A stretch of 64,000 nt of DNA. Source: an uncultured Treponema sp. Its GTDB lineage: Bacteria > Spirochaetota > Spirochaetia > Treponematales > Treponemataceae. The DNA lies in contig CASGBA010000006.1 in the NCBI GenBank assembly GCA_949299755.1, positions 186,001 to 250,000 on the forward strand, given 5' to 3'. The translations under genes were made by a program, and so were the position numbers. Shown here in pieces: positions 1-64,000 of this stretch (position 1 is its first letter; every line of letters begins with the position of its first letter). The notes beneath the pieces were generated by a model. The model saw nothing but the letters and a program-made list of their open reading frames with translations, was not told the origin of the DNA and did not search any database.

Positions 1-1
1 C

Positions 2-724
2 GATGTACTGAGAATGCCGTCCATGGAAAATGAGGAAAAACCGTGGCATTTCTCCATTATCCCCAATACAGAAAAAGTTTCCGAGCTTGTACCCGAAGTA
101 CCCGAAAACGCATCTGCGATTATCATATCTGCACAGGAAAACAGTCCTGACGGAAACAATCCTGATTTTACCGCAGGCATCGCGGCTGCGGAAATGAAAA
201 AATCCGCCGTAAGGCTGGGGGTTACAATCTCCGTCAAAACAGCTCCGGCAGGAAACATGAACGCATCCCAAAGGGAAGCCTTCGGAATACCGGCCGGTTA
301 CAAAGCTTCAGCAATTGTCCTTGTTACAGACAACCCGGGATTCCCCGGCAGGCATCCCCGTGGTCCGGAACCTGACCCGAGGGGTCCGGGAGCGGCTCCT
401 GCCCCTGATCCCAGAAGGCCCGCACCGGATGCACACCACAGGCCTGCTCCGGCTCCCGATCCCAGAAGCCCTGCCCCGGATGCACGCAGGCCAGGTCCGG
501 CTCCAAGAGGTCCTGAAGCCCCTGCCCCGGCTCCCGATCCCAGAAAACCTGCTCCGGATGCACGCAGGCCGGCTCCCGACCCAAGAGGTCCTGAAGCCCC
601 TGCCCCAATACCGGGAGAGCCCGCTCCGGCACCGCGCGGACAAAGACCCGCCCCTGAGAGGATGGAGGCTTTCCGCGAAAGGATAAATGAGGAAATCGGC
701 GGATATATTACCGTAGTTGAATAA
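2..724 (+). CDS. Nitroreductase-like protein with Pro-rich tail, 5' end outside window
   Basis: The frame is open back to base 2, so the true start probably lies upstream. The first ~105 visible residues look like the second half of a nitroreductase domain: a PWHFSIIPN segment, an alpha-helical AAAEMKKSAVRLGV stretch, and a GIPAGYKASAIVLV strand near the end, as in FMN-dependent nitroreductases. After this comes a ~100-residue low-complexity tail of PDPR, PAPDARRP and PRGPEAPAP units, then a short charged C-terminus. The flavin-binding Arg/Ser motif would be upstream and cannot be checked. A strong terminator follows. The family call is inference from partial sequence. Confidence 0.45.
   Translation, partial: DVLRMPSMENEEKPWHFSIIPNTEKVSELVPEVPENASAIIISAQENSPDGNNPDFTAGIAAAEMKKSAVRLGVTISVKTAPAGNMNASQREAFGIPAGYKASAIVLVTDNPGFPGRHPRGPEPDPRGPGAAPAPDPRRPAPDAHHRPAPAPDPRSPAPDARRPGPAPRGPEAPAPAPDPRKPAPDARRPAPDPRGPEAPAPIPGEPAPAPRGQRPAPERMEAFRERINEEIGGYITVVE
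344..655 (+). repeat. Pro/Arg/Ala-rich tandem repeat tail
   Basis: Degenerate in-frame repeats encode PDPR(R/S/K)PAPDA(R/H)RP and PRGPEAPAP units. A 26-nt segment at 503-528 recurs exactly at 581-606, so one period is 78 nt (26 codons). The near-identity at DNA level suggests recent duplication and possible length variation between strains. Confidence 0.8.
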
Positions 725-753
725 CTTCAAACTGTAATATAAAATGCCCGCCC

Positions 754-792
754 AAAGCTTCCCCGGCCAGCTTGCCAGGGAAGCTTTTTTTA
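754..792 (+). terminator. Intrinsic terminator
   Basis: Stem AAGCTTCCC (755-763) pairs with GGGAAGCTT (778-786), followed directly by a run of T. It ends the nitroreductase-like gene and separates it from tpiA. Confidence 0.85.
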
Positions 793-840
793 CCGGCGGC
801 AAAACCTCCGGCCCTTCCTTTACAGTGTGGTTCTTTGCAA

Positions 841-869
841 TTGAATGAAGCGTATTTTTTTGTTATTAT
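841..869 (+). promoter_or_regulatory. tpiA sigma70-type promoter
   Basis: TTGAAT (841-846), 17-bp spacer, TATTAT (864-869). The predicted start near 876 gives a ~50-nt leader that contains the tpiA ribosome-binding site. Confidence 0.7.
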
Positions 870-925
870 GGTTTTGCGTGCTGTAAAAACATCCGCCGCA
901 ATTCTATTATGACAGGAGAAAAAAA

Positions 926-1675
926 ATGAGACAGTATTTTATCGCAGGAAACTGGAAAATGCACAAAACTGTTCCGGAGGCGCAGGCTCTTGCCCAGGAA
1001 CTGGTTAAGAATCTCAAAGACGGCCCGAACAAATACATGATTGCCCCGTCCTTCACCTCCCTGGACGCAGTTTCAAAAATCGTGAAAGGAACCAATATAT
1101 TGCTGGGTGCCCAGAACATGAGCACGGACGAACAGGGAGCCCACACAGGTGAAGTTTCCGTCCTCCAGCTCAAAGATCTTGGGGTACAGGTTGTTATCCT
1201 CGGACATTCCGAACGCCGCCATATCTATAAAGAAGACGACGCTATGATAAACAAAAAAGTGAAACTTGCCCTGGCTCACGGTCTTGAGGTTATCCTTTGC
1301 ATCGGGGAACTCCTTGAAGAAAGGGAAGCCGGCAAGGCTGAAGCTGTGTGTGAAGAACAAACCCGCAAAGGTCTTGAAGGCGTTTCCGCCGAGCAACTTA
1401 AAAAGGTGACAATCGCCTATGAACCTGTATGGGCCATCGGGACAGGAAAGGTCGCCACACCGGAAGATGCGGAAGCCATCCACGCCTATGTCCGCAAAAT
1501 CATTGCCGATATGTACGGAAAAGATGCCGCGGACAAAATCATCATCCAATACGGCGGTTCCATGAAAGCAGAAAACTGCGAAGGCCTTCTTGCCAAACCG
1601 GACATTGACGGGGGCTTAATCGGCGGCGCAGCCCTTAAAGCTGAAACATTCACACCCATCGCCCTCTGCAAATAA
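926..1675 (+). CDS. tpiA: Triosephosphate isomerase
   Basis: Interconverts dihydroxyacetone phosphate and glyceraldehyde-3-phosphate in glycolysis. The 249 residues match the usual ~250. Visible signatures are NWKM near the N-terminus (substrate Asn/Lys), LGHSERR (catalytic His), the YEPVWAIGTG loop with catalytic Glu, and the C-terminal YGGS phosphate-binding segment. The start follows an AGGAGA ribosome-binding site. It is a single-gene unit with its own promoter (841-869), isolated upstream by a terminator. Confidence 0.98.
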   Translation: MRQYFIAGNWKMHKTVPEAQALAQELVKNLKDGPNKYMIAPSFTSLDAVSKIVKGTNILLGAQNMSTDEQGAHTGEVSVLQLKDLGVQVVILGHSERRHIYKEDDAMINKKVKLALAHGLEVILCIGELLEEREAGKAEAVCEEQTRKGLEGVSAEQLKKVTIAYEPVWAIGTGKVATPEDAEAIHAYVRKIIADMYGKDAADKIIIQYGGSMKAENCEGLLAKPDIDGGLIGGAALKAETFTPIALCK

Positions 1676-1689
1676 CCTTTAATAACTGT

Positions 1690-1720
1690 GCGGGGATTAT
1701 TCCGGAAGGAGAATCCCCGC
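1690..1720. other. Hairpin between convergent tpiA and ttcA-like genes
   Basis: GCGGGGATT (1690-1698) pairs with AATCCCCGC (1712-1720). Neither side has a U-tract, so it is a weak terminator at best. It is the only structure in the convergent gap. Confidence 0.4.
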
Positions 1721-1757
1721 CGTCCCTTTCCACCGCTCTTACCTGTTTCCCCGGAAT

Positions 1758-2507
1758 TCAGGGCAAGTATTCTTTTTTTACATTTCTAAGGGATTCAAAG
1801 AGCATCAGCTTTTTCCGATAACTCCCTTCGGTCAACGCTTCAAGTTTTTTCCGCGCTTCTTTCCGGTAGGAATTATCCTGATAAGCACAGGTACATACAG
1901 AAGAACTATACCCCCTGGCCTTTGTATGCCGGACAATCATTTCCGTATCAGAAAAACACAGCGGACGGATAATACGGACAGGATACTTGTCATAACGCAA
2001 AACCGGCGGCATGGTGGAAAGCTCACCCTTGCCCAAAGCATTCATTAAAAAAGTTTCAAGGATATCGTCCAGGTGGTGTCCCAGGGCTATTTTATTGAAG
2101 CCGCCTTTTATGGCGAAATTATTAAGCTCTGTACGCCTCTGGGTGGAACACCACCAGCAGCTCATTTTTTTGCCGGGCTTTAATCTGTCAAGAACAGGAA
2201 CGTTAATTATATGAAGGGGTATTTTCCAAACTGAAAACAATTCTTCAATTTGGCTGAAACTGTTCGAGTCCCCGGATTCCCCGGAAATACCGGGAACAAC
2301 CTGGGACTCAAACTCTGTCCGCACATGAAGAGCTTCCAATCTGAATACAGGTCCGGAAGGCCTTTTCAGCAGGGAAGATAAATATTCCGCCAATGCGGTG
2401 GAATCCTTTCCACCGGAAGCCCCTATAAGAACGGAATCACCGTCTTTCAACATGGCATATTCCGAAACAGCCCGGTCTAAAGCCCGGTACAGGGGAGGGT
2501 TTGCCAT
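1758..2507 (-). CDS. ttcA: TtcA-like tRNA 2-thiocytidine synthetase
   Basis: PP-loop ATPase of the TtcA/TilS superfamily. The adenylating loop SGGKDST lies at residues 31-37. CWWC (residues 117-120) and a further CTC (205-207) match the three-cysteine iron-sulfur pattern of TtcA, which thiolates cytidine 32 of some tRNAs. The GHHLDDILETFLMN segment is also typical. It lies 16 nt downstream of the exported-protein gene and is probably co-transcribed. A related PP-loop thiolase with another tRNA target cannot be excluded. Confidence 0.75.
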   Translation of the reverse strand: MANPPLYRALDRAVSEYAMLKDGDSVLIGASGGKDSTALAEYLSSLLKRPSGPVFRLEALHVRTEFESQVVPGISGESGDSNSFSQIEELFSVWKIPLHIINVPVLDRLKPGKKMSCWWCSTQRRTELNNFAIKGGFNKIALGHHLDDILETFLMNALGKGELSTMPPVLRYDKYPVRIIRPLCFSDTEMIVRHTKARGYSSSVCTCAYQDNSYRKEARKKLEALTEGSYRKKLMLFESLRNVKKEYLP

Positions 2508-2523
2508 ATGTTTTTATAAAAAA

Positions 2524-2934
2524 TCAGAAACCTGATTTTTCATATAAAATATAAAACCGTTTTAAAACCACAGAGCCGTCTTCCCGATAGGAAATAGAAT
2601 CTTCATCCGGATAAAGCCTGTATTTTAAATATCCTTTGGAGCGGGCAAAGGCTGAAACAGAATTTCTCACGGTAATCAAAGCATCACCTTCATTGAATGA
2701 ATAATTCGACACATAGGTGACCCGAAGAACACCGGTCAATTCATTGAAAGCCAAATCAACCTGGGCGTTATCCCGGGTTTCGGAATAAACGATAAATTGA
2801 TAAGGATCCGCAGACGATGAACCAGCCCCTCTGGTTGTCCCCAACCCGCCAGCAGAAGACTCCCCGCCTTCAGCCTGTGCGAAGATAAAGGCAGAACAAA
2901 TCAGAAGGAAAAACACAACTGCAAATTTTTTCAT
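2524..2934 (-). CDS. Small exported protein, unknown
   Basis: 136 residues starting MKKFAVVFFLLICSAFIFAQ, a clear signal peptide with likely cleavage after FAQA. The ATG at 2934 is chosen because GGAGGGG precedes it; an in-frame start 18 nt upstream would bury that site. The mature part has a Ser/Gly-rich linker followed by beta-rich sequence (DNAQVDLAFNELTGVLRVTYV). No family is recognised. Its promoter is at 2971-2999 and ttcA follows in the same direction. Confidence 0.75.
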   Translation of the reverse strand: MKKFAVVFFLLICSAFIFAQAEGGESSAGGLGTTRGAGSSSADPYQFIVYSETRDNAQVDLAFNELTGVLRVTYVSNYSFNEGDALITVRNSVSAFARSKGYLKYRLYPDEDSISYREDGSVVLKRFYILYEKSGF

Positions 2935-2970
2935 TGCACCCCTCCAAAACAATCAGTATTACGCTGTTTA

Positions 2971-2999
2971 ATTGTAGACCAACATTGCACAAGTTACAA
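2971..2999 (-). promoter_or_regulatory. Promoter for the exported protein-ttcA unit
   Basis: Read on the minus strand: TTGTAA (2994-2999), 17-bp spacer, TACAAT (2971-2976). The predicted leader of ~30 nt contains GGAGGGG. Confidence 0.65.
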
Positions 3000-3044
3000 T
3001 CCCTGAAAGCTTTTTTTATCAATAAACAAGCACGGACGAGTTTC

Positions 3045-3073
3045 TTGACGAAAGAAACAAAATACTATACACT
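3045..3073 (+). promoter_or_regulatory. RRM-gene promoter
   Basis: TTGACG (3045-3050), 17-bp spacer, TACACT (3068-3073). The start near 3080 would leave a ~190-nt untranslated leader. Confidence 0.55.
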
Positions 3074-3268
3074 GATTCCGTCATGCGGAATTTTCTTTTA
3101 TTTTATAATGTCTGCCCTGGTTTACCGTTTTTTATTGCTGCTTTGCGCTAGGCGGAACGCCTTCACCTCGGTTCCATTCTGTAAATATATGGAAAATAAC
3201 ATTCGTACTGATCCCGTGCCTGAGCGCGGAAACTATTTTTCACCGGGGCAAAACCGGAAAGGACTATT

Positions 3269-3577
3269 ATGCCTTCAAAAATTTATGTTGGAAATTTGAG
3301 TTATTCCACAACAGACGAAACCTTAAAAAATACTTTCACAAACTATGGCGAGGTTGAGTCCGCTGTAATCATCAGGGACAGATACACACAACAGTCCAAG
3401 GGATTCGGTTTTGTGGAAATGTCTGACGAACAGGCAGCGGAAGCCGCTATCGGCGGTCTCAACAACCAGGAACTCGATGGACGCAGGCTGCGGGTAAACC
3501 ATGCCGAAAACAAACCCAGGGATCAAAAGCGCAGCTTTAATCATGACAGGCCTTCTTACGGCGGGGGAAACTACTGA
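3269..3577 (+). CDS. RRM-domain RNA-binding protein
   Basis: 102 residues with one RNA-recognition motif. RNP2 is KIYVGNLS at residues 4-11 and RNP1 is KGFGFVEM about 40 residues later, with the expected aromatic residues. A basic, Gly-rich tail (KPRDQKRSFNHDRPSYGGG) follows. In other bacteria such single-RRM proteins bind single-stranded RNA and are often cold-induced; that role is inference here. The ribosome-binding site is weak (AAAGGA), and the long leader suggests post-transcriptional control. Confidence 0.9.
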   Translation: MPSKIYVGNLSYSTTDETLKNTFTNYGEVESAVIIRDRYTQQSKGFGFVEMSDEQAAEAAIGGLNNQELDGRRLRVNHAENKPRDQKRSFNHDRPSYGGGNY

Positions 3578-3627
3578 GCCGTAAAAAAGGGCGGAAAATA
3601 AAACCCTTCTGAATTTTTTTTCCTAAA

Positions 3628-4551
3628 ATGAATATTTTCCCAGGCGGAAAAGAATCAGGTTTATTTGAAGCTTTCACCGCACCGGATGCAGACAGGCTTT
3701 CCTTTTTGGAACGGCTTTTAAAGGCTAACAGTGTTCCCTGTTCAGTAGTGAATTTGCGGGGACGGAGCCATATAATAGTGCGGTTTGGAAAAACCGCATA
3801 CAATCCGTTCTTCAAAATGAAAACCCTGATAGCACATTATGACAGGGACGGGGTGGGTCTGTCCCCCGGCGCCAATGACAACAGCGCGGCGTGTTTTATG
3901 CTGGTGGATCTGGCGGTAAAGTTGCTTCCGGTTAAAGACCACAATGTGCGGATTATTTTTTCCGGCGCGGAGGAAGCAGGACGGAACGGGGTCGCATCCC
4001 AGGGAGCTTTCACCCTGGGGCTCGGATTGCGTAAACTGAAGCTTACCGACAGCGATGTTTTTGTTTTCGACGCCTGCGGCCGGGGGGATACCCTGATAGT
4101 TTCCACTTCCGGTCTCTACACAGAAGGGAAAAAGCTTCCAGGAAATTTTATAAAAAAACGGGAGGAGCTTTTTCAAAGGGCCACAGATCTGGCAAAGAAA
4201 AACGGCAGCGGATGGCTGTCACTGCCCACACCTTACAGTGACAATGCAGGGCTAACGGCGGCGGGCATCCCCGCCCAACTTATAACTGTGCTTCCCCATT
4301 CGGAGGCGGAAAAACTTCTGGAAGCATTAAAAGACAGCAGGGCGCGGAACGGGGATATTTCCAGCATAGAGAGCCGCATTTTTGCATTCAACTCGGGGAA
4401 AAACAAGCAGCCGGAAACAGAGGATTTTATCCCCCTCACCTGGCAGGATATGCACGGCGTCAATGACAGCATTGAAAATCTCAGCCCTACCGCTTTTTCC
4501 CTGATGGAAACATTCTTAAGCAATCTGGCGAACCTAAAAACTCCCTGCTAA
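3628..4551 (+). CDS. M28-type zinc aminopeptidase-like protein
   Basis: 307 residues, probably cytoplasmic (no signal peptide). Expected M28 metal and catalytic features are present: HYDRDGVG (first His and Asp), GANDNSAA (bridging Asp), GAEEAG (catalytic Glu and metal Glu), VFDACGRGD, and a late His in DMHGVNDS. This is the order for co-catalytic two-zinc exopeptidases. No clear ribosome-binding site precedes the ATG, so the start is uncertain. The substrate is unknown. It is convergent with argS. Confidence 0.75.
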   Translation: MNIFPGGKESGLFEAFTAPDADRLSFLERLLKANSVPCSVVNLRGRSHIIVRFGKTAYNPFFKMKTLIAHYDRDGVGLSPGANDNSAACFMLVDLAVKLLPVKDHNVRIIFSGAEEAGRNGVASQGAFTLGLGLRKLKLTDSDVFVFDACGRGDTLIVSTSGLYTEGKKLPGNFIKKREELFQRATDLAKKNGSGWLSLPTPYSDNAGLTAAGIPAQLITVLPHSEAEKLLEALKDSRARNGDISSIESRIFAFNSGKNKQPETEDFIPLTWQDMHGVNDSIENLSPTAFSLMETFLSNLANLKTPC

Positions 4552-4564
4552 GTAAATTAAAATT

Positions 4565-6367
4565 TCACATTTCAGTTAAAAAAGGAACAAGCACGAGGTT
4601 TCCCGCACTTTTCAGTACAATCGAAACAGCCTTTGCCAACTCCAGTCTTGTACGGGACAGGGAGGCAGACTCCTTTCCGGAATTTCCCTCCGCATCAAAG
4701 ATCGGGCAGTCATGGTAAAACCTGCTGAAACATTTGGAAACATTGTACAGAAAAGCGGTTACTATGCTGGGATCCCTGTTTTCCGCCGCCCGGGAAACCA
4801 CATCCGGATAAGAAGACAGGGTTTTCAAAAGCTCCCATTCAGCGGGATCCGTCAAAAGCTCAGGGACAACAGGGGCATCCCTGAAAGAAGCGGCTTTGGA
4901 GTCTTCCACGAATCTCCGCAATATGGAGGAAATGCGGGCGCCCATATACTGCAAATACGGCCCGGTATTTCCGTTGAAGGAAAGGGATTCCTTGGGATTG
5001 AACAGCATATCCTTTGTGGGGCTGGTCTGGAGCAGATAATAATGAAGGGCGCCCAGGGCAACCTTCTCAGCCACATCCTTCGCATCGGAAAGGGTTTCCG
5101 TCCTTTCTTTTTCCCTTATCTCCGCCAGGGCATCGTCCCGGAGTGTGTTTATCAAATCGTCACCATCGACAACGGTGCCTTCACGGCTTTTCATTTTGCC
5201 TTCAGGCAAATTAACCATGCCGTAAGAAAGATGGTAAAGCTGGTCCGCCCAGTCAAAGCCGAGCAGCTTCAATATGTAAAACAACACCTTGAAGTGGTAC
5301 TGCTGTTCGCTTCCAACAACATAAATCATGACGTCAAAGGACCAGTCGTTGTGACGGGAAATGGCGGTTCCTATGTCCTGGGTGATATAAACGGAGGTTC
5401 CGTCGCTGCGGAGCAGCACCTTTCTTTCAGCTTTTAAATCCATGTTCAGAGGCGAAAGATCCACGCAGAGGGAACCGTCCTCAGCTTTGAAAAAAATGCC
5501 CTTTTCAAGACCGGAAAGAACCTCATCCTTTCCTTTAAGGTAAGTTTCACTTTCAAAATAAATTTTATCGAATGAAATCCCGGTTCTTTTGTAGGTTTGC
5601 ATCAGTCCTTCCAACGCCCAGCCATTCATGGTTTTCCAAAGGGCAAGGGTTTCCGGGTCCCCGGCTTCCCAAAGGCGGAGAAGCTCTTTCGCCTCTTCAT
5701 CGGCTTTTTCGGGATTCTCTTTGCTGTAATCATTGAATTTAACATAGCAATCCCCAACAAAGCGGTCGGGTTTTACGGAGAAATCGGAAGGTTGCTTGCC
5801 GTTAAAAAATTTTTTGTAGGCAAGCATGGATTTGCAAATATGCACCCCGCGGTCATTGATGATATTCACCTTGTACACATCGGCACCGCAGAATTTAAGG
5901 ATGCGGGAAATACTTTCGCCCAAAGCATCATTCCGCAAATGACCCAGGTGCAGCGGTTTGTTTGTATTCGGGCTGGAGAACTCCACCATAAATCGTTTCC
6001 CGTCCAAAACACCGGGTTTGCCGTAATCCTCTCCAAGGGAAATTATCTCCGTGAGAACCTTGGAGGCCACATCCTTTTTCGGAAGAAAAATATTCACATA
6101 GGGTCCGGCGGCTTTGACAGAAGCGTCTGGGAAGGAGGCGGAAAGAAGGGAAGCGCATTTTTCAGCGATTTGAGCCGGAGATTTTCTGAGAATCTTTGCG
6201 AAAGGAAACATGGGGAAACCCAAATCTCCCATGGCCGGATCGGGCGGAATTTCCGCCACCACAATATTTTCAATACCATCGCATGACGCGGAAGGATCCG
6301 CCTCCTTTAAAATTCCCTTAAGGGCAGAGGCCACATATTCCCGCCACAAATCCTTTGAGCTGTCCAT
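4565..6367 (-). CDS. argS: Arginyl-tRNA synthetase
   Basis: Class I synthetase charging tRNA-Arg. SSPNTNKPLHLGHLRND carries the HIGH motif (as HLGH) near residue 145, with YITQDIGTA and the SYGMVNLPEGKMKSREG region in place of canonical KMSKS, as usual for ArgS. The C-terminal DALR-type domain ends VLVPFLTEM. I place the start at ATG 6367, with AGGA upstream and a spacing of about 7, rather than the TTG 24 nt further out; this gives 600 residues. The promoter overlaps that of divergent serS. Confidence 0.97.
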   Translation of the reverse strand: MDSSKDLWREYVASALKGILKEADPSASCDGIENIVVAEIPPDPAMGDLGFPMFPFAKILRKSPAQIAEKCASLLSASFPDASVKAAGPYVNIFLPKKDVASKVLTEIISLGEDYGKPGVLDGKRFMVEFSSPNTNKPLHLGHLRNDALGESISRILKFCGADVYKVNIINDRGVHICKSMLAYKKFFNGKQPSDFSVKPDRFVGDCYVKFNDYSKENPEKADEEAKELLRLWEAGDPETLALWKTMNGWALEGLMQTYKRTGISFDKIYFESETYLKGKDEVLSGLEKGIFFKAEDGSLCVDLSPLNMDLKAERKVLLRSDGTSVYITQDIGTAISRHNDWSFDVMIYVVGSEQQYHFKVLFYILKLLGFDWADQLYHLSYGMVNLPEGKMKSREGTVVDGDDLINTLRDDALAEIREKERTETLSDAKDVAEKVALGALHYYLLQTSPTKDMLFNPKESLSFNGNTGPYLQYMGARISSILRRFVEDSKAASFRDAPVVPELLTDPAEWELLKTLSSYPDVVSRAAENRDPSIVTAFLYNVSKCFSRFYHDCPIFDAEGNSGKESASLSRTRLELAKAVSIVLKSAGNLVLVPFLTEM

Positions 6368-6404
6368 TTTTCCGTCCTGATTTTGTTTCAATTACTGTAC
6401 CATA

Positions 6405-6433
6405 AGAATATACAAAAGGCATTACATTGACAA
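6405..6433 (-). promoter_or_regulatory. argS promoter
   Basis: Minus strand: TTGTCA (6428-6433), 17-bp spacer, TATTCT (6405-6410). Its -35 occupies the same bases as the serS -35 on the other strand. Confidence 0.7.
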
Positions 6434-6456
6434 GGCATTTTCACGTGTGGTATCTT
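6427..6456 (+). promoter_or_regulatory. serS promoter, predicted leaderless
   Basis: TTGACA (6427-6432), 18-bp spacer, TATCTT (6451-6456), then 6 nt to the ATG at 6463. The predicted transcription start falls on the start codon. Confidence 0.7.
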
Positions 6457-6462
6457 TTCATC

Positions 6463-7740
6463 ATGCTCGATTATAAATTTATCAAAGAAAATCTTGAAGC
6501 CGTGAAAACGAATATATCTGCAAGGAACATGAAAGCCGACGCAGACCTAGTTGTTTCTCTTTTTGATGAAAGAACCGCACTTACAACGTCCCTCCAAAGC
6601 CTTCAGACTAAAAGGAATGAAAACGCAAAAGCGATGAAAGGGAAGCTTTCCCAGGAGGAACGGGAAAAGCTGATTGCTGAAGGAAAACACATAAAAGACG
6701 AAATTTCCGCCGCCGAATTGAAGCTGAAAGAAGCGGAGGAAAAACTCGAAGCAGAGGGACGCAAAATCCCGAACATGGCACATCCTGATGCGCCGGTCGG
6801 AAAGGAAGACAAGGACAACCTGGAAGTAAAACGTTCCGGAGAGCCCACCGTCTTCTCTTTCACACCGAAAGACCATGTGCAGCTCGGACAGGAGCTGGAT
6901 ATAATCGACTTTGACGAGGCGACAAAGGTTTCCGGGCAGAAATTTTATTACCTGAAAAATGAGGCTGTTTTTCTTGAGCAGGCCCTTGTCCTGTACGGAT
7001 TGAATATTTTAAGGAAACACGGATTCACCCCGTTCATAACACCTGACGTAGCCAAGGAAGAGGTTTTATACGGAATCGGATTCAACCCCAGGGGAAACGA
7101 ATCCAATGTTTACAACCTGGAGGGGGAAGGAACTTGTCTTGTGGCTACAGCTGAAATAACTCTAGGCGGATACCACAAGGATGAAATACTCAGCAAAGAA
7201 AGGCTCCCTTTGAAATACTGCGGACTTTCCCACTGTTTCCGCCGGGAAGCCGGGGCCGCCGGCCAGTTCTCCAAAGGATTGTACCGGGTTCATCAATTCA
7301 CGAAGCTTGAAATGTTCGTTTACTGTCTCCCGGAGGACTCAGGCGCCTTCCATGAGCAGCTGAGGCTTATCGAAGAGGAAATATTTTCCGGTCTGGGAAT
7401 CCCGTTCAGGGTTGTGGATACCTGTACAGGGGATTTGGGCGCACCAGCTTACCGTAAATGGGATTTGGAGGCGTGGATGCCCGGACGCAACGGCGGTGAA
7501 TGGGGGGAGATAACCTCCACGTCAAACTGTACCGATTTCCAGGCAAGAAGGCTGAATGTACGGTTCAAAGACAGCGACGGGAAAAACAAATACGTCCACA
7601 TGCTTAACGGAACAGCCATAGCCGTTTCCCGGGCCCTAGTGGCCATACTGGAAAATTACCAGAGGGAAGACGGTTCCATCGGGATACCCGGGGCACTGGT
7701 GCCCTTCTGCGGTTTTGACGAAATAAAACGTAAAAACTGA
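6463..7740 (+). CDS. serS: Seryl-tRNA synthetase
   Basis: Class II synthetase of 425 residues. It begins MLDYKFIKENLEAVK and has the long N-terminal coiled-coil arm (residues ~25-100) that reads tRNA-Ser. Motif 2 (FRREAGAAG then GLYRVHQF) and motif 3 (GTAIAVSRALVAILE then a Gly/Pro-rich end) are intact, as is the TAEI serine pocket. The ATG at 6463 fits the family N-terminus. There is no Shine-Dalgarno sequence, and the -10 box sits 6 nt upstream, so the mRNA is probably leaderless. Confidence 0.98.
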   Translation: MLDYKFIKENLEAVKTNISARNMKADADLVVSLFDERTALTTSLQSLQTKRNENAKAMKGKLSQEEREKLIAEGKHIKDEISAAELKLKEAEEKLEAEGRKIPNMAHPDAPVGKEDKDNLEVKRSGEPTVFSFTPKDHVQLGQELDIIDFDEATKVSGQKFYYLKNEAVFLEQALVLYGLNILRKHGFTPFITPDVAKEEVLYGIGFNPRGNESNVYNLEGEGTCLVATAEITLGGYHKDEILSKERLPLKYCGLSHCFRREAGAAGQFSKGLYRVHQFTKLEMFVYCLPEDSGAFHEQLRLIEEEIFSGLGIPFRVVDTCTGDLGAPAYRKWDLEAWMPGRNGGEWGEITSTSNCTDFQARRLNVRFKDSDGKNKYVHMLNGTAIAVSRALVAILENYQREDGSIGIPGALVPFCGFDEIKRKN

Positions 7741-7746
7741 TTTGCC

Positions 7747-7777
7747 ACGCCTGCCGGCTTGAATCCCCGTCAGGCGT
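7747..7777. terminator. Hairpin between convergent serS and HD gene
   Basis: ACGCCTG (7747-7753) pairs with CAGGCGT (7771-7777) and is followed by TTATT. The U-tract is short, so activity is uncertain. Confidence 0.45.
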
Positions 7778-7795
7778 TATTCAAGCGTTCAAGTA

Positions 7796-8380
7796 TCACT
7801 TTATTTCCGGGTTATTGTGTTTCTTTGACAGGAATCCGGAATCTTCCAGGTAACGCCTGCGGGAAATTATCAACTGTATCAGCTCCTGATACATATCGAA
7901 ATTAACATTCAAAGCCATGGGAAGGATGTAGTATTCGGTTTCATCGCAATACCTCTCGATAAAAGAAGGACTGGTCACAAAGCCAAGGCTTATCATATTG
8001 CTGATCCTGTCGGCGCACTTCAGTATTTTAGCCTTCTGGGAACCGTGCTCCGAAATCCGTTTAAGGAAAGAGGGTTTGTCCTCCCCTTCCCTGCGGGTTA
8101 CTTCCATAACCAGGTCGTAAACCTGTCCGGATTCGGAGTCAATCTGCAGCAGGTCATTGTGATTGAAATCGGGGATGTCTTCGATAACATCATGAACCAG
8201 GGAAGCTTTGAGCAAAACCCCGTCTATGTAACCGTAGTCTATGAGGATTCCCATGGTGTCAATCTGGTGACGGAACATATTCCCGCCGGAGTAACGCTGT
8301 TTGCCAATAAGAACTGTTGCCACCTGAATATACGGAGCAAGGTAAATTCCTTTTAAAACCAGCATATCCTGTTCATTCAT
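7796..8380 (-). CDS. SpoT-like small HD hydrolase
   Basis: 194 residues made almost entirely of an HD domain of the RelA/SpoT hydrolase type. His38, HD at 63-64, ED at 67-68 and Asp124 in KCADRISNM reproduce the spacing of Mn-dependent (p)ppGpp hydrolases (SpoT-HD, MESH1). There is no synthetase or regulatory domain. It lies 23 nt after valS with AAGGA before the ATG, so it is co-expressed with an aminoacyl-tRNA synthetase. A role as a small alarmone hydrolase is inferred; another nucleotide substrate is possible. Confidence 0.7.
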   Translation of the reverse strand: MNEQDMLVLKGIYLAPYIQVATVLIGKQRYSGGNMFRHQIDTMGILIDYGYIDGVLLKASLVHDVIEDIPDFNHNDLLQIDSESGQVYDLVMEVTRREGEDKPSFLKRISEHGSQKAKILKCADRISNMISLGFVTSPSFIERYCDETEYYILPMALNVNFDMYQELIQLIISRRRYLEDSGFLSKKHNNPEIK

Positions 8381-8403
8381 ACCGGCACTTCCTTTTCAAG
8401 AGT

Positions 8404-11097
8404 TTACTGCAAATCCCTTATATATCCGGAAAGTTTTTCTATCCGGCGGTTGATTTCGGAAAGTTTTTCTTTTTCCGAGGATATCACTTCTTCTGGTGCA
8501 TGGGAAATAAAATTAGTGTTGGCAAGCTTCGCTTCAATTCTGGCGGCGGACGCCCTCTCTTTTTCCATTTCCTTGGAGAAGCGGACAACAAGCTGTTCAG
8601 GATCAAGGCCCGCGCCCGGGAGAATGAAAATTTCAAAGCCGGCGCCCACTGTGCCGACTGAACCCTTCGCCCTGGCTCCGGCTTCATCCAAAAAGGATAC
8701 TTCAGAAAGACCTGCCAAAAGTTTCATTTCCTCAGTGCGTTCCCTCACAATGGAAGCGGGGCTTCCTTTTTCAATGTAGCAGGCGGCGGCAATCTTTATG
8801 GCTGGATCTATCCCGCATTCCACCCGCAAAGCCCGCACCGAGCGGACAATTTCCTGGAAGGCGGAGAAGCGTTCATCTGCGGAAGAATCCCTGCGGGAAG
8901 AATCCGGCACGGGGTAATCCGCGGTGATGAGGGCATCCGCCTTCGGCTGTTTGCCGCAGCGGCAGTTTTCAGGAAGGAAGCCGTAAATCTCTTCGGTGAC
9001 AAAAGGCAGGAATGGATGCAAAAGCCTTAGGGATTCCTCCAATACATTGAGGAGCACAGAGGCGGCCCTGTCCTTTTCATTTTCGTCCCCGTCCTTGAAG
9101 GAGAGCTTTGAGGTTTCCACATACCAGTCGCAGAAATCATTCCAGAAAAATTCAAACACCGTCTGGGCACCGTCATTGTAGCGGTAGGATTCCAGGGCGT
9201 TTTTCACCGATTCAGCGGCGCAGTCAAGCCGGTGGAAAATCCAGCGGTCAAGCTCAGTGAAGGAGGAACGGGGGACATCCTGCAATTCCCTTCCCTCAAG
9301 ATTACCGAGAATGTATCTGGAGGCGTTCCATATTTTGTTGGCGAACCGGGAACCGAACTTAAAGGATTCTTTGTCCACAAGGACATCCTGTCCCTGGGCG
9401 CACATAAAAGCCAGTGTGAATTTCAAAGCATCGGAACCGTAGCTGTCCACGATTTCCAAAGGGTCGATACCGTTGCCGAGGGACTTGCTCATCTTGCGGC
9501 CGTGTTTATCGCGCACAAGCCCGTGGATGTATATGTCCCGGAAGGGAACCTGTCCGGTGAACTCAAGGCCGGCCATTATCATCCTGCTGACCCAGAAGAA
9601 AATTATATCGTAGGCGGTGACCAAGGCGCTGGTGGGATAAAAACGGCGCAAGTCCGCGGTGCTTTCCGGCCAACCCAAGGTAGAGAAGGGCCAAAGCCAG
9701 CTGGAGAACCAGGTGTCCAGCACATCAGGATCCTGGTAAATATCCTTACCTGAGCATTTAGGGCATTCAGTGCAGTCTGTGCGGGACACCGTCATCGCGC
9801 CGCAGGAACGGCAATACCAGACAGGGATTCTGTGACCCCACCACAACTGGCGGCTTATGCACCAGTCCTTTATGTTTTCAAGCCAATGGGAATAAGTGTT
9901 TTCCCATTTTTTCGGATAAAACACTATCTCGCCCTTTTTCCAGGCGGCAAGGGCCTTGTCAGCGAGGGGTCTCATACGGACAAACCACTGGTCACTCACA
10001 TAAGGCTCCACCACGGTACCGCAGCGGTAACATTTTCCGACCGCATGGGAAATCTTTTCTTCAGCCTTGAAAAGCCCCATCTCCTGCAAATCGGCAACCA
10101 CGGCTTTCCGGGCTTCCTGGCATTTCATTCCCCGGTATTTTTCAGGACAGGAATCATTCAAGGTTCCGTCAGGATTGAGGATGTTTATAACCTCCAAATC
10201 GTGGCGTTTCCCGATGTCCCAGTCATTGGGGTCGTGGGCCGGTGTGATTTTCACCATACCGGTACCGAATTCCATATCCACATAAGAATCGGCGATAATA
10301 GGGATAAGGCGGCCGGCCAAGGGGAGCTTCACTTTTTTGCCAACCAGTGAAGTGTAGCGTTTGTCCTCTGGATTTACAGCCACGGCGGTATCACCCAAAA
10401 GGGTTTCCGGACGGGTGGTGGCTATTTCTATCCGGTTCGAACCGTCGTGGGCCAGGACACCGTCCTCCAATTCATAGTAAATATGATACATGGCGCCGGC
10501 CGTATCTTCGTGTTCAACCTCATCGTCCGCAAGGGCCGTGCCGCAGGAAGTACACCAGTTCACAAGATAATGTCCGCGGTAAATCAAATCCCTTTCATAC
10601 AGGATGACAAAAACCTCCCGGACAGCCCGTGACAAACCCTCATCCAGGGTAAAGCGTTCCCGGCTCCAGTCCACGCTGGCGCCTATTTTCCGGAGCTGTT
10701 TTGTAATGATTGCGTGATGCTCGTTTTTAACTTCCCATGTTCGTTTCAGGAATTCCTCACGGCCGATATCCCGGCGGCTTTTGCCTTCTTTTTTAAGGCG
10801 CCGTTCCACCACATTCTGGGTGGCAATGCCGGCATGGTCAGTTCCGGGAACCCACAGGGTGGGACGACCGCACATACGGTGATAGCGGACAATTATGTCC
10901 TGGAGACAGTTGTTAAGTCCATGCCCCATGTGGAGCACACCGGTTACATTGGGAGGAGGAATAACCACCGTAAAGGTTTTTTTGCCAGACCCGGCGGTTT
11001 CTTTCGGTTTAAAACAGCCTGAATTTTCCCAGGAGGCGTATATCCTGTCCTCAAAACTTTTAGGATCGTAGGCTTTTTCAAGTTCAATGGCTTTCAT
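8404..11097 (-). CDS. valS: Valyl-tRNA synthetase
   Basis: Class I synthetase of 897 residues. PPPNVTGVLHMGHGLN is the valyl HIGH region, KMSKSLGNGIDP the KMSKS loop, and NWCTSCGTALADDEVEHE plus a four-cysteine knuckle (CRSCG...CPKCSG) belong to the editing and zinc regions. The C-terminal coiled-coil arm ends EKLSGYIRDLQ. A good GGAGG precedes the ATG by 4 nt. It heads an operon with the HD hydrolase. Confidence 0.98.
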   Translation of the reverse strand: MKAIELEKAYDPKSFEDRIYASWENSGCFKPKETAGSGKKTFTVVIPPPNVTGVLHMGHGLNNCLQDIIVRYHRMCGRPTLWVPGTDHAGIATQNVVERRLKKEGKSRRDIGREEFLKRTWEVKNEHHAIITKQLRKIGASVDWSRERFTLDEGLSRAVREVFVILYERDLIYRGHYLVNWCTSCGTALADDEVEHEDTAGAMYHIYYELEDGVLAHDGSNRIEIATTRPETLLGDTAVAVNPEDKRYTSLVGKKVKLPLAGRLIPIIADSYVDMEFGTGMVKITPAHDPNDWDIGKRHDLEVINILNPDGTLNDSCPEKYRGMKCQEARKAVVADLQEMGLFKAEEKISHAVGKCYRCGTVVEPYVSDQWFVRMRPLADKALAAWKKGEIVFYPKKWENTYSHWLENIKDWCISRQLWWGHRIPVWYCRSCGAMTVSRTDCTECPKCSGKDIYQDPDVLDTWFSSWLWPFSTLGWPESTADLRRFYPTSALVTAYDIIFFWVSRMIMAGLEFTGQVPFRDIYIHGLVRDKHGRKMSKSLGNGIDPLEIVDSYGSDALKFTLAFMCAQGQDVLVDKESFKFGSRFANKIWNASRYILGNLEGRELQDVPRSSFTELDRWIFHRLDCAAESVKNALESYRYNDGAQTVFEFFWNDFCDWYVETSKLSFKDGDENEKDRAASVLLNVLEESLRLLHPFLPFVTEEIYGFLPENCRCGKQPKADALITADYPVPDSSRRDSSADERFSAFQEIVRSVRALRVECGIDPAIKIAAACYIEKGSPASIVRERTEEMKLLAGLSEVSFLDEAGARAKGSVGTVGAGFEIFILPGAGLDPEQLVVRFSKEMEKERASAARIEAKLANTNFISHAPEEVISSEKEKLSEINRRIEKLSGYIRDLQ

Positions 11098-11124
11098 TTT
11101 TCCTCCGGCAACCGGATTTCTTTC

Positions 11125-11130
11125 ATTATA
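11125..11130 (-). promoter_or_regulatory. valS -10 box
   Basis: TATAAT on the minus strand, ~28 nt before the valS ATG, with a GGAGG between. No good -35 hexamer is seen. Confidence 0.4.
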
Positions 11131-11202
11131 ATTAAAAGAAACGAAAGAAACCGTATCTTGTGATTTTATCGGTTTTAATCATTTTAATCAATGTTTACGG
11201 CC

Positions 11203-12153
11203 TCATTCGAATTTTCCGGATTCTATTTCGTCATGAATCCTGCGCCAGCTTTCAAATCTGTCCTCAGCCACGACACCGGCATAAACCGCCTCCAGGATTT
11301 TACACCCCGGTTCTTTTGTGTGGGAACAGGACATACCGAAAAGACATTGCCCCGCAAGGGATTCCATTTCCGGGAAATACAGGATTAAATCGGAAGAGGA
11401 GATTCCGTTGAGGATAAAACGCCTTATACCGGGAGTATCGATTAAACCAGCCTTAAAGTCCCCTGTGTCCGCATGAAAAAAATTACCGCGGGTTGTGGTA
11501 TGAACCCCCCTTCCGTACTTGGAAGAAAGAGCAGCGGTTTTTTGATCCGCTCCTCCGCAAAGTTTATTCAAAAGGCTTGACTTCCCCACTCCGCTTTGTC
11601 CGATGAAAGCAGCTGTTTTCCCGGACAATTCCTTTTTCAACAAAGGCAAACCTTCACCGCTTAAGGCGGATACAAACAAAACCCTGTAGCCTATACGAAT
11701 CCAATCCGAAATGCGCTCATGGGTATCGCAATCCACTTCCAAATCGCATTTATTAACCAGAATAAGGGGCGGTATACCTTCCAGGGCAGCCTGGATTAAA
11801 ACTCTGTCAACAAAGCGGGGCCTGAAAGGAGGTTCAGCCGGCGTGGTTACCACCACAACGGCATCAATATTCGCGGCCAAAAGCTGCGGCAGTTTTCCTT
11901 TCACGTTCCAACGCACAAACTTGTTTCTTCTAGGAAGAAGGGAAAGAATGCTCCCTTCTCCGTTTTTTTCATCAGGAAGGAATTCAACCTTATCACCGGG
12001 AGCAAGCGGATTATAGAAGCCGGAGGAACTTTGCAGTATTTTACCCTTTATGGAACAGCGGCATATTTTCCCCTCCCTGTCTTCAACATCGAAAAAGTTA
12101 TTCGTGCCTCCTATGACAAAACCCTCCCTGGAGGGGACGGGAAGTCCGCTCAA
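11203..12153 (-). CDS. rsgA: Ribosome small-subunit GTPase RsgA
   Basis: Circularly permuted GTPase acting in late 30S maturation. G4 (NKCD) comes before G1 (GQSGVGKSSLLN) and G3 (DTPG), the hallmark order; an N-terminal OB-fold and a C-terminal Zn site (CLFGMSC, His, CK) flank it. The start is set at TTG 12153: GGAGG lies 6 nt upstream and the TTG overlaps the murI stop as TTGA. An upstream in-frame start would overlap murI by over 100 nt. Length is 316 residues. Confidence 0.93.
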   Translation of the reverse strand: MSGLPVPSREGFVIGGTNNFFDVEDREGKICRCSIKGKILQSSSGFYNPLAPGDKVEFLPDEKNGEGSILSLLPRRNKFVRWNVKGKLPQLLAANIDAVVVVTTPAEPPFRPRFVDRVLIQAALEGIPPLILVNKCDLEVDCDTHERISDWIRIGYRVLFVSALSGEGLPLLKKELSGKTAAFIGQSGVGKSSLLNKLCGGADQKTAALSSKYGRGVHTTTRGNFFHADTGDFKAGLIDTPGIRRFILNGISSSDLILYFPEMESLAGQCLFGMSCSHTKEPGCKILEAVYAGVVAEDRFESWRRIHDEIESGKFE

Positions 12154-13004
12154 AGAATTCCTCCCAGATTCAAACCATAAAGACCGCAGTAAAAACCGTA
12201 CTTTTCTTTTCTGGCAGGGGAAAGTTTTCCGGTGACAAAAAGGGAATCCCTCCATCCGGAAGGGATGGGAGGACAGTGTTCATTCCGGTTACCGGCATTT
12301 TCTTCAGAACGGAGAAAAACCCGGTGGGCCTGATGGGCCACTCCGTCAAGGGAATCCACAACTGTAACTTCTGGCCCCAAGGCTTTCTTAAAAACATCAG
12401 TGATATGAAGGAAATGGGTACAGGCAAGGACAACCGTATCGGCGCCGGCACTTACAAATGGGGAAAGTACCGGCGTGACAGCCTCCAACTTTTCTTCTTC
12501 CCCCGCAGTTACAAGCCTGTCTTCTATATCGGCTATAAGGGAAGAGGCGGCGACCCGGATGATTTTACAATCACCGGCGAATTCATTTATAAGCTTTTCC
12601 GTATAAGCATTAGCGACGGTCTTTTCTGTAGCCAAAAGACCTATCACCCGGTTCCGGGAAATCTCCCCCGCTTTTTTTATGGCGGGTACAGTACCTACAA
12701 AAGACACGGGAAAGGTTTTACGAAGCACTTCCAGGGCTGTAACTGAAATCGTATTGCAGGCTATGACAATAACCCGGGGATTAAAACGCTCCACGATACG
12801 CCCGGTAACCTCGACAGCGGAGGAAACAATTTCGTCCACAGTTTTCTCCCCGTAGGGGAAACGTTCCGTATCCGCGACGTAAACACAACGGGCCTCGGGA
12901 GAGATTGTTTTCACTTGCCGAAGGTACGGAAGCCCGCCGATTCCGGAATCCAAAAAAGCGTAACAAACTTTGCCGCCGTTTGTGTTCAAAGGCATTTCTG
13001 ACAT
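12150..13004 (-). CDS. murI: Glutamate racemase
   Basis: Makes D-glutamate for peptidoglycan. FLDSGIGGLPYL, ADTERFPYGEK, the first catalytic cysteine in IACNT, and the second in LACTHFLH are all present. It has 284 residues, near the family norm. It is the middle gene of a Zn-ribbon/murI/rsgA unit and its stop codon overlaps the rsgA start. Confidence 0.95.
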   Translation of the reverse strand: MSEMPLNTNGGKVCYAFLDSGIGGLPYLRQVKTISPEARCVYVADTERFPYGEKTVDEIVSSAVEVTGRIVERFNPRVIVIACNTISVTALEVLRKTFPVSFVGTVPAIKKAGEISRNRVIGLLATEKTVANAYTEKLINEFAGDCKIIRVAASSLIADIEDRLVTAGEEEKLEAVTPVLSPFVSAGADTVVLACTHFLHITDVFKKALGPEVTVVDSLDGVAHQAHRVFLRSEENAGNRNEHCPPIPSGWRDSLFVTGKLSPARKEKYGFYCGLYGLNLGGIL

Positions 13005-13025
13005 CGGTAAAAGCAGCTCCCTGGT

Positions 13026-13316
13026 TTAAGAAAAAAGATTATTGAAAGCCGCCCTCGCCGCAGCCCGGCGGGCCTGCTCATCCTGGCCGGTTCCGCCGCC
13101 TGAAAAATCATGTTTCAAAGAGAAAAAATCACAGAAATTCGCCCGTTCCTTGTCCTGTGGCGCATCCTCCATTCTCTCGGCACAGTCATGATACCCGCCG
13201 GGAGAATAATGGCGGCAGTTTTTACAGGAACGCAAATCAAAGCCACAGGAGGGACAGGTATCCCCTCTCCCGACCTGGCCTGAAAACTCAATATTCTTTC
13301 CGCACTTCCAACACAT
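13026..13316 (-). CDS. Small Zn-ribbon protein
   Basis: 96 residues beginning MCWKCGKNIEF. Two CxxC pairs (CWKC, CPSC), then CKNC and later CAER and NFCDF, make up a multi-cysteine zinc module; the C-terminus is Gly- and Ala-rich. The ATG at 13316 is chosen because the Cys pairs begin there and TATTAT ends exactly 6 nt upstream. Longer in-frame versions have no domain content. The function is unknown; it is transcribed with murI and rsgA. Confidence 0.75.
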   Translation of the reverse strand: MCWKCGKNIEFSGQVGRGDTCPSCGFDLRSCKNCRHYSPGGYHDCAERMEDAPQDKERANFCDFFSLKHDFSGGGTGQDEQARRAAARAAFNNLFS

Positions 13317-13322
13317 TGTCTT

Positions 13323-13328
13323 ATAATA
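13323..13328 (-). promoter_or_regulatory. -10 box for Zn-ribbon-murI-rsgA, predicted leaderless
   Basis: TATTAT on the minus strand ends 6 nt before the ATG at 13316. No clear -35 is seen and there is no Shine-Dalgarno sequence. Confidence 0.45.
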
Positions 13329-13337
13329 ATAAACCAT

Positions 13338-13366
13338 TTGACCAAAAACGTGCAATGCCATAAAGT
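13338..13366 (+). promoter_or_regulatory. Pentapeptide-gene promoter, predicted leaderless
   Basis: TTGACC (13338-13343), 17-bp spacer, TAAAGT (13361-13366), 6 nt to the ATG at 13373. It lies back-to-back with the Zn-ribbon promoter. Confidence 0.5.
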
Positions 13367-13372
13367 ATAAAT

Positions 13373-13900
13373 ATGTACAAACAGAACCAAAACATTCAGG
13401 AAATTGTGCTGCGGACAACGGTTGAATCAGAAACAGACATACAAAGTCTGGATTTTTCCAAAATGGAATTCCATGAATTCGATTTTTCAGGCAAAAAATT
13501 CACCGGTTGCCGTTTTGCGGGCACAAAATTCATAAACTCGGATTTTTCCAAATCCAGATTCAGAATGTGCTTTTTTGATGAAGCCTGCTTTGAAAACTGC
13601 AAGCTGACAAATACAGACGTACAGTTTTCCTGTTTTGCCGGATCAAAAATCGAAAACTGCGACTTTAAAAACTCAGACCTGCTGCACAACAACTTCAACG
13701 GAATTACCTGCGACAACACAACCTTCAATGACTCCGATTTGTATAACTCCTGTTTCGTGCTTGCAAGTCTCAATAAAACAACCTTCCAAAACTGCAATCT
13801 GAAAAAGGTTATTTTTTTCAGGATATTCAAGACGGAATGCAGCTTTAAATATTCCAACACCAGGGAAGCCATTTTTTCGGAGGGGGACGAACCGGAATGA
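13373..13900 (+). CDS. Pentapeptide-repeat protein
   Basis: 175 residues, mostly consecutive pentapeptide repeats with central Phe or Leu (DFSKM, DFSGK, RFAGT, DFSKS, CFENC, DFKNS, TFNDS and so on), predicted to form a right-handed quadrilateral beta-helix. Cysteine is unusually frequent. There is no signal peptide. Such folds include DNA mimics that protect gyrase, but nothing here fixes the role. ATGA overlap with the following metallo-hydrolase suggests translational coupling. Confidence 0.9.
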   Translation: MYKQNQNIQEIVLRTTVESETDIQSLDFSKMEFHEFDFSGKKFTGCRFAGTKFINSDFSKSRFRMCFFDEACFENCKLTNTDVQFSCFAGSKIENCDFKNSDLLHNNFNGITCDNTTFNDSDLYNSCFVLASLNKTTFQNCNLKKVIFFRIFKTECSFKYSNTREAIFSEGDEPE

Positions 13901-14463
13901 AACTGTATTTTCACTACGCCTCCGATAATTTTTCAAACTGTTACCTTGTGGGAAACGAATTGACCGGGCAGGCTGTCCTGATTGACCCCAGCGTAATAGA
14001 CGACAAACTCCTAGAACACATTGAAAAAAATAAATTTTCCCTGGAGGCTGTCCTTATAACCCACGGACATAAAAGCCATTCCCAGGCTCTCCCCACCATC
14101 TTGAAAATATACAACCCGAGGATTTATGCGGCTGAAACAGAAATAAAAGGAGCAAAAACAAAAAGCCTTATAGGTGACGGCTGTTTCCAGGAAGCTGGAT
14201 TCAATATTTCCTATATGTCCGTTCCAGGTCACTCCCCCGATTCGGTTTTATACAAAATAGAACAGGTTGTATTTACAGGAGATTCAATATTCGCCGGCAG
14301 GCTAGGTTCAACTGGCAACAGTTACGGAATGAAAAACCTGATAATGAATATAAACAACAAACTTTTGAATCAAAACGAAGACTTGATAATCATGCCGGGA
14401 CACGGCCCGCCTTCCACGGTGGGGGCGGAGCTCCGATATAATACGGATATCCTGCTACAATAA
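13897..14463 (+). CDS. Metallo-beta-lactamase-fold hydrolase, glyoxalase II-like
   Basis: 188 residues of the MBL fold. T55-H-G-H-K-S-H61 is the metal motif, VPGHSPDS and FTGDSIFAG supply the next His and Asp, and MPGHGP the last His. The usual Asp of HxHxDH is Ser60 here, so the second metal site may be altered. It is translationally coupled to the pentapeptide gene by an ATGA overlap. The substrate is unknown; a thioesterase role is only a family guess. Confidence 0.85.
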   Translation: MKLYFHYASDNFSNCYLVGNELTGQAVLIDPSVIDDKLLEHIEKNKFSLEAVLITHGHKSHSQALPTILKIYNPRIYAAETEIKGAKTKSLIGDGCFQEAGFNISYMSVPGHSPDSVLYKIEQVVFTGDSIFAGRLGSTGNSYGMKNLIMNINNKLLNQNEDLIIMPGHGPPSTVGAELRYNTDILLQ

Positions 14464-14497
14464 ACGACAATAGACGGAAAGCGATGGGAAATCCCGG

Positions 14498-16366
14498 TCA
14501 GTCATCCCAGAAAAGCATCCCCACTCTTCCGCCGGTGATACCCCAGCGGTTGAAAACATACCGGCAAAGCTCCTCCGAGGCAAAAACAAAATCCTGTGCC
14601 CCGGTATCCATTATGTAAGCGGCGGTTCCGGGATTACCGTTGTGACGCAGGTACCTTTCGGCAAGGTTACGCCCGAAATATCCCGGCACATTGGAAAAAG
14701 GATTCTGAAGGATGTATCCCATGAATTCATTTTCCATAAGATATTGATCGGAGATATCGTAGCCTAAACCGCCCACCACAATGAAATAATCCTGGAGGAA
14801 AGCCAAGGCCTTGGGATTCATCCGGTTGTAAACCTCCGAAACCTTCTGCCGGAAATCCCCGTCCACAAAATAAATGGCGTGGAAACATTCATGGGCGATG
14901 AAACTGTACCGCAGATATTCAGGTGAAGACCTGGAGATTGAAACAATCGCACCCTTGCCCGGCTTAAAGGTTCCGTCTGCCGCGGCTTCGATAATGCCGT
15001 TATGGAGAAGTATCCCCCGCAATTCAAGTTCCTCATCCAAAAGGGGGAAATCCGACCGGGCGGCGGCGGAAAAAAATTCCGCAAGACTTTCAGCCCGGTA
15101 ATCATGGGCGTTGAATCCATGCATGTCGGAAAGCTCCTCATCGGTCATGAGCTTCCCACGGTAACCATCCTTTTCCACAAAGAAAGCCAGCCGCCGGAAA
15201 TACCGGTTCTGGACTTCATAATCGACGGTGTCAAAAACAATGACGGTGGGGAACCTGTCCCAACGGAATATTTCCCGGCTGGCTTTCCTCCATGCGGACT
15301 GGGGCCATTCCACCATCGCATGGGGATCGGCGGTGACAGGAACAAGAAGGCTTTCCCCGGGGATTGAATTCCCGGAAAACGCCTCCGCCCCTGAACCGGA
15401 GGAAGGCGAAGTGAAAATGCCCCTGGAGTATTTCCCGCCGGAAACCGGCTGCACATAACCGGAGAAACCCGAAACCACACAGGGCTGGAAAAAGGCGAAG
15501 GTTTCCTCTGAAGGAGAAAGCCGGAACCCGAATTCCTTTTTCCCGTCGGTGAATACAGCCCGGGGCTGGTAAGAGGAATAATCCCCGGGGGAAACATTCT
15601 GCCCGGCGGCAGGAACAGGATAAAAAAGAAAGGAGACGGCGGAATCCCCGGGCACAGCAACAGCAGGGGGATTATCAGGAGCGAAGGAACAAGCAGCGAC
15701 TCCGCCGGAGGAAGGGAACCCTGCCCAGGAAACAACCCCGGGCGTTTCCTCCGAAATCCACCCGGAAGAAGCCTTCTCAACGGAGGCGTGGCATATAAGC
15801 GTTTCCGTTTTTGCGGGGGCTGAAACCGAAAGGGCAAAGCCGTGTATCCCGGAAGGCGACTCGGGGACAGCCATCCTTAACGACAGGGAACCGGAACAAC
15901 CCGTCACAATAGAGGAAGCGCAAAAAAGCGTATTTTGGGATAAATCGTAAAAAGCCTCCCCCTGCTTCCTGTATTCCGAAACCCGGCGCCTGAGTTTCAT
16001 TTTGGGGGAAGAAACGGATACAAAATCATCGCCGGTTAAATAGGACAGCTTCACGTCAACGCCGGTTCCGGCGCCGGCGCTTGAATCTTCCCCGGAAATT
16101 TCCAGGGAAATTTCCAAGGCGGAATCCGGGAAGGACAGGACACCGGCGGGAAAGGCGAAAACAGCGCAACCGCTGCCTGTGATTTTTCCTTTACGGGCTT
16201 CCGGGGAAAAGGCGGTTAACCTCAACTGTCCTGCGTCCGCCTGAGGAAAAGACTCCACACCGGAAAAAAGGGGGACAGGGGTTTCTTTCCCGCAGGAAAA
16301 TAAAAGGAGACAGGACAACATGACATATAGACAAAAAAAACTTTTCACAGTAAAACGGCAGAACAT
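14498..16366 (-). CDS. Putative HExxH metallopeptidase lipoprotein
   Basis: 622 residues from ATG 16366, where a lipoprotein signal starts (VMLSCLLLFSC, lipobox FSC). The open frame extends 500 nt further, but that part is low-complexity and has no signal. Near the C-terminus HECFH (about 492-496) is followed ~50 residues later by MENEFMGY, whose Glu could be the third zinc ligand as in gluzincins. The middle is beta-rich and unassigned. No Shine-Dalgarno sequence is seen; a -10 box lies 7 nt upstream. Confidence 0.7.
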   Translation of the reverse strand: MFCRFTVKSFFCLYVMLSCLLLFSCGKETPVPLFSGVESFPQADAGQLRLTAFSPEARKGKITGSGCAVFAFPAGVLSFPDSALEISLEISGEDSSAGAGTGVDVKLSYLTGDDFVSVSSPKMKLRRRVSEYRKQGEAFYDLSQNTLFCASSIVTGCSGSLSLRMAVPESPSGIHGFALSVSAPAKTETLICHASVEKASSGWISEETPGVVSWAGFPSSGGVAACSFAPDNPPAVAVPGDSAVSFLFYPVPAAGQNVSPGDYSSYQPRAVFTDGKKEFGFRLSPSEETFAFFQPCVVSGFSGYVQPVSGGKYSRGIFTSPSSGSGAEAFSGNSIPGESLLVPVTADPHAMVEWPQSAWRKASREIFRWDRFPTVIVFDTVDYEVQNRYFRRLAFFVEKDGYRGKLMTDEELSDMHGFNAHDYRAESLAEFFSAAARSDFPLLDEELELRGILLHNGIIEAAADGTFKPGKGAIVSISRSSPEYLRYSFIAHECFHAIYFVDGDFRQKVSEVYNRMNPKALAFLQDYFIVVGGLGYDISDQYLMENEFMGYILQNPFSNVPGYFGRNLAERYLRHNGNPGTAAYIMDTGAQDFVFASEELCRYVFNRWGITGGRVGMLFWDD

Positions 16367-16373
16367 GGGAAGA

Positions 16374-16402
16374 ATATTAGCATAACAATTTTCTTTTGAT
16401 AA
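16374..16402 (-). promoter_or_regulatory. Metallopeptidase-gene promoter, predicted leaderless
   Basis: Minus strand: TTATCA (16397-16402), 17-bp spacer, TAATAT (16374-16379), 7 nt to the ATG at 16366. Confidence 0.5.
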
Positions 16403-16418
16403 GAGAGAGATAAACAAC

Positions 16419-16949
16419 ATGGATTTTTTCAGCCTGAAATTTGACGCCCTTTTCCTGCCAGACACCCAGCAAGCCTTGCTGGAAAACGAGCAGAAAATTT
16501 TAAGGCGTATTTTCAGCGGAATGGGGAACAATCCTTTTTGCCTTTTCCCTCCCTGTATACCCCTGGGATACCCGGAAGCGGAACCGGAAGGGGACGGACT
16601 TGAAGCCTTCCCGCCGGAAACCGAAGGTGGCTGGATAATCCGCAGGACAAACCTGCGGATTCCGGACGGAAATCCCGCACAGAAAAAAAATGGCCGCAAC
16701 CTTCCCCCGCCATTCCAGGATTTTCCCCTGCATCCATCTATAGTATTGGGTTTTGCCGGGGAAAAAAGCGGGGAACTCCTGGGTTTATACCGGAAGGAAA
16801 GGTGTAGCCGGCTTACAGAAACAGAAAAACTGAGGTCTGAAGTATGGTACAGGACGGAGGTTTTTGTGGACATTCAGGAAGACCCCGGAGTTTTTTTTAA
16901 CTCGACCTGGAGGACAGGCGCTCCGGTTTGGAAAAAGAGGTGCAAATGA
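16419..16949 (+). CDS. Hypothetical protein
   Basis: 176 residues starting MDFFSLKFDALFLPD; no signal peptide or membrane segment. The sequence is Pro- and Gly-rich in the middle and ends in a basic WKKRCK. No family is recognised. It begins 53 nt from the divergent metallopeptidase gene, preceded by an AGAGAGA purine stretch, and its stop overlaps the next start (ATGA), so it is coupled to the oxidoreductase. Confidence 0.6.
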   Translation: MDFFSLKFDALFLPDTQQALLENEQKILRRIFSGMGNNPFCLFPPCIPLGYPEAEPEGDGLEAFPPETEGGWIIRRTNLRIPDGNPAQKKNGRNLPPPFQDFPLHPSIVLGFAGEKSGELLGLYRKERCSRLTETEKLRSEVWYRTEVFVDIQEDPGVFFNSTWRTGAPVWKKRCK

Positions 16950-17533
16950 AAATATCGGTTATTCTCGGCCATCCCTATCCAAAAAGCTTTAATGCGGCCA
17001 TAGCGGAACGGACGGTGGAAGTCCTGAAAAAGCTGGGTCATGAGGTTTTCTTCCACGACCTGTACGGGGAAAAATTCAATCCTGTCCTTTCCCCGGAAGA
17101 GCTGGCGGGGGAAGACGGCGGGGACAGGCTGGCGAAAAAACACAGGAAGGAAATAAAGGAAGCGGACGGCATCATCCTGATTCACCCGGAATGGTGGGGA
17201 CAGCCTCCCGCGGTTTTGAAGGGATGGGTGGACAGGGTTCTCGTCCCGGGGACAGCCTACGAAACAAGGATGACGGAAAAAGGAAGCGTAACCCGAGGGC
17301 TGCTGAAAGCCGTAACCGTAATCCTCTTCGCCACCTCAAACACTCCGGCGGAAAGGGAAGAGGGGGAACTATGCGACCCGCTCCTCCATATATGGAGGGA
17401 CTGCACCTTCTCCTTCTGCTCGGAGGCTGTCTTCGACAGGCTCATGTTCAGGGTGATTGAGACAAGTACCCGTGACGAACGGAAACAATGGCTGGATGAA
17501 GCGGAAAAAATTCTGGAAAAATATTTCCGGTAA
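16946..17533 (+). CDS. NAD(P)H:quinone oxidoreductase, flavodoxin fold
   Basis: 195 residues of the MdaB/KefF/NQO-like family, which reduces quinones with NAD(P)H via FMN or FAD. ILGHPYPKSFNAAI is the phosphate-binding loop, LYGEKFNPVLSPEE follows, and HPEWWGQPPAVLKGWVDRV is the flavin-facing segment. The start is ATG 16946, overlapping the previous stop and preceded by GAGG; an in-frame ATG 18 nt earlier is less likely. Convergent with the TPR gene. Confidence 0.85.
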   Translation: MKISVILGHPYPKSFNAAIAERTVEVLKKLGHEVFFHDLYGEKFNPVLSPEELAGEDGGDRLAKKHRKEIKEADGIILIHPEWWGQPPAVLKGWVDRVLVPGTAYETRMTEKGSVTRGLLKAVTVILFATSNTPAEREEGELCDPLLHIWRDCTFSFCSEAVFDRLMFRVIETSTRDERKQWLDEAEKILEKYFR

Positions 17534-17548
17534 CCAGTGGCGGGCCGG

Positions 17549-19666
17549 TCAGGTACCGCCGGTTCTTTTCCGGCCGGACTTTTCCACTTTTGCCGCCGGA
17601 GTCTTTTTGCCCGCCGGAGGATTTTTCCCGGCGGTGCTTTTAGCCTTGCCGGAAGAACCTCCGCTCTTGGTTCCGGATCCGCCCCTGGTTCCTGTTTTTG
17701 GAGTCCGGGAAGGAGGAGGCTTCTTTTCCGGGGAAGAGAGCATCCTTAAATCCCGGGCCTTCTGTTCATAAATTTCCGCCATGTTGGAAATATTCTTTTT
17801 CCTGTAAATGGAAGCGGATTCCTCCCAACCCCGCACATCATCGGGGAACAAATCCGTGACACGGCGGAGGACATCCAGGGCCTTATCGAATTTCCCCGCA
17901 TTCACATGAAGGCGGGATTCAATCAGCAGGGATTCCGCGGAAGGGGAAAAAATCCTGTTAGCCTCATGTATCAAATTAACGGCGGAAGAACGCTCCCCCA
18001 TTCTGTCGAGGCAATAAACCAAATTGGAAAGAATATTCTTATCCTGGGGCTTGGAACGCAGCATATTCCGGTAAAGGACAGCCGCCTGCCTGTACTGGCC
18101 CGCATTCCTCCTGTACTTGGCAAGCTGGCGGGAATAGGAAGCGTCGTCCTCATACCTCAGCAAAAGCTCGGTTTGATCCGCAGCCATCTCCCACATTTCC
18201 TTTTCGGAAAGGAGCTTTATGTACTCCTTCCGGACAGCCGGAGGCACATCCCACCGTTCTATGCACATTTGATAAGCGTCCAGAAGGGCTTCCTGATCAC
18301 CCAGGGAAGAATAGGAATTGAAAAGGCCTTCCATGGCTTCTTCCCTTTCCTCAGGGGAAAGCTTCGTCACGGCGTCCATGTCCAAGATTTTTTTATACCA
18401 GCCGGAGGCCAAGTCAACCAAATCAAGCCTGTAATAAGTACGGGCAAGCGCAAGCAAAAGGCAGGGCATTACGCCGTTGTGGCGCACAGCCTCCTGAATC
18501 TCGGGAAGAAGCTTTTCCGGATCCGTGTTAAGGTTCGCTGCGCACAATATGCTGTAAAGGTCTATGGTTTCCGGATCGCAGCCGCAGGCTTCCGCCGCCG
18601 GAAGGATGTTTTTCAAGGCGCGCCAGTTCCTTGAAGCCGAATAGGAGAGCATCAACCCGTAATAGGGCGCAGGATCCTGGGGGTTTATTTTCAGGGCCAG
18701 ATTGAAATGATTGGCGGCGTGCTTCAAATTCCCCAGGTTCCGCTGGGCTTCCCCCATCAAAGAATGAACCGCGGAATCCTCGCCGTAAGCCTTGATATAA
18801 TTCCTTCCCGCATAAATAACCTTCGGCCATGCGGCGGCATCCAGGAAATTTTTAACGATGCGGAGGCTGACAAACTGGGGGGAAATCTGGTTGGCTGCGT
18901 TCGCCTCCCCCAACGAAAGCATCAGTTCGGCGGCCTTTTCTATATCCCCCATGTCGATGTAAATTGAAATCGCGTACCAAGAAACGGAAGGGTCGTTGGG
19001 GGCGAATGACCGGGCCGCATTATACTGGCTGAGGGCTTCCTGATAATCCCCCAGGGCTTTAAGGGCGTGTCCCAGGTAAAGCCTGGGGGCAACCCCGTCC
19101 ACCTCATTGTCAATCAGGAAGGTAAGCATCTGCCGGGCAAGTTCCGCGTCCCCCTTCCTGTAAGTCCTTACAGCTTCCACAAAAAGGGCGTTCAAGTATC
19201 CCTGAAGAAGCCTTTTGTTTTCGGGCTGGATAAAAAGGGCTTCTTCAAAAATCTTTCTGGCGACCCCGGGCTTTCCCTTTTTCAGCAGGGCGGTACCGAG
19301 CATAATCCTTGCGTCCACGGAATCCGGCTTTAAATCAAGGCTCCGGCGCAGGGAATCGGCAGCCCGGTCGTAAGCGCCGTCAGCCAAAAAGGCGCGTCCA
19401 AGGAAAAACCAGCCTGAACCGTCTTCGGGGCGCAGGCGGATGTAGGATCTGGCACAGGAAACAGCCTTTGCGAATTTCTTTTCGGCGTGCCAGGATCTGG
19501 CAAGATAGAGGTATATTTCGGGATGCCCCGGTTTATTTTCTGACGGTTCAGCAAAACCCCGGGCAGCGAGGGACTCCAAAATGCTTACAGCCTTTTTGTA
19601 GTCACGTTTACCGCCCGCCGCCAGGGCTTCGTTGAATTCATCGGAAAAACTTTTTTTCTTAGCCAT
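17549..19666 (-). CDS. Large TPR protein with basic tail
   Basis: 705 residues, no signal peptide. It is built of tetratricopeptide repeats from about residue 15 to 640, for example SGWFFLGRAFLADGAYDRAA and APRLYLGHALKALGDYQEAL. The last ~60 residues are Lys/Gly/Ser/Pro-rich and strongly basic, suggesting contact with nucleic acid or an acidic partner. It lies 14 nt after pta and is probably co-transcribed. It is a scaffold by fold; its partners are unknown. Confidence 0.85.
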   Translation of the reverse strand: MAKKKSFSDEFNEALAAGGKRDYKKAVSILESLAARGFAEPSENKPGHPEIYLYLARSWHAEKKFAKAVSCARSYIRLRPEDGSGWFFLGRAFLADGAYDRAADSLRRSLDLKPDSVDARIMLGTALLKKGKPGVARKIFEEALFIQPENKRLLQGYLNALFVEAVRTYRKGDAELARQMLTFLIDNEVDGVAPRLYLGHALKALGDYQEALSQYNAARSFAPNDPSVSWYAISIYIDMGDIEKAAELMLSLGEANAANQISPQFVSLRIVKNFLDAAAWPKVIYAGRNYIKAYGEDSAVHSLMGEAQRNLGNLKHAANHFNLALKINPQDPAPYYGLMLSYSASRNWRALKNILPAAEACGCDPETIDLYSILCAANLNTDPEKLLPEIQEAVRHNGVMPCLLLALARTYYRLDLVDLASGWYKKILDMDAVTKLSPEEREEAMEGLFNSYSSLGDQEALLDAYQMCIERWDVPPAVRKEYIKLLSEKEMWEMAADQTELLLRYEDDASYSRQLAKYRRNAGQYRQAAVLYRNMLRSKPQDKNILSNLVYCLDRMGERSSAVNLIHEANRIFSPSAESLLIESRLHVNAGKFDKALDVLRRVTDLFPDDVRGWEESASIYRKKNISNMAEIYEQKARDLRMLSSPEKKPPPSRTPKTGTRGGSGTKSGGSSGKAKSTAGKNPPAGKKTPAAKVEKSGRKRTGGT

Positions 19667-19680
19667 CCGATGAATCCGGC

Positions 19681-20688
19681 TTATTTTTTACCGGCTTGAA
19701 CCAGTGTAACCGCAGCGGTGGTGACAATGTCTTCCACGGAGCAGCCCCGGGAAAGGTCGGAAATCGGTTTCGCGAAACCCTGGAGGAAGGGTCCGAAGGC
19801 TTCAGCCCCTGCCAGCCTCTGCACCAGTTTGTAACCGATGTTGCCGGCGCCCAAATCCGGGAAAATGAGGGTATTCACCTTGCCCTCGACAGGGGAACCG
19901 GGGGCTTTTTTCCGGGTCACGGAAGGAACAAGAGCCGCATCGGTCTGAAGCTCTCCGTCGAACACAAAATCCGGGTTCCTTTCGCCCAAAAGCCTTACAG
20001 CCTCCCTTACCCGGAGAATGTTCTCGTCCTTGTTTCCGCCGGAACCCTTCGTGGAGAAGGAAAGGAAAGCCACCACAGGCTCTGCCCCGATAAAACCGCG
20101 GCAGCTGCCGGCGGCGGAAAGGGCTATGTCGGCCAGCTGTTCCGAAGAGGGTGTGGGGATTACGGCGCAGTCGGAGAAAATCATAAGACCGTCATAGCCC
20201 CAGGAAGAGTCTTTCATCTGCATAACAAAACAGGAGGATGCGGTTTTCATGCCGGGAGCGGTTCCGATTACAGTCAAACCGGCCCGCAACACATCGGCGG
20301 TTGTATTTTCAGCGCCGGCGACCATGGAATCGGCATAGCCCTTGCTCACCATCATGGCGCCGAACCGGAGGGGGGCGGCCATATCGATTTCAGCCTGCTC
20401 CGGGGTCATTCCCTTTGCCTTGCGCTTTTCATAATAAGTCTGGGAAAAATACTTGAGCCACCCGGAATCCTTGGGGTTGATTATTTCGATGCCGGAAAGC
20501 TCCACTCCGCACCCGGAGGCGGCGGCGGACACTTCTTCCTTGGAACCTAACAGGGTTACAGAGGAAGCGATTTTTTCATCGGCGATTTTGCGGGCAGCCT
20601 GGATTGTCCTGGGCTCAGTACCTTCAGGAAGAACAAGTTTGTTTCCGAAAGAAACAGCTTTTTCCCTCATTGCTTTGATAAAGTCCAT
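19681..20688 (-). CDS. pta: Phosphate acetyltransferase
   Basis: 335 residues. Transfers acetyl between CoA and phosphate in acetate metabolism. LPEGTEPRTIQAA at the N-terminus, ADSMVAGAENTTADVLRAG, and the C-terminal NTLIFPDLGAGNIGYKLVQR are diagnostic. ATG 20688 is chosen because GGAGG lies 8 nt upstream; an in-frame start 15 nt earlier would precede that site. No ackA is in the window. Confidence 0.95.
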   Translation of the reverse strand: MDFIKAMREKAVSFGNKLVLPEGTEPRTIQAARKIADEKIASSVTLLGSKEEVSAAASGCGVELSGIEIINPKDSGWLKYFSQTYYEKRKAKGMTPEQAEIDMAAPLRFGAMMVSKGYADSMVAGAENTTADVLRAGLTVIGTAPGMKTASSCFVMQMKDSSWGYDGLMIFSDCAVIPTPSSEQLADIALSAAGSCRGFIGAEPVVAFLSFSTKGSGGNKDENILRVREAVRLLGERNPDFVFDGELQTDAALVPSVTRKKAPGSPVEGKVNTLIFPDLGAGNIGYKLVQRLAGAEAFGPFLQGFAKPISDLSRGCSVEDIVTTAAVTLVQAGKK

Positions 20689-20733
20689 AAAACATACCTC
20701 CATGTGTATGTGTTTTTCAAATAAGCTGTATCC

Positions 20734-20762
20734 AGAATACCCGCATAGAGCCTTTTATGCAA
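20734..20762 (-). promoter_or_regulatory. pta promoter
   Basis: Minus strand: TTGCAT (20757-20762), 17-bp spacer, TATTCT (20734-20739). Confidence 0.55.
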
Positions 20763-20821
20763 GTTAAATCCGCCTGCCCGCGGGGCTGTGCCCCAACCCA
20801 AACCCCGCCAAAACAGGTCAG

Positions 20822-23800
20822 TTAGTATGTGGGGTTACTCAGTCCGCTCACATCGGTTATATCAGCGGAAAGGGCTTGGGGATCGCCGTTTTCTGTCGTG
20901 GCATAGCGGACTCCGACATTGATAAATACATCCGGTCCCCTACCTTTACCATTACCATCAGTATTAGCAGTATTACCGCTGAAAGTGCAAGAAATATATC
21001 GGAATGTACCGGACATAACACGTATACCGCCACCGGGAGTGTCACCCCTTGTAGTTTTATTTTGTGAAATTGTTCCTCTTTTTAGCAGAAAAGTTGAATT
21101 ATGTATCACATAAACAGCACCTCCGCCAAAATTTGGATTACTTCCCCACGCAATATTACCTTTAGCTTCCGAGGAACCGCCTATGACACCACCATCCATA
21201 GTGAAAGAAGCACTCCATACCATTACACCTCCACCTCTACGAGCCTGATTACCAAAAATTTGTGCATCACCCTTTAATGTAAAAGAACCTCCATCATAAA
21301 CACCTACAGCACCCCCACCATCTCCTGAACTAGAACTATGTTGGTAACAGCTTGAAATACTTCCACTACTCATAACAAAACTACTTCCAGTACCCGTTAT
21401 ATATATTCCACCTGCCCGAGTATCGCTTTCACATCCAACTATACTTCCACCATCCATATTCACGGTACCGCCGCCACTTACCGCTATACCACCGCCATTA
21501 CCGCTGGACATCTTATTATTTTGTATAGTGGCACCTGTTGTTATGTTTAATGTGCCGTCGGTTCCCACTGTTATCAGTGACTTGCTACCGTTACGTGTAC
21601 TAGATTCCCCGCCGTCCACGATGACGGTGCCGCCACCTCCACCCAGGGTCAGTACACCGCCGCTTACGTTAAAGGCGGTGGTGTCGCCGGGTGCGTTAAT
21701 GTCTACAACTTTGCCGCTGCCAGGTTTAATGGCAACGTCTGCACCGCCGGGAACGGACACCGTACTGTCAACGGTAACATTTCCGCCGCCGGTTATTTCC
21801 ACCTTGTACCCTCCGTCGGCGGAATCATTCACCAAATCCTGCAGGCTGTCTTTATCGGAAGGAGGCGTCGTAACCGTGACGGTATCGCCGGACAGAGTTC
21901 CGTCTATGTGCCTTAAAATGCCGTTTTGTCCAGCGTCATCCAGACCTATCCACCAGACACCGTTTGACGGCGGATTGTCCAGGGCGAATTTATCGCAGAT
22001 ATCCTTGCTGCGGGCATTTTCCAAAAGCACTGCGTTTTCCGCATAAAAATCGTCGGGAAGATTGACCTGCACGCTTGTAAGGGCAGCGTCTGTACGGAGT
22101 CCCTGTACATTGATGAGTGCGTTTTGTTCCAGTGTGATGGTGCAGTTATCAATTGTGGGATTCCCCTTTATGGCGAAAGTTTTTGCGGAGTATATTTCCT
22201 TTTCGTTGCCTTGTCCCAGGATTTTGCCACCGCTTATGGTGAAGGTGCTCGCAAATCTTCCCACATATATGTCACGTCCTGCTGGGCCAGAATCACCGAG
22301 AGCAGTAGGAAAGAAATCTATTATATTTTGCTCTATCGTCACAGAACCTGATATCGTCACAATTCCGCCGCCGACTACATAAACACCGCCGCCCAAAGTT
22401 TTGGCGGTATTTGTACGGATGGCTCCTCCGGACACAGAGACATTTCCTCCGATTACATATATACCGCCACCTGCACTTTCCCATGCTGTGTTGCCACTGA
22501 TGGTTCCGTCGGTCATGGTAAAGGTTCCGCCGACTACACAGACACCTCCACCCATACCATCTCCCAGGATTGATGATGCATCATTGTTTTGTATCTTGGC
22601 GTCCGTACCACTCATGGTAAAACTTCCTGCTCTCACAGAGACACCGCCTCCGCTGGCAGCATCATTATTGCTGATGGTTCCGCCACTCATAGTAAAGCTT
22701 CCGCCATCTACATATACTGCTCCGCCGGAATTGGCTTCATTACTGTTGATGGTTCCCCCGTTCATGGTAAAAGTACCATTCTTTATGTATACAGCTCCTC
22801 CATCAGGAGGCGTAACCGGTGGGCCATGACTTAGGATTTCCCCATTTCCGCTTAGGGTACTGCCGGTTTCCATAACAAATTCTCCGCCGGTTATCTCCAC
22901 GGCACCGTCATCAGCACCCGTTATGGTTATGTTTTCTCCCAGGGTTAGCTTGCCGCCGGACACTGTAATTGCCCGCCCGGTACCGCTGTACGTCAATGTA
23001 ACAGGGGTAGCACCACCTTTGAGCGTAATATCCGGATGGCTGGCGGTGAACGAAAGGGTGTCTGAAACGGTTATGTTGCCCACAAGGCTAATGGTAGTAT
23101 TGGTCATACCGGAAAGTTTTTCCATGGCCCTTCCGATTGTTTTTACGGGCAGTACGTCGGAACCTGGATTGCCGTCATCGCCGGCAGCCGGATCAACATA
23201 AATCTCCGTCAGTGTTGTGGCGCTGGTGGAAACTGCCACGCTGCTTTCAAGCCCCCATTTGTCCGTAAGGGTGACGGTGCAGGAAGGTTCCACACTGCCG
23301 ACAGGCAGATCCGTTATCACCCCGACGAACCTGCAACCGCTCAGCGGAATAAACTGGTCAACTATCGCGGAAAACTTGCTTTGATCATAACTGTTCTCTA
23401 CGCCGTCAATGTCATCGTCAGGATCCGAAACAGTAAAGGTTTTGTCATACCGCCCGCTGAAACCGCTGACCCGTATGCCCGTTATGTCCTTGTCGGGACG
23501 GACGGCGGCATTCGTGTCATCCGGCAGATAAAACAACACGGCGTAAGTCCCGCCGGAATGACGCATGATAACCGCGTTCTTTACCTTGGCAGGTGCCGAG
23601 TTCACCCGCAGGGGAACACTGTAGCTTCCGAAGTCCCTGCCGGAGTTAGGTTCTACAATAGATATCGTAGGATTTAAGGTACTGCCGGTTCCGTCTAAAC
23701 TGGCAAGAGCATTTTCATTCAATGTAAGGCGGATTATACTCTTATCTGTAGGATCCTGTTCTACAGTTCCTTGATTAGAGGTGGTTGAAAAGACGGGATG

Positions 23801-24085
23801 ATTGGACGTCCTTATGGGATCCCACCCCGGAAGGTTAGGGTCAAATGTTACCTCTATTCCTAAATCATAGCTTTGGGGATTCGCCAGGTAACAGGTTATC
23901 ACCCGGTCGCCTCCGGAGGGCAGGTTGGTCTTGCCGCCGGTTTCCGGATAGGAGCCGTCGAAGCGGTGCTCCATTATTTTGGCCACGTTCGTCCACTCGT
24001 CCAGGAAGTCCTGGAGGGGCTTGTTGAACAGGTCGCAGGAAAGGAAGGCCAGGGCGCACAGGAAGAGCGCCGCAACCGCCGCCAC
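20822..24085 (-). CDS. Large beta-helix surface lipoprotein, start apparently frameshifted
   Basis: 1087 residues. A lipoprotein signal ends in LAFLSC; ~300 residues of beta-sandwich-like sequence follow; from ~300 on come many short repeats of the type GGAVYI..GTFTMNGGTI and SGGGVSV, predicted to form a right-handed beta-helix like Pmp-type surface proteins. Translation from GTG 24085 has no ribosome-binding site and a signal without basic residues. A promoter, GGTGA and ATG 24128 with MTENARKPLKSRFF lie one frame away; skipping one base at 24086 joins them into a normal lipoprotein signal. Confidence 0.85.
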   Translation of the reverse strand: MAAVAALFLCALAFLSCDLFNKPLQDFLDEWTNVAKIMEHRFDGSYPETGGKTNLPSGGDRVITCYLANPQSYDLGIEVTFDPNLPGWDPIRTSNHPVFSTTSNQGTVEQDPTDKSIIRLTLNENALASLDGTGSTLNPTISIVEPNSGRDFGSYSVPLRVNSAPAKVKNAVIMRHSGGTYAVLFYLPDDTNAAVRPDKDITGIRVSGFSGRYDKTFTVSDPDDDIDGVENSYDQSKFSAIVDQFIPLSGCRFVGVITDLPVGSVEPSCTVTLTDKWGLESSVAVSTSATTLTEIYVDPAAGDDGNPGSDVLPVKTIGRAMEKLSGMTNTTISLVGNITVSDTLSFTASHPDITLKGGATPVTLTYSGTGRAITVSGGKLTLGENITITGADDGAVEITGGEFVMETGSTLSGNGEILSHGPPVTPPDGGAVYIKNGTFTMNGGTINSNEANSGGAVYVDGGSFTMSGGTISNNDAASGGGVSVRAGSFTMSGTDAKIQNNDASSILGDGMGGGVCVVGGTFTMTDGTISGNTAWESAGGGIYVIGGNVSVSGGAIRTNTAKTLGGGVYVVGGGIVTISGSVTIEQNIIDFFPTALGDSGPAGRDIYVGRFASTFTISGGKILGQGNEKEIYSAKTFAIKGNPTIDNCTITLEQNALINVQGLRTDAALTSVQVNLPDDFYAENAVLLENARSKDICDKFALDNPPSNGVWWIGLDDAGQNGILRHIDGTLSGDTVTVTTPPSDKDSLQDLVNDSADGGYKVEITGGGNVTVDSTVSVPGGADVAIKPGSGKVVDINAPGDTTAFNVSGGVLTLGGGGGTVIVDGGESSTRNGSKSLITVGTDGTLNITTGATIQNNKMSSGNGGGIAVSGGGTVNMDGGSIVGCESDTRAGGIYITGTGSSFVMSSGSISSCYQHSSSSGDGGGAVGVYDGGSFTLKGDAQIFGNQARRGGGVMVWSASFTMDGGVIGGSSEAKGNIAWGSNPNFGGGAVYVIHNSTFLLKRGTISQNKTTRGDTPGGGIRVMSGTFRYISCTFSGNTANTDGNGKGRGPDVFINVGVRYATTENGDPQALSADITDVSGLSNPTY
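20830..23140 (-). repeat. Beta-helix coding repeats
   Basis: Imperfect in-frame repeats of ~60-75 nt encode (G)GG(V/I)YV-x-GGxFTM-x-GGTI units. They diverge at the DNA level, so they are a protein-fold repeat rather than a recent expansion. Confidence 0.7.
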
Positions 24086-24160
24086 AGAAGAACCGGGATT
24101 TAAGGGGTTTACGGGCGTTTTCTGTCATTCACTCACCAAACTATAAAGTTATTTCTATGT

Positions 24161-24188
24161 ATTATATAGTGATTTATTGAAAAATCAA
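24161..24188 (-). promoter_or_regulatory. Beta-helix lipoprotein promoter
   Basis: Minus strand: TTGATT (24183-24188), 16-bp spacer, perfect TATAAT (24161-24166). A start near 24154 leaves a 26-nt leader with GGTGA before ATG 24128. Confidence 0.7.
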
Positions 24189-24262
24189 AGACATTTATGA
24201 AAAAATGACAGAAGCATATAAAGTAAAAACCGTCGGAAGCCTTTTTCTGTTCCGGCATGGAA

Positions 24263-24292
24263 TTGATTAACCCGCAAATTTTCCGGTAAAAT
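24263..24292 (+). promoter_or_regulatory. tyrA promoter, predicted leaderless
   Basis: TTGATT (24263-24268), 18-bp spacer, TAAAAT (24287-24292), 6 nt to the ATG at 24299. Confidence 0.6.
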
Positions 24293-24298
24293 CAGGCC

Positions 24299-25060
24299 AT
24301 GGATACAGTGGCACAGGCGCAAAAAGAACAGGCAGGCATTATAGGAATGGGACGCTTCGGCTCTTTTTGGGCGGAATTCCTGTCTTCCCATTTTGAGGTT
24401 TACGGTTATTCCAGAAGCCAAAAGGAAAACCCTGCTTGTAAACTTATTTCCCTGGAAGAAATATGCAGGCTGAAAACGGTTTTTATATGCGTTCCCATGC
24501 GTGCCGTCCCGGAGACGTTGGAAAGAATCGCCCCCCTGTTATCCCCGGAAACAACCGTGGCGGACACCTGTTCCGTAAAGGTTCTTCCCGTCCGGTGGAT
24601 GTTGGAAAAGCTTCCGCCAAAGGTGAAGATTCTGGCGACCCATCCCATGTTCGGCCCCGAATCCGCCAAATTCGGGCTGGACGGACTTCCCGTGGTGGTT
24701 TACCCGGTCAGGATTCCAGACGAGGATTTCAAACGATGGAAACTTTTCTTCCTGGAAAAGAAGCTGGCGGTCAGGGAAATGACAGCCGAAGAGCATGACA
24801 GGGAGGCCGCAAAAACCCAGGCCCTTACCCACATGGTGGGGCGCACTTTAAGCCGGCTCGGGGTAAAGGACTCCCCCATCGGAACCCTTTGGTACCAAAA
24901 ACTGGTTTCAATATGCCGGCAGGTTGACAAGGATTCCCCAGAACTTTTCAACGATATGCAGCATTTAAACCCCTATGCAGGGGAAGTCCGGAGAAACTTT
25001 GCCCGTATATGGGAGGAAACCTCAGCGGAGCTGGAACGGGAAAAACCCGGCACAGTCTGA
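24299..25060 (+). CDS. tyrA: Prephenate dehydrogenase
   Basis: 253 residues. Oxidative decarboxylation of prephenate (or arogenate) in tyrosine synthesis. The N-terminal GIIGMGRFGSFWAEFL is the GxGxxG dinucleotide fold; ATHPMFGPESA supplies the conserved substrate-binding segment; the helical C-terminal domain has KTQALTHMVGRTL. No Shine-Dalgarno sequence is seen; a -10 box lies 6 nt before the ATG. No other aromatic-pathway gene is adjacent. Confidence 0.88.
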   Translation: MDTVAQAQKEQAGIIGMGRFGSFWAEFLSSHFEVYGYSRSQKENPACKLISLEEICRLKTVFICVPMRAVPETLERIAPLLSPETTVADTCSVKVLPVRWMLEKLPPKVKILATHPMFGPESAKFGLDGLPVVVYPVRIPDEDFKRWKLFFLEKKLAVREMTAEEHDREAAKTQALTHMVGRTLSRLGVKDSPIGTLWYQKLVSICRQVDKDSPELFNDMQHLNPYAGEVRRNFARIWEETSAELEREKPGTV

Positions 25061-25085
25061 CAGGAGCCTGTACAAACCGGGAGAC

Positions 25086-25114
25086 TTGACCCGGAAGCTT
25101 TTCACAGGTACAGT
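25086..25114 (+). promoter_or_regulatory. Bactofilin-operon promoter, predicted leaderless
   Basis: TTGACC (25086-25091), 17-bp spacer, TACAGT (25109-25114), 7 nt to the ATG at 25122. Confidence 0.55.
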
Positions 25115-25121
25115 ATTCTAC

Positions 25122-25505
25122 ATGGTAGACAATAACAAAGACAGTGGCATTCTCGATTTATTGGATGAAGAAGATTATAACACAATTCTGGCACCGGACA
25201 TTGAATTCAACGGTTTGATAGAATTTTCGGAGCCTTTCATGATTAAGGGGCGTGTCAGCGGAAAAATAAATGCCACAAGCGACCTCCTTGTGGATACCGG
25301 GGCTGTAGTCCATGCGGACATAAAGGCTGACCGGGTTGTAATCAAGGGGACAGTCACAGGGAACGTTACAGCCGATAAAATTGTCCACGTATTCAGTTCC
25401 GGTAAGCTGACGGGTGATGTTACCGCACCGGAGGTTGTCCTTGACACAGGATGCTTTTTCTCCGGTGTATGCACCATGGACATGAACCGGGGTCAGACTG
25501 AATGA
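25122..25505 (+). CDS. Bactofilin
   Basis: 127 residues. A beta-helical cytoskeletal protein that polymerises without nucleotide and shapes cells or positions wall enzymes. The core has regular hydrophobic repeats (LIEFSEPFMIKGRVSGKI, LLVDTGAVVHADIKADRVV, TVTGNVTADKI). ATG 25122 gives a normal bactofilin N-terminus; the open frame runs ~50 codons further upstream into tyrA without domain content. ATGA overlap with the next gene. Confidence 0.9.
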   Translation: MVDNNKDSGILDLLDEEDYNTILAPDIEFNGLIEFSEPFMIKGRVSGKINATSDLLVDTGAVVHADIKADRVVIKGTVTGNVTADKIVHVFSSGKLTGDVTAPEVVLDTGCFFSGVCTMDMNRGQTE

Positions 25506-26146
25506 TTTCAGGAAGACTCCGGATACCTTTCACCCTTTTCATCCTCACCGTATTTCTTGCGGTACAAACCCCTTCCGCATTCTCCCAGACAAAACCGGAT
25601 GCCCTTGTCCTTTACAGGCAGAAGAAGTACACGGAATCCATAAACGTCTGCCTTTCCGAGATTGAAAACAACAGCCGGAATGTGGACAGTTATGTGGTTC
25701 TCTGCTGGTCTCTTGTAAAGGCGGGACGCTATGCGGAGGCTGAATCCTGGGCCGCCAAGGGCCGGGGCGTGTCCCAGTATGATCCCAGGCTGATAGAAAT
25801 AGCAGCCGAAGCCCGCTATTACCAGGGGAAAAACGAGGGCGCACTGAATCTTTTCCAGGAATACATTTCCTATGCGCCAAACGGCGCCCGGCTCGCGGAA
25901 GCCTACGACTTTATGGGGGAAATTTTCCTGCGCCAGGGCAAATACAAACACGCGGACATAGCCTTCGCCACCGCCCTCCAATTCGACAACCTCAATCCCC
26001 CCAGATGGGTGAAACTGGGGTATGCCAGGGAAATGGCAAAGGATTACCGTTACTCCCTGGAGGCTTACTCAAAGGCATTGGGGATGGACCCCAACAACCA
26101 GGACGCCATCCGCGGCAAAAGCCGTGTGCTGGACAAAATGAACTGA
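25502..26146 (+). CDS. Exported TPR protein
   Basis: 214 residues. The signal peptide (FTLFILTVFLAVQTPSAFS) is followed by TPR repeats, e.g. AEAYDFMGEIFLRQGKYKHA and PRWVKLGYAREMAKDYRYSL. It is probably periplasmic. Its ATG overlaps the bactofilin stop (ATGA) and mtaB starts 2 nt after its stop. The pairing with a bactofilin suggests a role at the envelope, by inference. Confidence 0.85.
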   Translation: MISGRLRIPFTLFILTVFLAVQTPSAFSQTKPDALVLYRQKKYTESINVCLSEIENNSRNVDSYVVLCWSLVKAGRYAEAESWAAKGRGVSQYDPRLIEIAAEARYYQGKNEGALNLFQEYISYAPNGARLAEAYDFMGEIFLRQGKYKHADIAFATALQFDNLNPPRWVKLGYAREMAKDYRYSLEAYSKALGMDPNNQDAIRGKSRVLDKMN

Positions 26147-26147
26147 A

Positions 26148-27659
26148 ATGCTCCCCTCCCTTTTCCCCGTCCGCTTTGACACCCTCGGGTGCCGGTTGAA
26201 TCAACTGGAAACCGAAACCATTGCCGGCGCCTTCAGGGCGGAAGGTTTCCCCATAATCGGTTCAGCGGAAAACCCGGACAGCTGCCCGCCTGCATACCCG
26301 GGTATCAGTGACGGGCAGCAAACGGAAGGCCGGCATCCCGTGCCCCGGTTGTGCATCATCAACACCTGTGCGGTCACCGCAAAGGCGGAGCAAAAAGCCA
26401 GGCGTCTTATCCGGCTTCTGCACAAAAAATTCCCCGGAGCCACCATCCTTGTCACCGGCTGCTATGCCCAAACGGATCCCGGGAAAATAGGACAGATAAA
26501 CCGGGAGTTCATAGTCCTTCCCGGCATGGAAAAACACAGGCTTAAAAACCTTCCGGCCAGGCTCCGGCTTTTCCTGGAAGGCGGGGACCCCGGGCAGGAA
26601 GGAGCGGCCCGCATGGTAAGGGATTTTTGCCTTGAATCCACCGGGAACGGGGTGCCTCCGCAGGCAGGCTTCTTCCCTGCCGCCGGCGGGCGGGAAGCCT
26701 TTTCCTTCCATTCCAGGGCTTCCATAAAAATACAGGACGGATGTTCAAACCGGTGTTCCTTTTGCAAAACCCGGATAGCCCGGGGTCCGTCGGTTTCCGT
26801 CCCCGAATCCGAAATCCTTTCCCTGGCAAGGGAAATTGAAAACGCCGGCTGGGGGGAAATCGTCCTTACAGGAATCAACCTGCACCAATACAAGGGTCCC
26901 CGGACAGGGGCGGACTTGCCGGATTTAATCCGCATGATTCTTGATTCCACGGAAAGGATTTTCATACGCATTTCCAGCCTGTACCCGGAAAGCGTTTCGG
27001 AGAAATTCATCTCCGTGATAAAAGATGAAAGGGTATGCCCCTTTTTCCACCTGTCAATCCAGTCGGGCAGCAGGAAAATAATCAGCCTGATGCGCAGGGT
27101 ATACAGCCCGGAACAAATAGAGAACGCCGTCTCCCTTCTGCGGCAGGCAAAGGACGAGCCTTTCATTTCATGCGACATCATCACCGGCTTTCCCGGGGAA
27201 ACCGATGAAGACTTTGCCCTCACCGAAAAACTCTGCCTTGAATCCGGCTTCGCCCACATACACGTGTTCCCCTTCTCCCCCCGGCCGGGAACGGAAGCCG
27301 CGTCGATGAAGCCCTTTGTGCCGGAGCGCATATCCCGGGAAAGGGCTGAACGGCTGGAAGCTATTTCCGAGGAGGGCAAAAGGCGCTATTTAAGCCTGTG
27401 GCAGGGAAAGGAAATTCCCGCCATCTGGGAATACTCCGGGAAAACAGGGAGACTGCGTGCCCACACAATCAACTCCCTTTCCCTGCCCCTTTCCCTGGAT
27501 GAAAACAGGGATTATCCGCCGGAAACCCTGGAGCTTTTCAAAAACAATCCGGAAAAACTGCGGGGCGCCCAAATAATTGTAAGGGTCGGCAAAGCCATCG
27601 GAGAACCCGGAAAAACAGAAGAAACAATGGAAGCAAGCCTAGTAAGAATATTGCTTTAA
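26148..27659 (+). CDS. mtaB: tRNA methylthiotransferase MtaB-like
   Basis: 503 residues. Radical-SAM enzyme that adds methylthio groups to t6A37 in tRNA. The N-terminal cluster uses the cysteines in TLGCRLNQLE, INTCAVT and VTGCYAQ; the radical-SAM CSNRCSFC (CxxxCxxC) is in the middle. An unusual Pro-rich stretch of ~30 residues sits between the first and second N-terminal cysteines (after residue ~38). It is tightly linked to the TPR gene. Confidence 0.88.
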   Translation: MLPSLFPVRFDTLGCRLNQLETETIAGAFRAEGFPIIGSAENPDSCPPAYPGISDGQQTEGRHPVPRLCIINTCAVTAKAEQKARRLIRLLHKKFPGATILVTGCYAQTDPGKIGQINREFIVLPGMEKHRLKNLPARLRLFLEGGDPGQEGAARMVRDFCLESTGNGVPPQAGFFPAAGGREAFSFHSRASIKIQDGCSNRCSFCKTRIARGPSVSVPESEILSLAREIENAGWGEIVLTGINLHQYKGPRTGADLPDLIRMILDSTERIFIRISSLYPESVSEKFISVIKDERVCPFFHLSIQSGSRKIISLMRRVYSPEQIENAVSLLRQAKDEPFISCDIITGFPGETDEDFALTEKLCLESGFAHIHVFPFSPRPGTEAASMKPFVPERISRERAERLEAISEEGKRRYLSLWQGKEIPAIWEYSGKTGRLRAHTINSLSLPLSLDENRDYPPETLELFKNNPEKLRGAQIIVRVGKAIGEPGKTEETMEASLVRILL

Positions 27660-27660
27660 T

Positions 27661-27668
27661 GCTATAAT
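27661..27668 (+). promoter_or_regulatory. Extended -10 promoter of lipoprotein-barrel operon
   Basis: A TGCTATAAT extended -10, ending at 27668, straddles the mtaB stop. No -35 match is seen, which is normal for extended -10 promoters. Confidence 0.55.
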
Positions 27669-27705
27669 TACGCCGTAAATTTTTTTATTGTTTTGAGGAG
27701 CAATA

Positions 27706-28425
27706 ATGAAAAAACGCCCGCCATTAAGCCGTCTTTGCGGAACCTTGCTCTGCGGATTTTTCCTGACAGTCTTCTTATTCAGTTTTTCAGGATGCAGCGA
27801 CTTTTTCACCACATCCCTGGGGAAACCTCTGGCACAAAGCAAGAATTTCTCTTCCCTTTCATTTTCAGAACTTGTGGACGCCGCCGGGGAATACGGCGCC
27901 AAGGATTCCGATGCGGCTAAGTCCATCATGAATAACCTTGCCTCCGCCAGCAGCGATAAACTCCTGGGGCTTTCAACTTCCGACAAAACGGCGGTTTTGA
28001 ACACAGCGGTGAACGCCGCCTATTCCCTGAATTCCCTTCTGGATTTGGTGGATGATTTGAAAAACACAAGCACTTCGTCCAGTGACACAATAGACAAGGC
28101 CTTTGAGTTCTTCAACACCGGAACCAACATGAATGCGGCCCAAACCCTTTTGGACGATGAAAACACCAGGAACAATGTTCCCGTGGATACGTTGATTCTG
28201 TCGGCGGCCGCCCTTATGGCCTCAGTCCAGGAAAGCGACATTGATTCAATAAAAACAGCCGTTGAAAACAAGAACCCGTCAGCCCTGAGCGGCGACGTGC
28301 AAAAAAAAGCACAGACTGTCATAGCTGTAGTCGAAACCCTGGAAACCCGGGAGGCGGAAATAAAGGAATTAACCGATTCCTTCGGATTTGATTTGAGCGA
28401 CCTGTTGCCCGGATACGGCAATTAA
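27706..28425 (+). CDS. Lipoprotein, unknown
   Basis: 239 residues with signal peptide and lipobox FSGC (Cys about residue 30). The mature part is alpha-helical and rich in Ser, Asp and Ala, with no recognised domain. GAGGAG precedes the ATG. It is followed after 13 nt by a beta-barrel gene in the same operon, so it may be an accessory to that outer-membrane protein. Confidence 0.8.
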   Translation: MKKRPPLSRLCGTLLCGFFLTVFLFSFSGCSDFFTTSLGKPLAQSKNFSSLSFSELVDAAGEYGAKDSDAAKSIMNNLASASSDKLLGLSTSDKTAVLNTAVNAAYSLNSLLDLVDDLKNTSTSSSDTIDKAFEFFNTGTNMNAAQTLLDDENTRNNVPVDTLILSAAALMASVQESDIDSIKTAVENKNPSALSGDVQKKAQTVIAVVETLETREAEIKELTDSFGFDLSDLLPGYGN

Positions 28426-28438
28426 ACAGGAGAAAAAA

Positions 28439-29620
28439 ATGGGACACAAAGACATTTTTAATTCCAAGAAACTTCCGGCTTTTTTCGCGCTGCTGGTTTG
28501 TTCCGCCTGCTTTGCGGTAATCCTTTCAGCGAAGGATTACAAATACAGCGCTGTCAAGCCCGAAATAGTCAGCCCGCGGCTTTCAGCAATGGGTGGGGCG
28601 AATCCCGCCCTTGCCGCCGGTATGGACACTTTGAGCACAAACCCCGCTGCCCTGGCTTATGTGGACAGACGCATAAAAATATTGGGATTGTCTTCTGTAT
28701 TTTCCGGACAGTTCCTGGACATACCGGGAATCCTTAAATCTGATGACCCAACGGACGAAATGATTCAGTCCGTGCGCAAAAACGAGGGGGTGTATTTCGG
28801 GTTGAATGCCACCGGCCCCCTTTCCTTCGGCATAATGGACAAAAATTTCGCTTTCGGCATCTTCAACCGCACCTATGTATCCGCGGATGTGGCCTCCATC
28901 ACCTTCGGGGAACTGACAGGCGGTGAAGAGATTTTCGTGACAGGCGGTTACGGCGTAACCCTTCTGGACATGGGGCTCCACGAGTTATCCGCCGGGATCC
29001 AGCTGAAATTCTTTTACCAGATTTCCATGTACGAGGGCGGAACCGTCGCCTCCATTGTCGAAACGATGAATAATTTCAGCATAAACGGGCAGCCCATGGC
29101 GTCCACGGTGGGGTTCGGATTTGACCTCGGTTTATTGTACCGTCTGGGGGAAAGCTTTTCCGCCGGTGTAACCTGCCGGGATGTTTACACCCCCCTGTTC
29201 TACTCCATATATGATTCATTCAGCGACTTCTCGGACGGAAAGAAACAGAACGACTCATCCACCACTTACGATACCCTGGACAGGGATTTGTCCCTGGGCG
29301 TGGCATGGACGGCGCCAATCCCCAGAAGCTGGCGGGCGCTGACGGCTTTCACGGCCACAGCCGGATACAACGACATACTTTCCCTGGCGAAACCCGTGCA
29401 CCAGAACCCAATCCTGAATCTCTCCCTGGGAGCGGAGGCGGTGTTTTTCAACATACTCTACCTCAGGGCAGGCATAAGCGAATGTTACCCGGCGGCCGGA
29501 CTCGGGATTGACTTCAAATTTGTGCAGCTGGACATAGCCGTTTACGGGCAGGAGCTGGGGCTGGAACCCGGGGACAGACCCCTGTACAATATGTCGGCGG
29601 GATTGTCCATAGGCTTCTGA
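28439..29620 (+). CDS. FadL/UPF0164-type outer-membrane barrel
   Basis: 393 residues. A signal sequence (FALLVCSACFAVILSA) is followed by the typical SPRLSAMGGANPALAAG motif of the treponemal UPF0164/FadL-like family, then alternating amphipathic strands ending in an aromatic C-terminus (LYNMSAGLSIGF). Related proteins are predicted long-chain fatty-acid porins; the substrate is not shown here. AGGAG precedes the start. Second gene of an operon with the lipoprotein. Confidence 0.8.
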   Translation: MGHKDIFNSKKLPAFFALLVCSACFAVILSAKDYKYSAVKPEIVSPRLSAMGGANPALAAGMDTLSTNPAALAYVDRRIKILGLSSVFSGQFLDIPGILKSDDPTDEMIQSVRKNEGVYFGLNATGPLSFGIMDKNFAFGIFNRTYVSADVASITFGELTGGEEIFVTGGYGVTLLDMGLHELSAGIQLKFFYQISMYEGGTVASIVETMNNFSINGQPMASTVGFGFDLGLLYRLGESFSAGVTCRDVYTPLFYSIYDSFSDFSDGKKQNDSSTTYDTLDRDLSLGVAWTAPIPRSWRALTAFTATAGYNDILSLAKPVHQNPILNLSLGAEAVFFNILYLRAGISECYPAAGLGIDFKFVQLDIAVYGQELGLEPGDRPLYNMSAGLSIGF

Positions 29621-29636
29621 AAGACGACAACGCTGC

Positions 29637-29665
29637 TTGACACAAACAGAAAATGAGTATAGAAT
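29637..29665 (+). promoter_or_regulatory. tRNA-Lys promoter
   Basis: TTGACA (29637-29642), 17-bp spacer, TAGAAT (29660-29665). The start near 29672 gives a 20-nt 5' leader for RNase P. Confidence 0.7.
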
Positions 29666-29691
29666 AGTTTCCATGCCGATAATAAAGGCGG

Positions 29692-29764
29692 GGGCCACTA
29701 GCTCAGTAGGTAGAGCGACGCCCTTTTAAGGCGAAGGTCACAGGTTCGAATCCTGTGTGGCTCA
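29692..29764 (+). tRNA. tRNA-Lys (TTT)
   Basis: 73 nt. Acceptor GGGCCAC/GTGGCTC, D-arm GCTCAGTAGGTAGAGC, anticodon loop CTTTTAA (anticodon TTT), T-arm ACAGG-TTCGAAT-CCTGT, discriminator A. The CCA end is not encoded. Confidence 0.95.
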
Positions 29765-29768
29765 TTTG

Positions 29769-29796
29769 AAACGCGGTTTTGGCCGCGTTTTTTTTA
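29769..29796 (+). terminator. tRNA-Lys terminator
   Basis: AAACGCGG (29769-29776) pairs with CCGCGTTT (29783-29790), loop of 6, followed by T5. It overlaps the 3' end of convergent recX. Confidence 0.9.
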
Positions 29797-30579
29797 TTCA
29801 TCCTTAAGGCAGCTGCGGATGACGGAAGGAGGGAAACCCCTGTACAGGAGGGAAGCCGTCAGCTTTTCACCGCTCCTGCCCCGCCGCCGGAGTTTTTCCG
29901 CCGCCTTTCTGCACAATTCCTCTTCGCTCCAGCGGGAAAAGAATTCATTTAAAGCGGCATCGGCGTCTTCCCTGGAAATTCCCCGGGAGGCCAGTTCCGC
30001 GGCGAGCTTTATCCTGCCGTTTATGCATGATGAAACCCTGGAATTAAGCCATGCCGATGCGAACCGCCTGTCATCAATGATTTTCCTGCCGCAGAGGAAA
30101 TCCAGGGCTGGCCCCGTCTCGGCGGCGGAAAATCCTTTTTTCCTGAGTTTCACCTCCAGCTGGAAACGGGAATGCTCGGCCGCAGCCAGATACTTCATGG
30201 CTCGGCTTTCGGCTTCAAAAATACGGGAAGAAAAAATCACGGCATTGAATTCGTCCATGGTGACAGGACGCGGCAGACCAGGAGTATCCCCGGCATCCGG
30301 CGGATTTGAGAGGAACAATCCCTCCATAAAAATACGGAGACCTTCCGGAAGCGTGAACAGATACTCACGCCTGAGGAAGGTCTTTGTAAAAACAGGAACT
30401 CCCTCTCCGGGAGAGGGAGTTTCACCGTCAGGAGGAAGCGGGTTACCAACGGTGTCCAGGATTATTTTCAGAACACCGGCATTAAGCGGCTCCGCCTCCA
30501 AAAGTAAAACACAGGTATTAACGTTTGCTGAACTGGAATCTTCTTCGAGCACCACGCTGTCCGTATTTCTTGCGTTCAA
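29794..30579 (-). CDS. recX: RecX-family regulator
   Basis: Up to 261 residues. The C-terminal ~150 residues show the three-helix RecX repeats (SRFQLEVKLRKKGFSAAETG, DDRRFASAWLNSRV, LLYRGFPPSVIRSCL). RecX limits RecA filament growth. The first ~100 residues are an extension not shared with short RecX proteins. The start shown is a TTG overlapping rpsI by 62 nt; internal GTG or TTG starts are possible. No recA is in the window. Confidence 0.78.
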   Translation of the reverse strand: MNARNTDSVVLEEDSSSANVNTCVLLLEAEPLNAGVLKIILDTVGNPLPPDGETPSPGEGVPVFTKTFLRREYLFTLPEGLRIFMEGLFLSNPPDAGDTPGLPRPVTMDEFNAVIFSSRIFEAESRAMKYLAAAEHSRFQLEVKLRKKGFSAAETGPALDFLCGRKIIDDRRFASAWLNSRVSSCINGRIKLAAELASRGISREDADAALNEFFSRWSEEELCRKAAEKLRRRGRSGEKLTASLLYRGFPPSVIRSCLKDE

Positions 30580-30907
30580 CCATCCTGGAATCCCGGCAAA
30601 GGAGGCTGTTAGCCTTCAAGGAAGAACGGTTTTCCGCATCAACCTGAGCCAACGCCCTGGCAATTCCATGACTGCAGGCACCTGCCTGTCCATTCAAGCC
30701 GCCGCCTTTCACATTGATAATAACATCATATTTTCCGTCACTGGCTGTGACCATAAGGGGCTTTACGGCAAGCTGCACCTGATCCTGAGTGGCGAAATAT
30801 TTATTGATGTCCTCATTGTTTATTACAATTTTTCCGCTTCCCTGGCGGACATATACACGGGCGACTGCTGTTTTACGTCTGCCCGTACCCATTCCCAAGT
30901 TCTTCAC
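30518..30907 (-). CDS. rpsI: 30S ribosomal protein S9
   Basis: 129 residues. GTGRRKTAVARVYVRQGSG at the N-terminus and the C-terminal KKYGQRGARRRFQFSKR tail, which reaches the P-site tRNA, are diagnostic. The start is GTG 30907, with GGAG 7 nt upstream. It follows rplM by 14 nt as in most bacteria. Confidence 0.98.
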   Translation of the reverse strand: MKNLGMGTGRRKTAVARVYVRQGSGKIVINNEDINKYFATQDQVQLAVKPLMVTASDGKYDVIINVKGGGLNGQAGACSHGIARALAQVDAENRSSLKANSLLCRDSRMVERKKYGQRGARRRFQFSKR

Positions 30908-30921
30908 TTATTAACTCCTAG

Positions 30922-31350
30922 TTAAATTTCCATAACCACAGGGTTTTGAGCGGTGTGGGGATAATCCGCACCGGCATAAACTTTCACGTTGGTTAAAAGC
31001 TTACGTCCAAGCCTTCCTTTCGGAAGCATTCCCTTTATAGCTGTGAGGATTGGAGCCTCAGGGTGACGCTGAAGAAGTTTCTTATAATTCACAGCGCGCA
31101 ACCCCCCGGGGAACCCGGTGTGATGATAATACATCTTATCATCCTCTTTTGTTCCCGACATGGAAGCTTTTTCAGCATTCACAATAACAACATAATCACC
31201 GCATTCCTGATTAGGCGCAAAGGAAACCTTATGTTTCCCCCGGAGCACGGAAGCAGCCTTGGCGGCGATACGACCCACCGGTTTATCCGAAGCATCGATG
31301 ATAAACCAACGGCGCTCGGCGTCTTTTTCATTCACAAAAATCGTTTTCAT
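30922..31350 (-). CDS. rplM: 50S ribosomal protein L13
   Basis: 142 residues, the standard length, from ATG 31350 (KTIFVNEKDAERRWFIIDAS). The conserved KMYYHHTGFPGG and MLPKGRLGRKLLTNVKVY are present. An upstream in-frame start would add 21 residues without similarity. A promoter lies at 31434-31462, leaving a ~77-nt leader; in E. coli the rplM leader is a site of autoregulation. Confidence 0.97.
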   Translation of the reverse strand: MKTIFVNEKDAERRWFIIDASDKPVGRIAAKAASVLRGKHKVSFAPNQECGDYVVIVNAEKASMSGTKEDDKMYYHHTGFPGGLRAVNYKKLLQRHPEAPILTAIKGMLPKGRLGRKLLTNVKVYAGADYPHTAQNPVVMEI

Positions 31351-31433
31351 TTCCGTAACCTTAGAATTACTATGTTTAAAAGCCCTGTCACGCAGGCATA
31401 ACGGACAGCGCATGCAGATAAAACGGGTTATTT

Positions 31434-31462
31434 ACTCTAGATAAAAACAGGATGAATGTCAA
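31434..31462 (-). promoter_or_regulatory. rplM-rpsI promoter
   Basis: Minus strand: TTGACA (31457-31462), 17-bp spacer, TAGAGT (31434-31439). Confidence 0.6.
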
Positions 31463-31475
31463 TAGCAAGGGTCAT

Positions 31476-31715
31476 TCAGCCCTGGGATTTTTTCGCCTCT
31501 TCTTCTTCTTTTTCCGCCTCTTTTTTATCGCGCAAATCCGCTATACCGATAAAAACGGCAATAAGGCCCACAAAGGCCGAAAGGATCGGCAGCCCGCCCC
31601 GGAGAAAAAGAAGGATATATTCGCCCCATCCCAGACCGAATCCGAACAAATGGGCCGGAATAGCGGCGAAAACGGTGAACAAAATCAAGATAATTCCTAC
31701 AATAAGTGCAACCAT
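31476..31715 (-). CDS. Small membrane protein, unknown
   Basis: 79 residues from ATG 31715, chosen for AAAGGAG 8-9 nt upstream. Two hydrophobic helices (VALIVGIILILFTVFAAIPA and ILSAFVGLIAVFIGIADL) are followed by a highly charged Lys/Glu tail. No family is recognised. It follows the 146-residue membrane protein by 17 nt. Confidence 0.65.
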   Translation of the reverse strand: MVALIVGIILILFTVFAAIPAHLFGFGLGWGEYILLFLRGGLPILSAFVGLIAVFIGIADLRDKKEAEKEEEEAKKSQG

Positions 31716-31732
31716 TTCCACCGCTCCTTTTA

Positions 31733-32173
31733 TCAGTCACGCCGGACTAAAAGCATCGCTCCGAAAACGAGCATATGGGAAGCAAAACTGCTTATGAAAC
31801 CCACAAAGGTTTTGAAACTCCTGAATGCACCGTTGAAGAGCCCGCCTGCACCAAGAAGATCCACGAGAATAATTACAATCGCCCACACAACAAGGACGAT
31901 GATGAAAAAGATATTGGCGGCTGATCCGAGGGGAACAAAGAATGAAACAAGGATTCCGGCTCCAGCCACAATGGCACAAACGCCTATCGCCATGATGACG
32001 AAATTGGCGAAATCACCTTTCAAAATACTTCTGACCGCGGCGGCAACCTCATCCCCGCCAAGTCCCATCAATCCGCTGTTGAGCTGGACGGTGACAATAC
32101 CGTAAGCGAGCAAAAACAAGCCGAGAGCAATGCGTAAAATAATATCACCCAAAGAATTGTTTGAAACAGCCAT
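31733..32173 (-). CDS. Four-helix membrane protein, unknown
   Basis: 146 residues with about four membrane helices, for example IILRIALGLFLLAYGIVTV, FVIMAIGVCAIVAGAGIL and IFFIIVLVVWAIVIILVDLL. AAGGAAGG precedes the ATG. It pairs with the small downstream membrane protein and may form a complex with it. No function can be assigned. Confidence 0.7.
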   Translation of the reverse strand: MAVSNNSLGDIILRIALGLFLLAYGIVTVQLNSGLMGLGGDEVAAAVRSILKGDFANFVIMAIGVCAIVAGAGILVSFFVPLGSAANIFFIIVLVVWAIVIILVDLLGAGGLFNGAFRSFKTFVGFISSFASHMLVFGAMLLVRRD

Positions 32174-32366
32174 ACAGACCTTCCTTATTTATAAAACTTG
32201 CCTGCAAGATACAGACATTGACTGATTATAGCCTAAAAAAAGCAAATTAACAAGCTCTATTTTTTTCATGGCATTTTCCAGATTATATTGATATTATATT
32301 GACATAAACCGCCAAAAAGCGCAAAGTCAGGCTTAGTCCACATATTTGAGGAGGACGGGGAAAAGG

Positions 32367-33491
32367 ATGAAGGGGTGCGAAGTTTCCATAGAGAACGTCT
32401 CCAAATCGTTCGGCTCGTTCCGTGCGCTGGAAAATGCGAATGTAAAGATACAAAAGGGTGAGTTTTTTTCATTGCTGGGACCTTCCGGCTGCGGAAAAAC
32501 CACTTTGTTGCGCATAATAGCGGGTTTTGAAACCCCGGACACGGGTTCCGTGTATTTTGATGAAAAAAATATAGTGGAATTAACGCCGAACAAACGGCAG
32601 TCCAACACCGTTTTCCAGAATTACGCCCTTTTCCCCCACCTGTCCATATTTGAAAACATAGCCTTCCCCCTGCGCCTTAAAAAGGTTCCGGACAGCGAAA
32701 TAAAAAAGCGTGTTGAGGAATACGTCCATCTGGTTCAGCTTGAAGGCCACGAGGACAAAAAGCCGGCCCAGCTTTCCGGCGGACAAAAACAGCGGGTTGC
32801 CATAGCCAGAGCCCTTATCAATGAGCCCAGCGTTCTCCTGCTGGATGAACCTCTTTCCGCTCTGGATGCGAAGTTGAGGCAAAACCTTCTTGTGGAGCTT
32901 GACTCCATCCACGATAAAATAGGGATAACATTCATTTACGTTACCCACGATCAGAGCGAAGCCCTTTCAGTCTCAGACCATATTGCGGTTATGAACAAAG
33001 GAAGAATACTGCAAATCGGAACACCCTTCGAGATTTACGAAAGCCCGGCCACAGAATTCGTGGCTCAATTCATCGGGGAAACAAACAGCTTCATAGCCGA
33101 GGTTGCGGAATGTTCACTCTATAATGATGAATTCATGGTGCGTCTTACCGTGCCGGAACTGGACAGCGATATCCTTGTCACCGATTATGACAAAACTGAA
33201 TGCGGACAGCATGTATGTTTCACTGTCAGGCCGGAAAAAATCCGGATTACCACGGAACCTCCCCATGCCCAGGACAAATCCCTGAATATTTTCAAGGGGA
33301 TTGTGGCGGAACCGGTTTATTCAGGTTTCCAGTCCAAATTCTATGTCAAACTTGAAAACGGGGCCATGCTTAAGGTTTTCAAGCAGCACCAGAATTACAT
33401 GGAAGACGGTCCCGATATATGCTGGAAAGATTCTGTCTATGTTTCCTGGAGCGCCGATGACGGTTACATCGTAGAGGAAATAAACAAATGA
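32367..33491 (+). CDS. potA: Spermidine/putrescine ABC transporter ATPase
   Basis: 374 residues. Walker [12 protein letters not shown], signature [15 protein letters not shown], Walker [13 protein letters not shown] and the H-loop VTHDQSEA are intact; a C-terminal TOBE-like regulatory domain follows from ~290. ATG 32367 is used, preceded by a purine-rich GGAGG/GGGG tract. It heads potABCD, and the last four bases overlap the potB start. Confidence 0.95.
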
Positions 33492-34423
33492 GTGGGGGCG
33501 GTCACCGACACATAAAGGGAGGGCTGCGTAATTACGGAACATTGTACGCCTTTCCCATGGGTTTATGGTTCACGTTGTTCTTCATCTTCCCCCTTCTTAT
33601 TATTGCGGTATACAGTTTCCTGCAAAAAGGCCTGCACGGAGGGGTGGTATGGAATTTCACCCTGAAAGCTTACAGCCAGATGTTCGTGGCATCTTACGGA
33701 AAACTTTTTGTCAGAACCCTGCTTGTCACCATTGTTTCCACAGCCCTGTGCATACTGATAGCCCTGCCCTGCGGATACGCCATGGCGAAAAGCAAGCACC
33801 AGACCCTTCTCCTTTTCCTGATTATAATACCCTTCTGGACAAATTCCCTTATCAGGATAAATGCCTGGATAGGAATCCTGGGGAACGAGGGGGTTATAAA
33901 TGAATTCCTTTTGAAAATCGGATTCATAAAAGAGGAAATCCAGTTCCTTTACAACCAGAATGCGGTTATCCTCGTTCTGGTGTATATGTTCCTGCCCTAC
34001 GCCATACTGCCGATTTTCACCGCCATCGACAAATTTGATTTTGCCCTGCTGGAAGCCGCCAGGGATTTGGGAGCCACAAAATCGCAGTCCCTGATAAAAG
34101 TTATGCTGCCCAACATCCAGGCGGGGATTATCACCGCTTTCATTTTTACATTCATTCCGATTTTCGGTACATACACGGTCCCTCTTTTTGTGGGAGGGAA
34201 GGACTCCTACATGATAGGGAACGTAATTGTGGATCAAGCCACAAAAATCGGGAACTGGCCCCTGGCGGCATCCATTTCCATGGTGATAACAGTTTTAAGC
34301 ACAGCCGGGGTTCTTCTTATGATGGCTTTCAGCTCCCACGAAGAAAAAAAACAGAAAGACCGGCTTAACCGTGAAAGGGAAGCGAAACCACTTAAAGGGG
34401 AGGCGGGCCATGGAGAAATTTGA
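33488..34423 (+). CDS. potB: Spermidine/putrescine ABC permease PotB
   Basis: 311 residues with six membrane helices; the EAA loop that docks onto PotA reads EAARDLGATKSQSLIKVMLP. ATGA overlap with potA and a 14-nt overlap with potC show tight coupling. Confidence 0.95.
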   Translation: MSGGGHRHIKGGLRNYGTLYAFPMGLWFTLFFIFPLLIIAVYSFLQKGLHGGVVWNFTLKAYSQMFVASYGKLFVRTLLVTIVSTALCILIALPCGYAMAKSKHQTLLLFLIIIPFWTNSLIRINAWIGILGNEGVINEFLLKIGFIKEEIQFLYNQNAVILVLVYMFLPYAILPIFTAIDKFDFALLEAARDLGATKSQSLIKVMLPNIQAGIITAFIFTFIPIFGTYTVPLFVGGKDSYMIGNVIVDQATKIGNWPLAASISMVITVLSTAGVLLMMAFSSHEEKKQKDRLNREREAKPLKGEAGHGEI

Positions 34424-35303
34424 AAACTCTATTGAAAGCAATGCCATTGTAAAAAAGTTTGTGTCCCGCATAAATAAAAAACACCCCAGGTCGGAACCGG
34501 CCCGCCATGCCCGCCGGTCATGGCAAAGACAGTTTTCCTTTTCATCTTTTGTAATGGCCTTTGCCGTCGCCTTTCTATTCCTGCCGCTGGCTGTAATCAT
34601 ATTTTATTCATTCAACAGCGCAAAGGGCATGATGTGGGAAGGCTTTTCCTTCCGCTGGTATGAGCAACTCTTTTTCAATTCCGAAAAGCTTTGGACATCG
34701 TTTTTGAACAGTGCTGTCATCGCCCTTTTATCATCTGTCGCAGCAACGGTTATGGGAACCCTGGCTGCCATAGGCGTAAAACGTTACCGTTTTTTGGGAA
34801 GGACTTACATACAGACCGTAACCTTTTTGCCCATGATTCTTCCGGAAGTCATCCTCGGGCTTTCAATGCTGATTTTCTTTTCCGCGGTGAATATCCGTCT
34901 GGGGATGGTGAGCATTTTCATTGCCCACACCACTTTCTGCCTTCCCTTCGTTTTCCTGATGGTACTTGCCCGGCTGGATGAATTCGATTATTCCATTGTG
35001 GAAGCCGCCTATGATTTGGGGGCAAATGAAAAGCAAACCCTCAAACTGGTGATAATCCCGAACATACTTCCCGGCGTTGTGTCCGCCTTTTTAATGTCGG
35101 TCACAATGTCGCTGGAAGACTTCGTGATAACGTTTTTTGTTTCCGGGCCGGGTTCAACCACGCTGCCCCTTTATGTGTTCTCGATGGTACGCTACGGGGT
35201 TTCTCCGGTGATAAACGCCCTGTCGTTTATCCTGATTCTGGGGACAATGCTGTTCGCCTATATCCTGCGTAATTTCCTAAAAAGTTTCGCGGCATCAAAA
35301 TAA
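34410..35303 (+). CDS. potC: Spermidine/putrescine ABC permease PotC
   Basis: 297 residues from ATG 34410 with GGGAGG just upstream. Six membrane helices; the EAA loop reads EAAYDLGANEKQTLKLVIIP. A basic cytoplasmic N-terminal extension of ~45 residues (KKFVSRINKKHPR) is longer than in enterobacterial PotC. Confidence 0.95.
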   Translation: MEKFENSIESNAIVKKFVSRINKKHPRSEPARHARRSWQRQFSFSSFVMAFAVAFLFLPLAVIIFYSFNSAKGMMWEGFSFRWYEQLFFNSEKLWTSFLNSAVIALLSSVAATVMGTLAAIGVKRYRFLGRTYIQTVTFLPMILPEVILGLSMLIFFSAVNIRLGMVSIFIAHTTFCLPFVFLMVLARLDEFDYSIVEAAYDLGANEKQTLKLVIIPNILPGVVSAFLMSVTMSLEDFVITFFVSGPGSTTLPLYVFSMVRYGVSPVINALSFILILGTMLFAYILRNFLKSFAASK

Positions 35304-35343
35304 ACCACTGCACGGTTTCAATTTTTACAATCAGGAGAAAAGG

Positions 35344-36384
35344 ATGGAAAAAAAATTCGGATTGAAAGGGGCGCTTGTCTGTGCCGGCGCATTCATTGCG
35401 GCGGTATTTTTGACAGCCTGTGGCGGTAAAACGCTGTATTTGTACAACTGGACTTATTACACCCCGGATTCCGTAATCGAAAAATTCGAGGCGGAATTCG
35501 ATGTGAAGGTTGTTTATGATGATTACCCCACCAATGAGGATATGTATACGAAGCTCAGAGGCGGGGCTTCCGGATACGACATTGTGATTCCTTCCCAGGA
35601 TTACGTGTCCATCATGAAAAAACAGGATATGCTCGAAAGAATAGACCATTCAAAAATCCCAAACCTGAAATACCTGCGCCCTGAAGTGCTGGAAAAAGCT
35701 GACTATGATCCGGAAATGGCTTATTCAGTCCCCTATTACTGGGGAGCGGCGGGTATAGCTGTAAACAAGACAAAACTCCAGAATTATGAAAAAAGCTGGA
35801 ATATTTTTTCAATGGACGGCATACAGGGTCGGGCTTGCATGCTTGACGATATGCGGGAAGTAATAGGCGATGCCCTTTCCTTCCTCGGCTATTCAGTCAA
35901 CTCAACGGACCGGGCTCAACTCAACGAAGCCCTGGCCGTGGTGAACGGATGGAAAACCAATCTGGCGAAATTCGACGCGGATATGTACGGAAAATCTTTT
36001 GCCGAGGGGGAATTCTGGATTGTCCAGGGATACCCTGAATGCATCTTCTCGGAATACCCTGCGGCCAGGCGGGAGGAAGTCGACTTCTTCATACCGGAGG
36101 CGGGAGGCCCCATGTACATAGACAGCATGTGCATTCCCAAGGGAGCGAAAAACATTGACCTGGCCCATGAGTTCATTAACTTTATCCTGAGGCCGGAAAT
36201 ATACGCTGAATTCCTCGACACTTTCGGTTTCCCGTCCACAATACACACGGAGGCCGGTGCCTACAAAAAAACACCTCCCCTTTATTCCCCGGAAATGCTG
36301 GAAAACTGCGAGCTGAAAAAGGATTTGGGTGTGAACCTGGAGCTGTACAACGAAATATGGCAACAGATAAGGTTCGGGGAATAA
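35344..36384 (+). CDS. potD: Polyamine-binding lipoprotein PotD
   Basis: 346 residues with lipobox LTAC (Cys about residue 27). LYLYNWTYYTPDSVIEKFE is the typical PotD/PotF start of the mature domain, and GYDIVIPSQDYV the ligand-cleft segment. AGGAG lies 8 nt upstream of the ATG. It completes a polyamine importer with PotABC; the choice between putrescine and spermidine cannot be read from sequence alone. Confidence 0.95.
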   Translation: MEKKFGLKGALVCAGAFIAAVFLTACGGKTLYLYNWTYYTPDSVIEKFEAEFDVKVVYDDYPTNEDMYTKLRGGASGYDIVIPSQDYVSIMKKQDMLERIDHSKIPNLKYLRPEVLEKADYDPEMAYSVPYYWGAAGIAVNKTKLQNYEKSWNIFSMDGIQGRACMLDDMREVIGDALSFLGYSVNSTDRAQLNEALAVVNGWKTNLAKFDADMYGKSFAEGEFWIVQGYPECIFSEYPAARREEVDFFIPEAGGPMYIDSMCIPKGAKNIDLAHEFINFILRPEIYAEFLDTFGFPSTIHTEAGAYKKTPPLYSPEMLENCELKKDLGVNLELYNEIWQQIRFGE

Positions 36385-36405
36385 ACCGGACAGGGGAAAG
36401 GGCCG

Positions 36406-36843
36406 TCAAAAAGGGAGCCTGAATTCCTCGTAACGGACACGGCCGGATTCAACGGCTTCCTTCAGGCTTTCTTCCACCTGGGAAAGTCTGGAGGCGCCGG
36501 ACTTCACTTCCACAAAGACAACCTCCGAAATACGCCCCGATGACAATCCGTTGAAAGCTATGAAATCCACCGGCTTGCCGATAAAACGGGCTTCGGAGGG
36601 ATTAACCGGGAAACCGGGCATCCAAGGACTTATCTGTTCGGCCATCTGGCCGGTTAAAACAGCCCTGGAACGCTTGACCGCATCAGCCCGTTCGCTTTTG
36701 AACCTGCCTTTCATTCCGGCCGATGAAATCATCCTGCCGATTTTTATCCCTATAAGTAAAAACAAAACCGCTGAGGCAAGAACGCAGAATACAAAAACCG
36801 CGGCCGGTGAATATAAATCCCGGAGGGAAAACAAGGTTTCCAT
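36406..36843 (-). CDS. Membrane-anchored nuclease-like protein
   Basis: 145 residues. One N-terminal membrane helix (AAVFVFCVLASAVLFLLIGIKI) is followed by a short domain with PVDFIAFNG and VVFVEVKSG. The D...ExK arrangement matches the PD-(D/E)xK core of Holliday-junction-resolvase-like endonucleases (the COG4741 type). GGAG is 8 nt upstream. It is the last gene of an operon with rqcH and an M15 peptidase. Confidence 0.7.
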   Translation of the reverse strand: METLFSLRDLYSPAAVFVFCVLASAVLFLLIGIKIGRMISSAGMKGRFKSERADAVKRSRAVLTGQMAEQISPWMPGFPVNPSEARFIGKPVDFIAFNGLSSGRISEVVFVEVKSGASRLSQVEESLKEAVESGRVRYEEFRLPF

Positions 36844-36846
36844 AAG

Positions 36847-37893
36847 CTACACTCCGCTATAACCTTTCCGCTGGAGATTAATCAGCTCCGGGCGGTATTC
36901 AAAATGCATATTATCCCACAAAATCCATTTCCCTCCCCAAATAAAACCTTCATCTTCAAAAATACTGATGACTTTTTCAGGTGGTGTCCAGCGCTCATCC
37001 AAGGGAGTAAGCATCCATTCCTCATTCCAATAGCTTGTCCAATTCCAATACACGTTTTTCCGGCTCCAGTTCTCAGGCAGGATATCAATGGCGATACCCC
37101 AACTGTGATTACTCCTGGCCGGGCGGTCACTTATTTCACGCCAGTTATAACCTTCGATACGTACAATGCTGTCCACAAAGGCTTTCACTTCCCTGTCTTT
37201 TTCCGCTTCCTCCAATATCCGGACTTCGACCCTTTTGAGGGGTTCTATTATTGAAGTGTGTACGGAAACCCGGGTTCCCAGATAATCAAAACGTCTGATA
37301 TGGGTTTCCAAACTTATCCTGTCATTGCCGCCGTACAAACTGTCCCAAAAGCCGTAATAATAGGGTTCTGCGGTGGCGCGGGTAACGGATAAAACATCAC
37401 TATCCAGGGAAGAAATCAATTCATCGGAAAAAAACGAGGGATCCGGGGTTGTTTCCGGATAAAGGTAATCCACAAAAGGACGCCAGTTTCCGGCGCTGGC
37501 TTTTTCTGTTTCCTGCAGAAGCCTGCCCTCCGCCCAATAGAATTTTTCCCCGTTCAGAAAGACAAACCAGTCGCCGGCATTTTCATCGTATTCCGGACCA
37601 GTCACCTCAGGATAAGACTCGCACAGGGCTTCCAGGATTATAACAGGATTTTTCATAATCTCTTCCGCTGATGCTCTGGTTAAGCCCAGGCTTCCGGCAT
37701 CAGAAAAACTTTCAGATGCGAAATTTTCAGGTATAGCCCCTTCCCCCTTTTTGCCGGTTCTGTCAAACAACCCTCCGGCATAAAGATGAAGGGGAATAAA
37801 AAACCCTAACAGAACGGCAAAAAGGAAACGAAGACTCCTTTCGGCTGGCTGCGGGTATACAGACCGTATATCACGATTAATATTAATTTTCAC
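36847..37893 (-). CDS. M15-family peptidase, exported
   Basis: 348 residues. Signal peptide or anchor (FLFAVLLGFFIPLHLYAGG). The C-terminal domain has SNHSWGIAIDI (zinc His and Asp) and WDNMHFEYRPE (last zinc His), the VanY/M15 pattern of D,D- or L,D-carboxypeptidases acting on peptidoglycan. The start is GTG 37893 with GGAG 7 nt upstream; it overlaps rqcH by 11 nt. Confidence 0.85.
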   Translation of the reverse strand: MKININRDIRSVYPQPAERSLRFLFAVLLGFFIPLHLYAGGLFDRTGKKGEGAIPENFASESFSDAGSLGLTRASAEEIMKNPVIILEALCESYPEVTGPEYDENAGDWFVFLNGEKFYWAEGRLLQETEKASAGNWRPFVDYLYPETTPDPSFFSDELISSLDSDVLSVTRATAEPYYYGFWDSLYGGNDRISLETHIRRFDYLGTRVSVHTSIIEPLKRVEVRILEEAEKDREVKAFVDSIVRIEGYNWREISDRPARSNHSWGIAIDILPENWSRKNVYWNWTSYWNEEWMLTPLDERWTPPEKVISIFEDEGFIWGGKWILWDNMHFEYRPELINLQRKGYSGV

Positions 37894-39379
37894 GGCAAAG
37901 CTCCAGGGCTTTTAAGCGCCCGCTGTCCATTTTGATAAAGAGATTTTTCTCATGTGTAGGAAGAACCGTGCCCTTGGGAGCACCTTTAGCCCGGCGGAGA
38001 TATTTTACCTGCGTGCAATAAACATCTCCGGAACCGTTATTCCGCCCTTTGGAATAAAAAACAGCCAGGGTTCCCGCATCAAGCAGAATTTCCAAGGGGA
38101 TTGTTTTTCCCGGCCTGTTTTTTATGAAAACATAGCCGCCGGGCCAGTCCCTTGCATGGAGCCACATATCGGAACCCCTTACAAAATGGCGCAACAATTC
38201 GTCATTTTCCGTCGCACTGCGTCCCACCAGCATGAGCCAGTCATTCCGCCGGAAAACCGGTCCTGGGAACCGCTTTGAATCGCCGGTCCTGGGAACCGCC
38301 TGCATCCGGAGTTTTTTCTGAATCACCAGAGGATTGGGTTCCGCCTCGATTTCCGAAAGCTGTTTCCTGAGACCGGCTAAATTCTTCTCCGCGGCTTCTA
38401 TGTCACCGGTTAAATCCTCAAGGCCGGAAACCGCTTTTTTGTATCCGGCATAAAAGACGGCGGCATTTTCCTGGGGAGAAAGCCGGGGATTCAGCGGTAT
38501 GCGCACTATGGAACCAGGCTTTTCAGCCTCGTAATCCTCAACCTCAATAAAAAACGCCCCCGGTTTTACCGCCCAAAGGTTAGCCGTAAGAAGATCCCCT
38601 TGCCTCCGCAGCCGGTCTGCGTTCAGGAAATCCCTGCGTTTGGCTTTCAATTTTTCTATGGAACGCTCAAGTTTCGCGAATTTAGCGGAAAAACGGCGGC
38701 GGGCTTCTTCCACAAGCGCATTCCTGGAAAGAGTTTCACCCATGGACGAATACCAGCGTTCCACGGCGTGGTTGTAGGGCCACGGGTAACCCGAACCGGC
38801 CGTTTCTTCCTTTCCAGCCGGAACCCTTTCCCCGCCGGGAACGGAATCCAAAGATTCAAAATCCCTGATTTTAAAATTCTCAGGAGGAACCGTCTTTTCA
38901 GGAGGAACGTAATCCCATATTCCGCCTGAAACTTCCCCGCGGCCGGGGCGCCGGTAAAAAACATCGAGAATCCTGTTGTCCGAATCCGTGACAATAATAT
39001 TCCCTGCCCCGCTCCATAAACGGATATACATGAAAAACTGTTCGCCGGCCCTTGAAAGGCTGAATTTTACTATGCGGTCTGTCCCGATTTGGGACACAGA
39101 ATTAATACGGGCACCTTTTATCCTTGAACGCAGGAATTCCATAAACCGCAAGGGTTTTTCAAATTTCGGAATTTTTGAAGAAAAACTGTGCAACCGGCAG
39201 GCACCGTGGGCAAGACAAACAAAAAGGGTAAAAGGAACAGCTTCCCTGCCGGCCTTTGCCCCGGAATAAAGGTAAAAAGCCACCGCATCAAATGAAGGCT
39301 GTATAATATTTTGGATAAATGAACCTTCCAAGGGCAATTCACCCAGTACTTTATCAATTTCAGCGCAATTTAAGGACAT
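37883..39379 (-). CDS. rqcH: RqcH/NFACT protein
   Basis: 498 residues. NFACT-N at the N-terminus, a central coiled coil (~240-340), and a C-terminal NFACT-R domain (DNDWLMLVG-like start, SDMWLHARDWPGGYVFIKN). RqcH binds obstructed 50S subunits and adds Ala tails in ribosome rescue. It is shorter than typical ~570-residue relatives. The ATG has no Shine-Dalgarno sequence; TATATT ends 6 nt upstream. Confidence 0.85.
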   Translation of the reverse strand: MSLNCAEIDKVLGELPLEGSFIQNIIQPSFDAVAFYLYSGAKAGREAVPFTLFVCLAHGACRLHSFSSKIPKFEKPLRFMEFLRSRIKGARINSVSQIGTDRIVKFSLSRAGEQFFMYIRLWSGAGNIIVTDSDNRILDVFYRRPGRGEVSGGIWDYVPPEKTVPPENFKIRDFESLDSVPGGERVPAGKEETAGSGYPWPYNHAVERWYSSMGETLSRNALVEEARRRFSAKFAKLERSIEKLKAKRRDFLNADRLRRQGDLLTANLWAVKPGAFFIEVEDYEAEKPGSIVRIPLNPRLSPQENAAVFYAGYKKAVSGLEDLTGDIEAAEKNLAGLRKQLSEIEAEPNPLVIQKKLRMQAVPRTGDSKRFPGPVFRRNDWLMLVGRSATENDELLRHFVRGSDMWLHARDWPGGYVFIKNRPGKTIPLEILLDAGTLAVFYSKGRNNGSGDVYCTQVKYLRRAKGAPKGTVLPTHEKNLFIKMDSGRLKALELCREN

Positions 39380-39385
39380 GAACCG

Positions 39386-39414
39386 AATATACCAAAAGAA
39401 AAAAGAAACAGCAA
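39386..39414 (-). promoter_or_regulatory. rqcH promoter, predicted leaderless
   Basis: Minus strand: TTGCTG (39409-39414), 17-bp spacer, TATATT (39386-39391), 6 nt to the ATG at 39379. Confidence 0.55.
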
Positions 39415-39450
39415 ATAAAATTTAAATTATTTCCCAAAACAATATATACA

Positions 39451-39459
39451 TGATATAAT
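39451..39459 (+). promoter_or_regulatory. Extended -10 promoter of phosphatase gene
   Basis: TGATATAAT is an extended -10 with a perfect TATAAT. The predicted leader is ~73 nt. Confidence 0.6.
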
Positions 39460-39538
39460 CTTTTCATCCATAAAATTAAATAGATTCATAACAACAAGTA
39501 ATTTATAAAAGCGGATTTATTTAACTTTGGAGGTTACC

Positions 39539-40846
39539 ATGTCAGACCAGGAAATTCCAGCACAAGAATTTGACGCTGTGGACGAAAGTTTCTTTGACGT
39601 TGAAGATATTTCTCAGGATGAAAAAGAAAAAAGGGAGCGAACCGCAGAAAGGCAGAAATTCGCGAAGGATTTTTCTTTCAGACAGCTGGGTTCCATTGCC
39701 CAATACATAGAGCCGGTAAGCGTTGCCCATCCATTGGAATACGTTTTGAATGTATTTGCGGAGAATCCTGAGGTGCAGGCAGTCCCCGTGGAAGAATATG
39801 ATGTTGTAATCGGATACATTGACCGGAAAACAATGGAAGACGCCACAAAAAATGTTTTGCAGCGTTTCGTGGCAAAGGACACAATAAAGTATGTGAAACG
39901 GGTTCCCTTGATTCTTTACGCAAAAGAATATTCGGAGCAGGTTCTCGAAAAACTGTCTTCGGCTTCCAGGGAACACAATGTTTCCTTTTTCCCTGTATTC
40001 CATCACAGGAAATCCTTTTACGGTCTCATATCCTTTGACGAACTCCTTGAAAGGATTTCAGATATACGGCGACAGGATTTGGAAAAAGCCAGAATCGTAC
40101 AACAGGGGCTTTTGCCGGACAATTCGACATTAAAAGACCTGCCTTTCAAAGTCTGCGCATGGAACAGAATGGCCAACCCAATCGGAGGGGACTTGTACGC
40201 CATTTACAAGCTTTCGGATTCAATGTATCTGGCGGGATGTTTTGACGTTTCCGGGAAAAACGTGGCTGCGGCTCTGGTCACCATTGCCCTTGGTTCCTTC
40301 TTTTCCGCTTTGAAACGGTTCCCCCAGGCGGTTTCCACACCAGGGAAAATCCTTTCAGAGTTGGATTTATTCATTGAAGACATTGTTCCCATGGGAACCT
40401 TTGTGACAGCAGGAATCTGTTACATTGATTTGAAAGCCAACAGAATATCCGTCTTTAATTGCGGACATACAAACATTTATTTTTTCCTTCCAGGAAAATC
40501 CTCCTCCGAAGACAATAAACAGAAAATAAAGCTTTCGGAGATTGAAGCCTTTCTTCCACCCCTGGGAATGGGTGCTGTCGCACAAAACCTGGCGGAAGAA
40601 GGCGTAAAAGTCCCATGCTGCCCCATTATCCCCGGATTAAGGGCGGAGCTGTACTCAGACGGTTTGCCGGATATGCAGACAGACGAAGGAATCAGATACG
40701 GTGATGACAGAGTGAAAGACTTTTTCAAATCCATTTATGCGCTGGAAGGTGAAGCTGTCACCGAAAAGATAGAGGAATCCATCGCCCACTGGACAGGAAA
40801 GGCAATGCTCCCGGATGACATCACCGTCATGGACATTTCATTTTAA
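39539..40846 (+). CDS. CBS-SpoIIE-type serine phosphatase
   Basis: 435 residues. An acidic N-terminus, a pair of CBS-like repeats (~65-185, including VVIGYIDRKTM and FYGLISFDELL) and a C-terminal PP2C/SpoIIE domain with NPIGGDLY, FDVSGKNVAAAL, LYSDGL and DDITVMD as metal-binding segments. RsbU-type phosphatases control anti-sigma antagonists; the CBS pair may sense adenine nucleotides. GGAGG is 5 nt before the ATG. No antagonist gene is adjacent. Confidence 0.88.
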   Translation: MSDQEIPAQEFDAVDESFFDVEDISQDEKEKRERTAERQKFAKDFSFRQLGSIAQYIEPVSVAHPLEYVLNVFAENPEVQAVPVEEYDVVIGYIDRKTMEDATKNVLQRFVAKDTIKYVKRVPLILYAKEYSEQVLEKLSSASREHNVSFFPVFHHRKSFYGLISFDELLERISDIRRQDLEKARIVQQGLLPDNSTLKDLPFKVCAWNRMANPIGGDLYAIYKLSDSMYLAGCFDVSGKNVAAALVTIALGSFFSALKRFPQAVSTPGKILSELDLFIEDIVPMGTFVTAGICYIDLKANRISVFNCGHTNIYFFLPGKSSSEDNKQKIKLSEIEAFLPPLGMGAVAQNLAEEGVKVPCCPIIPGLRAELYSDGLPDMQTDEGIRYGDDRVKDFFKSIYALEGEAVTEKIEESIAHWTGKAMLPDDITVMDISF

Positions 40847-40870
40847 CTGTTCAGCCGCCGGAACAGGATA

Positions 40871-41887
40871 TCATTTCCTCAATTCTTCGATTTCATCCCA
40901 ATGAAAATCAAGTTCCATATACTCGAAGACAGGCTTCCGGGGCGGACGGCGCTTCGCGTTATGGGAGATTATTTCGGCATCCAAATCCCGTATATCGGAA
41001 CGGGAAAGATACGGTTCTCCAAAAGCCAGGATATTCCCGTCAGCGGAAAACCGGAAAGGCAATGACACCGTCATTTTCTCACCGGAATACACGATGGAAT
41101 CCGCCCGCATCTTTATTTCATTGCCACCGGTTTCCCAGGAACCGCTTTCATAATTACGGAGGCTTGTGCCCGTTCCGGTTACACAGGTGTAAAGGAAACC
41201 GTCAGCGTAAATGAATTTTGGAACGGAAAGGATTACCCCAGGACTTTCTTTTTCCGGAGAAAAAACAGCCTGGACATCCCGGTACCGGGCTTCTGTCAGC
41301 CAATAACGTATTTTATAATAGCGATGTCCCCTGAAATAAAAGCAAAAAAAGCTGTCATCAGGACTTTCCCTGTAAAGTTTTATGTTTTCCCCGCTGCCCT
41401 TGCAAATCCAAAAACCGGAAAATTCCGCACCGGCTTCCTCCCCTTCAACATAGGAGCCCTCCTTCTCCCGGACAAAAAAGCGGGTGAAAAACCCGAGGGA
41501 CTCTTCCCCGTTTCCCTGGGAAAAGGGCAAAAGGGCCGCGGAAAACACGGAAGGAACTTTATCCCCGGGATAAAGCACTTCAAAGGTGAATATTTCCTCC
41601 TCCCCTGTGGTTCCGCCGTCACCTGATGAAACCGTACAGGGAATCCAGCCCGCATCCTCATAGACAAAGGCATAATAGGGTTTCAGGACAATGCGCATTT
41701 TTCCGCCGGAAGAAAATTCCACGAACCGGGAACTGTTTTCCCAAACCCCATTCACAAGGCTGGACGGAGATTCCTCACAATGGAGGCGACTGAACATAAA
41801 AAGAGGCAGGGCAAAAACAAAGAAAGGGAAAAGGGCTGTGGCAAAGGAATTTGACGTTTTGCGTATTTTGCTTTTATTTCTCTTCAT
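40871..41887 (-). CDS. Exported protein, unknown
   Basis: 338 residues. A basic N-terminus, then a hydrophobic signal or anchor (ALFPFFVFALPLFMFSRL). The mature part is beta-rich with many aromatics (FYFRGHRYYKIRYWL). No family recognised. It lies 21 nt after the 137-residue membrane protein and is likely in its operon. Confidence 0.7.
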   Translation of the reverse strand: MKRNKSKIRKTSNSFATALFPFFVFALPLFMFSRLHCEESPSSLVNGVWENSSRFVEFSSGGKMRIVLKPYYAFVYEDAGWIPCTVSSGDGGTTGEEEIFTFEVLYPGDKVPSVFSAALLPFSQGNGEESLGFFTRFFVREKEGSYVEGEEAGAEFSGFWICKGSGENIKLYRESPDDSFFCFYFRGHRYYKIRYWLTEARYRDVQAVFSPEKESPGVILSVPKFIYADGFLYTCVTGTGTSLRNYESGSWETGGNEIKMRADSIVYSGEKMTVSLPFRFSADGNILAFGEPYLSRSDIRDLDAEIISHNAKRRPPRKPVFEYMELDFHWDEIEELRK

Positions 41888-41908
41888 AATTTATAAATCC
41901 GGCTGAAC

Positions 41909-42322
41909 CTAAAAGATGAAAAAGAGGAACAAAAAAACCAGAAGGGCATTCACGCATAAAACGACGGCAAAACCCGACCGTCTTGACAGTTTGGAATATT
42001 CGTTTAAATCAAAGTGCCTGTACATGACAAAAACAAAATCGAAAAACAAAAGAAGGATTAAAAAGCACAGGGAGATGATAATCTGCTGGGATAGAGTGCG
42101 GAAACAGAGACACAAAAACAGGGCAGAAAACAGGGCAGAAAAAATATAAAAAACCGCGCTCAAATAACGCCTCAGCCTGTCAACATCTATATTAGCCTTC
42201 TTTTCCGGTGGTAATCTGGAAACACCCAGTGCAAACTCCCAACCGGGGAAACGGAATTTCAGCCAAAAGGCTGAAAAAAGCAGCAGCAAAGCCGCCAAAG
42301 AAACCGCCAGTGAAATAAACAT
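41909..42322 (-). CDS. Membrane protein, unknown
   Basis: 137 residues with about four hydrophobic helices, beginning MFISLAVSLAALLLLF, and a conserved-looking VDRLRRYLSAVFYIF segment, reminiscent of small DUF3784-like membrane proteins (weak). Its ATG has no Shine-Dalgarno sequence and TATAAA ends 5 nt upstream. It is divergent from recO. Confidence 0.7.
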   Translation of the reverse strand: MFISLAVSLAALLLLFSAFWLKFRFPGWEFALGVSRLPPEKKANIDVDRLRRYLSAVFYIFSALFSALFLCLCFRTLSQQIIISLCFLILLLFFDFVFVMYRHFDLNEYSKLSRRSGFAVVLCVNALLVFLFLFFIF

Positions 42323-42327
42323 ATTTT

Positions 42328-42357
42328 TTTATACAGCCATTTGCTTCCGGCCGTCAA
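42328..42357 (-). promoter_or_regulatory. Membrane-protein promoter, predicted leaderless
   Basis: Minus strand: TTGACG (42352-42357), 18-bp spacer, TATAAA (42328-42333), 5 nt to the ATG at 42322. Confidence 0.65.
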
Positions 42358-42365
42358 GAAGCAGA

Positions 42366-42394
42366 TTGACAGAGCCCGTTCCTTATTTCATTAT
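42366..42394 (+). promoter_or_regulatory. recO promoter, predicted leaderless
   Basis: TTGACA (42366-42371), 17-bp spacer, CATTAT (42389-42394), 6 nt to the ATG at 42401. Only 8 bp separate its -35 from that of the divergent gene. Confidence 0.6.
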
Positions 42395-42400
42395 ATTGAA

Positions 42401-43156
42401 ATGGCATCCCGCTCCTGGAGTTCGCAGGCTATAGTACTCAACCTTACACCCTTCGGAGAAAACCACAGGGAAGCCTCAGTTTTAACCCGGGAAAGGGGCT
42501 TGGTGAAGGCTGCGGTTTTCGGAGGGGCGAAAAGCAGGCTCCGTTCAGCGGTAGCTCCATACCATTCCGGACAAATGTGGTTTTATTCAGACCCGGTAAA
42601 AAAAACAAACAAAATAACTGATTTTGATGTAAAACAGTGGAGGGAAAACATAAGGGAAAACCTGGTGAGAACCTGGTGCGCTTCCCTTTGCACCGAAATT
42701 GTCCTCCGTTCCCAGGGAGGGATGAGTGACTGGATTCTGGTAAACGGTTTTTTTGACGGGATAAATATTTCCGGAGAAGATGAATGCAAAAAGGCGGTTT
42801 TGCGTTTTTTGTGGAGGACAGCCGTCATTTCCGGATTCAGGATAAATATCGAAACTTGTTCCCGTTGCGGAACAAGCTATGGCACAGAACATTCAAATAG
42901 TGTATTATGGTATGAACCCCAGGAAGACGGGTGTTTATGCTCCGCCTGTGCCGGTAAACACGAACGTATTTTTCCCCTTTCAGCTGAGGGCAGGTTTTAC
43001 CTGCAAGCGGTTGAAACCTGCAAACCTGGAATTTCCCGTTCTCTGGATCTTTCAGCCCAGACTTACATCCAGTTACGGGATTTCCTTTTTTTCATAACGG
43101 CCAGAATGCTAGGAGGAAAAGTGAAAACGATAGAATCAGGAGCCGGGATTCTTTAA
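42401..43156 (+). CDS. recO: DNA repair protein RecO
   Basis: 251 residues. N-terminal OB-fold (SSQAIVLNLTPFGENHREASVLTR), helical domain, and a zinc site built from CSRCGTSYG and CLCSAC. RecO loads RecA on SSB-coated DNA with RecR. ATG 42401 fits the family N-terminus; the frame opens 20 codons earlier without similarity. It is followed by other nucleic-acid genes (pdp, recJ). Confidence 0.93.
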   Translation: MASRSWSSQAIVLNLTPFGENHREASVLTRERGLVKAAVFGGAKSRLRSAVAPYHSGQMWFYSDPVKKTNKITDFDVKQWRENIRENLVRTWCASLCTEIVLRSQGGMSDWILVNGFFDGINISGEDECKKAVLRFLWRTAVISGFRINIETCSRCGTSYGTEHSNSVLWYEPQEDGCLCSACAGKHERIFPLSAEGRFYLQAVETCKPGISRSLDLSAQTYIQLRDFLFFITARMLGGKVKTIESGAGIL

Positions 43157-43200
43157 CCCGCCTTCTAAAGAAACAGCCTGCAAAATTCGGGAGGGAAATC

Positions 43201-44532
43201 ATGAGAGCGGTAGACATCATAATACGTAAAAGGGATGGGAACGCCCTTTCACAAGAAGAAATTAAGTTTCTGATAGAAGGATGCGTTAACAAAAATATAC
43301 CTGATTACCAGCTTTCCGCCTGGTTAATGGCTGTGTTTTTTCAGGGAATGTCCACGGAAGAAACCGCCTTTTTAACCGATTCAATGCTTCATTCCGGGGA
43401 AATAATGGATTTATCAGACATACCGGGAAAAACGGTGGACAAACATTCCACCGGCGGGGTTGGCGATAAAATATCCATTCCCCTGGCTCCAATCGCCGCC
43501 GCCTGCGGTGTTTTTGTTCCCATGATGAGCGGAAGGGGTTTGGGACATACCGGCGGAACTTTGGACAAGCTGGATTCAATTACCGGATACAAGACAAGAT
43601 TGACTCAGGAAGATTTTAAAAGGATAATAAAAGAATGCGGTTACGCCATGACAGGCCAGACAGAAAAAGTCGCCCCTGCTGATAAAATACTGTATGCCCT
43701 CCGGGATGTCACAGGTACAGTGGAGTCAATTCCTCTCATCACGGCAAGCATTATGTCAAAAAAAGCCGCGGAAGGTACCGGCGCCCTGGTATTCGACGTA
43801 AAATGCGGGAACGGAGCTTTTATGAAAACCCCGGAAGACGCGGAAACCCTTGCCCGGATGCTTGTAAACACAGGCAAGGTTCTTGGCAAGAAATGTTCCG
43901 CCCTGATAACCGCGATGGACAACCCACTGGGGAAAATGACCGGAAATTTCCTGGAAATCGAAGAATCCATGGATATACTTGAAGGGAAGGGACCCGCCGA
44001 TACAACTGAGCTTACCCTGGAAATAGCGGCCCGCATGAATATGCTGGCGGGGAAAGCTTCTTCACCGGAAGAAGGCAGGATTGCGGCTGAAAAGGCGGTA
44101 TCATCTGGACGGGCCATGGAAATTTTCCTAAAAAATGTGGCCCTTCAGGGCGGTGATGAAAAAAAACTGCTGTCCGACCGGGGAAAAAGGCGGTCCCAGT
44201 ATAAAACCGAGATACGGGCGGAAAGCTCCGGCGTAATCTCTGCCATAAATGCCTATGAAGTGGGTAAAGCCGGGATAGTGCTTGGTGTAGGCCGTACACG
44301 GGCTGATGAGGAAGTATGCCCTGATGCGGGGATTATTTTCCATGCGAAACAGGGCACGAAGGTACAAAAAGGGGATATTATCATGGAGGCATACGGAAAG
44401 GATTCCTCCTGCCTTAATGAAGCGGCGGATATGCTGCAAAAAACAATTGTTTATGCCGCTGAATCAGGTGGTAACAACACCCGAAACACTACAGGCAACA
44501 TAATACTGAAAGAAATTACAGATGGAAAATAA
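43201..44532 (+). CDS. pdp: Pyrimidine-nucleoside phosphorylase
   Basis: 443 residues. Splits uridine or thymidine with phosphate. DKHSTGGVGDK, the phosphate-binding loop, is intact, as are MMSGRGLGHTGGTLDKL and the C-terminal domain with GVGRTRADE. Pdp and DeoA cannot be separated with confidence from sequence alone. GGGAGG lies 6 nt upstream. The last 11 nt overlap recJ. Confidence 0.93.
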   Translation: MRAVDIIIRKRDGNALSQEEIKFLIEGCVNKNIPDYQLSAWLMAVFFQGMSTEETAFLTDSMLHSGEIMDLSDIPGKTVDKHSTGGVGDKISIPLAPIAAACGVFVPMMSGRGLGHTGGTLDKLDSITGYKTRLTQEDFKRIIKECGYAMTGQTEKVAPADKILYALRDVTGTVESIPLITASIMSKKAAEGTGALVFDVKCGNGAFMKTPEDAETLARMLVNTGKVLGKKCSALITAMDNPLGKMTGNFLEIEESMDILEGKGPADTTELTLEIAARMNMLAGKASSPEEGRIAAEKAVSSGRAMEIFLKNVALQGGDEKKLLSDRGKRRSQYKTEIRAESSGVISAINAYEVGKAGIVLGVGRTRADEEVCPDAGIIFHAKQGTKVQKGDIIMEAYGKDSSCLNEAADMLQKTIVYAAESGGNNTRNTTGNIILKEITDGK

Positions 44533-46720
44533 AACTCACTGGGTAAAAAAAGAAATAGACCGGGAAGCCGTCAAAAGTCTGGCCGGAAAATTCAAATGCA
44601 AACCTCTTGTCGCTTCCATCCTTGCGAGGCGGGGGATAACAGAGGGAAAAGACATCCTTTTTTTTCTCGAGGATGATTTGAGATTCCTTCACAACCCCTT
44701 TTTATTCAAGGATATGGAGGATGCGGTTGACCGCGTGATACAGGCAAAGGAAGAAGGGGAAAAGGTCCTGATATTCGGTGACAGGGATGTGGACGGTGTA
44801 ACCGGCACAGCCCTCCTGTACAATGCCCTCTCCGCCATGGGGATTGACCTGAAGGTGAGGATTCCCACCGGGGACGAACCCTACGGGCTGACTGTGGAAG
44901 CCGTGGAGCGGCACGCAGCCGAATACGGTTCCCTTATAATAACGGTGGACTGCGGTATTTCCTGCGTCAAGGAAATAGCCCGGGCAAACGAGCTGGGCAT
45001 AGACGTGATTGTCCTTGACCATCACACCCCGCCGGAAATACTCCCGGAAGCGGCGGTGATAATAGACCCCCATCTTGAAGACTCCGGTTATCCATTCAAG
45101 TACCTTTCCGGCTGCGCTGTCGCCTGGAAATTCATCACCGCCCTCCGTTTCGCCGAAACACCAATGTACAAACAAAGCGTCTGCCTCCTGAATGTCCGGC
45201 CCCTGAATGACGCTTACTGTGTGGAAGTGATAAAAACTGTAAATATGGTGGAAGAAACCCGTATTTATGAAACCCTGGTTCCCGGCATGGTGCCATTCTC
45301 AAAAACACGGTTACCATCGGTTTTGGAAGGCCAGCATATTTTTGTCTGGGATGCTTTAATGCAAAAAAAACAGTTGGAAAAGATTTTCGGATCCTCGATT
45401 GAATTCAACTTTCTTGACATCTCGGAAGAAATAGTTTCAGCCCTGCCTTCTTTTAAAGGAATGAGTCTGCTGAAACTAAAAAATTTTTCAAAAATAGGCC
45501 GTTACATGGAAAATCCGGTGAGTGAAATCGAAAGTTTTTTCAATATCTTCGTAACCTATTTGCAAAAAAAAAGCTCCTTTTTTGACAAGAAGACTGAAGA
45601 GGAACTCCAGCTTGTGGCCTTGGGAACCCTGGCGGATATAATGCCTTTGAAGAACGAAAACAGAATACTTGTACGCAACGGAATTGAATCAATGAATAAC
45701 AGTCCGGTACCCGGACTTTTGGAAATTTTAGCCCGCCAGGGGTTGACAGGAAAAAAAATACACGCCACGGATTTAAGCTGGAAAATAACCCCCGTGATCA
45801 ATGCGGCCGGCAGACTCGGAAAACCAGAGACAGCGCTCAACCTCCTTTTACGGGACACAACCCCTGCAGACCGGCAGTCCCTGTCGGAAGAAATCATCCG
45901 CATGAACAATGACCGGAGAGACATGGGAAAGGAAACATGGACAGTGGCTGAACCGCTTGCAAAGGAAAGCTTCGAAAAAAACAGCCGGCGTCTTGTTATG
46001 GCTGCCAGCGGGGAAATAAACCGTGGGATCACAGGATTAACCGCTTCCAGGCTGGCTAAATTTTTTGATGTTCCCGCTGTTGTTTTATCCCTGCGACCCG
46101 ATGGAACCGCCGTTGGATCCATGAGATCCGCAAGAGGCGTAAATTTAAAAGCCATAATTGAAATGTGCGAAGACCTTTTTTCCGAACACGGAGGACATGC
46201 CTTCGCCGCCGGATTTTCCCTAAAAAAAGACAAACTTCCAGACCTTGAATCCAGACTTTCAGCCATTGCGGAAAACCTGGAATTCCCCGGCCGGGAAGAA
46301 GGCAGTGAAATATCCATAGACGCACAACTTCCCCATGAATACATTACGCCGGAAATCATCACCATAAACGATATTTTTGAACCTTTCGGAGAAGGTAATG
46401 AGCCTATCCATTTTCTGGTATGTGATGTAAAAATAATAAACGCCGATATCATGGGTAAAGGTGAAAAACAGCATTTAAAGCTAACCCTTGACTGCGGAAA
46501 ATATAAATGGCCGGCCCTTTTTTGGAATTCGGCTGAAAGATACGGCAGGGATTTTGACAACGGGGACAGGATAGACGCTGTTTTCAAAGTTGCCGGAAAT
46601 TTTTTCAACGGGGCTTACACTCCGCAAATGGTTCTTGTGGATGTAAAAAAACACAAACCGGAAACAAAAAACGCCGTAGAACCCCAAAGCCAAATAGAAA
46701 TGAGAGAGGTTCCAATATAG
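44522..46720 (+). CDS. recJ: Single-strand exonuclease RecJ with inserted domain
   Basis: 732 residues, ~150 more than typical RecJ. DHH-family motifs: FGDRDVDGVTG, TVDCGIS, VLDHHTPPE, LVALGTLADIMPL, NAAGRLG, and the DHHA1 motif GSMRSARG. Between the CAVAWKF helix and LVALGTLAD (about residues 211-356) is an extra domain whose residue pattern resembles a decayed DnaQ exonuclease. It overlaps pdp by 11 nt. Confidence 0.92.
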   Translation: MENKTHWVKKEIDREAVKSLAGKFKCKPLVASILARRGITEGKDILFFLEDDLRFLHNPFLFKDMEDAVDRVIQAKEEGEKVLIFGDRDVDGVTGTALLYNALSAMGIDLKVRIPTGDEPYGLTVEAVERHAAEYGSLIITVDCGISCVKEIARANELGIDVIVLDHHTPPEILPEAAVIIDPHLEDSGYPFKYLSGCAVAWKFITALRFAETPMYKQSVCLLNVRPLNDAYCVEVIKTVNMVEETRIYETLVPGMVPFSKTRLPSVLEGQHIFVWDALMQKKQLEKIFGSSIEFNFLDISEEIVSALPSFKGMSLLKLKNFSKIGRYMENPVSEIESFFNIFVTYLQKKSSFFDKKTEEELQLVALGTLADIMPLKNENRILVRNGIESMNNSPVPGLLEILARQGLTGKKIHATDLSWKITPVINAAGRLGKPETALNLLLRDTTPADRQSLSEEIIRMNNDRRDMGKETWTVAEPLAKESFEKNSRRLVMAASGEINRGITGLTASRLAKFFDVPAVVLSLRPDGTAVGSMRSARGVNLKAIIEMCEDLFSEHGGHAFAAGFSLKKDKLPDLESRLSAIAENLEFPGREEGSEISIDAQLPHEYITPEIITINDIFEPFGEGNEPIHFLVCDVKIINADIMGKGEKQHLKLTLDCGKYKWPALFWNSAERYGRDFDNGDRIDAVFKVAGNFFNGAYTPQMVLVDVKKHKPETKNAVEPQSQIEMREVPI

Positions 46721-46782
46721 GCAAACACACAGGAATCATCAAAAAAAATATGGGAAATATTTAAAATATCCAGGAGGATGCC

Positions 46783-47820
46783 ATGAAAAAATATGCAAAA
46801 AAAACACTCAAAAGTTTTAAATCACCGGCGGGAATAATCCCTGTTTTTCTTCTTCTGTTTTTGCTTCCGGTATTTATTTTCGCTTCCGGAAAACCGGAAT
46901 CAAAAGCGGTCCCGCCGGCGGGATTGCAGGAAATAATCATGCCTTCAGGAGGAACAGCGGGAGATGCCTTTGCGGTTGTTTTCAGACTTACAGCTCCGGC
47001 GGATGATATTTCGGTAAATTTGAAAAACCAAAATGACAAAATTTTAACAACCGGAAAAGGGTTTTCACTTCCCGGCGGAAACATTCAAAACCGGAGCGGA
47101 CGTTATGAATACGCAGCCCTCATAGGTTTATCCATATTCCTGGAAGAAGGGATTTATAAGCTTGAATATTCTATCACTTCCGGAGGGGTTGAATCCACCG
47201 GATTTTCGGAATTGAAGATAGATACTCCGGAATGGAATTCGGAAAAAATAGCCTTGGATGAGAGAAACACAGCTGTCCGTACCAACTGGGGGGATGAAAG
47301 GCAAGCACAGATAAAAAAGCTGAATGACATTCTCTTTTCCTGTGACGGGGATGCACCTAGGTTTGCAGGAAGTTACGTGAAACCCGTGGAATCAAACCGC
47401 ATAACCTCCTGTTTCGGCGACCGGAGGGTTTTCCTGTATTCAGACGGCGGCTCGGATGTTTCCGCCCATTACGGAGTGGATTTCGGTGTGCCCACAGGAA
47501 CAGAAGTACGGGCGGCAGGCGCCGGTAAAGTTGTGATGGCTGAAAACAGGATTTCAACAGGTTGGTCTATTGTAATCGAGCATATGCCGGGTTTATTCAG
47601 CCTGTATTATCATTTGAATGAAATGAATTGTAATGTAGGGGATTTAGTTAAACCCGGAGATCTTATAGGCAAATCCGGTGCCACAGGTCTGGCCACGGGA
47701 CCCCACCTGCACTGGGAATTCAGGGTGAATGGGGAGGCGGTATCCCCCTGGTTTTTTCTGGAAAAAGGCTTGTTTACAGTCTCAAACTCCGGGAATCCGG
47801 ACAAAGGAACCGTCAATTGA
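46783..47820 (+). CDS. M23 peptidase, exported
   Basis: 345 residues. Signal peptide (FLLLFLLPVFIFASG) and a ~170-residue beta-rich region precede a LytM domain: HYGVDFGVPTGTEV (zinc His and Asp) and HLHWEFRVNG (catalytic and zinc His). It probably cleaves peptidoglycan cross-bridges or, as an EnvC-like protein, activates other hydrolases. AGGAGG is 5-6 nt before the ATG. Confidence 0.9.
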   Translation: MKKYAKKTLKSFKSPAGIIPVFLLLFLLPVFIFASGKPESKAVPPAGLQEIIMPSGGTAGDAFAVVFRLTAPADDISVNLKNQNDKILTTGKGFSLPGGNIQNRSGRYEYAALIGLSIFLEEGIYKLEYSITSGGVESTGFSELKIDTPEWNSEKIALDERNTAVRTNWGDERQAQIKKLNDILFSCDGDAPRFAGSYVKPVESNRITSCFGDRRVFLYSDGGSDVSAHYGVDFGVPTGTEVRAAGAGKVVMAENRISTGWSIVIEHMPGLFSLYYHLNEMNCNVGDLVKPGDLIGKSGATGLATGPHLHWEFRVNGEAVSPWFFLEKGLFTVSNSGNPDKGTVN

Positions 47821-47845
47821 CAAAAAAGCCGGTTTCTGGTAAATT
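47817..47845 (+). promoter_or_regulatory. rpsU promoter
   Basis: TTGACA (47817-47822), 17-bp spacer, TAAATT (47840-47845). It starts inside the last codons of the M23 gene. Confidence 0.65.
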
Positions 47846-47887
47846 TTTCTTTAACGTTTACGGGTAGCCGAAAGGAGGTGATGTCGG

Positions 47888-48097
47888 GTGGCTCGCATTG
47901 TTGTGGATGACTCAGAAAACCTTGAAAAGGCCATAAAGCGTTTTAAACGCATGGTGGAAAAAGAAGGTATCATCCGTGAGTGGAAAAAGCGGGAATTCTA
48001 CGAAAAGCCTTCTACAATCCTTAACAGGAAAAACAAGGCACTCCGCAGAAAACTCATGAAAAAAAACCGTAAAATTAAAGACAACAAAGGCTTTTAA
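47888..48097 (+). CDS. rpsU: 30S ribosomal protein S21
   Basis: 69 residues, Lys/Arg-rich ([24 protein letters not shown]). The start is GTG 47888, preceded by a near-perfect AAAGGAGGTGA, the strongest ribosome-binding site in the window. It is transcribed alone. Confidence 0.96.
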
Positions 48098-48111
48098 TTT
48101 TCACTGAAGAT

Positions 48112-48152
48112 AAGGCACGGTACGGGTGGTTGCATCTGTTCCGTGCCTTTCT
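48112..48152 (+). terminator. rpsU terminator candidate
   Basis: AAGGCACGG (48112-48120) pairs with CCGTGCCTT (48141-48149). The loop is long (20 nt) and the U-tract short. Confidence 0.5.
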
Positions 48153-48200
48153 ACCGGTATCCCTTAATAACTCTTGGAAATTCAGAGGATTTGTAGAATA

Positions 48201-49217
48201 ATGGCATATGCTACCACGCAGCAGCTGACGCGTTATTACGATCTATATAAAAACATAGATGTTACATTCACTAAAGAAGTTATAGCTATCCTCGGTTTAC
48301 AAACACAACAGGTTTTTCTTAAAGCGGACGGCAGGCAATGGCCCTGCATTATAAATTCCTCTTCCCTTGTAGGTGCAAAGGTTATTGCAGGAACAAAAAA
48401 CGGATTGATTCCAAAAATACAAAAAGATGTCTCGGCTTTAAGCCTTCGGTTTTCTTTTGTGGATAACGAAAACAAAGAACCGGTTTCATTTTTTATAAAC
48501 AGCAAGGCAACTGGATTTTCTCCTTACGGCTCAAACAATGATTTGGTGTTGATACAGCTTCAATATATACAGCGGGCTCCGGATTTTATTATTGAAAAAA
48601 TAGGTTCCCTTCTCGATGCAAATGTGAATTCAAAAAGACGTAAAGAAGACCGGATTTTAATTACCGCGGATACCATGCGTAAAATCGGGATACTTCAAAA
48701 AGAAACCATAATATTCATACAGGGAGTTCCAAGACGGTGCATTCTGCGGGACATTTCCTTTTCGGGCGCAAAAGTTATAATGATTGGTATCGCCCAATTC
48801 ATAAAGGACAAGGATATTGTTCTGAGAATAGATTTTGAAGATCCCCGTACCGCAATAGGATTGCACGGAAAAATCACCAGAACAGAGGATGTCCGGGACA
48901 GAAAAGATCTTGTGGCTCTGGCAATCCAATTTGTCGAAAACGAAATCCCCATGACATATAAGATGCACTTGAATCATTACATCAGTATGTTGTCAAAACA
49001 TGATATAAACCGGATGCAAAACCAGAGAATCCAACAGATGGAATCAATGCCCATAGGGACAGAAGGTTCATCCTCTTCCAGCGGATCCAAAGAGCAGACT
49101 GAAAAAACAGCACAACAGGAACCGTCACAATCCCAAAACGTGGAATCAGGACAGCCTGCAGAAAACCAGTCTTTTGCAGGAAAAATAGATTTAAATACGC
49201 TGGATATTGATTTTTAA
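48201..49217 (+). CDS. plzA: PilZ-domain c-di-GMP receptor, PlzA-like
   Basis: 338 residues. An N-terminal PilZN-like half (~1-140) is followed by a PilZ domain with RKEDR (RxxxR) and DISFSG (DxSxxG), the two c-di-GMP-binding motifs, separated by ~37 residues. The last ~60 residues are Gln/Ser-rich and disordered. Spirochaetal Plz proteins affect motility and virulence. ATG 48201 is chosen over an in-frame start 27 nt earlier. Confidence 0.85.
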   Translation: MAYATTQQLTRYYDLYKNIDVTFTKEVIAILGLQTQQVFLKADGRQWPCIINSSSLVGAKVIAGTKNGLIPKIQKDVSALSLRFSFVDNENKEPVSFFINSKATGFSPYGSNNDLVLIQLQYIQRAPDFIIEKIGSLLDANVNSKRRKEDRILITADTMRKIGILQKETIIFIQGVPRRCILRDISFSGAKVIMIGIAQFIKDKDIVLRIDFEDPRTAIGLHGKITRTEDVRDRKDLVALAIQFVENEIPMTYKMHLNHYISMLSKHDINRMQNQRIQQMESMPIGTEGSSSSSGSKEQTEKTAQQEPSQSQNVESGQPAENQSFAGKIDLNTLDIDF

Positions 49218-49256
49218 CCCCGGCATATCTTTAGAAAATCGGAACAGGAAACAAAC

Positions 49257-50453
49257 GTGAAAAACCCACTGGATTCGCTTGTATTTATCCGGTTAAACGG
49301 TAAACCGGATATTTTAAATCCCTTCCCGGATTTTGATCCGGACATCCCGCTGCCGGTCAGGCTCCCCCCGGAAGAAACAGCGGATTCCGCCCAGGAAAAA
49401 ATGAATAGGACACTGACGGTGGAAGCCATACTGGCTGGAATCCTGACAGTTTTTGCCTGGGACAGAGAAAACCCGAATGCCGGTTATTACAAAAATCTTC
49501 TCCTGAAACTAAGGCCGGATTTACGCAGGGAATTGACAGAGGCCGCCCTGATAAAAATACGGAACGGAGATTTGGATTTAGCTGAGGAAATTTTCCTGGC
49601 CTTAAAAGGAATAAACCCTGACGACAGGGAAACAACCCTTAACACTGCATTGCTTATGGAGGAAAAATCCAAAAAAGCGGCCACCACCGGAGACTCCGAA
49701 AAGGAAAGTTTTTACCTGAAAGAAGCGGAAAAATATTACAGGGAATCCATGGAGACAGAGTCTCCTCTGCCGAAAGCTTTTTTTAATGCCGGATATTTTT
49801 ATCTCCAACAGCACGAATATAAAAAGGCGGCGGAAGCGTTCCAGACATACAGCATACTGGAAACAGGTACCGATGAAACCACTCTAATAAGGAAAGAAAA
49901 AGCGGAAGCCATTTCCGCTGATATCCGCTCAAAAAACCTGGACGATGCTTTGTTCAAAGCGGCTTATGATTTAATCAACAAAGGGGAGGAAGAACGGGCA
50001 CTGGAAGATATAAGACTCTTTCTTGAGCGCCGTCCAAAGGTATGGAACGCCTGGTTTATGCTGGGCTGGGCTTTACGCCGTCTGGAACGGTGGGAAGACG
50101 CAAAAAACGCTTTTTTACGGGCTCTGGAGCTGAAAGAAGAAACCAGGGGAAACGCCGCAGATTCCGCCGACATCTCCGGGGAAACAGATGAAGCAATGGA
50201 AGGACTTGCCGACATATGCAATGAAATAGCAATATGTTCCCTGGAAGAGGGTTCCTACAGCGAAAGCCGGCGGTGGCTTATGACAGGCCTGGAAGCTGAA
50301 CCGGAAAATACGAAAATAATCTCAAACCTGGGTGTGGTGGCTTGGAAAACCGGAAACAAACAGGAGGCGGAAGGTTTTTTCCGTACTGTATTGGAAATAA
50401 ATCCTGAGGATAAAACAGCGCTGTTGTTATTGCAGCAATTGGAATCCACGTAA
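49257..50453 (+). CDS. Cytoplasmic TPR protein
   Basis: 398 residues, GTG start with a weak AGGA. TPR units in the middle and C-terminal parts (LPKAFFNAGYFYLQQHEYKKA, VWNAWFMLGWALRRLERWED, TKIISNLGVVAWKTGNKQEA). There is no signal peptide. It is probably in the plzA operon (39-nt gap). Partner unknown. Confidence 0.85.
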   Translation: MKNPLDSLVFIRLNGKPDILNPFPDFDPDIPLPVRLPPEETADSAQEKMNRTLTVEAILAGILTVFAWDRENPNAGYYKNLLLKLRPDLRRELTEAALIKIRNGDLDLAEEIFLALKGINPDDRETTLNTALLMEEKSKKAATTGDSEKESFYLKEAEKYYRESMETESPLPKAFFNAGYFYLQQHEYKKAAEAFQTYSILETGTDETTLIRKEKAEAISADIRSKNLDDALFKAAYDLINKGEEERALEDIRLFLERRPKVWNAWFMLGWALRRLERWEDAKNAFLRALELKEETRGNAADSADISGETDEAMEGLADICNEIAICSLEEGSYSESRRWLMTGLEAEPENTKIISNLGVVAWKTGNKQEAEGFFRTVLEINPEDKTALLLLQQLEST

Positions 50454-50504
50454 ATCCCTGCTTAACAGGTTAAATCAACCGGAACCAACATCCAAGGATT
50501 TAAT

Positions 50505-51083
50505 TCACTCCAAAGCTTTAATCCGCTTTAAAAGACCCATAGTTTCCTCTGAAAAACGGCTGCCGGGAACAATATTATTTTTCAAAAACCATCCCCTGGG
50601 AACTTCCAGGGCATAACGTCGGTAACCGGCACTTTTGACAGGTTCCAAACTGAATGGTTCCATGTCAAAAATTTCCCTGAAAACCCCCTTGGAATCTATA
50701 AAAGCGATGGAGAGGGGGACTTCAGTGTTTTTCATCCAGAAACTCATTTTTTCATCACCGGGATAGATAAAAATCATGCCGGTTCCTTCCGGGATATTTC
50801 TCCTGTGCATAAAACCCCTGGCCCTCGAGGAAAAATCAGCGGCGATTTCCGCATCAACCTTAACAAAAGCGGCGTCAGAGCTGGTATCTTCATGTCCGGT
50901 TCCCAGTCCGTCCCCAGAGGTTTTTTCTGCGGGAAAAACCTCAATAAACAAAGCAAGTTTTTCAAGTGATCCGGAAGAAGGCGCAGAAAAAACAGGGGCC
51001 GTTGCCGGACAAAAAAAGAAAAAAATTAAAATAAAAAGGACTGAAGAAGATGCTGAAAAATTAAAATTCCGAAACAAAATCAT
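50505..51083 (-). CDS. Exported DUF192 protein
   Basis: 192 residues. Signal peptide (SVLFILIFFFFCPATAPVFS), a linker, then a DUF192 domain: RARGFMHRRNIPEGTGMIFIY and MSFWMKNTEVPLSIAFID are its signature segments. The biochemical role of DUF192 is unknown. It is the third gene of an operon with the CNB protein; its start overlaps the previous gene by 23 nt. Confidence 0.85.
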   Translation of the reverse strand: MILFRNFNFSASSSVLFILIFFFFCPATAPVFSAPSSGSLEKLALFIEVFPAEKTSGDGLGTGHEDTSSDAAFVKVDAEIAADFSSRARGFMHRRNIPEGTGMIFIYPGDEKMSFWMKNTEVPLSIAFIDSKGVFREIFDMEPFSLEPVKSAGYRRYALEVPRGWFLKNNIVPGSRFSEETMGLLKRIKALE

Positions 51084-51657
51084 CCCTCTGTATATTTTCC
51101 CGGGTACGTATATCCTTTTCCGTATTTATTATGGAATTAAAGACAGTTAAATCAATGTATTTCACGGTCAAAGGACGCTCCAGGGAAAGTCGCAAATTTC
51201 CGGAACTCCATACAGCTTTTGAAGGGTCAACTGTATCAGGCCCGCCATATTTTTCAGCCAGGGAAGAAAACATAGAGAAATAGTCTATTTTTTCCGCGTC
51301 CAAGGCAAAAGTCATATTGTATAAAATACCCTCGTAAAACTGGAACCAGGAATGGGAAATATAAGACGTTCCGGTGGTTTCTATCAAATTCCGCTGGTAT
51401 CCGCCGGGAATCAGGGAAACGTCCCTTTCCCCCCTGTATCCGAATATCCCGTCCGCAACCAGATTTTCCTTTACGACATCAATATCCATGCCCAAGGAAA
51501 TACCGCGGAATGAAGACGGCAGGGTTCTCTCCGCCCCGGAGGGCTCAGTGATATCAGAGCTCTTTTCATCTTCAGTGGAAAAAGTCCGGGACAAAAAAAA
51601 CAATGTAAAAACAGAAAAAAATACCGCAAATAAAACACTGCGGGAACCGGAAACCAT
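51061..51657 (-). CDS. Exported protein, unknown
   Basis: 198 residues from ATG 51657, which overlaps the CNB-gene stop (ATGA). Signal peptide or anchor SVLFAVFFSVFTLFFLS. A beta-rich mature domain begins FRGISLGMDIDVVKENL, a pattern seen in small periplasmic proteins with a GM.. helix start. No family assigned. Confidence 0.75.
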   Translation of the reverse strand: MVSGSRSVLFAVFFSVFTLFFLSRTFSTEDEKSSDITEPSGAERTLPSSFRGISLGMDIDVVKENLVADGIFGYRGERDVSLIPGGYQRNLIETTGTSYISHSWFQFYEGILYNMTFALDAEKIDYFSMFSSLAEKYGGPDTVDPSKAVWSSGNLRLSLERPLTVKYIDLTVFNSIINTEKDIRTRENIQRDDFVSEF

Positions 51658-52886
51658 CAGCGCCCCCTGGCTTCCATATGGGAACGTTCCAGCTCGCTGC
51701 GTTTCCTGCGGGCAGCAATTTGTTTCCCTAAATCCATTAAGTCGTTTGTATACAGTTTGCCGTTTGCCACTTTCACGACACCTGTGCGCAGGAAGGTGGC
51801 CAAATAGGTTTGCCCCTGTTCCTTGGGTATTCCACACATACTAACCAGCTCATCAGGTCCAAAATCAAACATATATTGTTTACCCACTTGAAACACAACC
51901 CTCAATTTTTCGAGCTGGATTGAAAGCATATCATACATACGGGAAACAGGATCGTTGATCGCCGTGTTGGCAAGCTGCTTATACATAAGCCATATCCTGT
52001 CCGCCAATGTGGTGGTCAGTCTTGTTATAAGCTGGGGCTGGGTTGAAACCATTTGGTTAAAGTTCTGCCTGTTTACGCAAAGGATTTGTGTCCCGGCCAG
52101 GGCTATGGCACTGGCTGAACGGGGTTTGTTTTCCAATAAAGCCATTTCACCGAACATATCCCCGGCTTTCAAAACGGCGAGAAGAACCTCATTATCATCC
52201 ACAATTTTTGTTATTTTAACCTGTCCTTTCTGAATAATATACATTTCAGAACCTGGCTGGCACTCACAGAATATCATTGTCTCATCATCGAAGGTTCTGG
52301 AAAGAAGGCCGGGTTTAGGCTCAAGCATTTCCGTGGAAGCCCTTACCCCCATGGATTTTATAGACATAAAACGTTCCCTGGCAGCCGTGGCAAAAGAACC
52401 GTTAGGTGCATTTTTCAGATAATGATAATAAGCATACAAGGCCAGGGAATATTTTGAAAGGCGGGCGTAATAATCACCGATTGTAAACAAATGACTTATG
52501 TCGATTTCGGCATTTTTTTTCAATGTGATTCTTGCCAAAGCCTCATCCAAATACCGGACTTTTTGGGAGAAAGAAAAAATAATCTTCATCGCCACCGGAG
52601 CGTTTTTCGTGATGAGCTCGGGGAATTGATCCCTGCGCACAGAAATCAAAGAAACATCCGTAACCGCAAAGGCCGTTTCAATCTGACTGTGCCCGGACAT
52701 GGAGGAAACCACTCCCAAAAAATCACCGGGACCGAGAATATTTCCCTGCTCTTCCGCGACAATCTGTGTTTCTTTTGCTATCCTAACCTGACCGCTTTGG
52801 ATAATATAAAACCTGTCGGAAGAGGACTGACCTTCGAGGATAATGAAAGAATTCTTTTTAAAATGAATAAAGCTTAATTGAAGCAA
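51657..52886 (-). CDS. Dual cyclic-nucleotide-binding regulator
   Basis: 409 residues. Two Crp-type cNMP domains: residues ~5-110 (FYIIQSGQVRIAKET, ILGPGDFLGVV) and ~205-320 (MYIIQKGQVKITKI, LKAGDMFGEMALLENKPRSA, with the GEMAL...RSA phosphate cassette only in the second). A C-terminal winged-helix-like segment (FGPDELVSMCGIPKEQGQTY) suggests DNA binding. TTG start with GGTGG 6 nt upstream and a strong promoter at 52905-52933. Confidence 0.85.
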   Translation of the reverse strand: MLQLSFIHFKKNSFIILEGQSSSDRFYIIQSGQVRIAKETQIVAEEQGNILGPGDFLGVVSSMSGHSQIETAFAVTDVSLISVRRDQFPELITKNAPVAMKIIFSFSQKVRYLDEALARITLKKNAEIDISHLFTIGDYYARLSKYSLALYAYYHYLKNAPNGSFATAARERFMSIKSMGVRASTEMLEPKPGLLSRTFDDETMIFCECQPGSEMYIIQKGQVKITKIVDDNEVLLAVLKAGDMFGEMALLENKPRSASAIALAGTQILCVNRQNFNQMVSTQPQLITRLTTTLADRIWLMYKQLANTAINDPVSRMYDMLSIQLEKLRVVFQVGKQYMFDFGPDELVSMCGIPKEQGQTYLATFLRTGVVKVANGKLYTNDLMDLGKQIAARRKRSELERSHMEARGR

Positions 52887-52904
52887 AATAAACCACCATG
52901 GTAA

Positions 52905-52933
52905 AGTATAAAATCAGTGAAAAAATTTGTCAA
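52905..52933 (-). promoter_or_regulatory. Promoter of the CNB operon
   Basis: Minus strand: TTGACA (52928-52933), 17-bp spacer, TATACT (52905-52910), a near-consensus promoter. Confidence 0.75.
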
Positions 52934-52984
52934 TTAAAGATATCATATACCGCCAACTATATTAGTATATAACATTTTCTAATT

Positions 52985-54043
52985 TTATTCCCACTCCCCG
53001 GCAAAAATTATTTCAGGTTCAAGCTTAAATCCGTATTTTTCCATGACACATTCCGAAACCTTTTCCACCAAGCCCCGTATATCCCGGGCGGAAGCATTCC
53101 CTGTATTTACAATTATATTTCCGTGCCAGGGAGCTACTTTGGCTCCACCTAATTCAAGTCCCCTCAGGCCGGCTTCATCTATTATCATCCCGGAAGGCTT
53201 TCCGAAAGCCCTGTTGTTTTTAAACACACTGCCGGCGGAGGGAAGCCGGAAATGGCCTTTTTTTTCCCGGTCAGAACGGTATTTTTCAGTTTCTTCGGAA
53301 AGAAAATCCTTGTTTCCAGGACAAAGCTTAAAATCCACTGAAACAAGGATTGAAAAATCACCGGAATCCCCGGAGTTTTCAGAATCTGTTTTTTTCCGAG
53401 TGTTAAAAGGGGATTTTTTGTACTCCCATTCCCGGCTGTCAAAGGATTTGGTTTCATTAAAAGTTTCCACCAACCAGGGAGGAGAATCCCTGTCCCCGGA
53501 TTCATTTTTTGAAACATGGAATCTTAAAAAGGACGCTCCGGCAAAGACATCGGAAACAGACCTTTCATAACACCGGGCATTCATAAAAGCTGCGCCACCC
53601 ACTGTGCCTGGCAAGCCGGCAAAACGCTCAAGACCGGCCAATCCTTTGGAAACTGACAAATCCACGGCATAATCCATGGAGCAACCGCTTCCGCAACGGA
53701 GGATAATTTCATCCGCTGTTTCGCCGGCAGTTTCAAAAACAGTTTCATTGATAAAACCCGTGGACACAACCGCTCCGGGAAAACCTTTGTCTGAAAACAA
53801 GACGTTTGATCCTCCCCCCAACACAAAAACAGGGATTCCCAAGGATAAAAAAGCTGAAACAAAAGTTTCTGTTTCCACCGGAGAACGGGGGCTTACAAAA
53901 ATATCAGCGGCTCCTCCCGCACGGAAAGATGTATGACGGGACATAGGCTCATCAAACAAAAACCGCTTTTCCGCAACCGATTGAAGGAACAAGTTATTTT
54001 CCTTCATATTGCTATTTTCCCATATTTTACGTACATTAGACAT
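52985..54043 (-). CDS. murB: UDP-N-acetylenolpyruvoylglucosamine reductase
   Basis: FAD enzyme of peptidoglycan precursor synthesis. SRHTSFRAGGAADIFVSP and VLGGGSNVLFSD are the FAD-binding segments; GLAGLERFAGLPGTVGGAAFMNA and the C-terminal GLELGGAKVAPWHGN complete it. Start uncertain: ATG 54043 (352 residues) lies ~5 nt after the predicted transcription start; ATG 54007 is also possible. Neither has a Shine-Dalgarno sequence. Confidence 0.95.
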   Translation of the reverse strand: MSNVRKIWENSNMKENNLFLQSVAEKRFLFDEPMSRHTSFRAGGAADIFVSPRSPVETETFVSAFLSLGIPVFVLGGGSNVLFSDKGFPGAVVSTGFINETVFETAGETADEIILRCGSGCSMDYAVDLSVSKGLAGLERFAGLPGTVGGAAFMNARCYERSVSDVFAGASFLRFHVSKNESGDRDSPPWLVETFNETKSFDSREWEYKKSPFNTRKKTDSENSGDSGDFSILVSVDFKLCPGNKDFLSEETEKYRSDREKKGHFRLPSAGSVFKNNRAFGKPSGMIIDEAGLRGLELGGAKVAPWHGNIIVNTGNASARDIRGLVEKVSECVMEKYGFKLEPEIIFAGEWE

Positions 54044-54064
54044 AACCGCTTCAGAGTATATACT
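54036..54064 (+). promoter_or_regulatory. cysS promoter
   Basis: TTAGAC (54036-54041), 17-bp spacer, TATACT (54059-54064). Its -10 and the murB -10 are the two arms of one palindrome, AGTATATACT (54055-54064). Confidence 0.6.
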
Positions 54065-54082
54065 AGTACGTATGTTTTTCAA
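54055..54082 (-). promoter_or_regulatory. murB promoter
   Basis: Minus strand: TTGAAA (54077-54082), 16-bp spacer, TATACT (54055-54060). Confidence 0.65.
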
Positions 54083-54119
54083 TATGAAAAACATATTTCC
54101 TTGAAATACGGAGGAAAAT

Positions 54120-55613
54120 GTGCCTTTACAACTATATAACACCATGGGCAGAAAGACCGAAGAATTCCGTCCCATAACCCCCGGAAAAGTTTCATTTTAC
54201 GGCTGCGGGCCCACTGTCTATAATTATGCCCACATCGGGAACCTCCGGGCCTATGTATTTCAGGACACCTTGGCGCGCACCTTGCGTTTTTTAGGGTACA
54301 AAGTAACCCATGTAATGAATATCACCGATGTGGGGCATTTAACAGGGGATGCCGATGAAGGTGAAGATAAAATGGTAAAAAGCGCCGCGGAAAGGGGCAA
54401 AAGCGTCCTTGAAATAGCTGATTTTTACACGAAGGCATTTTTCAACGACACTGACAGGCTGAATATCAGGCGCCCCGACATTATCTGCCGGGCCACAGAA
54501 CATATTGACGACATGATAAACCTGATAAAAAGGATAGAAGCCAACGGCCACACCTACACTGCCGGCGGAAATTTATATTATGATGTCACATCCTATCCGG
54601 ATTACGGGAAACTTGCCGGATTGAATCTTTCAGATTTGAAAGCCGGAGCCCGTATTGATGTGGATGAAAACAAACGGAATCCCTTTGACTTTGTACTGTG
54701 GTTCACAAAAAGTAAATTTGAAAACCAGGCCCTCACCTGGGATTCCCCCTGGGGACGGGGCTATCCCGGCTGGCATATCGAATGCTCCGCCATGAGCATG
54801 AAATACCTGGGCGAGCATTTTGACATACACACCGGCGGCATCGACCACATCACAATACACCACACAAATGAAATCGCCCAGTCAGAGGGAGCCACCGGAA
54901 AAAAATGGGTGAATTACTGGCTTCACAATGAATTTTTAGTGCTGAATAAAGAAAAAATGTCAAAATCCTCAGGAGACTTTTTAACCCTCCAGAAATTAAT
55001 CGACCAGGGCTACGGAAGCGGCGACTACAGGTTTTTCCTGTTGGGCGGCCATTACCGCAGCCAGCTGGCTTTTTCCTGGCAATCCATGGACAGTGCGAAA
55101 AACGCCCTTAAAAACCTGATCCAGCGTACTTCCAGGCTTTTGGAGGCTGCCGGGAACGTTCCATCCGGAAATGAAGACAAGGCCGGTTCCCGGGATTGGG
55201 GAAGCGCTTCGGCAAGAATGGAAAATTTCCGTACCGCCCTGGAACAGGATTTGAACACACCCCGGGCCCTTTCGGAGCTTCAAGCTGTCATAAAGGAAGG
55301 CTTAAACGGTGCCATCCTGCCGGCAGACGCTGTGAAGGCGGTGGCTGCAATGGACGGGGTTCTCGGTTTGCGGCTTTTGGAAAAAGCGGCGGAAAAAGGC
55401 GGGGATTCCGGCGGTTCCTCCGGATCTGCAACCCTCTCCGTGGAAGAAAGACAGCGTATAGAGGATTTGATTTCAAAAAGAGCCGCCGCAAAAAAAGAGA
55501 AAAACTGGGCGGAGGCTGATAAAATAAGGGATATGCTTGCCGGCGAAGGAATTATATTGGAAGACGGGGCTTCCGGCACTATTTGGAAGCACATACCTAA
55601 AAACGGTGTGTAA
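54120..55613 (+). CDS. cysS: Cysteinyl-tRNA synthetase
   Basis: 497 residues. GCGPTVYNYAHIGNLR has the zinc Cys and the HIGH motif (HIGN); KMSKSSGD is the KMSKS loop; WHIECSAMS holds another zinc ligand. The start is GTG 54120 with GGAGG 5 nt upstream. The following sigma-factor gene begins 16 nt downstream. Confidence 0.97.
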   Translation: MPLQLYNTMGRKTEEFRPITPGKVSFYGCGPTVYNYAHIGNLRAYVFQDTLARTLRFLGYKVTHVMNITDVGHLTGDADEGEDKMVKSAAERGKSVLEIADFYTKAFFNDTDRLNIRRPDIICRATEHIDDMINLIKRIEANGHTYTAGGNLYYDVTSYPDYGKLAGLNLSDLKAGARIDVDENKRNPFDFVLWFTKSKFENQALTWDSPWGRGYPGWHIECSAMSMKYLGEHFDIHTGGIDHITIHHTNEIAQSEGATGKKWVNYWLHNEFLVLNKEKMSKSSGDFLTLQKLIDQGYGSGDYRFFLLGGHYRSQLAFSWQSMDSAKNALKNLIQRTSRLLEAAGNVPSGNEDKAGSRDWGSASARMENFRTALEQDLNTPRALSELQAVIKEGLNGAILPADAVKAVAAMDGVLGLRLLEKAAEKGGDSGGSSGSATLSVEERQRIEDLISKRAAAKKEKNWAEADKIRDMLAGEGIILEDGASGTIWKHIPKNGV

Positions 55614-55629
55614 CTTTCGGAGGCTTAAC

Positions 55630-56172
55630 TTGTTTGATATACAAAAGCCCTTGAGGGCTGCTGATGAAAAAGATTTTAAAGAAATTTACAGTGCGGCCAT
55701 GCCTGTCATTTTTAAAGTAGCCCTAAGGGTTGTGGGAACGGAGGAGGCTGCTGAAGATCTTTGTCATGACGCTCTCATTAAAATGACGGAAAAGGATATG
55801 TATTTCCCCTCTGTCAATGATGCGAAATACTGGCTTATCCGTGTTGTAAAAAACGCTTCGCTAAATTATGCAAAGCGGAAGGCAAGAGAAAAAAGGGCAT
55901 ATGAAAGGGCTTTGAAAGAAGACCGTAAATCAATGGATTCCGGGGAAACGGAGTTATTGAAAGGAGACACAATAAAAAAAGTCCAGGCAGCGCTTCAAAA
56001 ACTGCCTGAAAATTTGAAAATTGTATTGCAGTTAAAAGAGTATGGAGATTTGAACTATAAAGAGATAGGTAGAGTTTTAGGAATAACAGAAGGAAACGTG
56101 AAAGTCCGTGTTTTCAGAGCGCGGGAACAACTTTCAAAATTGATAGGAGATGAAGATGTCTACATGCCCTGA
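55630..56172 (+). CDS. ECF-type RNA polymerase sigma factor
   Basis: 180 residues. Sigma2 region FKEIYSAAMPVIFKVALRVVGTEEAAEDLCHDAL and sigma4 region LPENLKIVLQLKEYGDLNYKEIGRVLGITEGNVKVRVFRAREQL match Sig70 family extracytoplasmic-function factors. The start is TTG 55630, preceded by GGAGG at 6 nt; the frame opens 31 codons earlier inside cysS without similarity. It overlaps the anti-sigma gene by 17 nt. Confidence 0.92.
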   Translation: MFDIQKPLRAADEKDFKEIYSAAMPVIFKVALRVVGTEEAAEDLCHDALIKMTEKDMYFPSVNDAKYWLIRVVKNASLNYAKRKAREKRAYERALKEDRKSMDSGETELLKGDTIKKVQAALQKLPENLKIVLQLKEYGDLNYKEIGRVLGITEGNVKVRVFRAREQLSKLIGDEDVYMP

Positions 56173-56935
56173 CACAGACCTTTATTCCGCATACGTGGAC
56201 GGGGAAATACCGTCACCCTGGAAAGAAAAACTTGAAGAACATCTTTCAACCTGTGAAAAATGCAGGCTCATAGAGCAGAAATACAGACACCTTCATGAAA
56301 CCGTCCTGAAAACAGAAAAGGAAGATTCCGATGTCAGCACTGAATTTCTGGAAAAATCCTTTCGAAAAGTTTCCTCCAGATGGGAAATAGCTTCCTCCAA
56401 TGTTTTAACCGGAAATCCCAATCACAAATGGGCGGTCGGAAAAAAAACCGTCACCATGCCTTATTTTGCTTTGGCCGCCATGTTTCTTGCGGCGGTATTC
56501 ATTCCGTCTTTCTTTACGGTGAAAAATGCGGAATCCCGTATTTCTGATATCCAGCAAGGAAATAAAATGGCGGTGGAGGCGGCAAAGGCTGAAATGCTTC
56601 TTGCGGGTTTATCAAAATACCAGAATAATATTTCACCAAACTCCGTATCAGTATACAGCAATGATTTTTCCACGATCGATGAAATTTCCACTTACGTAAC
56701 CTCACATGAAAATAATCCGGGCAGCCTTTCAAAAAAGAATTATTCTAATTCCAGCTCCACAAAATTCGCCCTCATAGACTCATTGAAAATGTTCTCACAA
56801 AATAAAAATTTGTTTCCCAACGGAAAAAGTAAATATATAATTATTAAACTGCCTGAAGTTATCCATTTCGGGACAGAATCTAATCGTCAATATTCCGGCA
56901 ACCGGGAATATATAACGAATGTAAGCCGTCAGTAG
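56156..56935 (+). CDS. Zinc-finger anti-sigma factor, membrane-anchored
   Basis: 259 residues. The N-terminal zf-HC2 (LEEHLSTCEKC, His and CxxC) binds zinc and the cognate sigma factor. One membrane helix (FALAAMFLAAVFIPSFF) follows, then ~120 extracytoplasmic residues rich in Ser and Asn. ATG 56156 has GGAG at 6 nt. It presumably holds the ECF factor until an envelope signal arrives. Confidence 0.85.
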   Translation: MSTCPDTDLYSAYVDGEIPSPWKEKLEEHLSTCEKCRLIEQKYRHLHETVLKTEKEDSDVSTEFLEKSFRKVSSRWEIASSNVLTGNPNHKWAVGKKTVTMPYFALAAMFLAAVFIPSFFTVKNAESRISDIQQGNKMAVEAAKAEMLLAGLSKYQNNISPNSVSVYSNDFSTIDEISTYVTSHENNPGSLSKKNYSNSSSTKFALIDSLKMFSQNKNLFPNGKSKYIIIKLPEVIHFGTESNRQYSGNREYITNVSRQ

Positions 56936-56936
56936 A

Positions 56937-58622
56937 ATGATAGAAAAATTAAAAACCCTTTTACTCAGTTCCGGGATAGCCAGGATTTTATGCATCCCGA
57001 TCCTTTTTATTATTTTTATATCCTCCGCCACAATTATTTCAAAATTAACGGCAAAAAGTCCGGAGCTTATACGCATCAATCCCCCTGTAAGCGCAAAGGG
57101 GGAAGTTGTAGCCATAGAAGGCAACGGATTCGGAAAAGAACAGGGTGACCAATGGATAGAAATTTCAGGGGTTAGGGTTTCTTCAAGTTCATATATAAGC
57201 TGGGACGACAATAAGATACTGTTTGTAATTCCGGAAAACTATGAGGACGGATTAATACGGGTTTGCTCCAGGGACAGGCAAAGTAATATGCTTGTTTTTG
57301 CCAGACGGGAAAACATTCCGGAAGAAGCAAAAACCGTGAATACAGGGAATATTCCCGTTATCCAGAGTCTGGACGCATCCCAAAAGGAAATAGGGAAAAT
57401 CCTGGTTATTTCAGGATTGAATTTCGGTATAACCAGGGGAAATTCCGGCGTTTTATTCACCAAAACCCAGGAAAATTATTCCGGAGCTGTTTCGGACAAA
57501 GGAATTCCATCCACCCCCTTGATAATGCAGGAAGAAACCGATTTCGGCTATGATTTTTGGAGTGACCAGGAAATAAGGGTGCGGATTCCTGACGGGGCGT
57601 CCTCAGGACCGATTTACGTTAAAACGGAAAGAGGAATGAGTTCCCCGGTTAATTTAAGAATAGCCGATATGCCCGGGACAAAAAGGTTTGAAAACCAAAG
57701 GCTTTATGTTATTTCCGAAAATGTGGACATATCCGGAATTACGGCAGGAAACGGAAGCAAACTTTTCCTGCGGATACCGCTGCCTGTTACAACCGCTTCC
57801 CAGCAAAACATGAAAATACGGGAATCCTCCCCTCCTCCTTACATGGAAAATTACCGTGGGACAATCCTGCATCAATTTGAAAATCTGAAAACCGGTGGCA
57901 GCATAAACGTCAATCACACAATTGTATTAACCAATTCCGATATTATAACAACCATGAATGTCCAGCGTATAAAGCAATATGACACATCGTCTCCAGTATA
58001 TAAAACTTTCACAGAAGCTGACGATCTTATCCCGGCTCATACGGAAGAAATCAAAAAAGTGCTTGCCCAAATCCCCGGGGCGGGGAACCAGAATCCATAT
58101 AGAAAGGCAAAAGCGATATATGACTGGATTTTGGAAAACATAAAATACCGGCTTGTTACGGACAAAAACAAACTTCCAGTCTCAAGTTTGGTTTCCGGGG
58201 AAGGTGATGTTTATGACATGACCATAATTTTCTGCGCTCTTGCCAGAACGGCGGGTATTCCTGCCTTGCCATCGGCGGGAGTTATTGTGGATATGCAACA
58301 GGAAACAATCCCCCATTGGTGGGCGGAATTCTATATTGAAAATTTCGGATGGGTTCCCGTGGATTTGGGAATGGCCATGGGTATTCCCTACGAATCAGAA
58401 CACAACGGCATTGAATCAAAAGTATGGTATTTTGGAAATATAGACGGAAACAGGATTTCTTTTTCCAGAGGATGGATTCACCAAATCCCGATGATAACCA
58501 ACGGAAAAACCGTCTCCACACCCAGATCTTTTGCTTTCCAAAAGGTTTGGGAAGAATCCAACGAAAACTTGACCAGTTACGCTTCACTTTGGACAATACC
58601 AAAACTTATAGGTGTATACTGA
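56937..58622 (+). CDS. Transglutaminase-like protein with IPT/TIG repeats
   Basis: 561 residues. N-terminal membrane anchor (LCIPILFIIFISSATII), two IPT/TIG-like modules (~45-130 and 135-250), then a transglutaminase-like core (~370-500). His in PHWWAEFYI and Asp in WVPVDLG are present, but the usual Cys is absent: the aligned position is Val in GDVYD (about residue 423). It may be a binding or sensing protein. It starts 1 nt after the anti-sigma stop. Confidence 0.8.
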   Translation: MIEKLKTLLLSSGIARILCIPILFIIFISSATIISKLTAKSPELIRINPPVSAKGEVVAIEGNGFGKEQGDQWIEISGVRVSSSSYISWDDNKILFVIPENYEDGLIRVCSRDRQSNMLVFARRENIPEEAKTVNTGNIPVIQSLDASQKEIGKILVISGLNFGITRGNSGVLFTKTQENYSGAVSDKGIPSTPLIMQEETDFGYDFWSDQEIRVRIPDGASSGPIYVKTERGMSSPVNLRIADMPGTKRFENQRLYVISENVDISGITAGNGSKLFLRIPLPVTTASQQNMKIRESSPPPYMENYRGTILHQFENLKTGGSINVNHTIVLTNSDIITTMNVQRIKQYDTSSPVYKTFTEADDLIPAHTEEIKKVLAQIPGAGNQNPYRKAKAIYDWILENIKYRLVTDKNKLPVSSLVSGEGDVYDMTIIFCALARTAGIPALPSAGVIVDMQQETIPHWWAEFYIENFGWVPVDLGMAMGIPYESEHNGIESKVWYFGNIDGNRISFSRGWIHQIPMITNGKTVSTPRSFAFQKVWEESNENLTSYASLWTIPKLIGVY

Positions 58623-58642
58623 CTTAAGGAAAGGAGATTTTT

Positions 58643-59326
58643 ATGGTGAAAGTTTTATCCCTTGGAGGTTCCATTGTCGCTCCTGAAACGCCGGATACAG
58701 GCTTCCTTTCTGAATTTTCCGGGTTAATCCGTTCATGGCTTTCCGAAGATTCAGGTAGAAAGCTAATACTTGTGGTAGGCGGCGGAGGGCCGGCAAGAAT
58801 TTACCAGAAAGCTTTAAAAACTATTGTTCCCGAAACGGAAAATGAAACGGCAGACTGGATTGGTATTATGGCCACAAGATTAAACGCCCAATTACTGAAA
58901 GGAATTTTTGCCGACATCTGTCCTGGAGATGTTATTTATGATCCTACAACTGTTTCAATTTTCTCCGGAAGGATGATAGTGGCTGCCGGATGGAAACCTG
59001 GATTTTCCACAGACAATGACGCTGTTCTTCTTGCTGAAAGATTCTCTGCGGATATGGTTGTGAATCTTTCAAACATTGAAAAAGTTTATACAGATGACCC
59101 GAAAAAAAATCCGGAAGCAAAACCCATTGACTCAATTTCATGGAAAGATTTCCGTAAAATGGTGGGCGATGAATGGGTTCCCGGAAAAAATGTGCCCTTT
59201 GATCCCGTCGCAAGCCGTCACGCAGAAAAAGCCGGGATAAAGGTTATTTGTGCATCCGGGAGGGACATAAACAACCTGAGAGCCATTCTAAACGGGGAGG
59301 ATTTCACGGGAACCCTTATCGGTTAA
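58643..59326 (+). CDS. pyrH: Archaeal-type UMP kinase
   Basis: 227 residues of the amino-acid-kinase fold. KVLSLGGSIVAPE (phosphate loop) and LVVGGGGPARIYQ match the archaeal PyrH-type enzymes also found in some bacteria, which phosphorylate UMP to UDP. AAGGAG precedes the ATG. It follows the transglutaminase-like gene by 20 nt; the last 4 nt overlap the convergent lipoprotein stop. Confidence 0.85.
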   Translation: MVKVLSLGGSIVAPETPDTGFLSEFSGLIRSWLSEDSGRKLILVVGGGGPARIYQKALKTIVPETENETADWIGIMATRLNAQLLKGIFADICPGDVIYDPTTVSIFSGRMIVAAGWKPGFSTDNDAVLLAERFSADMVVNLSNIEKVYTDDPKKNPEAKPIDSISWKDFRKMVGDEWVPGKNVPFDPVASRHAEKAGIKVICASGRDINNLRAILNGEDFTGTLIG

Positions 59327-59940
59327 AAGGAAAGATCCGTTCCGTACATACGGATTAAAAGTCTCTCTATTTTTACCCCGTATTCAGGATCTGCGGCCCA
59401 GGTGCCGGCCAAACCGCTTATTCCGGGGGATTTTCCCTTGGGGTTAATCCATTTGTAGCGGGGATCCACAAGTTCCATACGCAAGGGTTCAGGGGAACCG
59501 TATCCTTTTAGATGCTGGACATGGGCACGGACACCGGTTCTTTCATCCGGAAAGGAATTGCCGGGTTGCCCGGGACCGATTGATCCAAGCCCGCAAAAGT
59601 TATTCATATCAGGAGTAACAAGACCTCCAAATTTAAGGAAACCGGTTTCCAGACACATTTGGGCAAAAGCCACGTCTGAATTAACCCCTTCATAGGCGCA
59701 TTCCTCTTTATAGAAGCTTATAAGACGGCGGAGTTTTTCCCTGTCCATACCGGGGTTCTCCCCCAAAAAGAAAACCTCCATCTGTTCCATGGGAATCCTT
59801 CCCTCCCCCATGATTCTGTCAGGAACAACTGTAAACTCCGGTGTGGAAGACCTTTCCACTGTCTTACAGGAAAACAGGATAATACTGAAAAAAAGACAAA
59901 TAAAAGCCGGAATGTAAAAAGCTGGTTTTAATATTTTCAT
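59323..59940 (-). CDS. Glucosaminidase-domain lipoprotein
   Basis: 205 residues from ATG 59940 with lipobox LFSC (Cys about residue 25). The mature domain has EECAYEGVNSDVAFAQMCLE, the lysozyme-like start of the N-acetylglucosaminidase (LytG/FlgJ) family; the Glu of CLE is the expected catalytic acid. It probably cuts the glycan strands of peptidoglycan. Tail-to-tail 4-nt overlap with pyrH. Confidence 0.8.
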   Translation of the reverse strand: MKILKPAFYIPAFICLFFSIILFSCKTVERSSTPEFTVVPDRIMGEGRIPMEQMEVFFLGENPGMDREKLRRLISFYKEECAYEGVNSDVAFAQMCLETGFLKFGGLVTPDMNNFCGLGSIGPGQPGNSFPDERTGVRAHVQHLKGYGSPEPLRMELVDPRYKWINPKGKSPGISGLAGTWAADPEYGVKIERLLIRMYGTDLSF

Positions 59941-60000
59941 ATTATTTTCATCGGTATACCGGGCCATAAAATGAATTTTTTTGTATAAAGAAATAGAAAT

Positions 60001-60657
60001 ATGGCGGAAAAACCTGATTTAAGAGAAAAACTGAAAAAATTCGGCCCCGGATATTTGAAAGACTCAGATTTAACAGCCCTGATTCTAAGAACCGGAACAA
60101 AAGGATGCCGTCTCCAGGAGATCTCGGAAAAAGTAATCAGAGTCCTGGACACAAGCAAACCTGAAAAAATAATGGATATGCTGGAAAACTTAAATGGTGT
60201 TGGCCCGGGAAAGGCAGCGTCCCTGGCCGCGGCCTGTGAGCTGGGACGGAGATACTGCGGCTTTATACGGAAAAAGGTTTCTTCGGCGGAAGATGTATTC
60301 CCATACCTGAGGCATTATGCGGACAAAAAACAGGAGCATTTTATATGTGTTTCCCTTTCCGGCGCCCATGAAATAACGGCTATCCGCACTGTAAGTGTCG
60401 GGATTTTAAACAGAACACTGGTACATCCCAGGGAAGTATTCGCAGATCCAATAGCGGACAGGGCTGCGGCAATAATAGTATGCCACAATCACCCTTCGGG
60501 GAATTTAACTCCCTCTGAAGAGGATATGCAGATAACCTGGAGACTTTCGGAAGCCGGAAATATTCTTGGTATCCAACTTTTAGACCATCTCATCATAGGT
60601 CCGGACGGAAAATTTTTCAGCTTTGTGGAAGGATGCATTCCGATAAAAAAAGAATAA
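60001..60657 (+). CDS. radC: RadC-like JAB-domain protein
   Basis: 218 residues. N-terminal helix-hairpin-helix (LNGVGPGKAASLAAACELG) and C-terminal JAMM metalloprotease-like domain with CHNHPSGNLTPSEED, the metal motif. DNA-repair role is historical and weak. The gene is divergent from the glucosaminidase-like lipoprotein. No Shine-Dalgarno sequence; TATAAA lies 11 nt upstream of the ATG. Confidence 0.92.
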   Translation: MAEKPDLREKLKKFGPGYLKDSDLTALILRTGTKGCRLQEISEKVIRVLDTSKPEKIMDMLENLNGVGPGKAASLAAACELGRRYCGFIRKKVSSAEDVFPYLRHYADKKQEHFICVSLSGAHEITAIRTVSVGILNRTLVHPREVFADPIADRAAAIIVCHNHPSGNLTPSEEDMQITWRLSEAGNILGIQLLDHLIIGPDGKFFSFVEGCIPIKKE

Positions 60658-60661
60658 ACAC

Positions 60662-60690
60662 TTGTTTCTTAAATTAAACAGACGTATAAT
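60662..60690 (+). promoter_or_regulatory. cls promoter
   Basis: TTGTTT (60662-60667), 17-bp spacer, perfect TATAAT (60685-60690). Predicted leader ~60 nt. Confidence 0.65.
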
Positions 60691-60728
60691 CCAAAGCGCT
60701 TAATAACGTTGTTTCGGCATTAAAAATT

Positions 60729-60750
60729 TGGAGTTTCTCCATTTCTGGAG
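60729..60750 (+). promoter_or_regulatory. Alternative hairpins over the cls ribosome-binding site
   Basis: TGGAG (60729-60733), CTCCA (60737-60741) and TGGAG (60746-60750). The middle arm can pair with either flank. The second TGGAG holds the GGAG Shine-Dalgarno of cls, so the two hairpins are mutually exclusive and could switch translation. Confidence 0.45.
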
Positions 60751-60755
60751 CAAAA

Positions 60756-62246
60756 ATGGATTTTATCGGGATTATTCTTTTTATATCCTACTTCTTGAAC
60801 TTTGGATTTATAGTTTTTATCCTTTTTTTTGAACAGACCGATTCAGCTCGCCGTTTTTCATGGTTGATTGCCATAACATTCATACCTATTGCGGGAATCA
60901 TACTGTATATGTTTTTTTCCGGTAATTTTCTCCTGCGTTATAAAAGGCTGGAAAAATCCATAAAACACACCGACAGTATTTTTTCTGATTTTGAGCAACG
61001 CCTCGATGAGAATGCGGATACATATATCGAAAACGGCGGCCCTTATTTAAACAGACACCTGCCTCTGCTGAAATTGAATAAGAATTATGCCCATTCCTCC
61101 CTGGGATTCAGCAAAACAGTCCATGTTTTCACTTCCGGGGAAGAAACTTATAAAACCCTGTTTGCGGAAATAGAAAAAGCCAAGGTTTCAATCTATCTGT
61201 CCTATTTCATCATAAGGAATGACAATACCGGAAAAAAACTCATTTCCATCCTGGCAAAAAAAGCAAGAGAGGGGATTGAAGTACGGCTTCTGTACGACCA
61301 CATAGGTTCCTTTTTCACCTCCGGAGCGCTTTTTATTCCACTGAAAAAAGCAGGCGGAGAGGTGCACAAGTTTTTCCCGGTAACGATCATAGCCCCCTAC
61401 GCCCTCAATTACAGGAACCACCGGAAAATTGTGGTTATTGACCATTCCGTGGGGTATTTTGGGGGTATAAACATAGGGGACGAATACGCGAACTGTTCCC
61501 CAAAACAACGTTTTTTATGGAGGGACACCCATATAAGGGTTTCGGATTCGGCCGCTATTCTTTTGGAAAAATGCTTTTTAAGCGACTGGTATTCTTCAAA
61601 ATATAAAACAAAACAGGAAATAAGGCCGGAACCGCCTGAAAAAAACGCCGGTTCCGCCGACCTGCCCGACATACCCTTGCCGCCGATTTGCTGCAACAAC
61701 ATACCCATGCAGATTGTGACCTCCGGCCCAAATGACATCAAAAACGATGAGATAAGGGATGCCCTGATTTTCATGATTTCAACGGCAAAAAAATCGGTCC
61801 ATATTGAAACACCATACTTTACCCCGGATCCGGCGTTTTTCAGTATTTTAAAAATAGCGGCTTTGTCAGGATTGGATGTAAAAATCATAATTCCACGGGA
61901 TTGGGACAAATTTTATGTAAAACTTGCGGCCATGCCTTACATCTCAGATTTGACAAAAAAAGGCATAAAATTTTACCATTACAAGGGCTTTATCCATTCC
62001 AAAATGTTTGTCATAGACGGGGAAATATCAACAATAGGGTCAACAAACATAGACACCAGAAGTTTTTCCCTTCATTTTGAGTTGAATGCCTTCTTTTATT
62101 CCCAGGAATTCGGCAAAACCTCCGAAGAAATTTTTATACGGGATTTGGAAAATTCAATTCCAGCGGATCCGGATGCTTTTGCGAAAATGTCTGTATTCAA
62201 AAAGGCTTTGTGCAACTTTTTCAGACTTTTTGCCCCTCTCATGTAA
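60756..62246 (+). CDS. cls: Cardiolipin synthase
   Basis: 496 residues. Two N-terminal membrane helices, then two phospholipase-D motifs, HRKIVVID (about residue 228) and HSKMFVID (about 412), each with GS/GGxN downstream. It joins two phosphatidylglycerols into cardiolipin at the inner membrane. GGAG precedes the ATG and sits in a possible hairpin. Confidence 0.93.
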   Translation: MDFIGIILFISYFLNFGFIVFILFFEQTDSARRFSWLIAITFIPIAGIILYMFFSGNFLLRYKRLEKSIKHTDSIFSDFEQRLDENADTYIENGGPYLNRHLPLLKLNKNYAHSSLGFSKTVHVFTSGEETYKTLFAEIEKAKVSIYLSYFIIRNDNTGKKLISILAKKAREGIEVRLLYDHIGSFFTSGALFIPLKKAGGEVHKFFPVTIIAPYALNYRNHRKIVVIDHSVGYFGGINIGDEYANCSPKQRFLWRDTHIRVSDSAAILLEKCFLSDWYSSKYKTKQEIRPEPPEKNAGSADLPDIPLPPICCNNIPMQIVTSGPNDIKNDEIRDALIFMISTAKKSVHIETPYFTPDPAFFSILKIAALSGLDVKIIIPRDWDKFYVKLAAMPYISDLTKKGIKFYHYKGFIHSKMFVIDGEISTIGSTNIDTRSFSLHFELNAFFYSQEFGKTSEEIFIRDLENSIPADPDAFAKMSVFKKALCNFFRLFAPLM

Positions 62247-62275
62247 GCATTGTCATCATAATATAGAATAATTGC

Positions 62276-62304
62276 TTGAAAATCACATTTTTTTGAAGTA
62301 TCAT
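62276..62304 (+). promoter_or_regulatory. PPi-PFK promoter
   Basis: TTGAAA (62276-62281), 17-bp spacer, TATCAT (62299-62304). Predicted leader ~49 nt. Confidence 0.55.
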
Positions 62305-62359
62305 ATATGAAGAGATTTACATATTTTTATAAAATCACAATGATTCAGAGAGGTTATAA

Positions 62360-64000
62360 ATGAAGATTTCCGCCCTACAGCAAAGCCGCTATGCGTACAA
62401 CCCTAAGCTTCCCCGTATTCTTTCAGAAAAGCTTGAAACCATCGGGATTGTCCAATCTGGTGCCACAAAATCGGAAGGGGATCAGCAGGAACTTAAAACC
62501 CTTTTTGCCAATACCTACGGCAAACCGGTTGTAACCTTCACAAAGGGGAAAAACCCTGAAATAAAAAAACAGCTACGGGTCGGCGTTATCCTTTCCGGCG
62601 GCCAGGCTCCCGGCGGGCATAATGTTATCGCGGGGTTATATGACGGTATAAAAAAAGGAAACTCCGCTTCCAAACTGTTTGGTTTTTTAGGCGGTCCATC
62701 CGGACTTATAGACGGTTCCTACATAGAAATAAAGGATAAATTGATTGATGAATACAGAAACACCGGTGGATTCGATATTATCGGTTCAGGCCGTACAAAA
62801 ATAGAAACTGACGAACAGATTGCGGCTTCAATAAACACGGCAAAAAAGATGAAACTTGATGCCATCGTTATCATCGGAGGGGATGACTCCAATACAAACG
62901 CAGCCCTGTTGGCGGAGCATTTCCTGAATGCGAAGATGAAAACCCAGGTTATCGGCGTTCCGAAAACAATTGACGGCGACTTGAAAAACAGTATGATTGA
63001 AACCTCTTTCGGTTTTGATACAGCCACAAAAACATATTCCGAGCTTATCGGAAACATAGAACGGGATGCAAACAGCGCAAAAAAATACTGGCACTTCATA
63101 AAACTCATGGGAAGGAGCGCAAGCCACATCGCCCTTGAATGCGCTTTGCAAACACAGCCGAACATCTGCCTCATTTCGGAAGAAGTGGAAGAGAAAAAAA
63201 TGACTCTCAGACAGATTACGGATTATATTTGCTCCGTTATAGCTGCCAGGGCGGAAAAGAAAGAGAACTTCGGAGTGATTTTGATTCCCGAAGGACTTGT
63301 GGAATTCATACCTGAAATGAAAACCCTCATTGCGGAGCTTAACGACTTAATGGCGGTAAAAGCGGACGCTTTTAATGCCCTTGGTACTTTTGAAGCCCAG
63401 AGACAGTGGCTGGCCCAGAATCTGAGCAAAGCTTCGGCAGAGGCTTTCGCAACCCTTCCTGAAGAAATCGCTAAACAATTCCTTATGGACAGGGATCCCC
63501 ACGGAAATGTACAGGTTTCCAGAATTGAGACTGAAAAACTTCTGATCAGCCTCGTGGATTCAAGACTCAAGGCCATGGCAAAGGCGGGAACTTATAAAGG
63601 GAAATTCAGCTCTTACAATCATTTCTTTGGTTATGAAGGACGTTGCGCTTTCCCGTCCAATTTTGATGCTGATTACTGTTACTCCCTGGGCTTTACAGCT
63701 TTTGTGCTGATTGCTTCCGGTTTCACCGGATACCTTTCATCGGTAAGGAATTTAACATCCCCTGCAAAGGATTGGACAGCGGGAGGAGTACCCCTCACAA
63801 TGATGATGAATATGGAACAAAGGCACGGTTCCAAAAAACCGGTTATAAAGAAAGCCTTGGTGGATCTTAACGGAAAACCATTCAAGACTTTCTCAAAAAA
63901 CAGGGAAACATGGGCTGTGCAAACAAGTTATCTGTATCCGGGTGCCATTCAATACGCCGGACCAGATGAGGTATGCAACCAAACCACAAAAACGCTTATG
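62360..64000 (+). CDS. pfp: PPi-dependent 6-phosphofructokinase, 3' end outside window
   Basis: 547 codons with no stop, so close to the ~555-570 residues of the long bacterial type. [14 protein letters not shown] is the N-terminal phosphate region; [13 protein letters not shown] and [12 protein letters not shown] the nucleotide/PPi site, where the Asp-rich pattern marks PPi rather than ATP use; [15 protein letters not shown] binds fructose-6-phosphate. Reversible glycolysis with PPi is usual in spirochaetes. GAGAGG precedes the ATG. Confidence 0.95.

Follow-up and report, generated by a model that had tools for sequence, protein, structure and literature searches.

The third gene of a sigma/anti-sigma factor cluster in an uncultured Treponema sp. 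encodes a membrane-anchored transglutaminase-like protein (here TGL) which lacks the catalytic cysteine, belongs to a family conserved through the Spirochaetia, and is separable from the sigma factor in both directions. The reading that we favor, with a probability of roughly one half, is that TGL is a membrane-tethered periplasmic pseudo-transglutaminase which serves to bind a peptide or protein of the envelope without acting on it catalytically, and that it is the product of a stress operon without being obligatory to the sigma switch. The window is the whole 64,000-nucleotide stretch of DNA that was analyzed, and all positions in Table 1 refer to it.

Table 1. Features of the sigma/anti-sigma/TGL cluster and its flanking genes
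Feature	Position	Strand	Basis
cysS, cysteinyl-tRNA synthetase	54120..55613	+	ORF; usual upstream neighbor of the cluster across class Spirochaetia
ECF sigma factor, 180 aa, TTG start	55630..56172	+	Pfam Sigma70_r2, Sigma70_r4_2; TIGR02937
Zinc-binding anti-sigma factor, zf-HC2, HxxxCxxC	56156..56935	+	PF13490, 28.9 bits (cut-off 22.2)
TGL, anchored, two IPT/TIG domains and a pseudo-transglutaminase domain, 561 aa	56937..58622	+	PF01833 (x2), PF01841 (E 1e-20)
Val425 codon, catalytic Cys position	58209..58211	+	Alignment with the Cys of 3isr and with Cys-bearing paralogs; Cys in 0/68 in the order
His460 codon, catalytic His position, retained	58314..58316	+	68/68 in the order
Asp476 codon, catalytic Asp position, retained	58362..58364	+	68/68 in the order
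Amino acid kinase-family gene, UMP kinase-like	58643..59326	+	PF00696; frequent downstream neighbor in Treponematales

The initial annotation had described a cluster of a TTG-started sigma gene, a zinc anti-sigma gene and a gene for an anchored IPT-transglutaminase-like protein, and the open reading frame coordinates and Pfam matches bear this description out. The sigma factor has Sigma70 regions 2 and 4 only (Pfam, TIGR02937), the mark of the ECF group; its gene overlaps that of the anti-sigma factor by 17 nt, and a single nucleotide separates the anti-sigma stop codon from the start of TGL. The anti-sigma protein is recognizable as a ZAS factor, combining a zf-HC2 domain above the cut-off with one membrane segment in its sequence and a position adjoining an ECF sigma gene; its C-terminal part is presumably periplasmic. 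The TTG start at 55630 lies 7 nt downstream of a GGAGG, and its context, TTGTTTGA or similar, is kept in close relatives, one of which uses GTG. Conservation of this weak start (55630-55637) in the genus and near relatives suggests that low translation initiation of the sigma factor may be selected. Downstream of the cluster, a gene for a glucosaminidase-domain protein (PF01832, 59323-59967, minus strand) converges on the kinase gene.

TGL is the only gene with a Transglut_core domain that a profile search found in this genome. The domain covers residues 382-476 and scores 74.5 bits against a Pfam cut-off of 23, which places it in the transglutaminase-like superfamily (PF01841); the nearest solved relative is PDB entry 3isr, whose chain is matched by the TGL family profile at 2.1e-8, and TGL has in common with this superfamily the GIPA helix, the histidine and the GW.PVD motif. 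The TIG part of the family matches a CGTase-type domain in the PDB. At its N-terminus the protein carries a hydrophobic anchor, for which relatives in the family survey have a membrane segment or, in some f5 genomes, a lipobox, and it is predicted to be oriented toward the periplasm. Compared with an orthologue of 83% identity, dN/dS is 0.069 overall and 0.066 in the transglutaminase-fold domain (with synonymous sites near saturation), values which indicate strong purifying selection. A structure prediction made from two sequences reached a pLDDT of 34, too low for the model to be of use.

Where the catalytic cysteine of 3isr (VCRDFA) would be expected, TGL has Val425; this pairwise match is weak (E 0.041), and the cysteine of the Cys-bearing paralogs aligns with the same residue. 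Valine at the cysteine position, within GDVYD, had been proposed at about 58205 together with an intact His and Asp, and both points hold: His460, Asp476, Trp462 and Trp472 are invariant in 68 distinct Treponematales orthologues, none of which has Cys at position 425, where Ala, Ser, Thr, Pro, Val, Asp and others stand instead. Thus TGL has the catalytic histidine and aspartate of active transglutaminases and not their nucleophile, which, in distinction from the PF01841 superfamily at large, is replaced throughout the operon-linked TGL family. Members from other Spirochaetia families likewise have no cysteine there, mostly having Ser, and the same position is without Cys in the Borreliaceae proteins. 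Since all relatives are without it, a recent inactivation confined to a single genome can be rejected. Transglutaminases retrieved with the same profile and not linked to the operon keep the cysteine in 12 of 13 cases, comprising nine of ten unlinked paralog domains, the other one having Tyr, together with L179, L182 and L183. Separate Cys-bearing transglutaminases (L142-L150) are also found in a few Treponematales and in other members of the phylum, and from their sequences these are likely to be active relatives.

On the best tree the Cys/non-Cys character changes three times, and only once when well-supported branches alone are considered, so a single ancient loss of the cysteine is compatible with the tree; for the letter itself the tree has at least 25 changes. 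Support is weak at depth and long branches come together, and the topology was used for these counts only. The proposal of a catalytically dead transglutaminase fold is thereby strongly supported, and the sequence comparisons argue that the dead state is no local oddity, being old and conserved across the Spirochaetia.

Could TGL still be an enzyme that uses another nucleophile, either a serine at the cysteine position, as in many deep lineages, or Cys433? Outside Treponematales, class-level members most often have serine there, and the His and Asp are kept within that order; however, the residue is Val here and mostly A, T, P, V or D in Treponematales, and the histidine has been lost in several of the Ser-bearing families. 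The initial annotation had named a "Cys435-region (IIFC)" as an active-site candidate: the residue is in fact Cys433, and it is an unlikely nucleophile because its counterpart in 3isr is an Ile and only 32 of the 68 orthologues have a cysteine there. We regard residual catalysis by either residue as highly improbable.

An inactive transglutaminase of bacteria has been described in RloB of P. aeruginosa, where it is fused to seven membrane helices (PMC12239564). Like RloB, for which there is an envelope phenotype, TGL would present an inactive transglutaminase domain to the periplasm from a membrane anchor. It differs in having one N-terminal anchor in place of the seven helices, two TIG domains, and sigma and anti-sigma genes as neighbors, with no ATP-grasp or protease partner, and the Pfam search gave no match to the RloB-type family. 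In the literature searched we found neither a described treponemal sigma/transglutaminase system nor a description of TGL as a protein family.

TGL is present in 264 of 274 genomes of Treponemataceae, in 364 of 394 sampled genomes of Treponematales, and in much of the class Spirochaetia, through which the usual gene order is cysS, sigma, anti-sigma, a gene for a secreted protein that we call X, and TGL. Co-occurrence with the sigma pair, named beforehand as a test of the functional association, is very high and bears the association out: sigma and anti-sigma genes lie upstream of TGL in all 38 Treponemataceae loci, and a sigma gene adjoins TGL in 23 of 24 Spirochaetia loci outside Treponematales. 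Among 30 TGL loci from the other Treponematales families, 24 have a sigma or anti-sigma gene; of the remaining six, four are fragmentary or truncated at a contig end, and in two (G318 and G367) TGL is elsewhere.

Such linkage might be a matter of frozen gene order, TGL having an independent housekeeping role in the envelope and merely residing in a conserved cysS neighborhood. Frequent neighbors do include cysS as well as, in Treponematales, the kinase gene on the downstream side, and the Borreliaceae keep TGL beside cysS with the sigma factor, anti-sigma factor and X all missing. However, a class-wide order of overlapping or abutting genes exceeds what linkage to cysS needs, and we consider this explanation quite unlikely.

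The initial annotation had instead suggested a sensor of wall peptides or a third regulatory partner. Such a partner would bind the periplasmic part of the anti-sigma factor, or a wall peptide, and control proteolysis of the anti-sigma factor, as RseB does with RseA. In modules of the RpoE-RseA-RseB type, an ECF sigma factor, a membrane anti-sigma factor and a periplasmic third protein are encoded in one operon. The clustering is shared by the treponemal locus, and the compact arrangement of the genes, the near-universal linkage, an anchor in the membrane like that of the anti-sigma factor, and the status of TGL as the only third gene left in the Treponemataceae cluster all speak for this proposal. 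The linkage part of the claim stands, but an obligate role is not supported. TGL is a transglutaminase fold, in distinction from RseB, and does not show the obligate co-occurrence with a sigma/anti-sigma pair by which an RseB-like co-regulator would be known.

The evidence against an obligate role is a loss in each direction, counted in genomes at least 90% complete as gene absences may reflect assembly gaps. All 19 of the genomes which we take, from genome size and gene order, to be Borreliaceae (L158, L162-L178 and L180) have a diverged TGL directly after cysS with neither anti-sigma gene nor X, and a profile search for ECF region 4 gave no match in any of the 19, control genomes being positive. 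Conversely, seven high-quality Treponematales genomes have the sigma gene and no TGL. Six of these (G333, G354, G357, G361, G369 and G446, each at least 90% complete) keep sigma with no match to TGL, G446 coming from the unlisted part of the Treponematales genomes with no TGL match. The seventh, G031 (1.1 Mb, 99% complete), is of the size of T. pallidum, which we presume it to represent on the same grounds of size and gene order; here cysS, sigma and anti-sigma are followed by a phosphotransacetylase-like gene, and neither X nor TGL was found. At those sigma loci of the other six that were examined, the anti-sigma gene and X remain, and the anti-sigma tail is intact in the TGL-less genomes. 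TGL is thus neither necessary for the sigma pair nor dependent on it, and a third-partner role, although it accounts for the linkage, appears to us rather unlikely.

We take the locus names TP0092 and bb0600 to apply to the genes of these genomes. TP0092 is the sigma factor of T. pallidum, for which regulon work is cited in PMC7309211, and bb0600 of B. burgdorferi has been noted for a CGTase-type domain (PMC2845121), the same domain type that the TIG part of the TGL family matches. The two stand for the opposite outcomes: the TP0092-type locus, in a T. pallidum-sized genome, has cysS, sigma and anti-sigma at the same place but is without TGL and X, whereas the bb0600-type group keeps TGL and lacks the sigma factor.

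Protein X, a previously undescribed protein of about 170-210 aa, is encoded between the anti-sigma factor and TGL (for example L103:1813-2367, alignment A3) and has no Pfam match above the cut-off. Among the matches listed, every Treponematales genome that has X comes from a family other than Treponemataceae, so X has been lost there or is too diverged to be seen. X stays with the sigma/anti-sigma pair where TGL has been lost or moved, as in G318 and G367, where it lies beside the sigma gene on a different contig from TGL, and outside Treponemataceae it tracks the pair more closely than TGL does. This makes X the likelier regulatory partner in those families, judged by gene content, and it fits the position of the RseB co-regulator better. 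The anti-sigma factors also show a C-terminal GxP tail, "..VIIxLP..F..GEP..LRAADY" (e.g., L103:1232-1813), seen in 34 of 42 X-bearing and 2 of 32 X-less loci in a post hoc comparison that is confounded by phylogeny.

We therefore return to TGL as a tethered binding module. Its anchor, its TIG arms and a conserved pocket devoid of the nucleophile suggest such a module: the arms would hold the transglutaminase-fold domain at the periplasmic face, the nucleophilic cysteine was probably lost early, before the Spirochaetia diversified, and the Cys-less domain most likely binds an envelope peptide or protein non-catalytically, a wall peptide being one possible ligand. TGL would be co-regulated with the sigma operon, and its position in the cluster makes it probably an envelope-maintenance product of a stress operon; a maintenance role is preferred over that of an obligatory sensor since the sigma pair persists without TGL in several lineages. 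Against this reading, conserved adjacency to the anti-sigma gene is also expected of a co-regulator, the Borreliaceae may have repurposed TGL after losing sigma, and the replacement of His by Tyr in several class-level families means that the pocket is not universally kept. Moreover, a regulatory role of TGL is possible in Treponemataceae, where X is missing. A more speculative scheme, and in our estimation an improbable one, would make the family a periplasmic receptor for peptidoglycan or an envelope peptide. In most lineages its signal would reach the ECF sigma module by way of X, and in Treponemataceae via the anti-sigma factor with no intermediary; in Borreliaceae it would have been redirected to an output that involves no sigma factor.

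What began as a single odd gene is a protein family conserved through the Spirochaetia. The natural double dissociation, with TGL lacking a sigma factor in Borreliaceae and sigma lacking TGL in a T. pallidum-sized genome, makes a role apart from the switch testable, and X emerges as an overlooked candidate regulator of spirochaete envelope stress. TGL itself would appear to be an ancient binding protein of the envelope, and one that the switch does not need.
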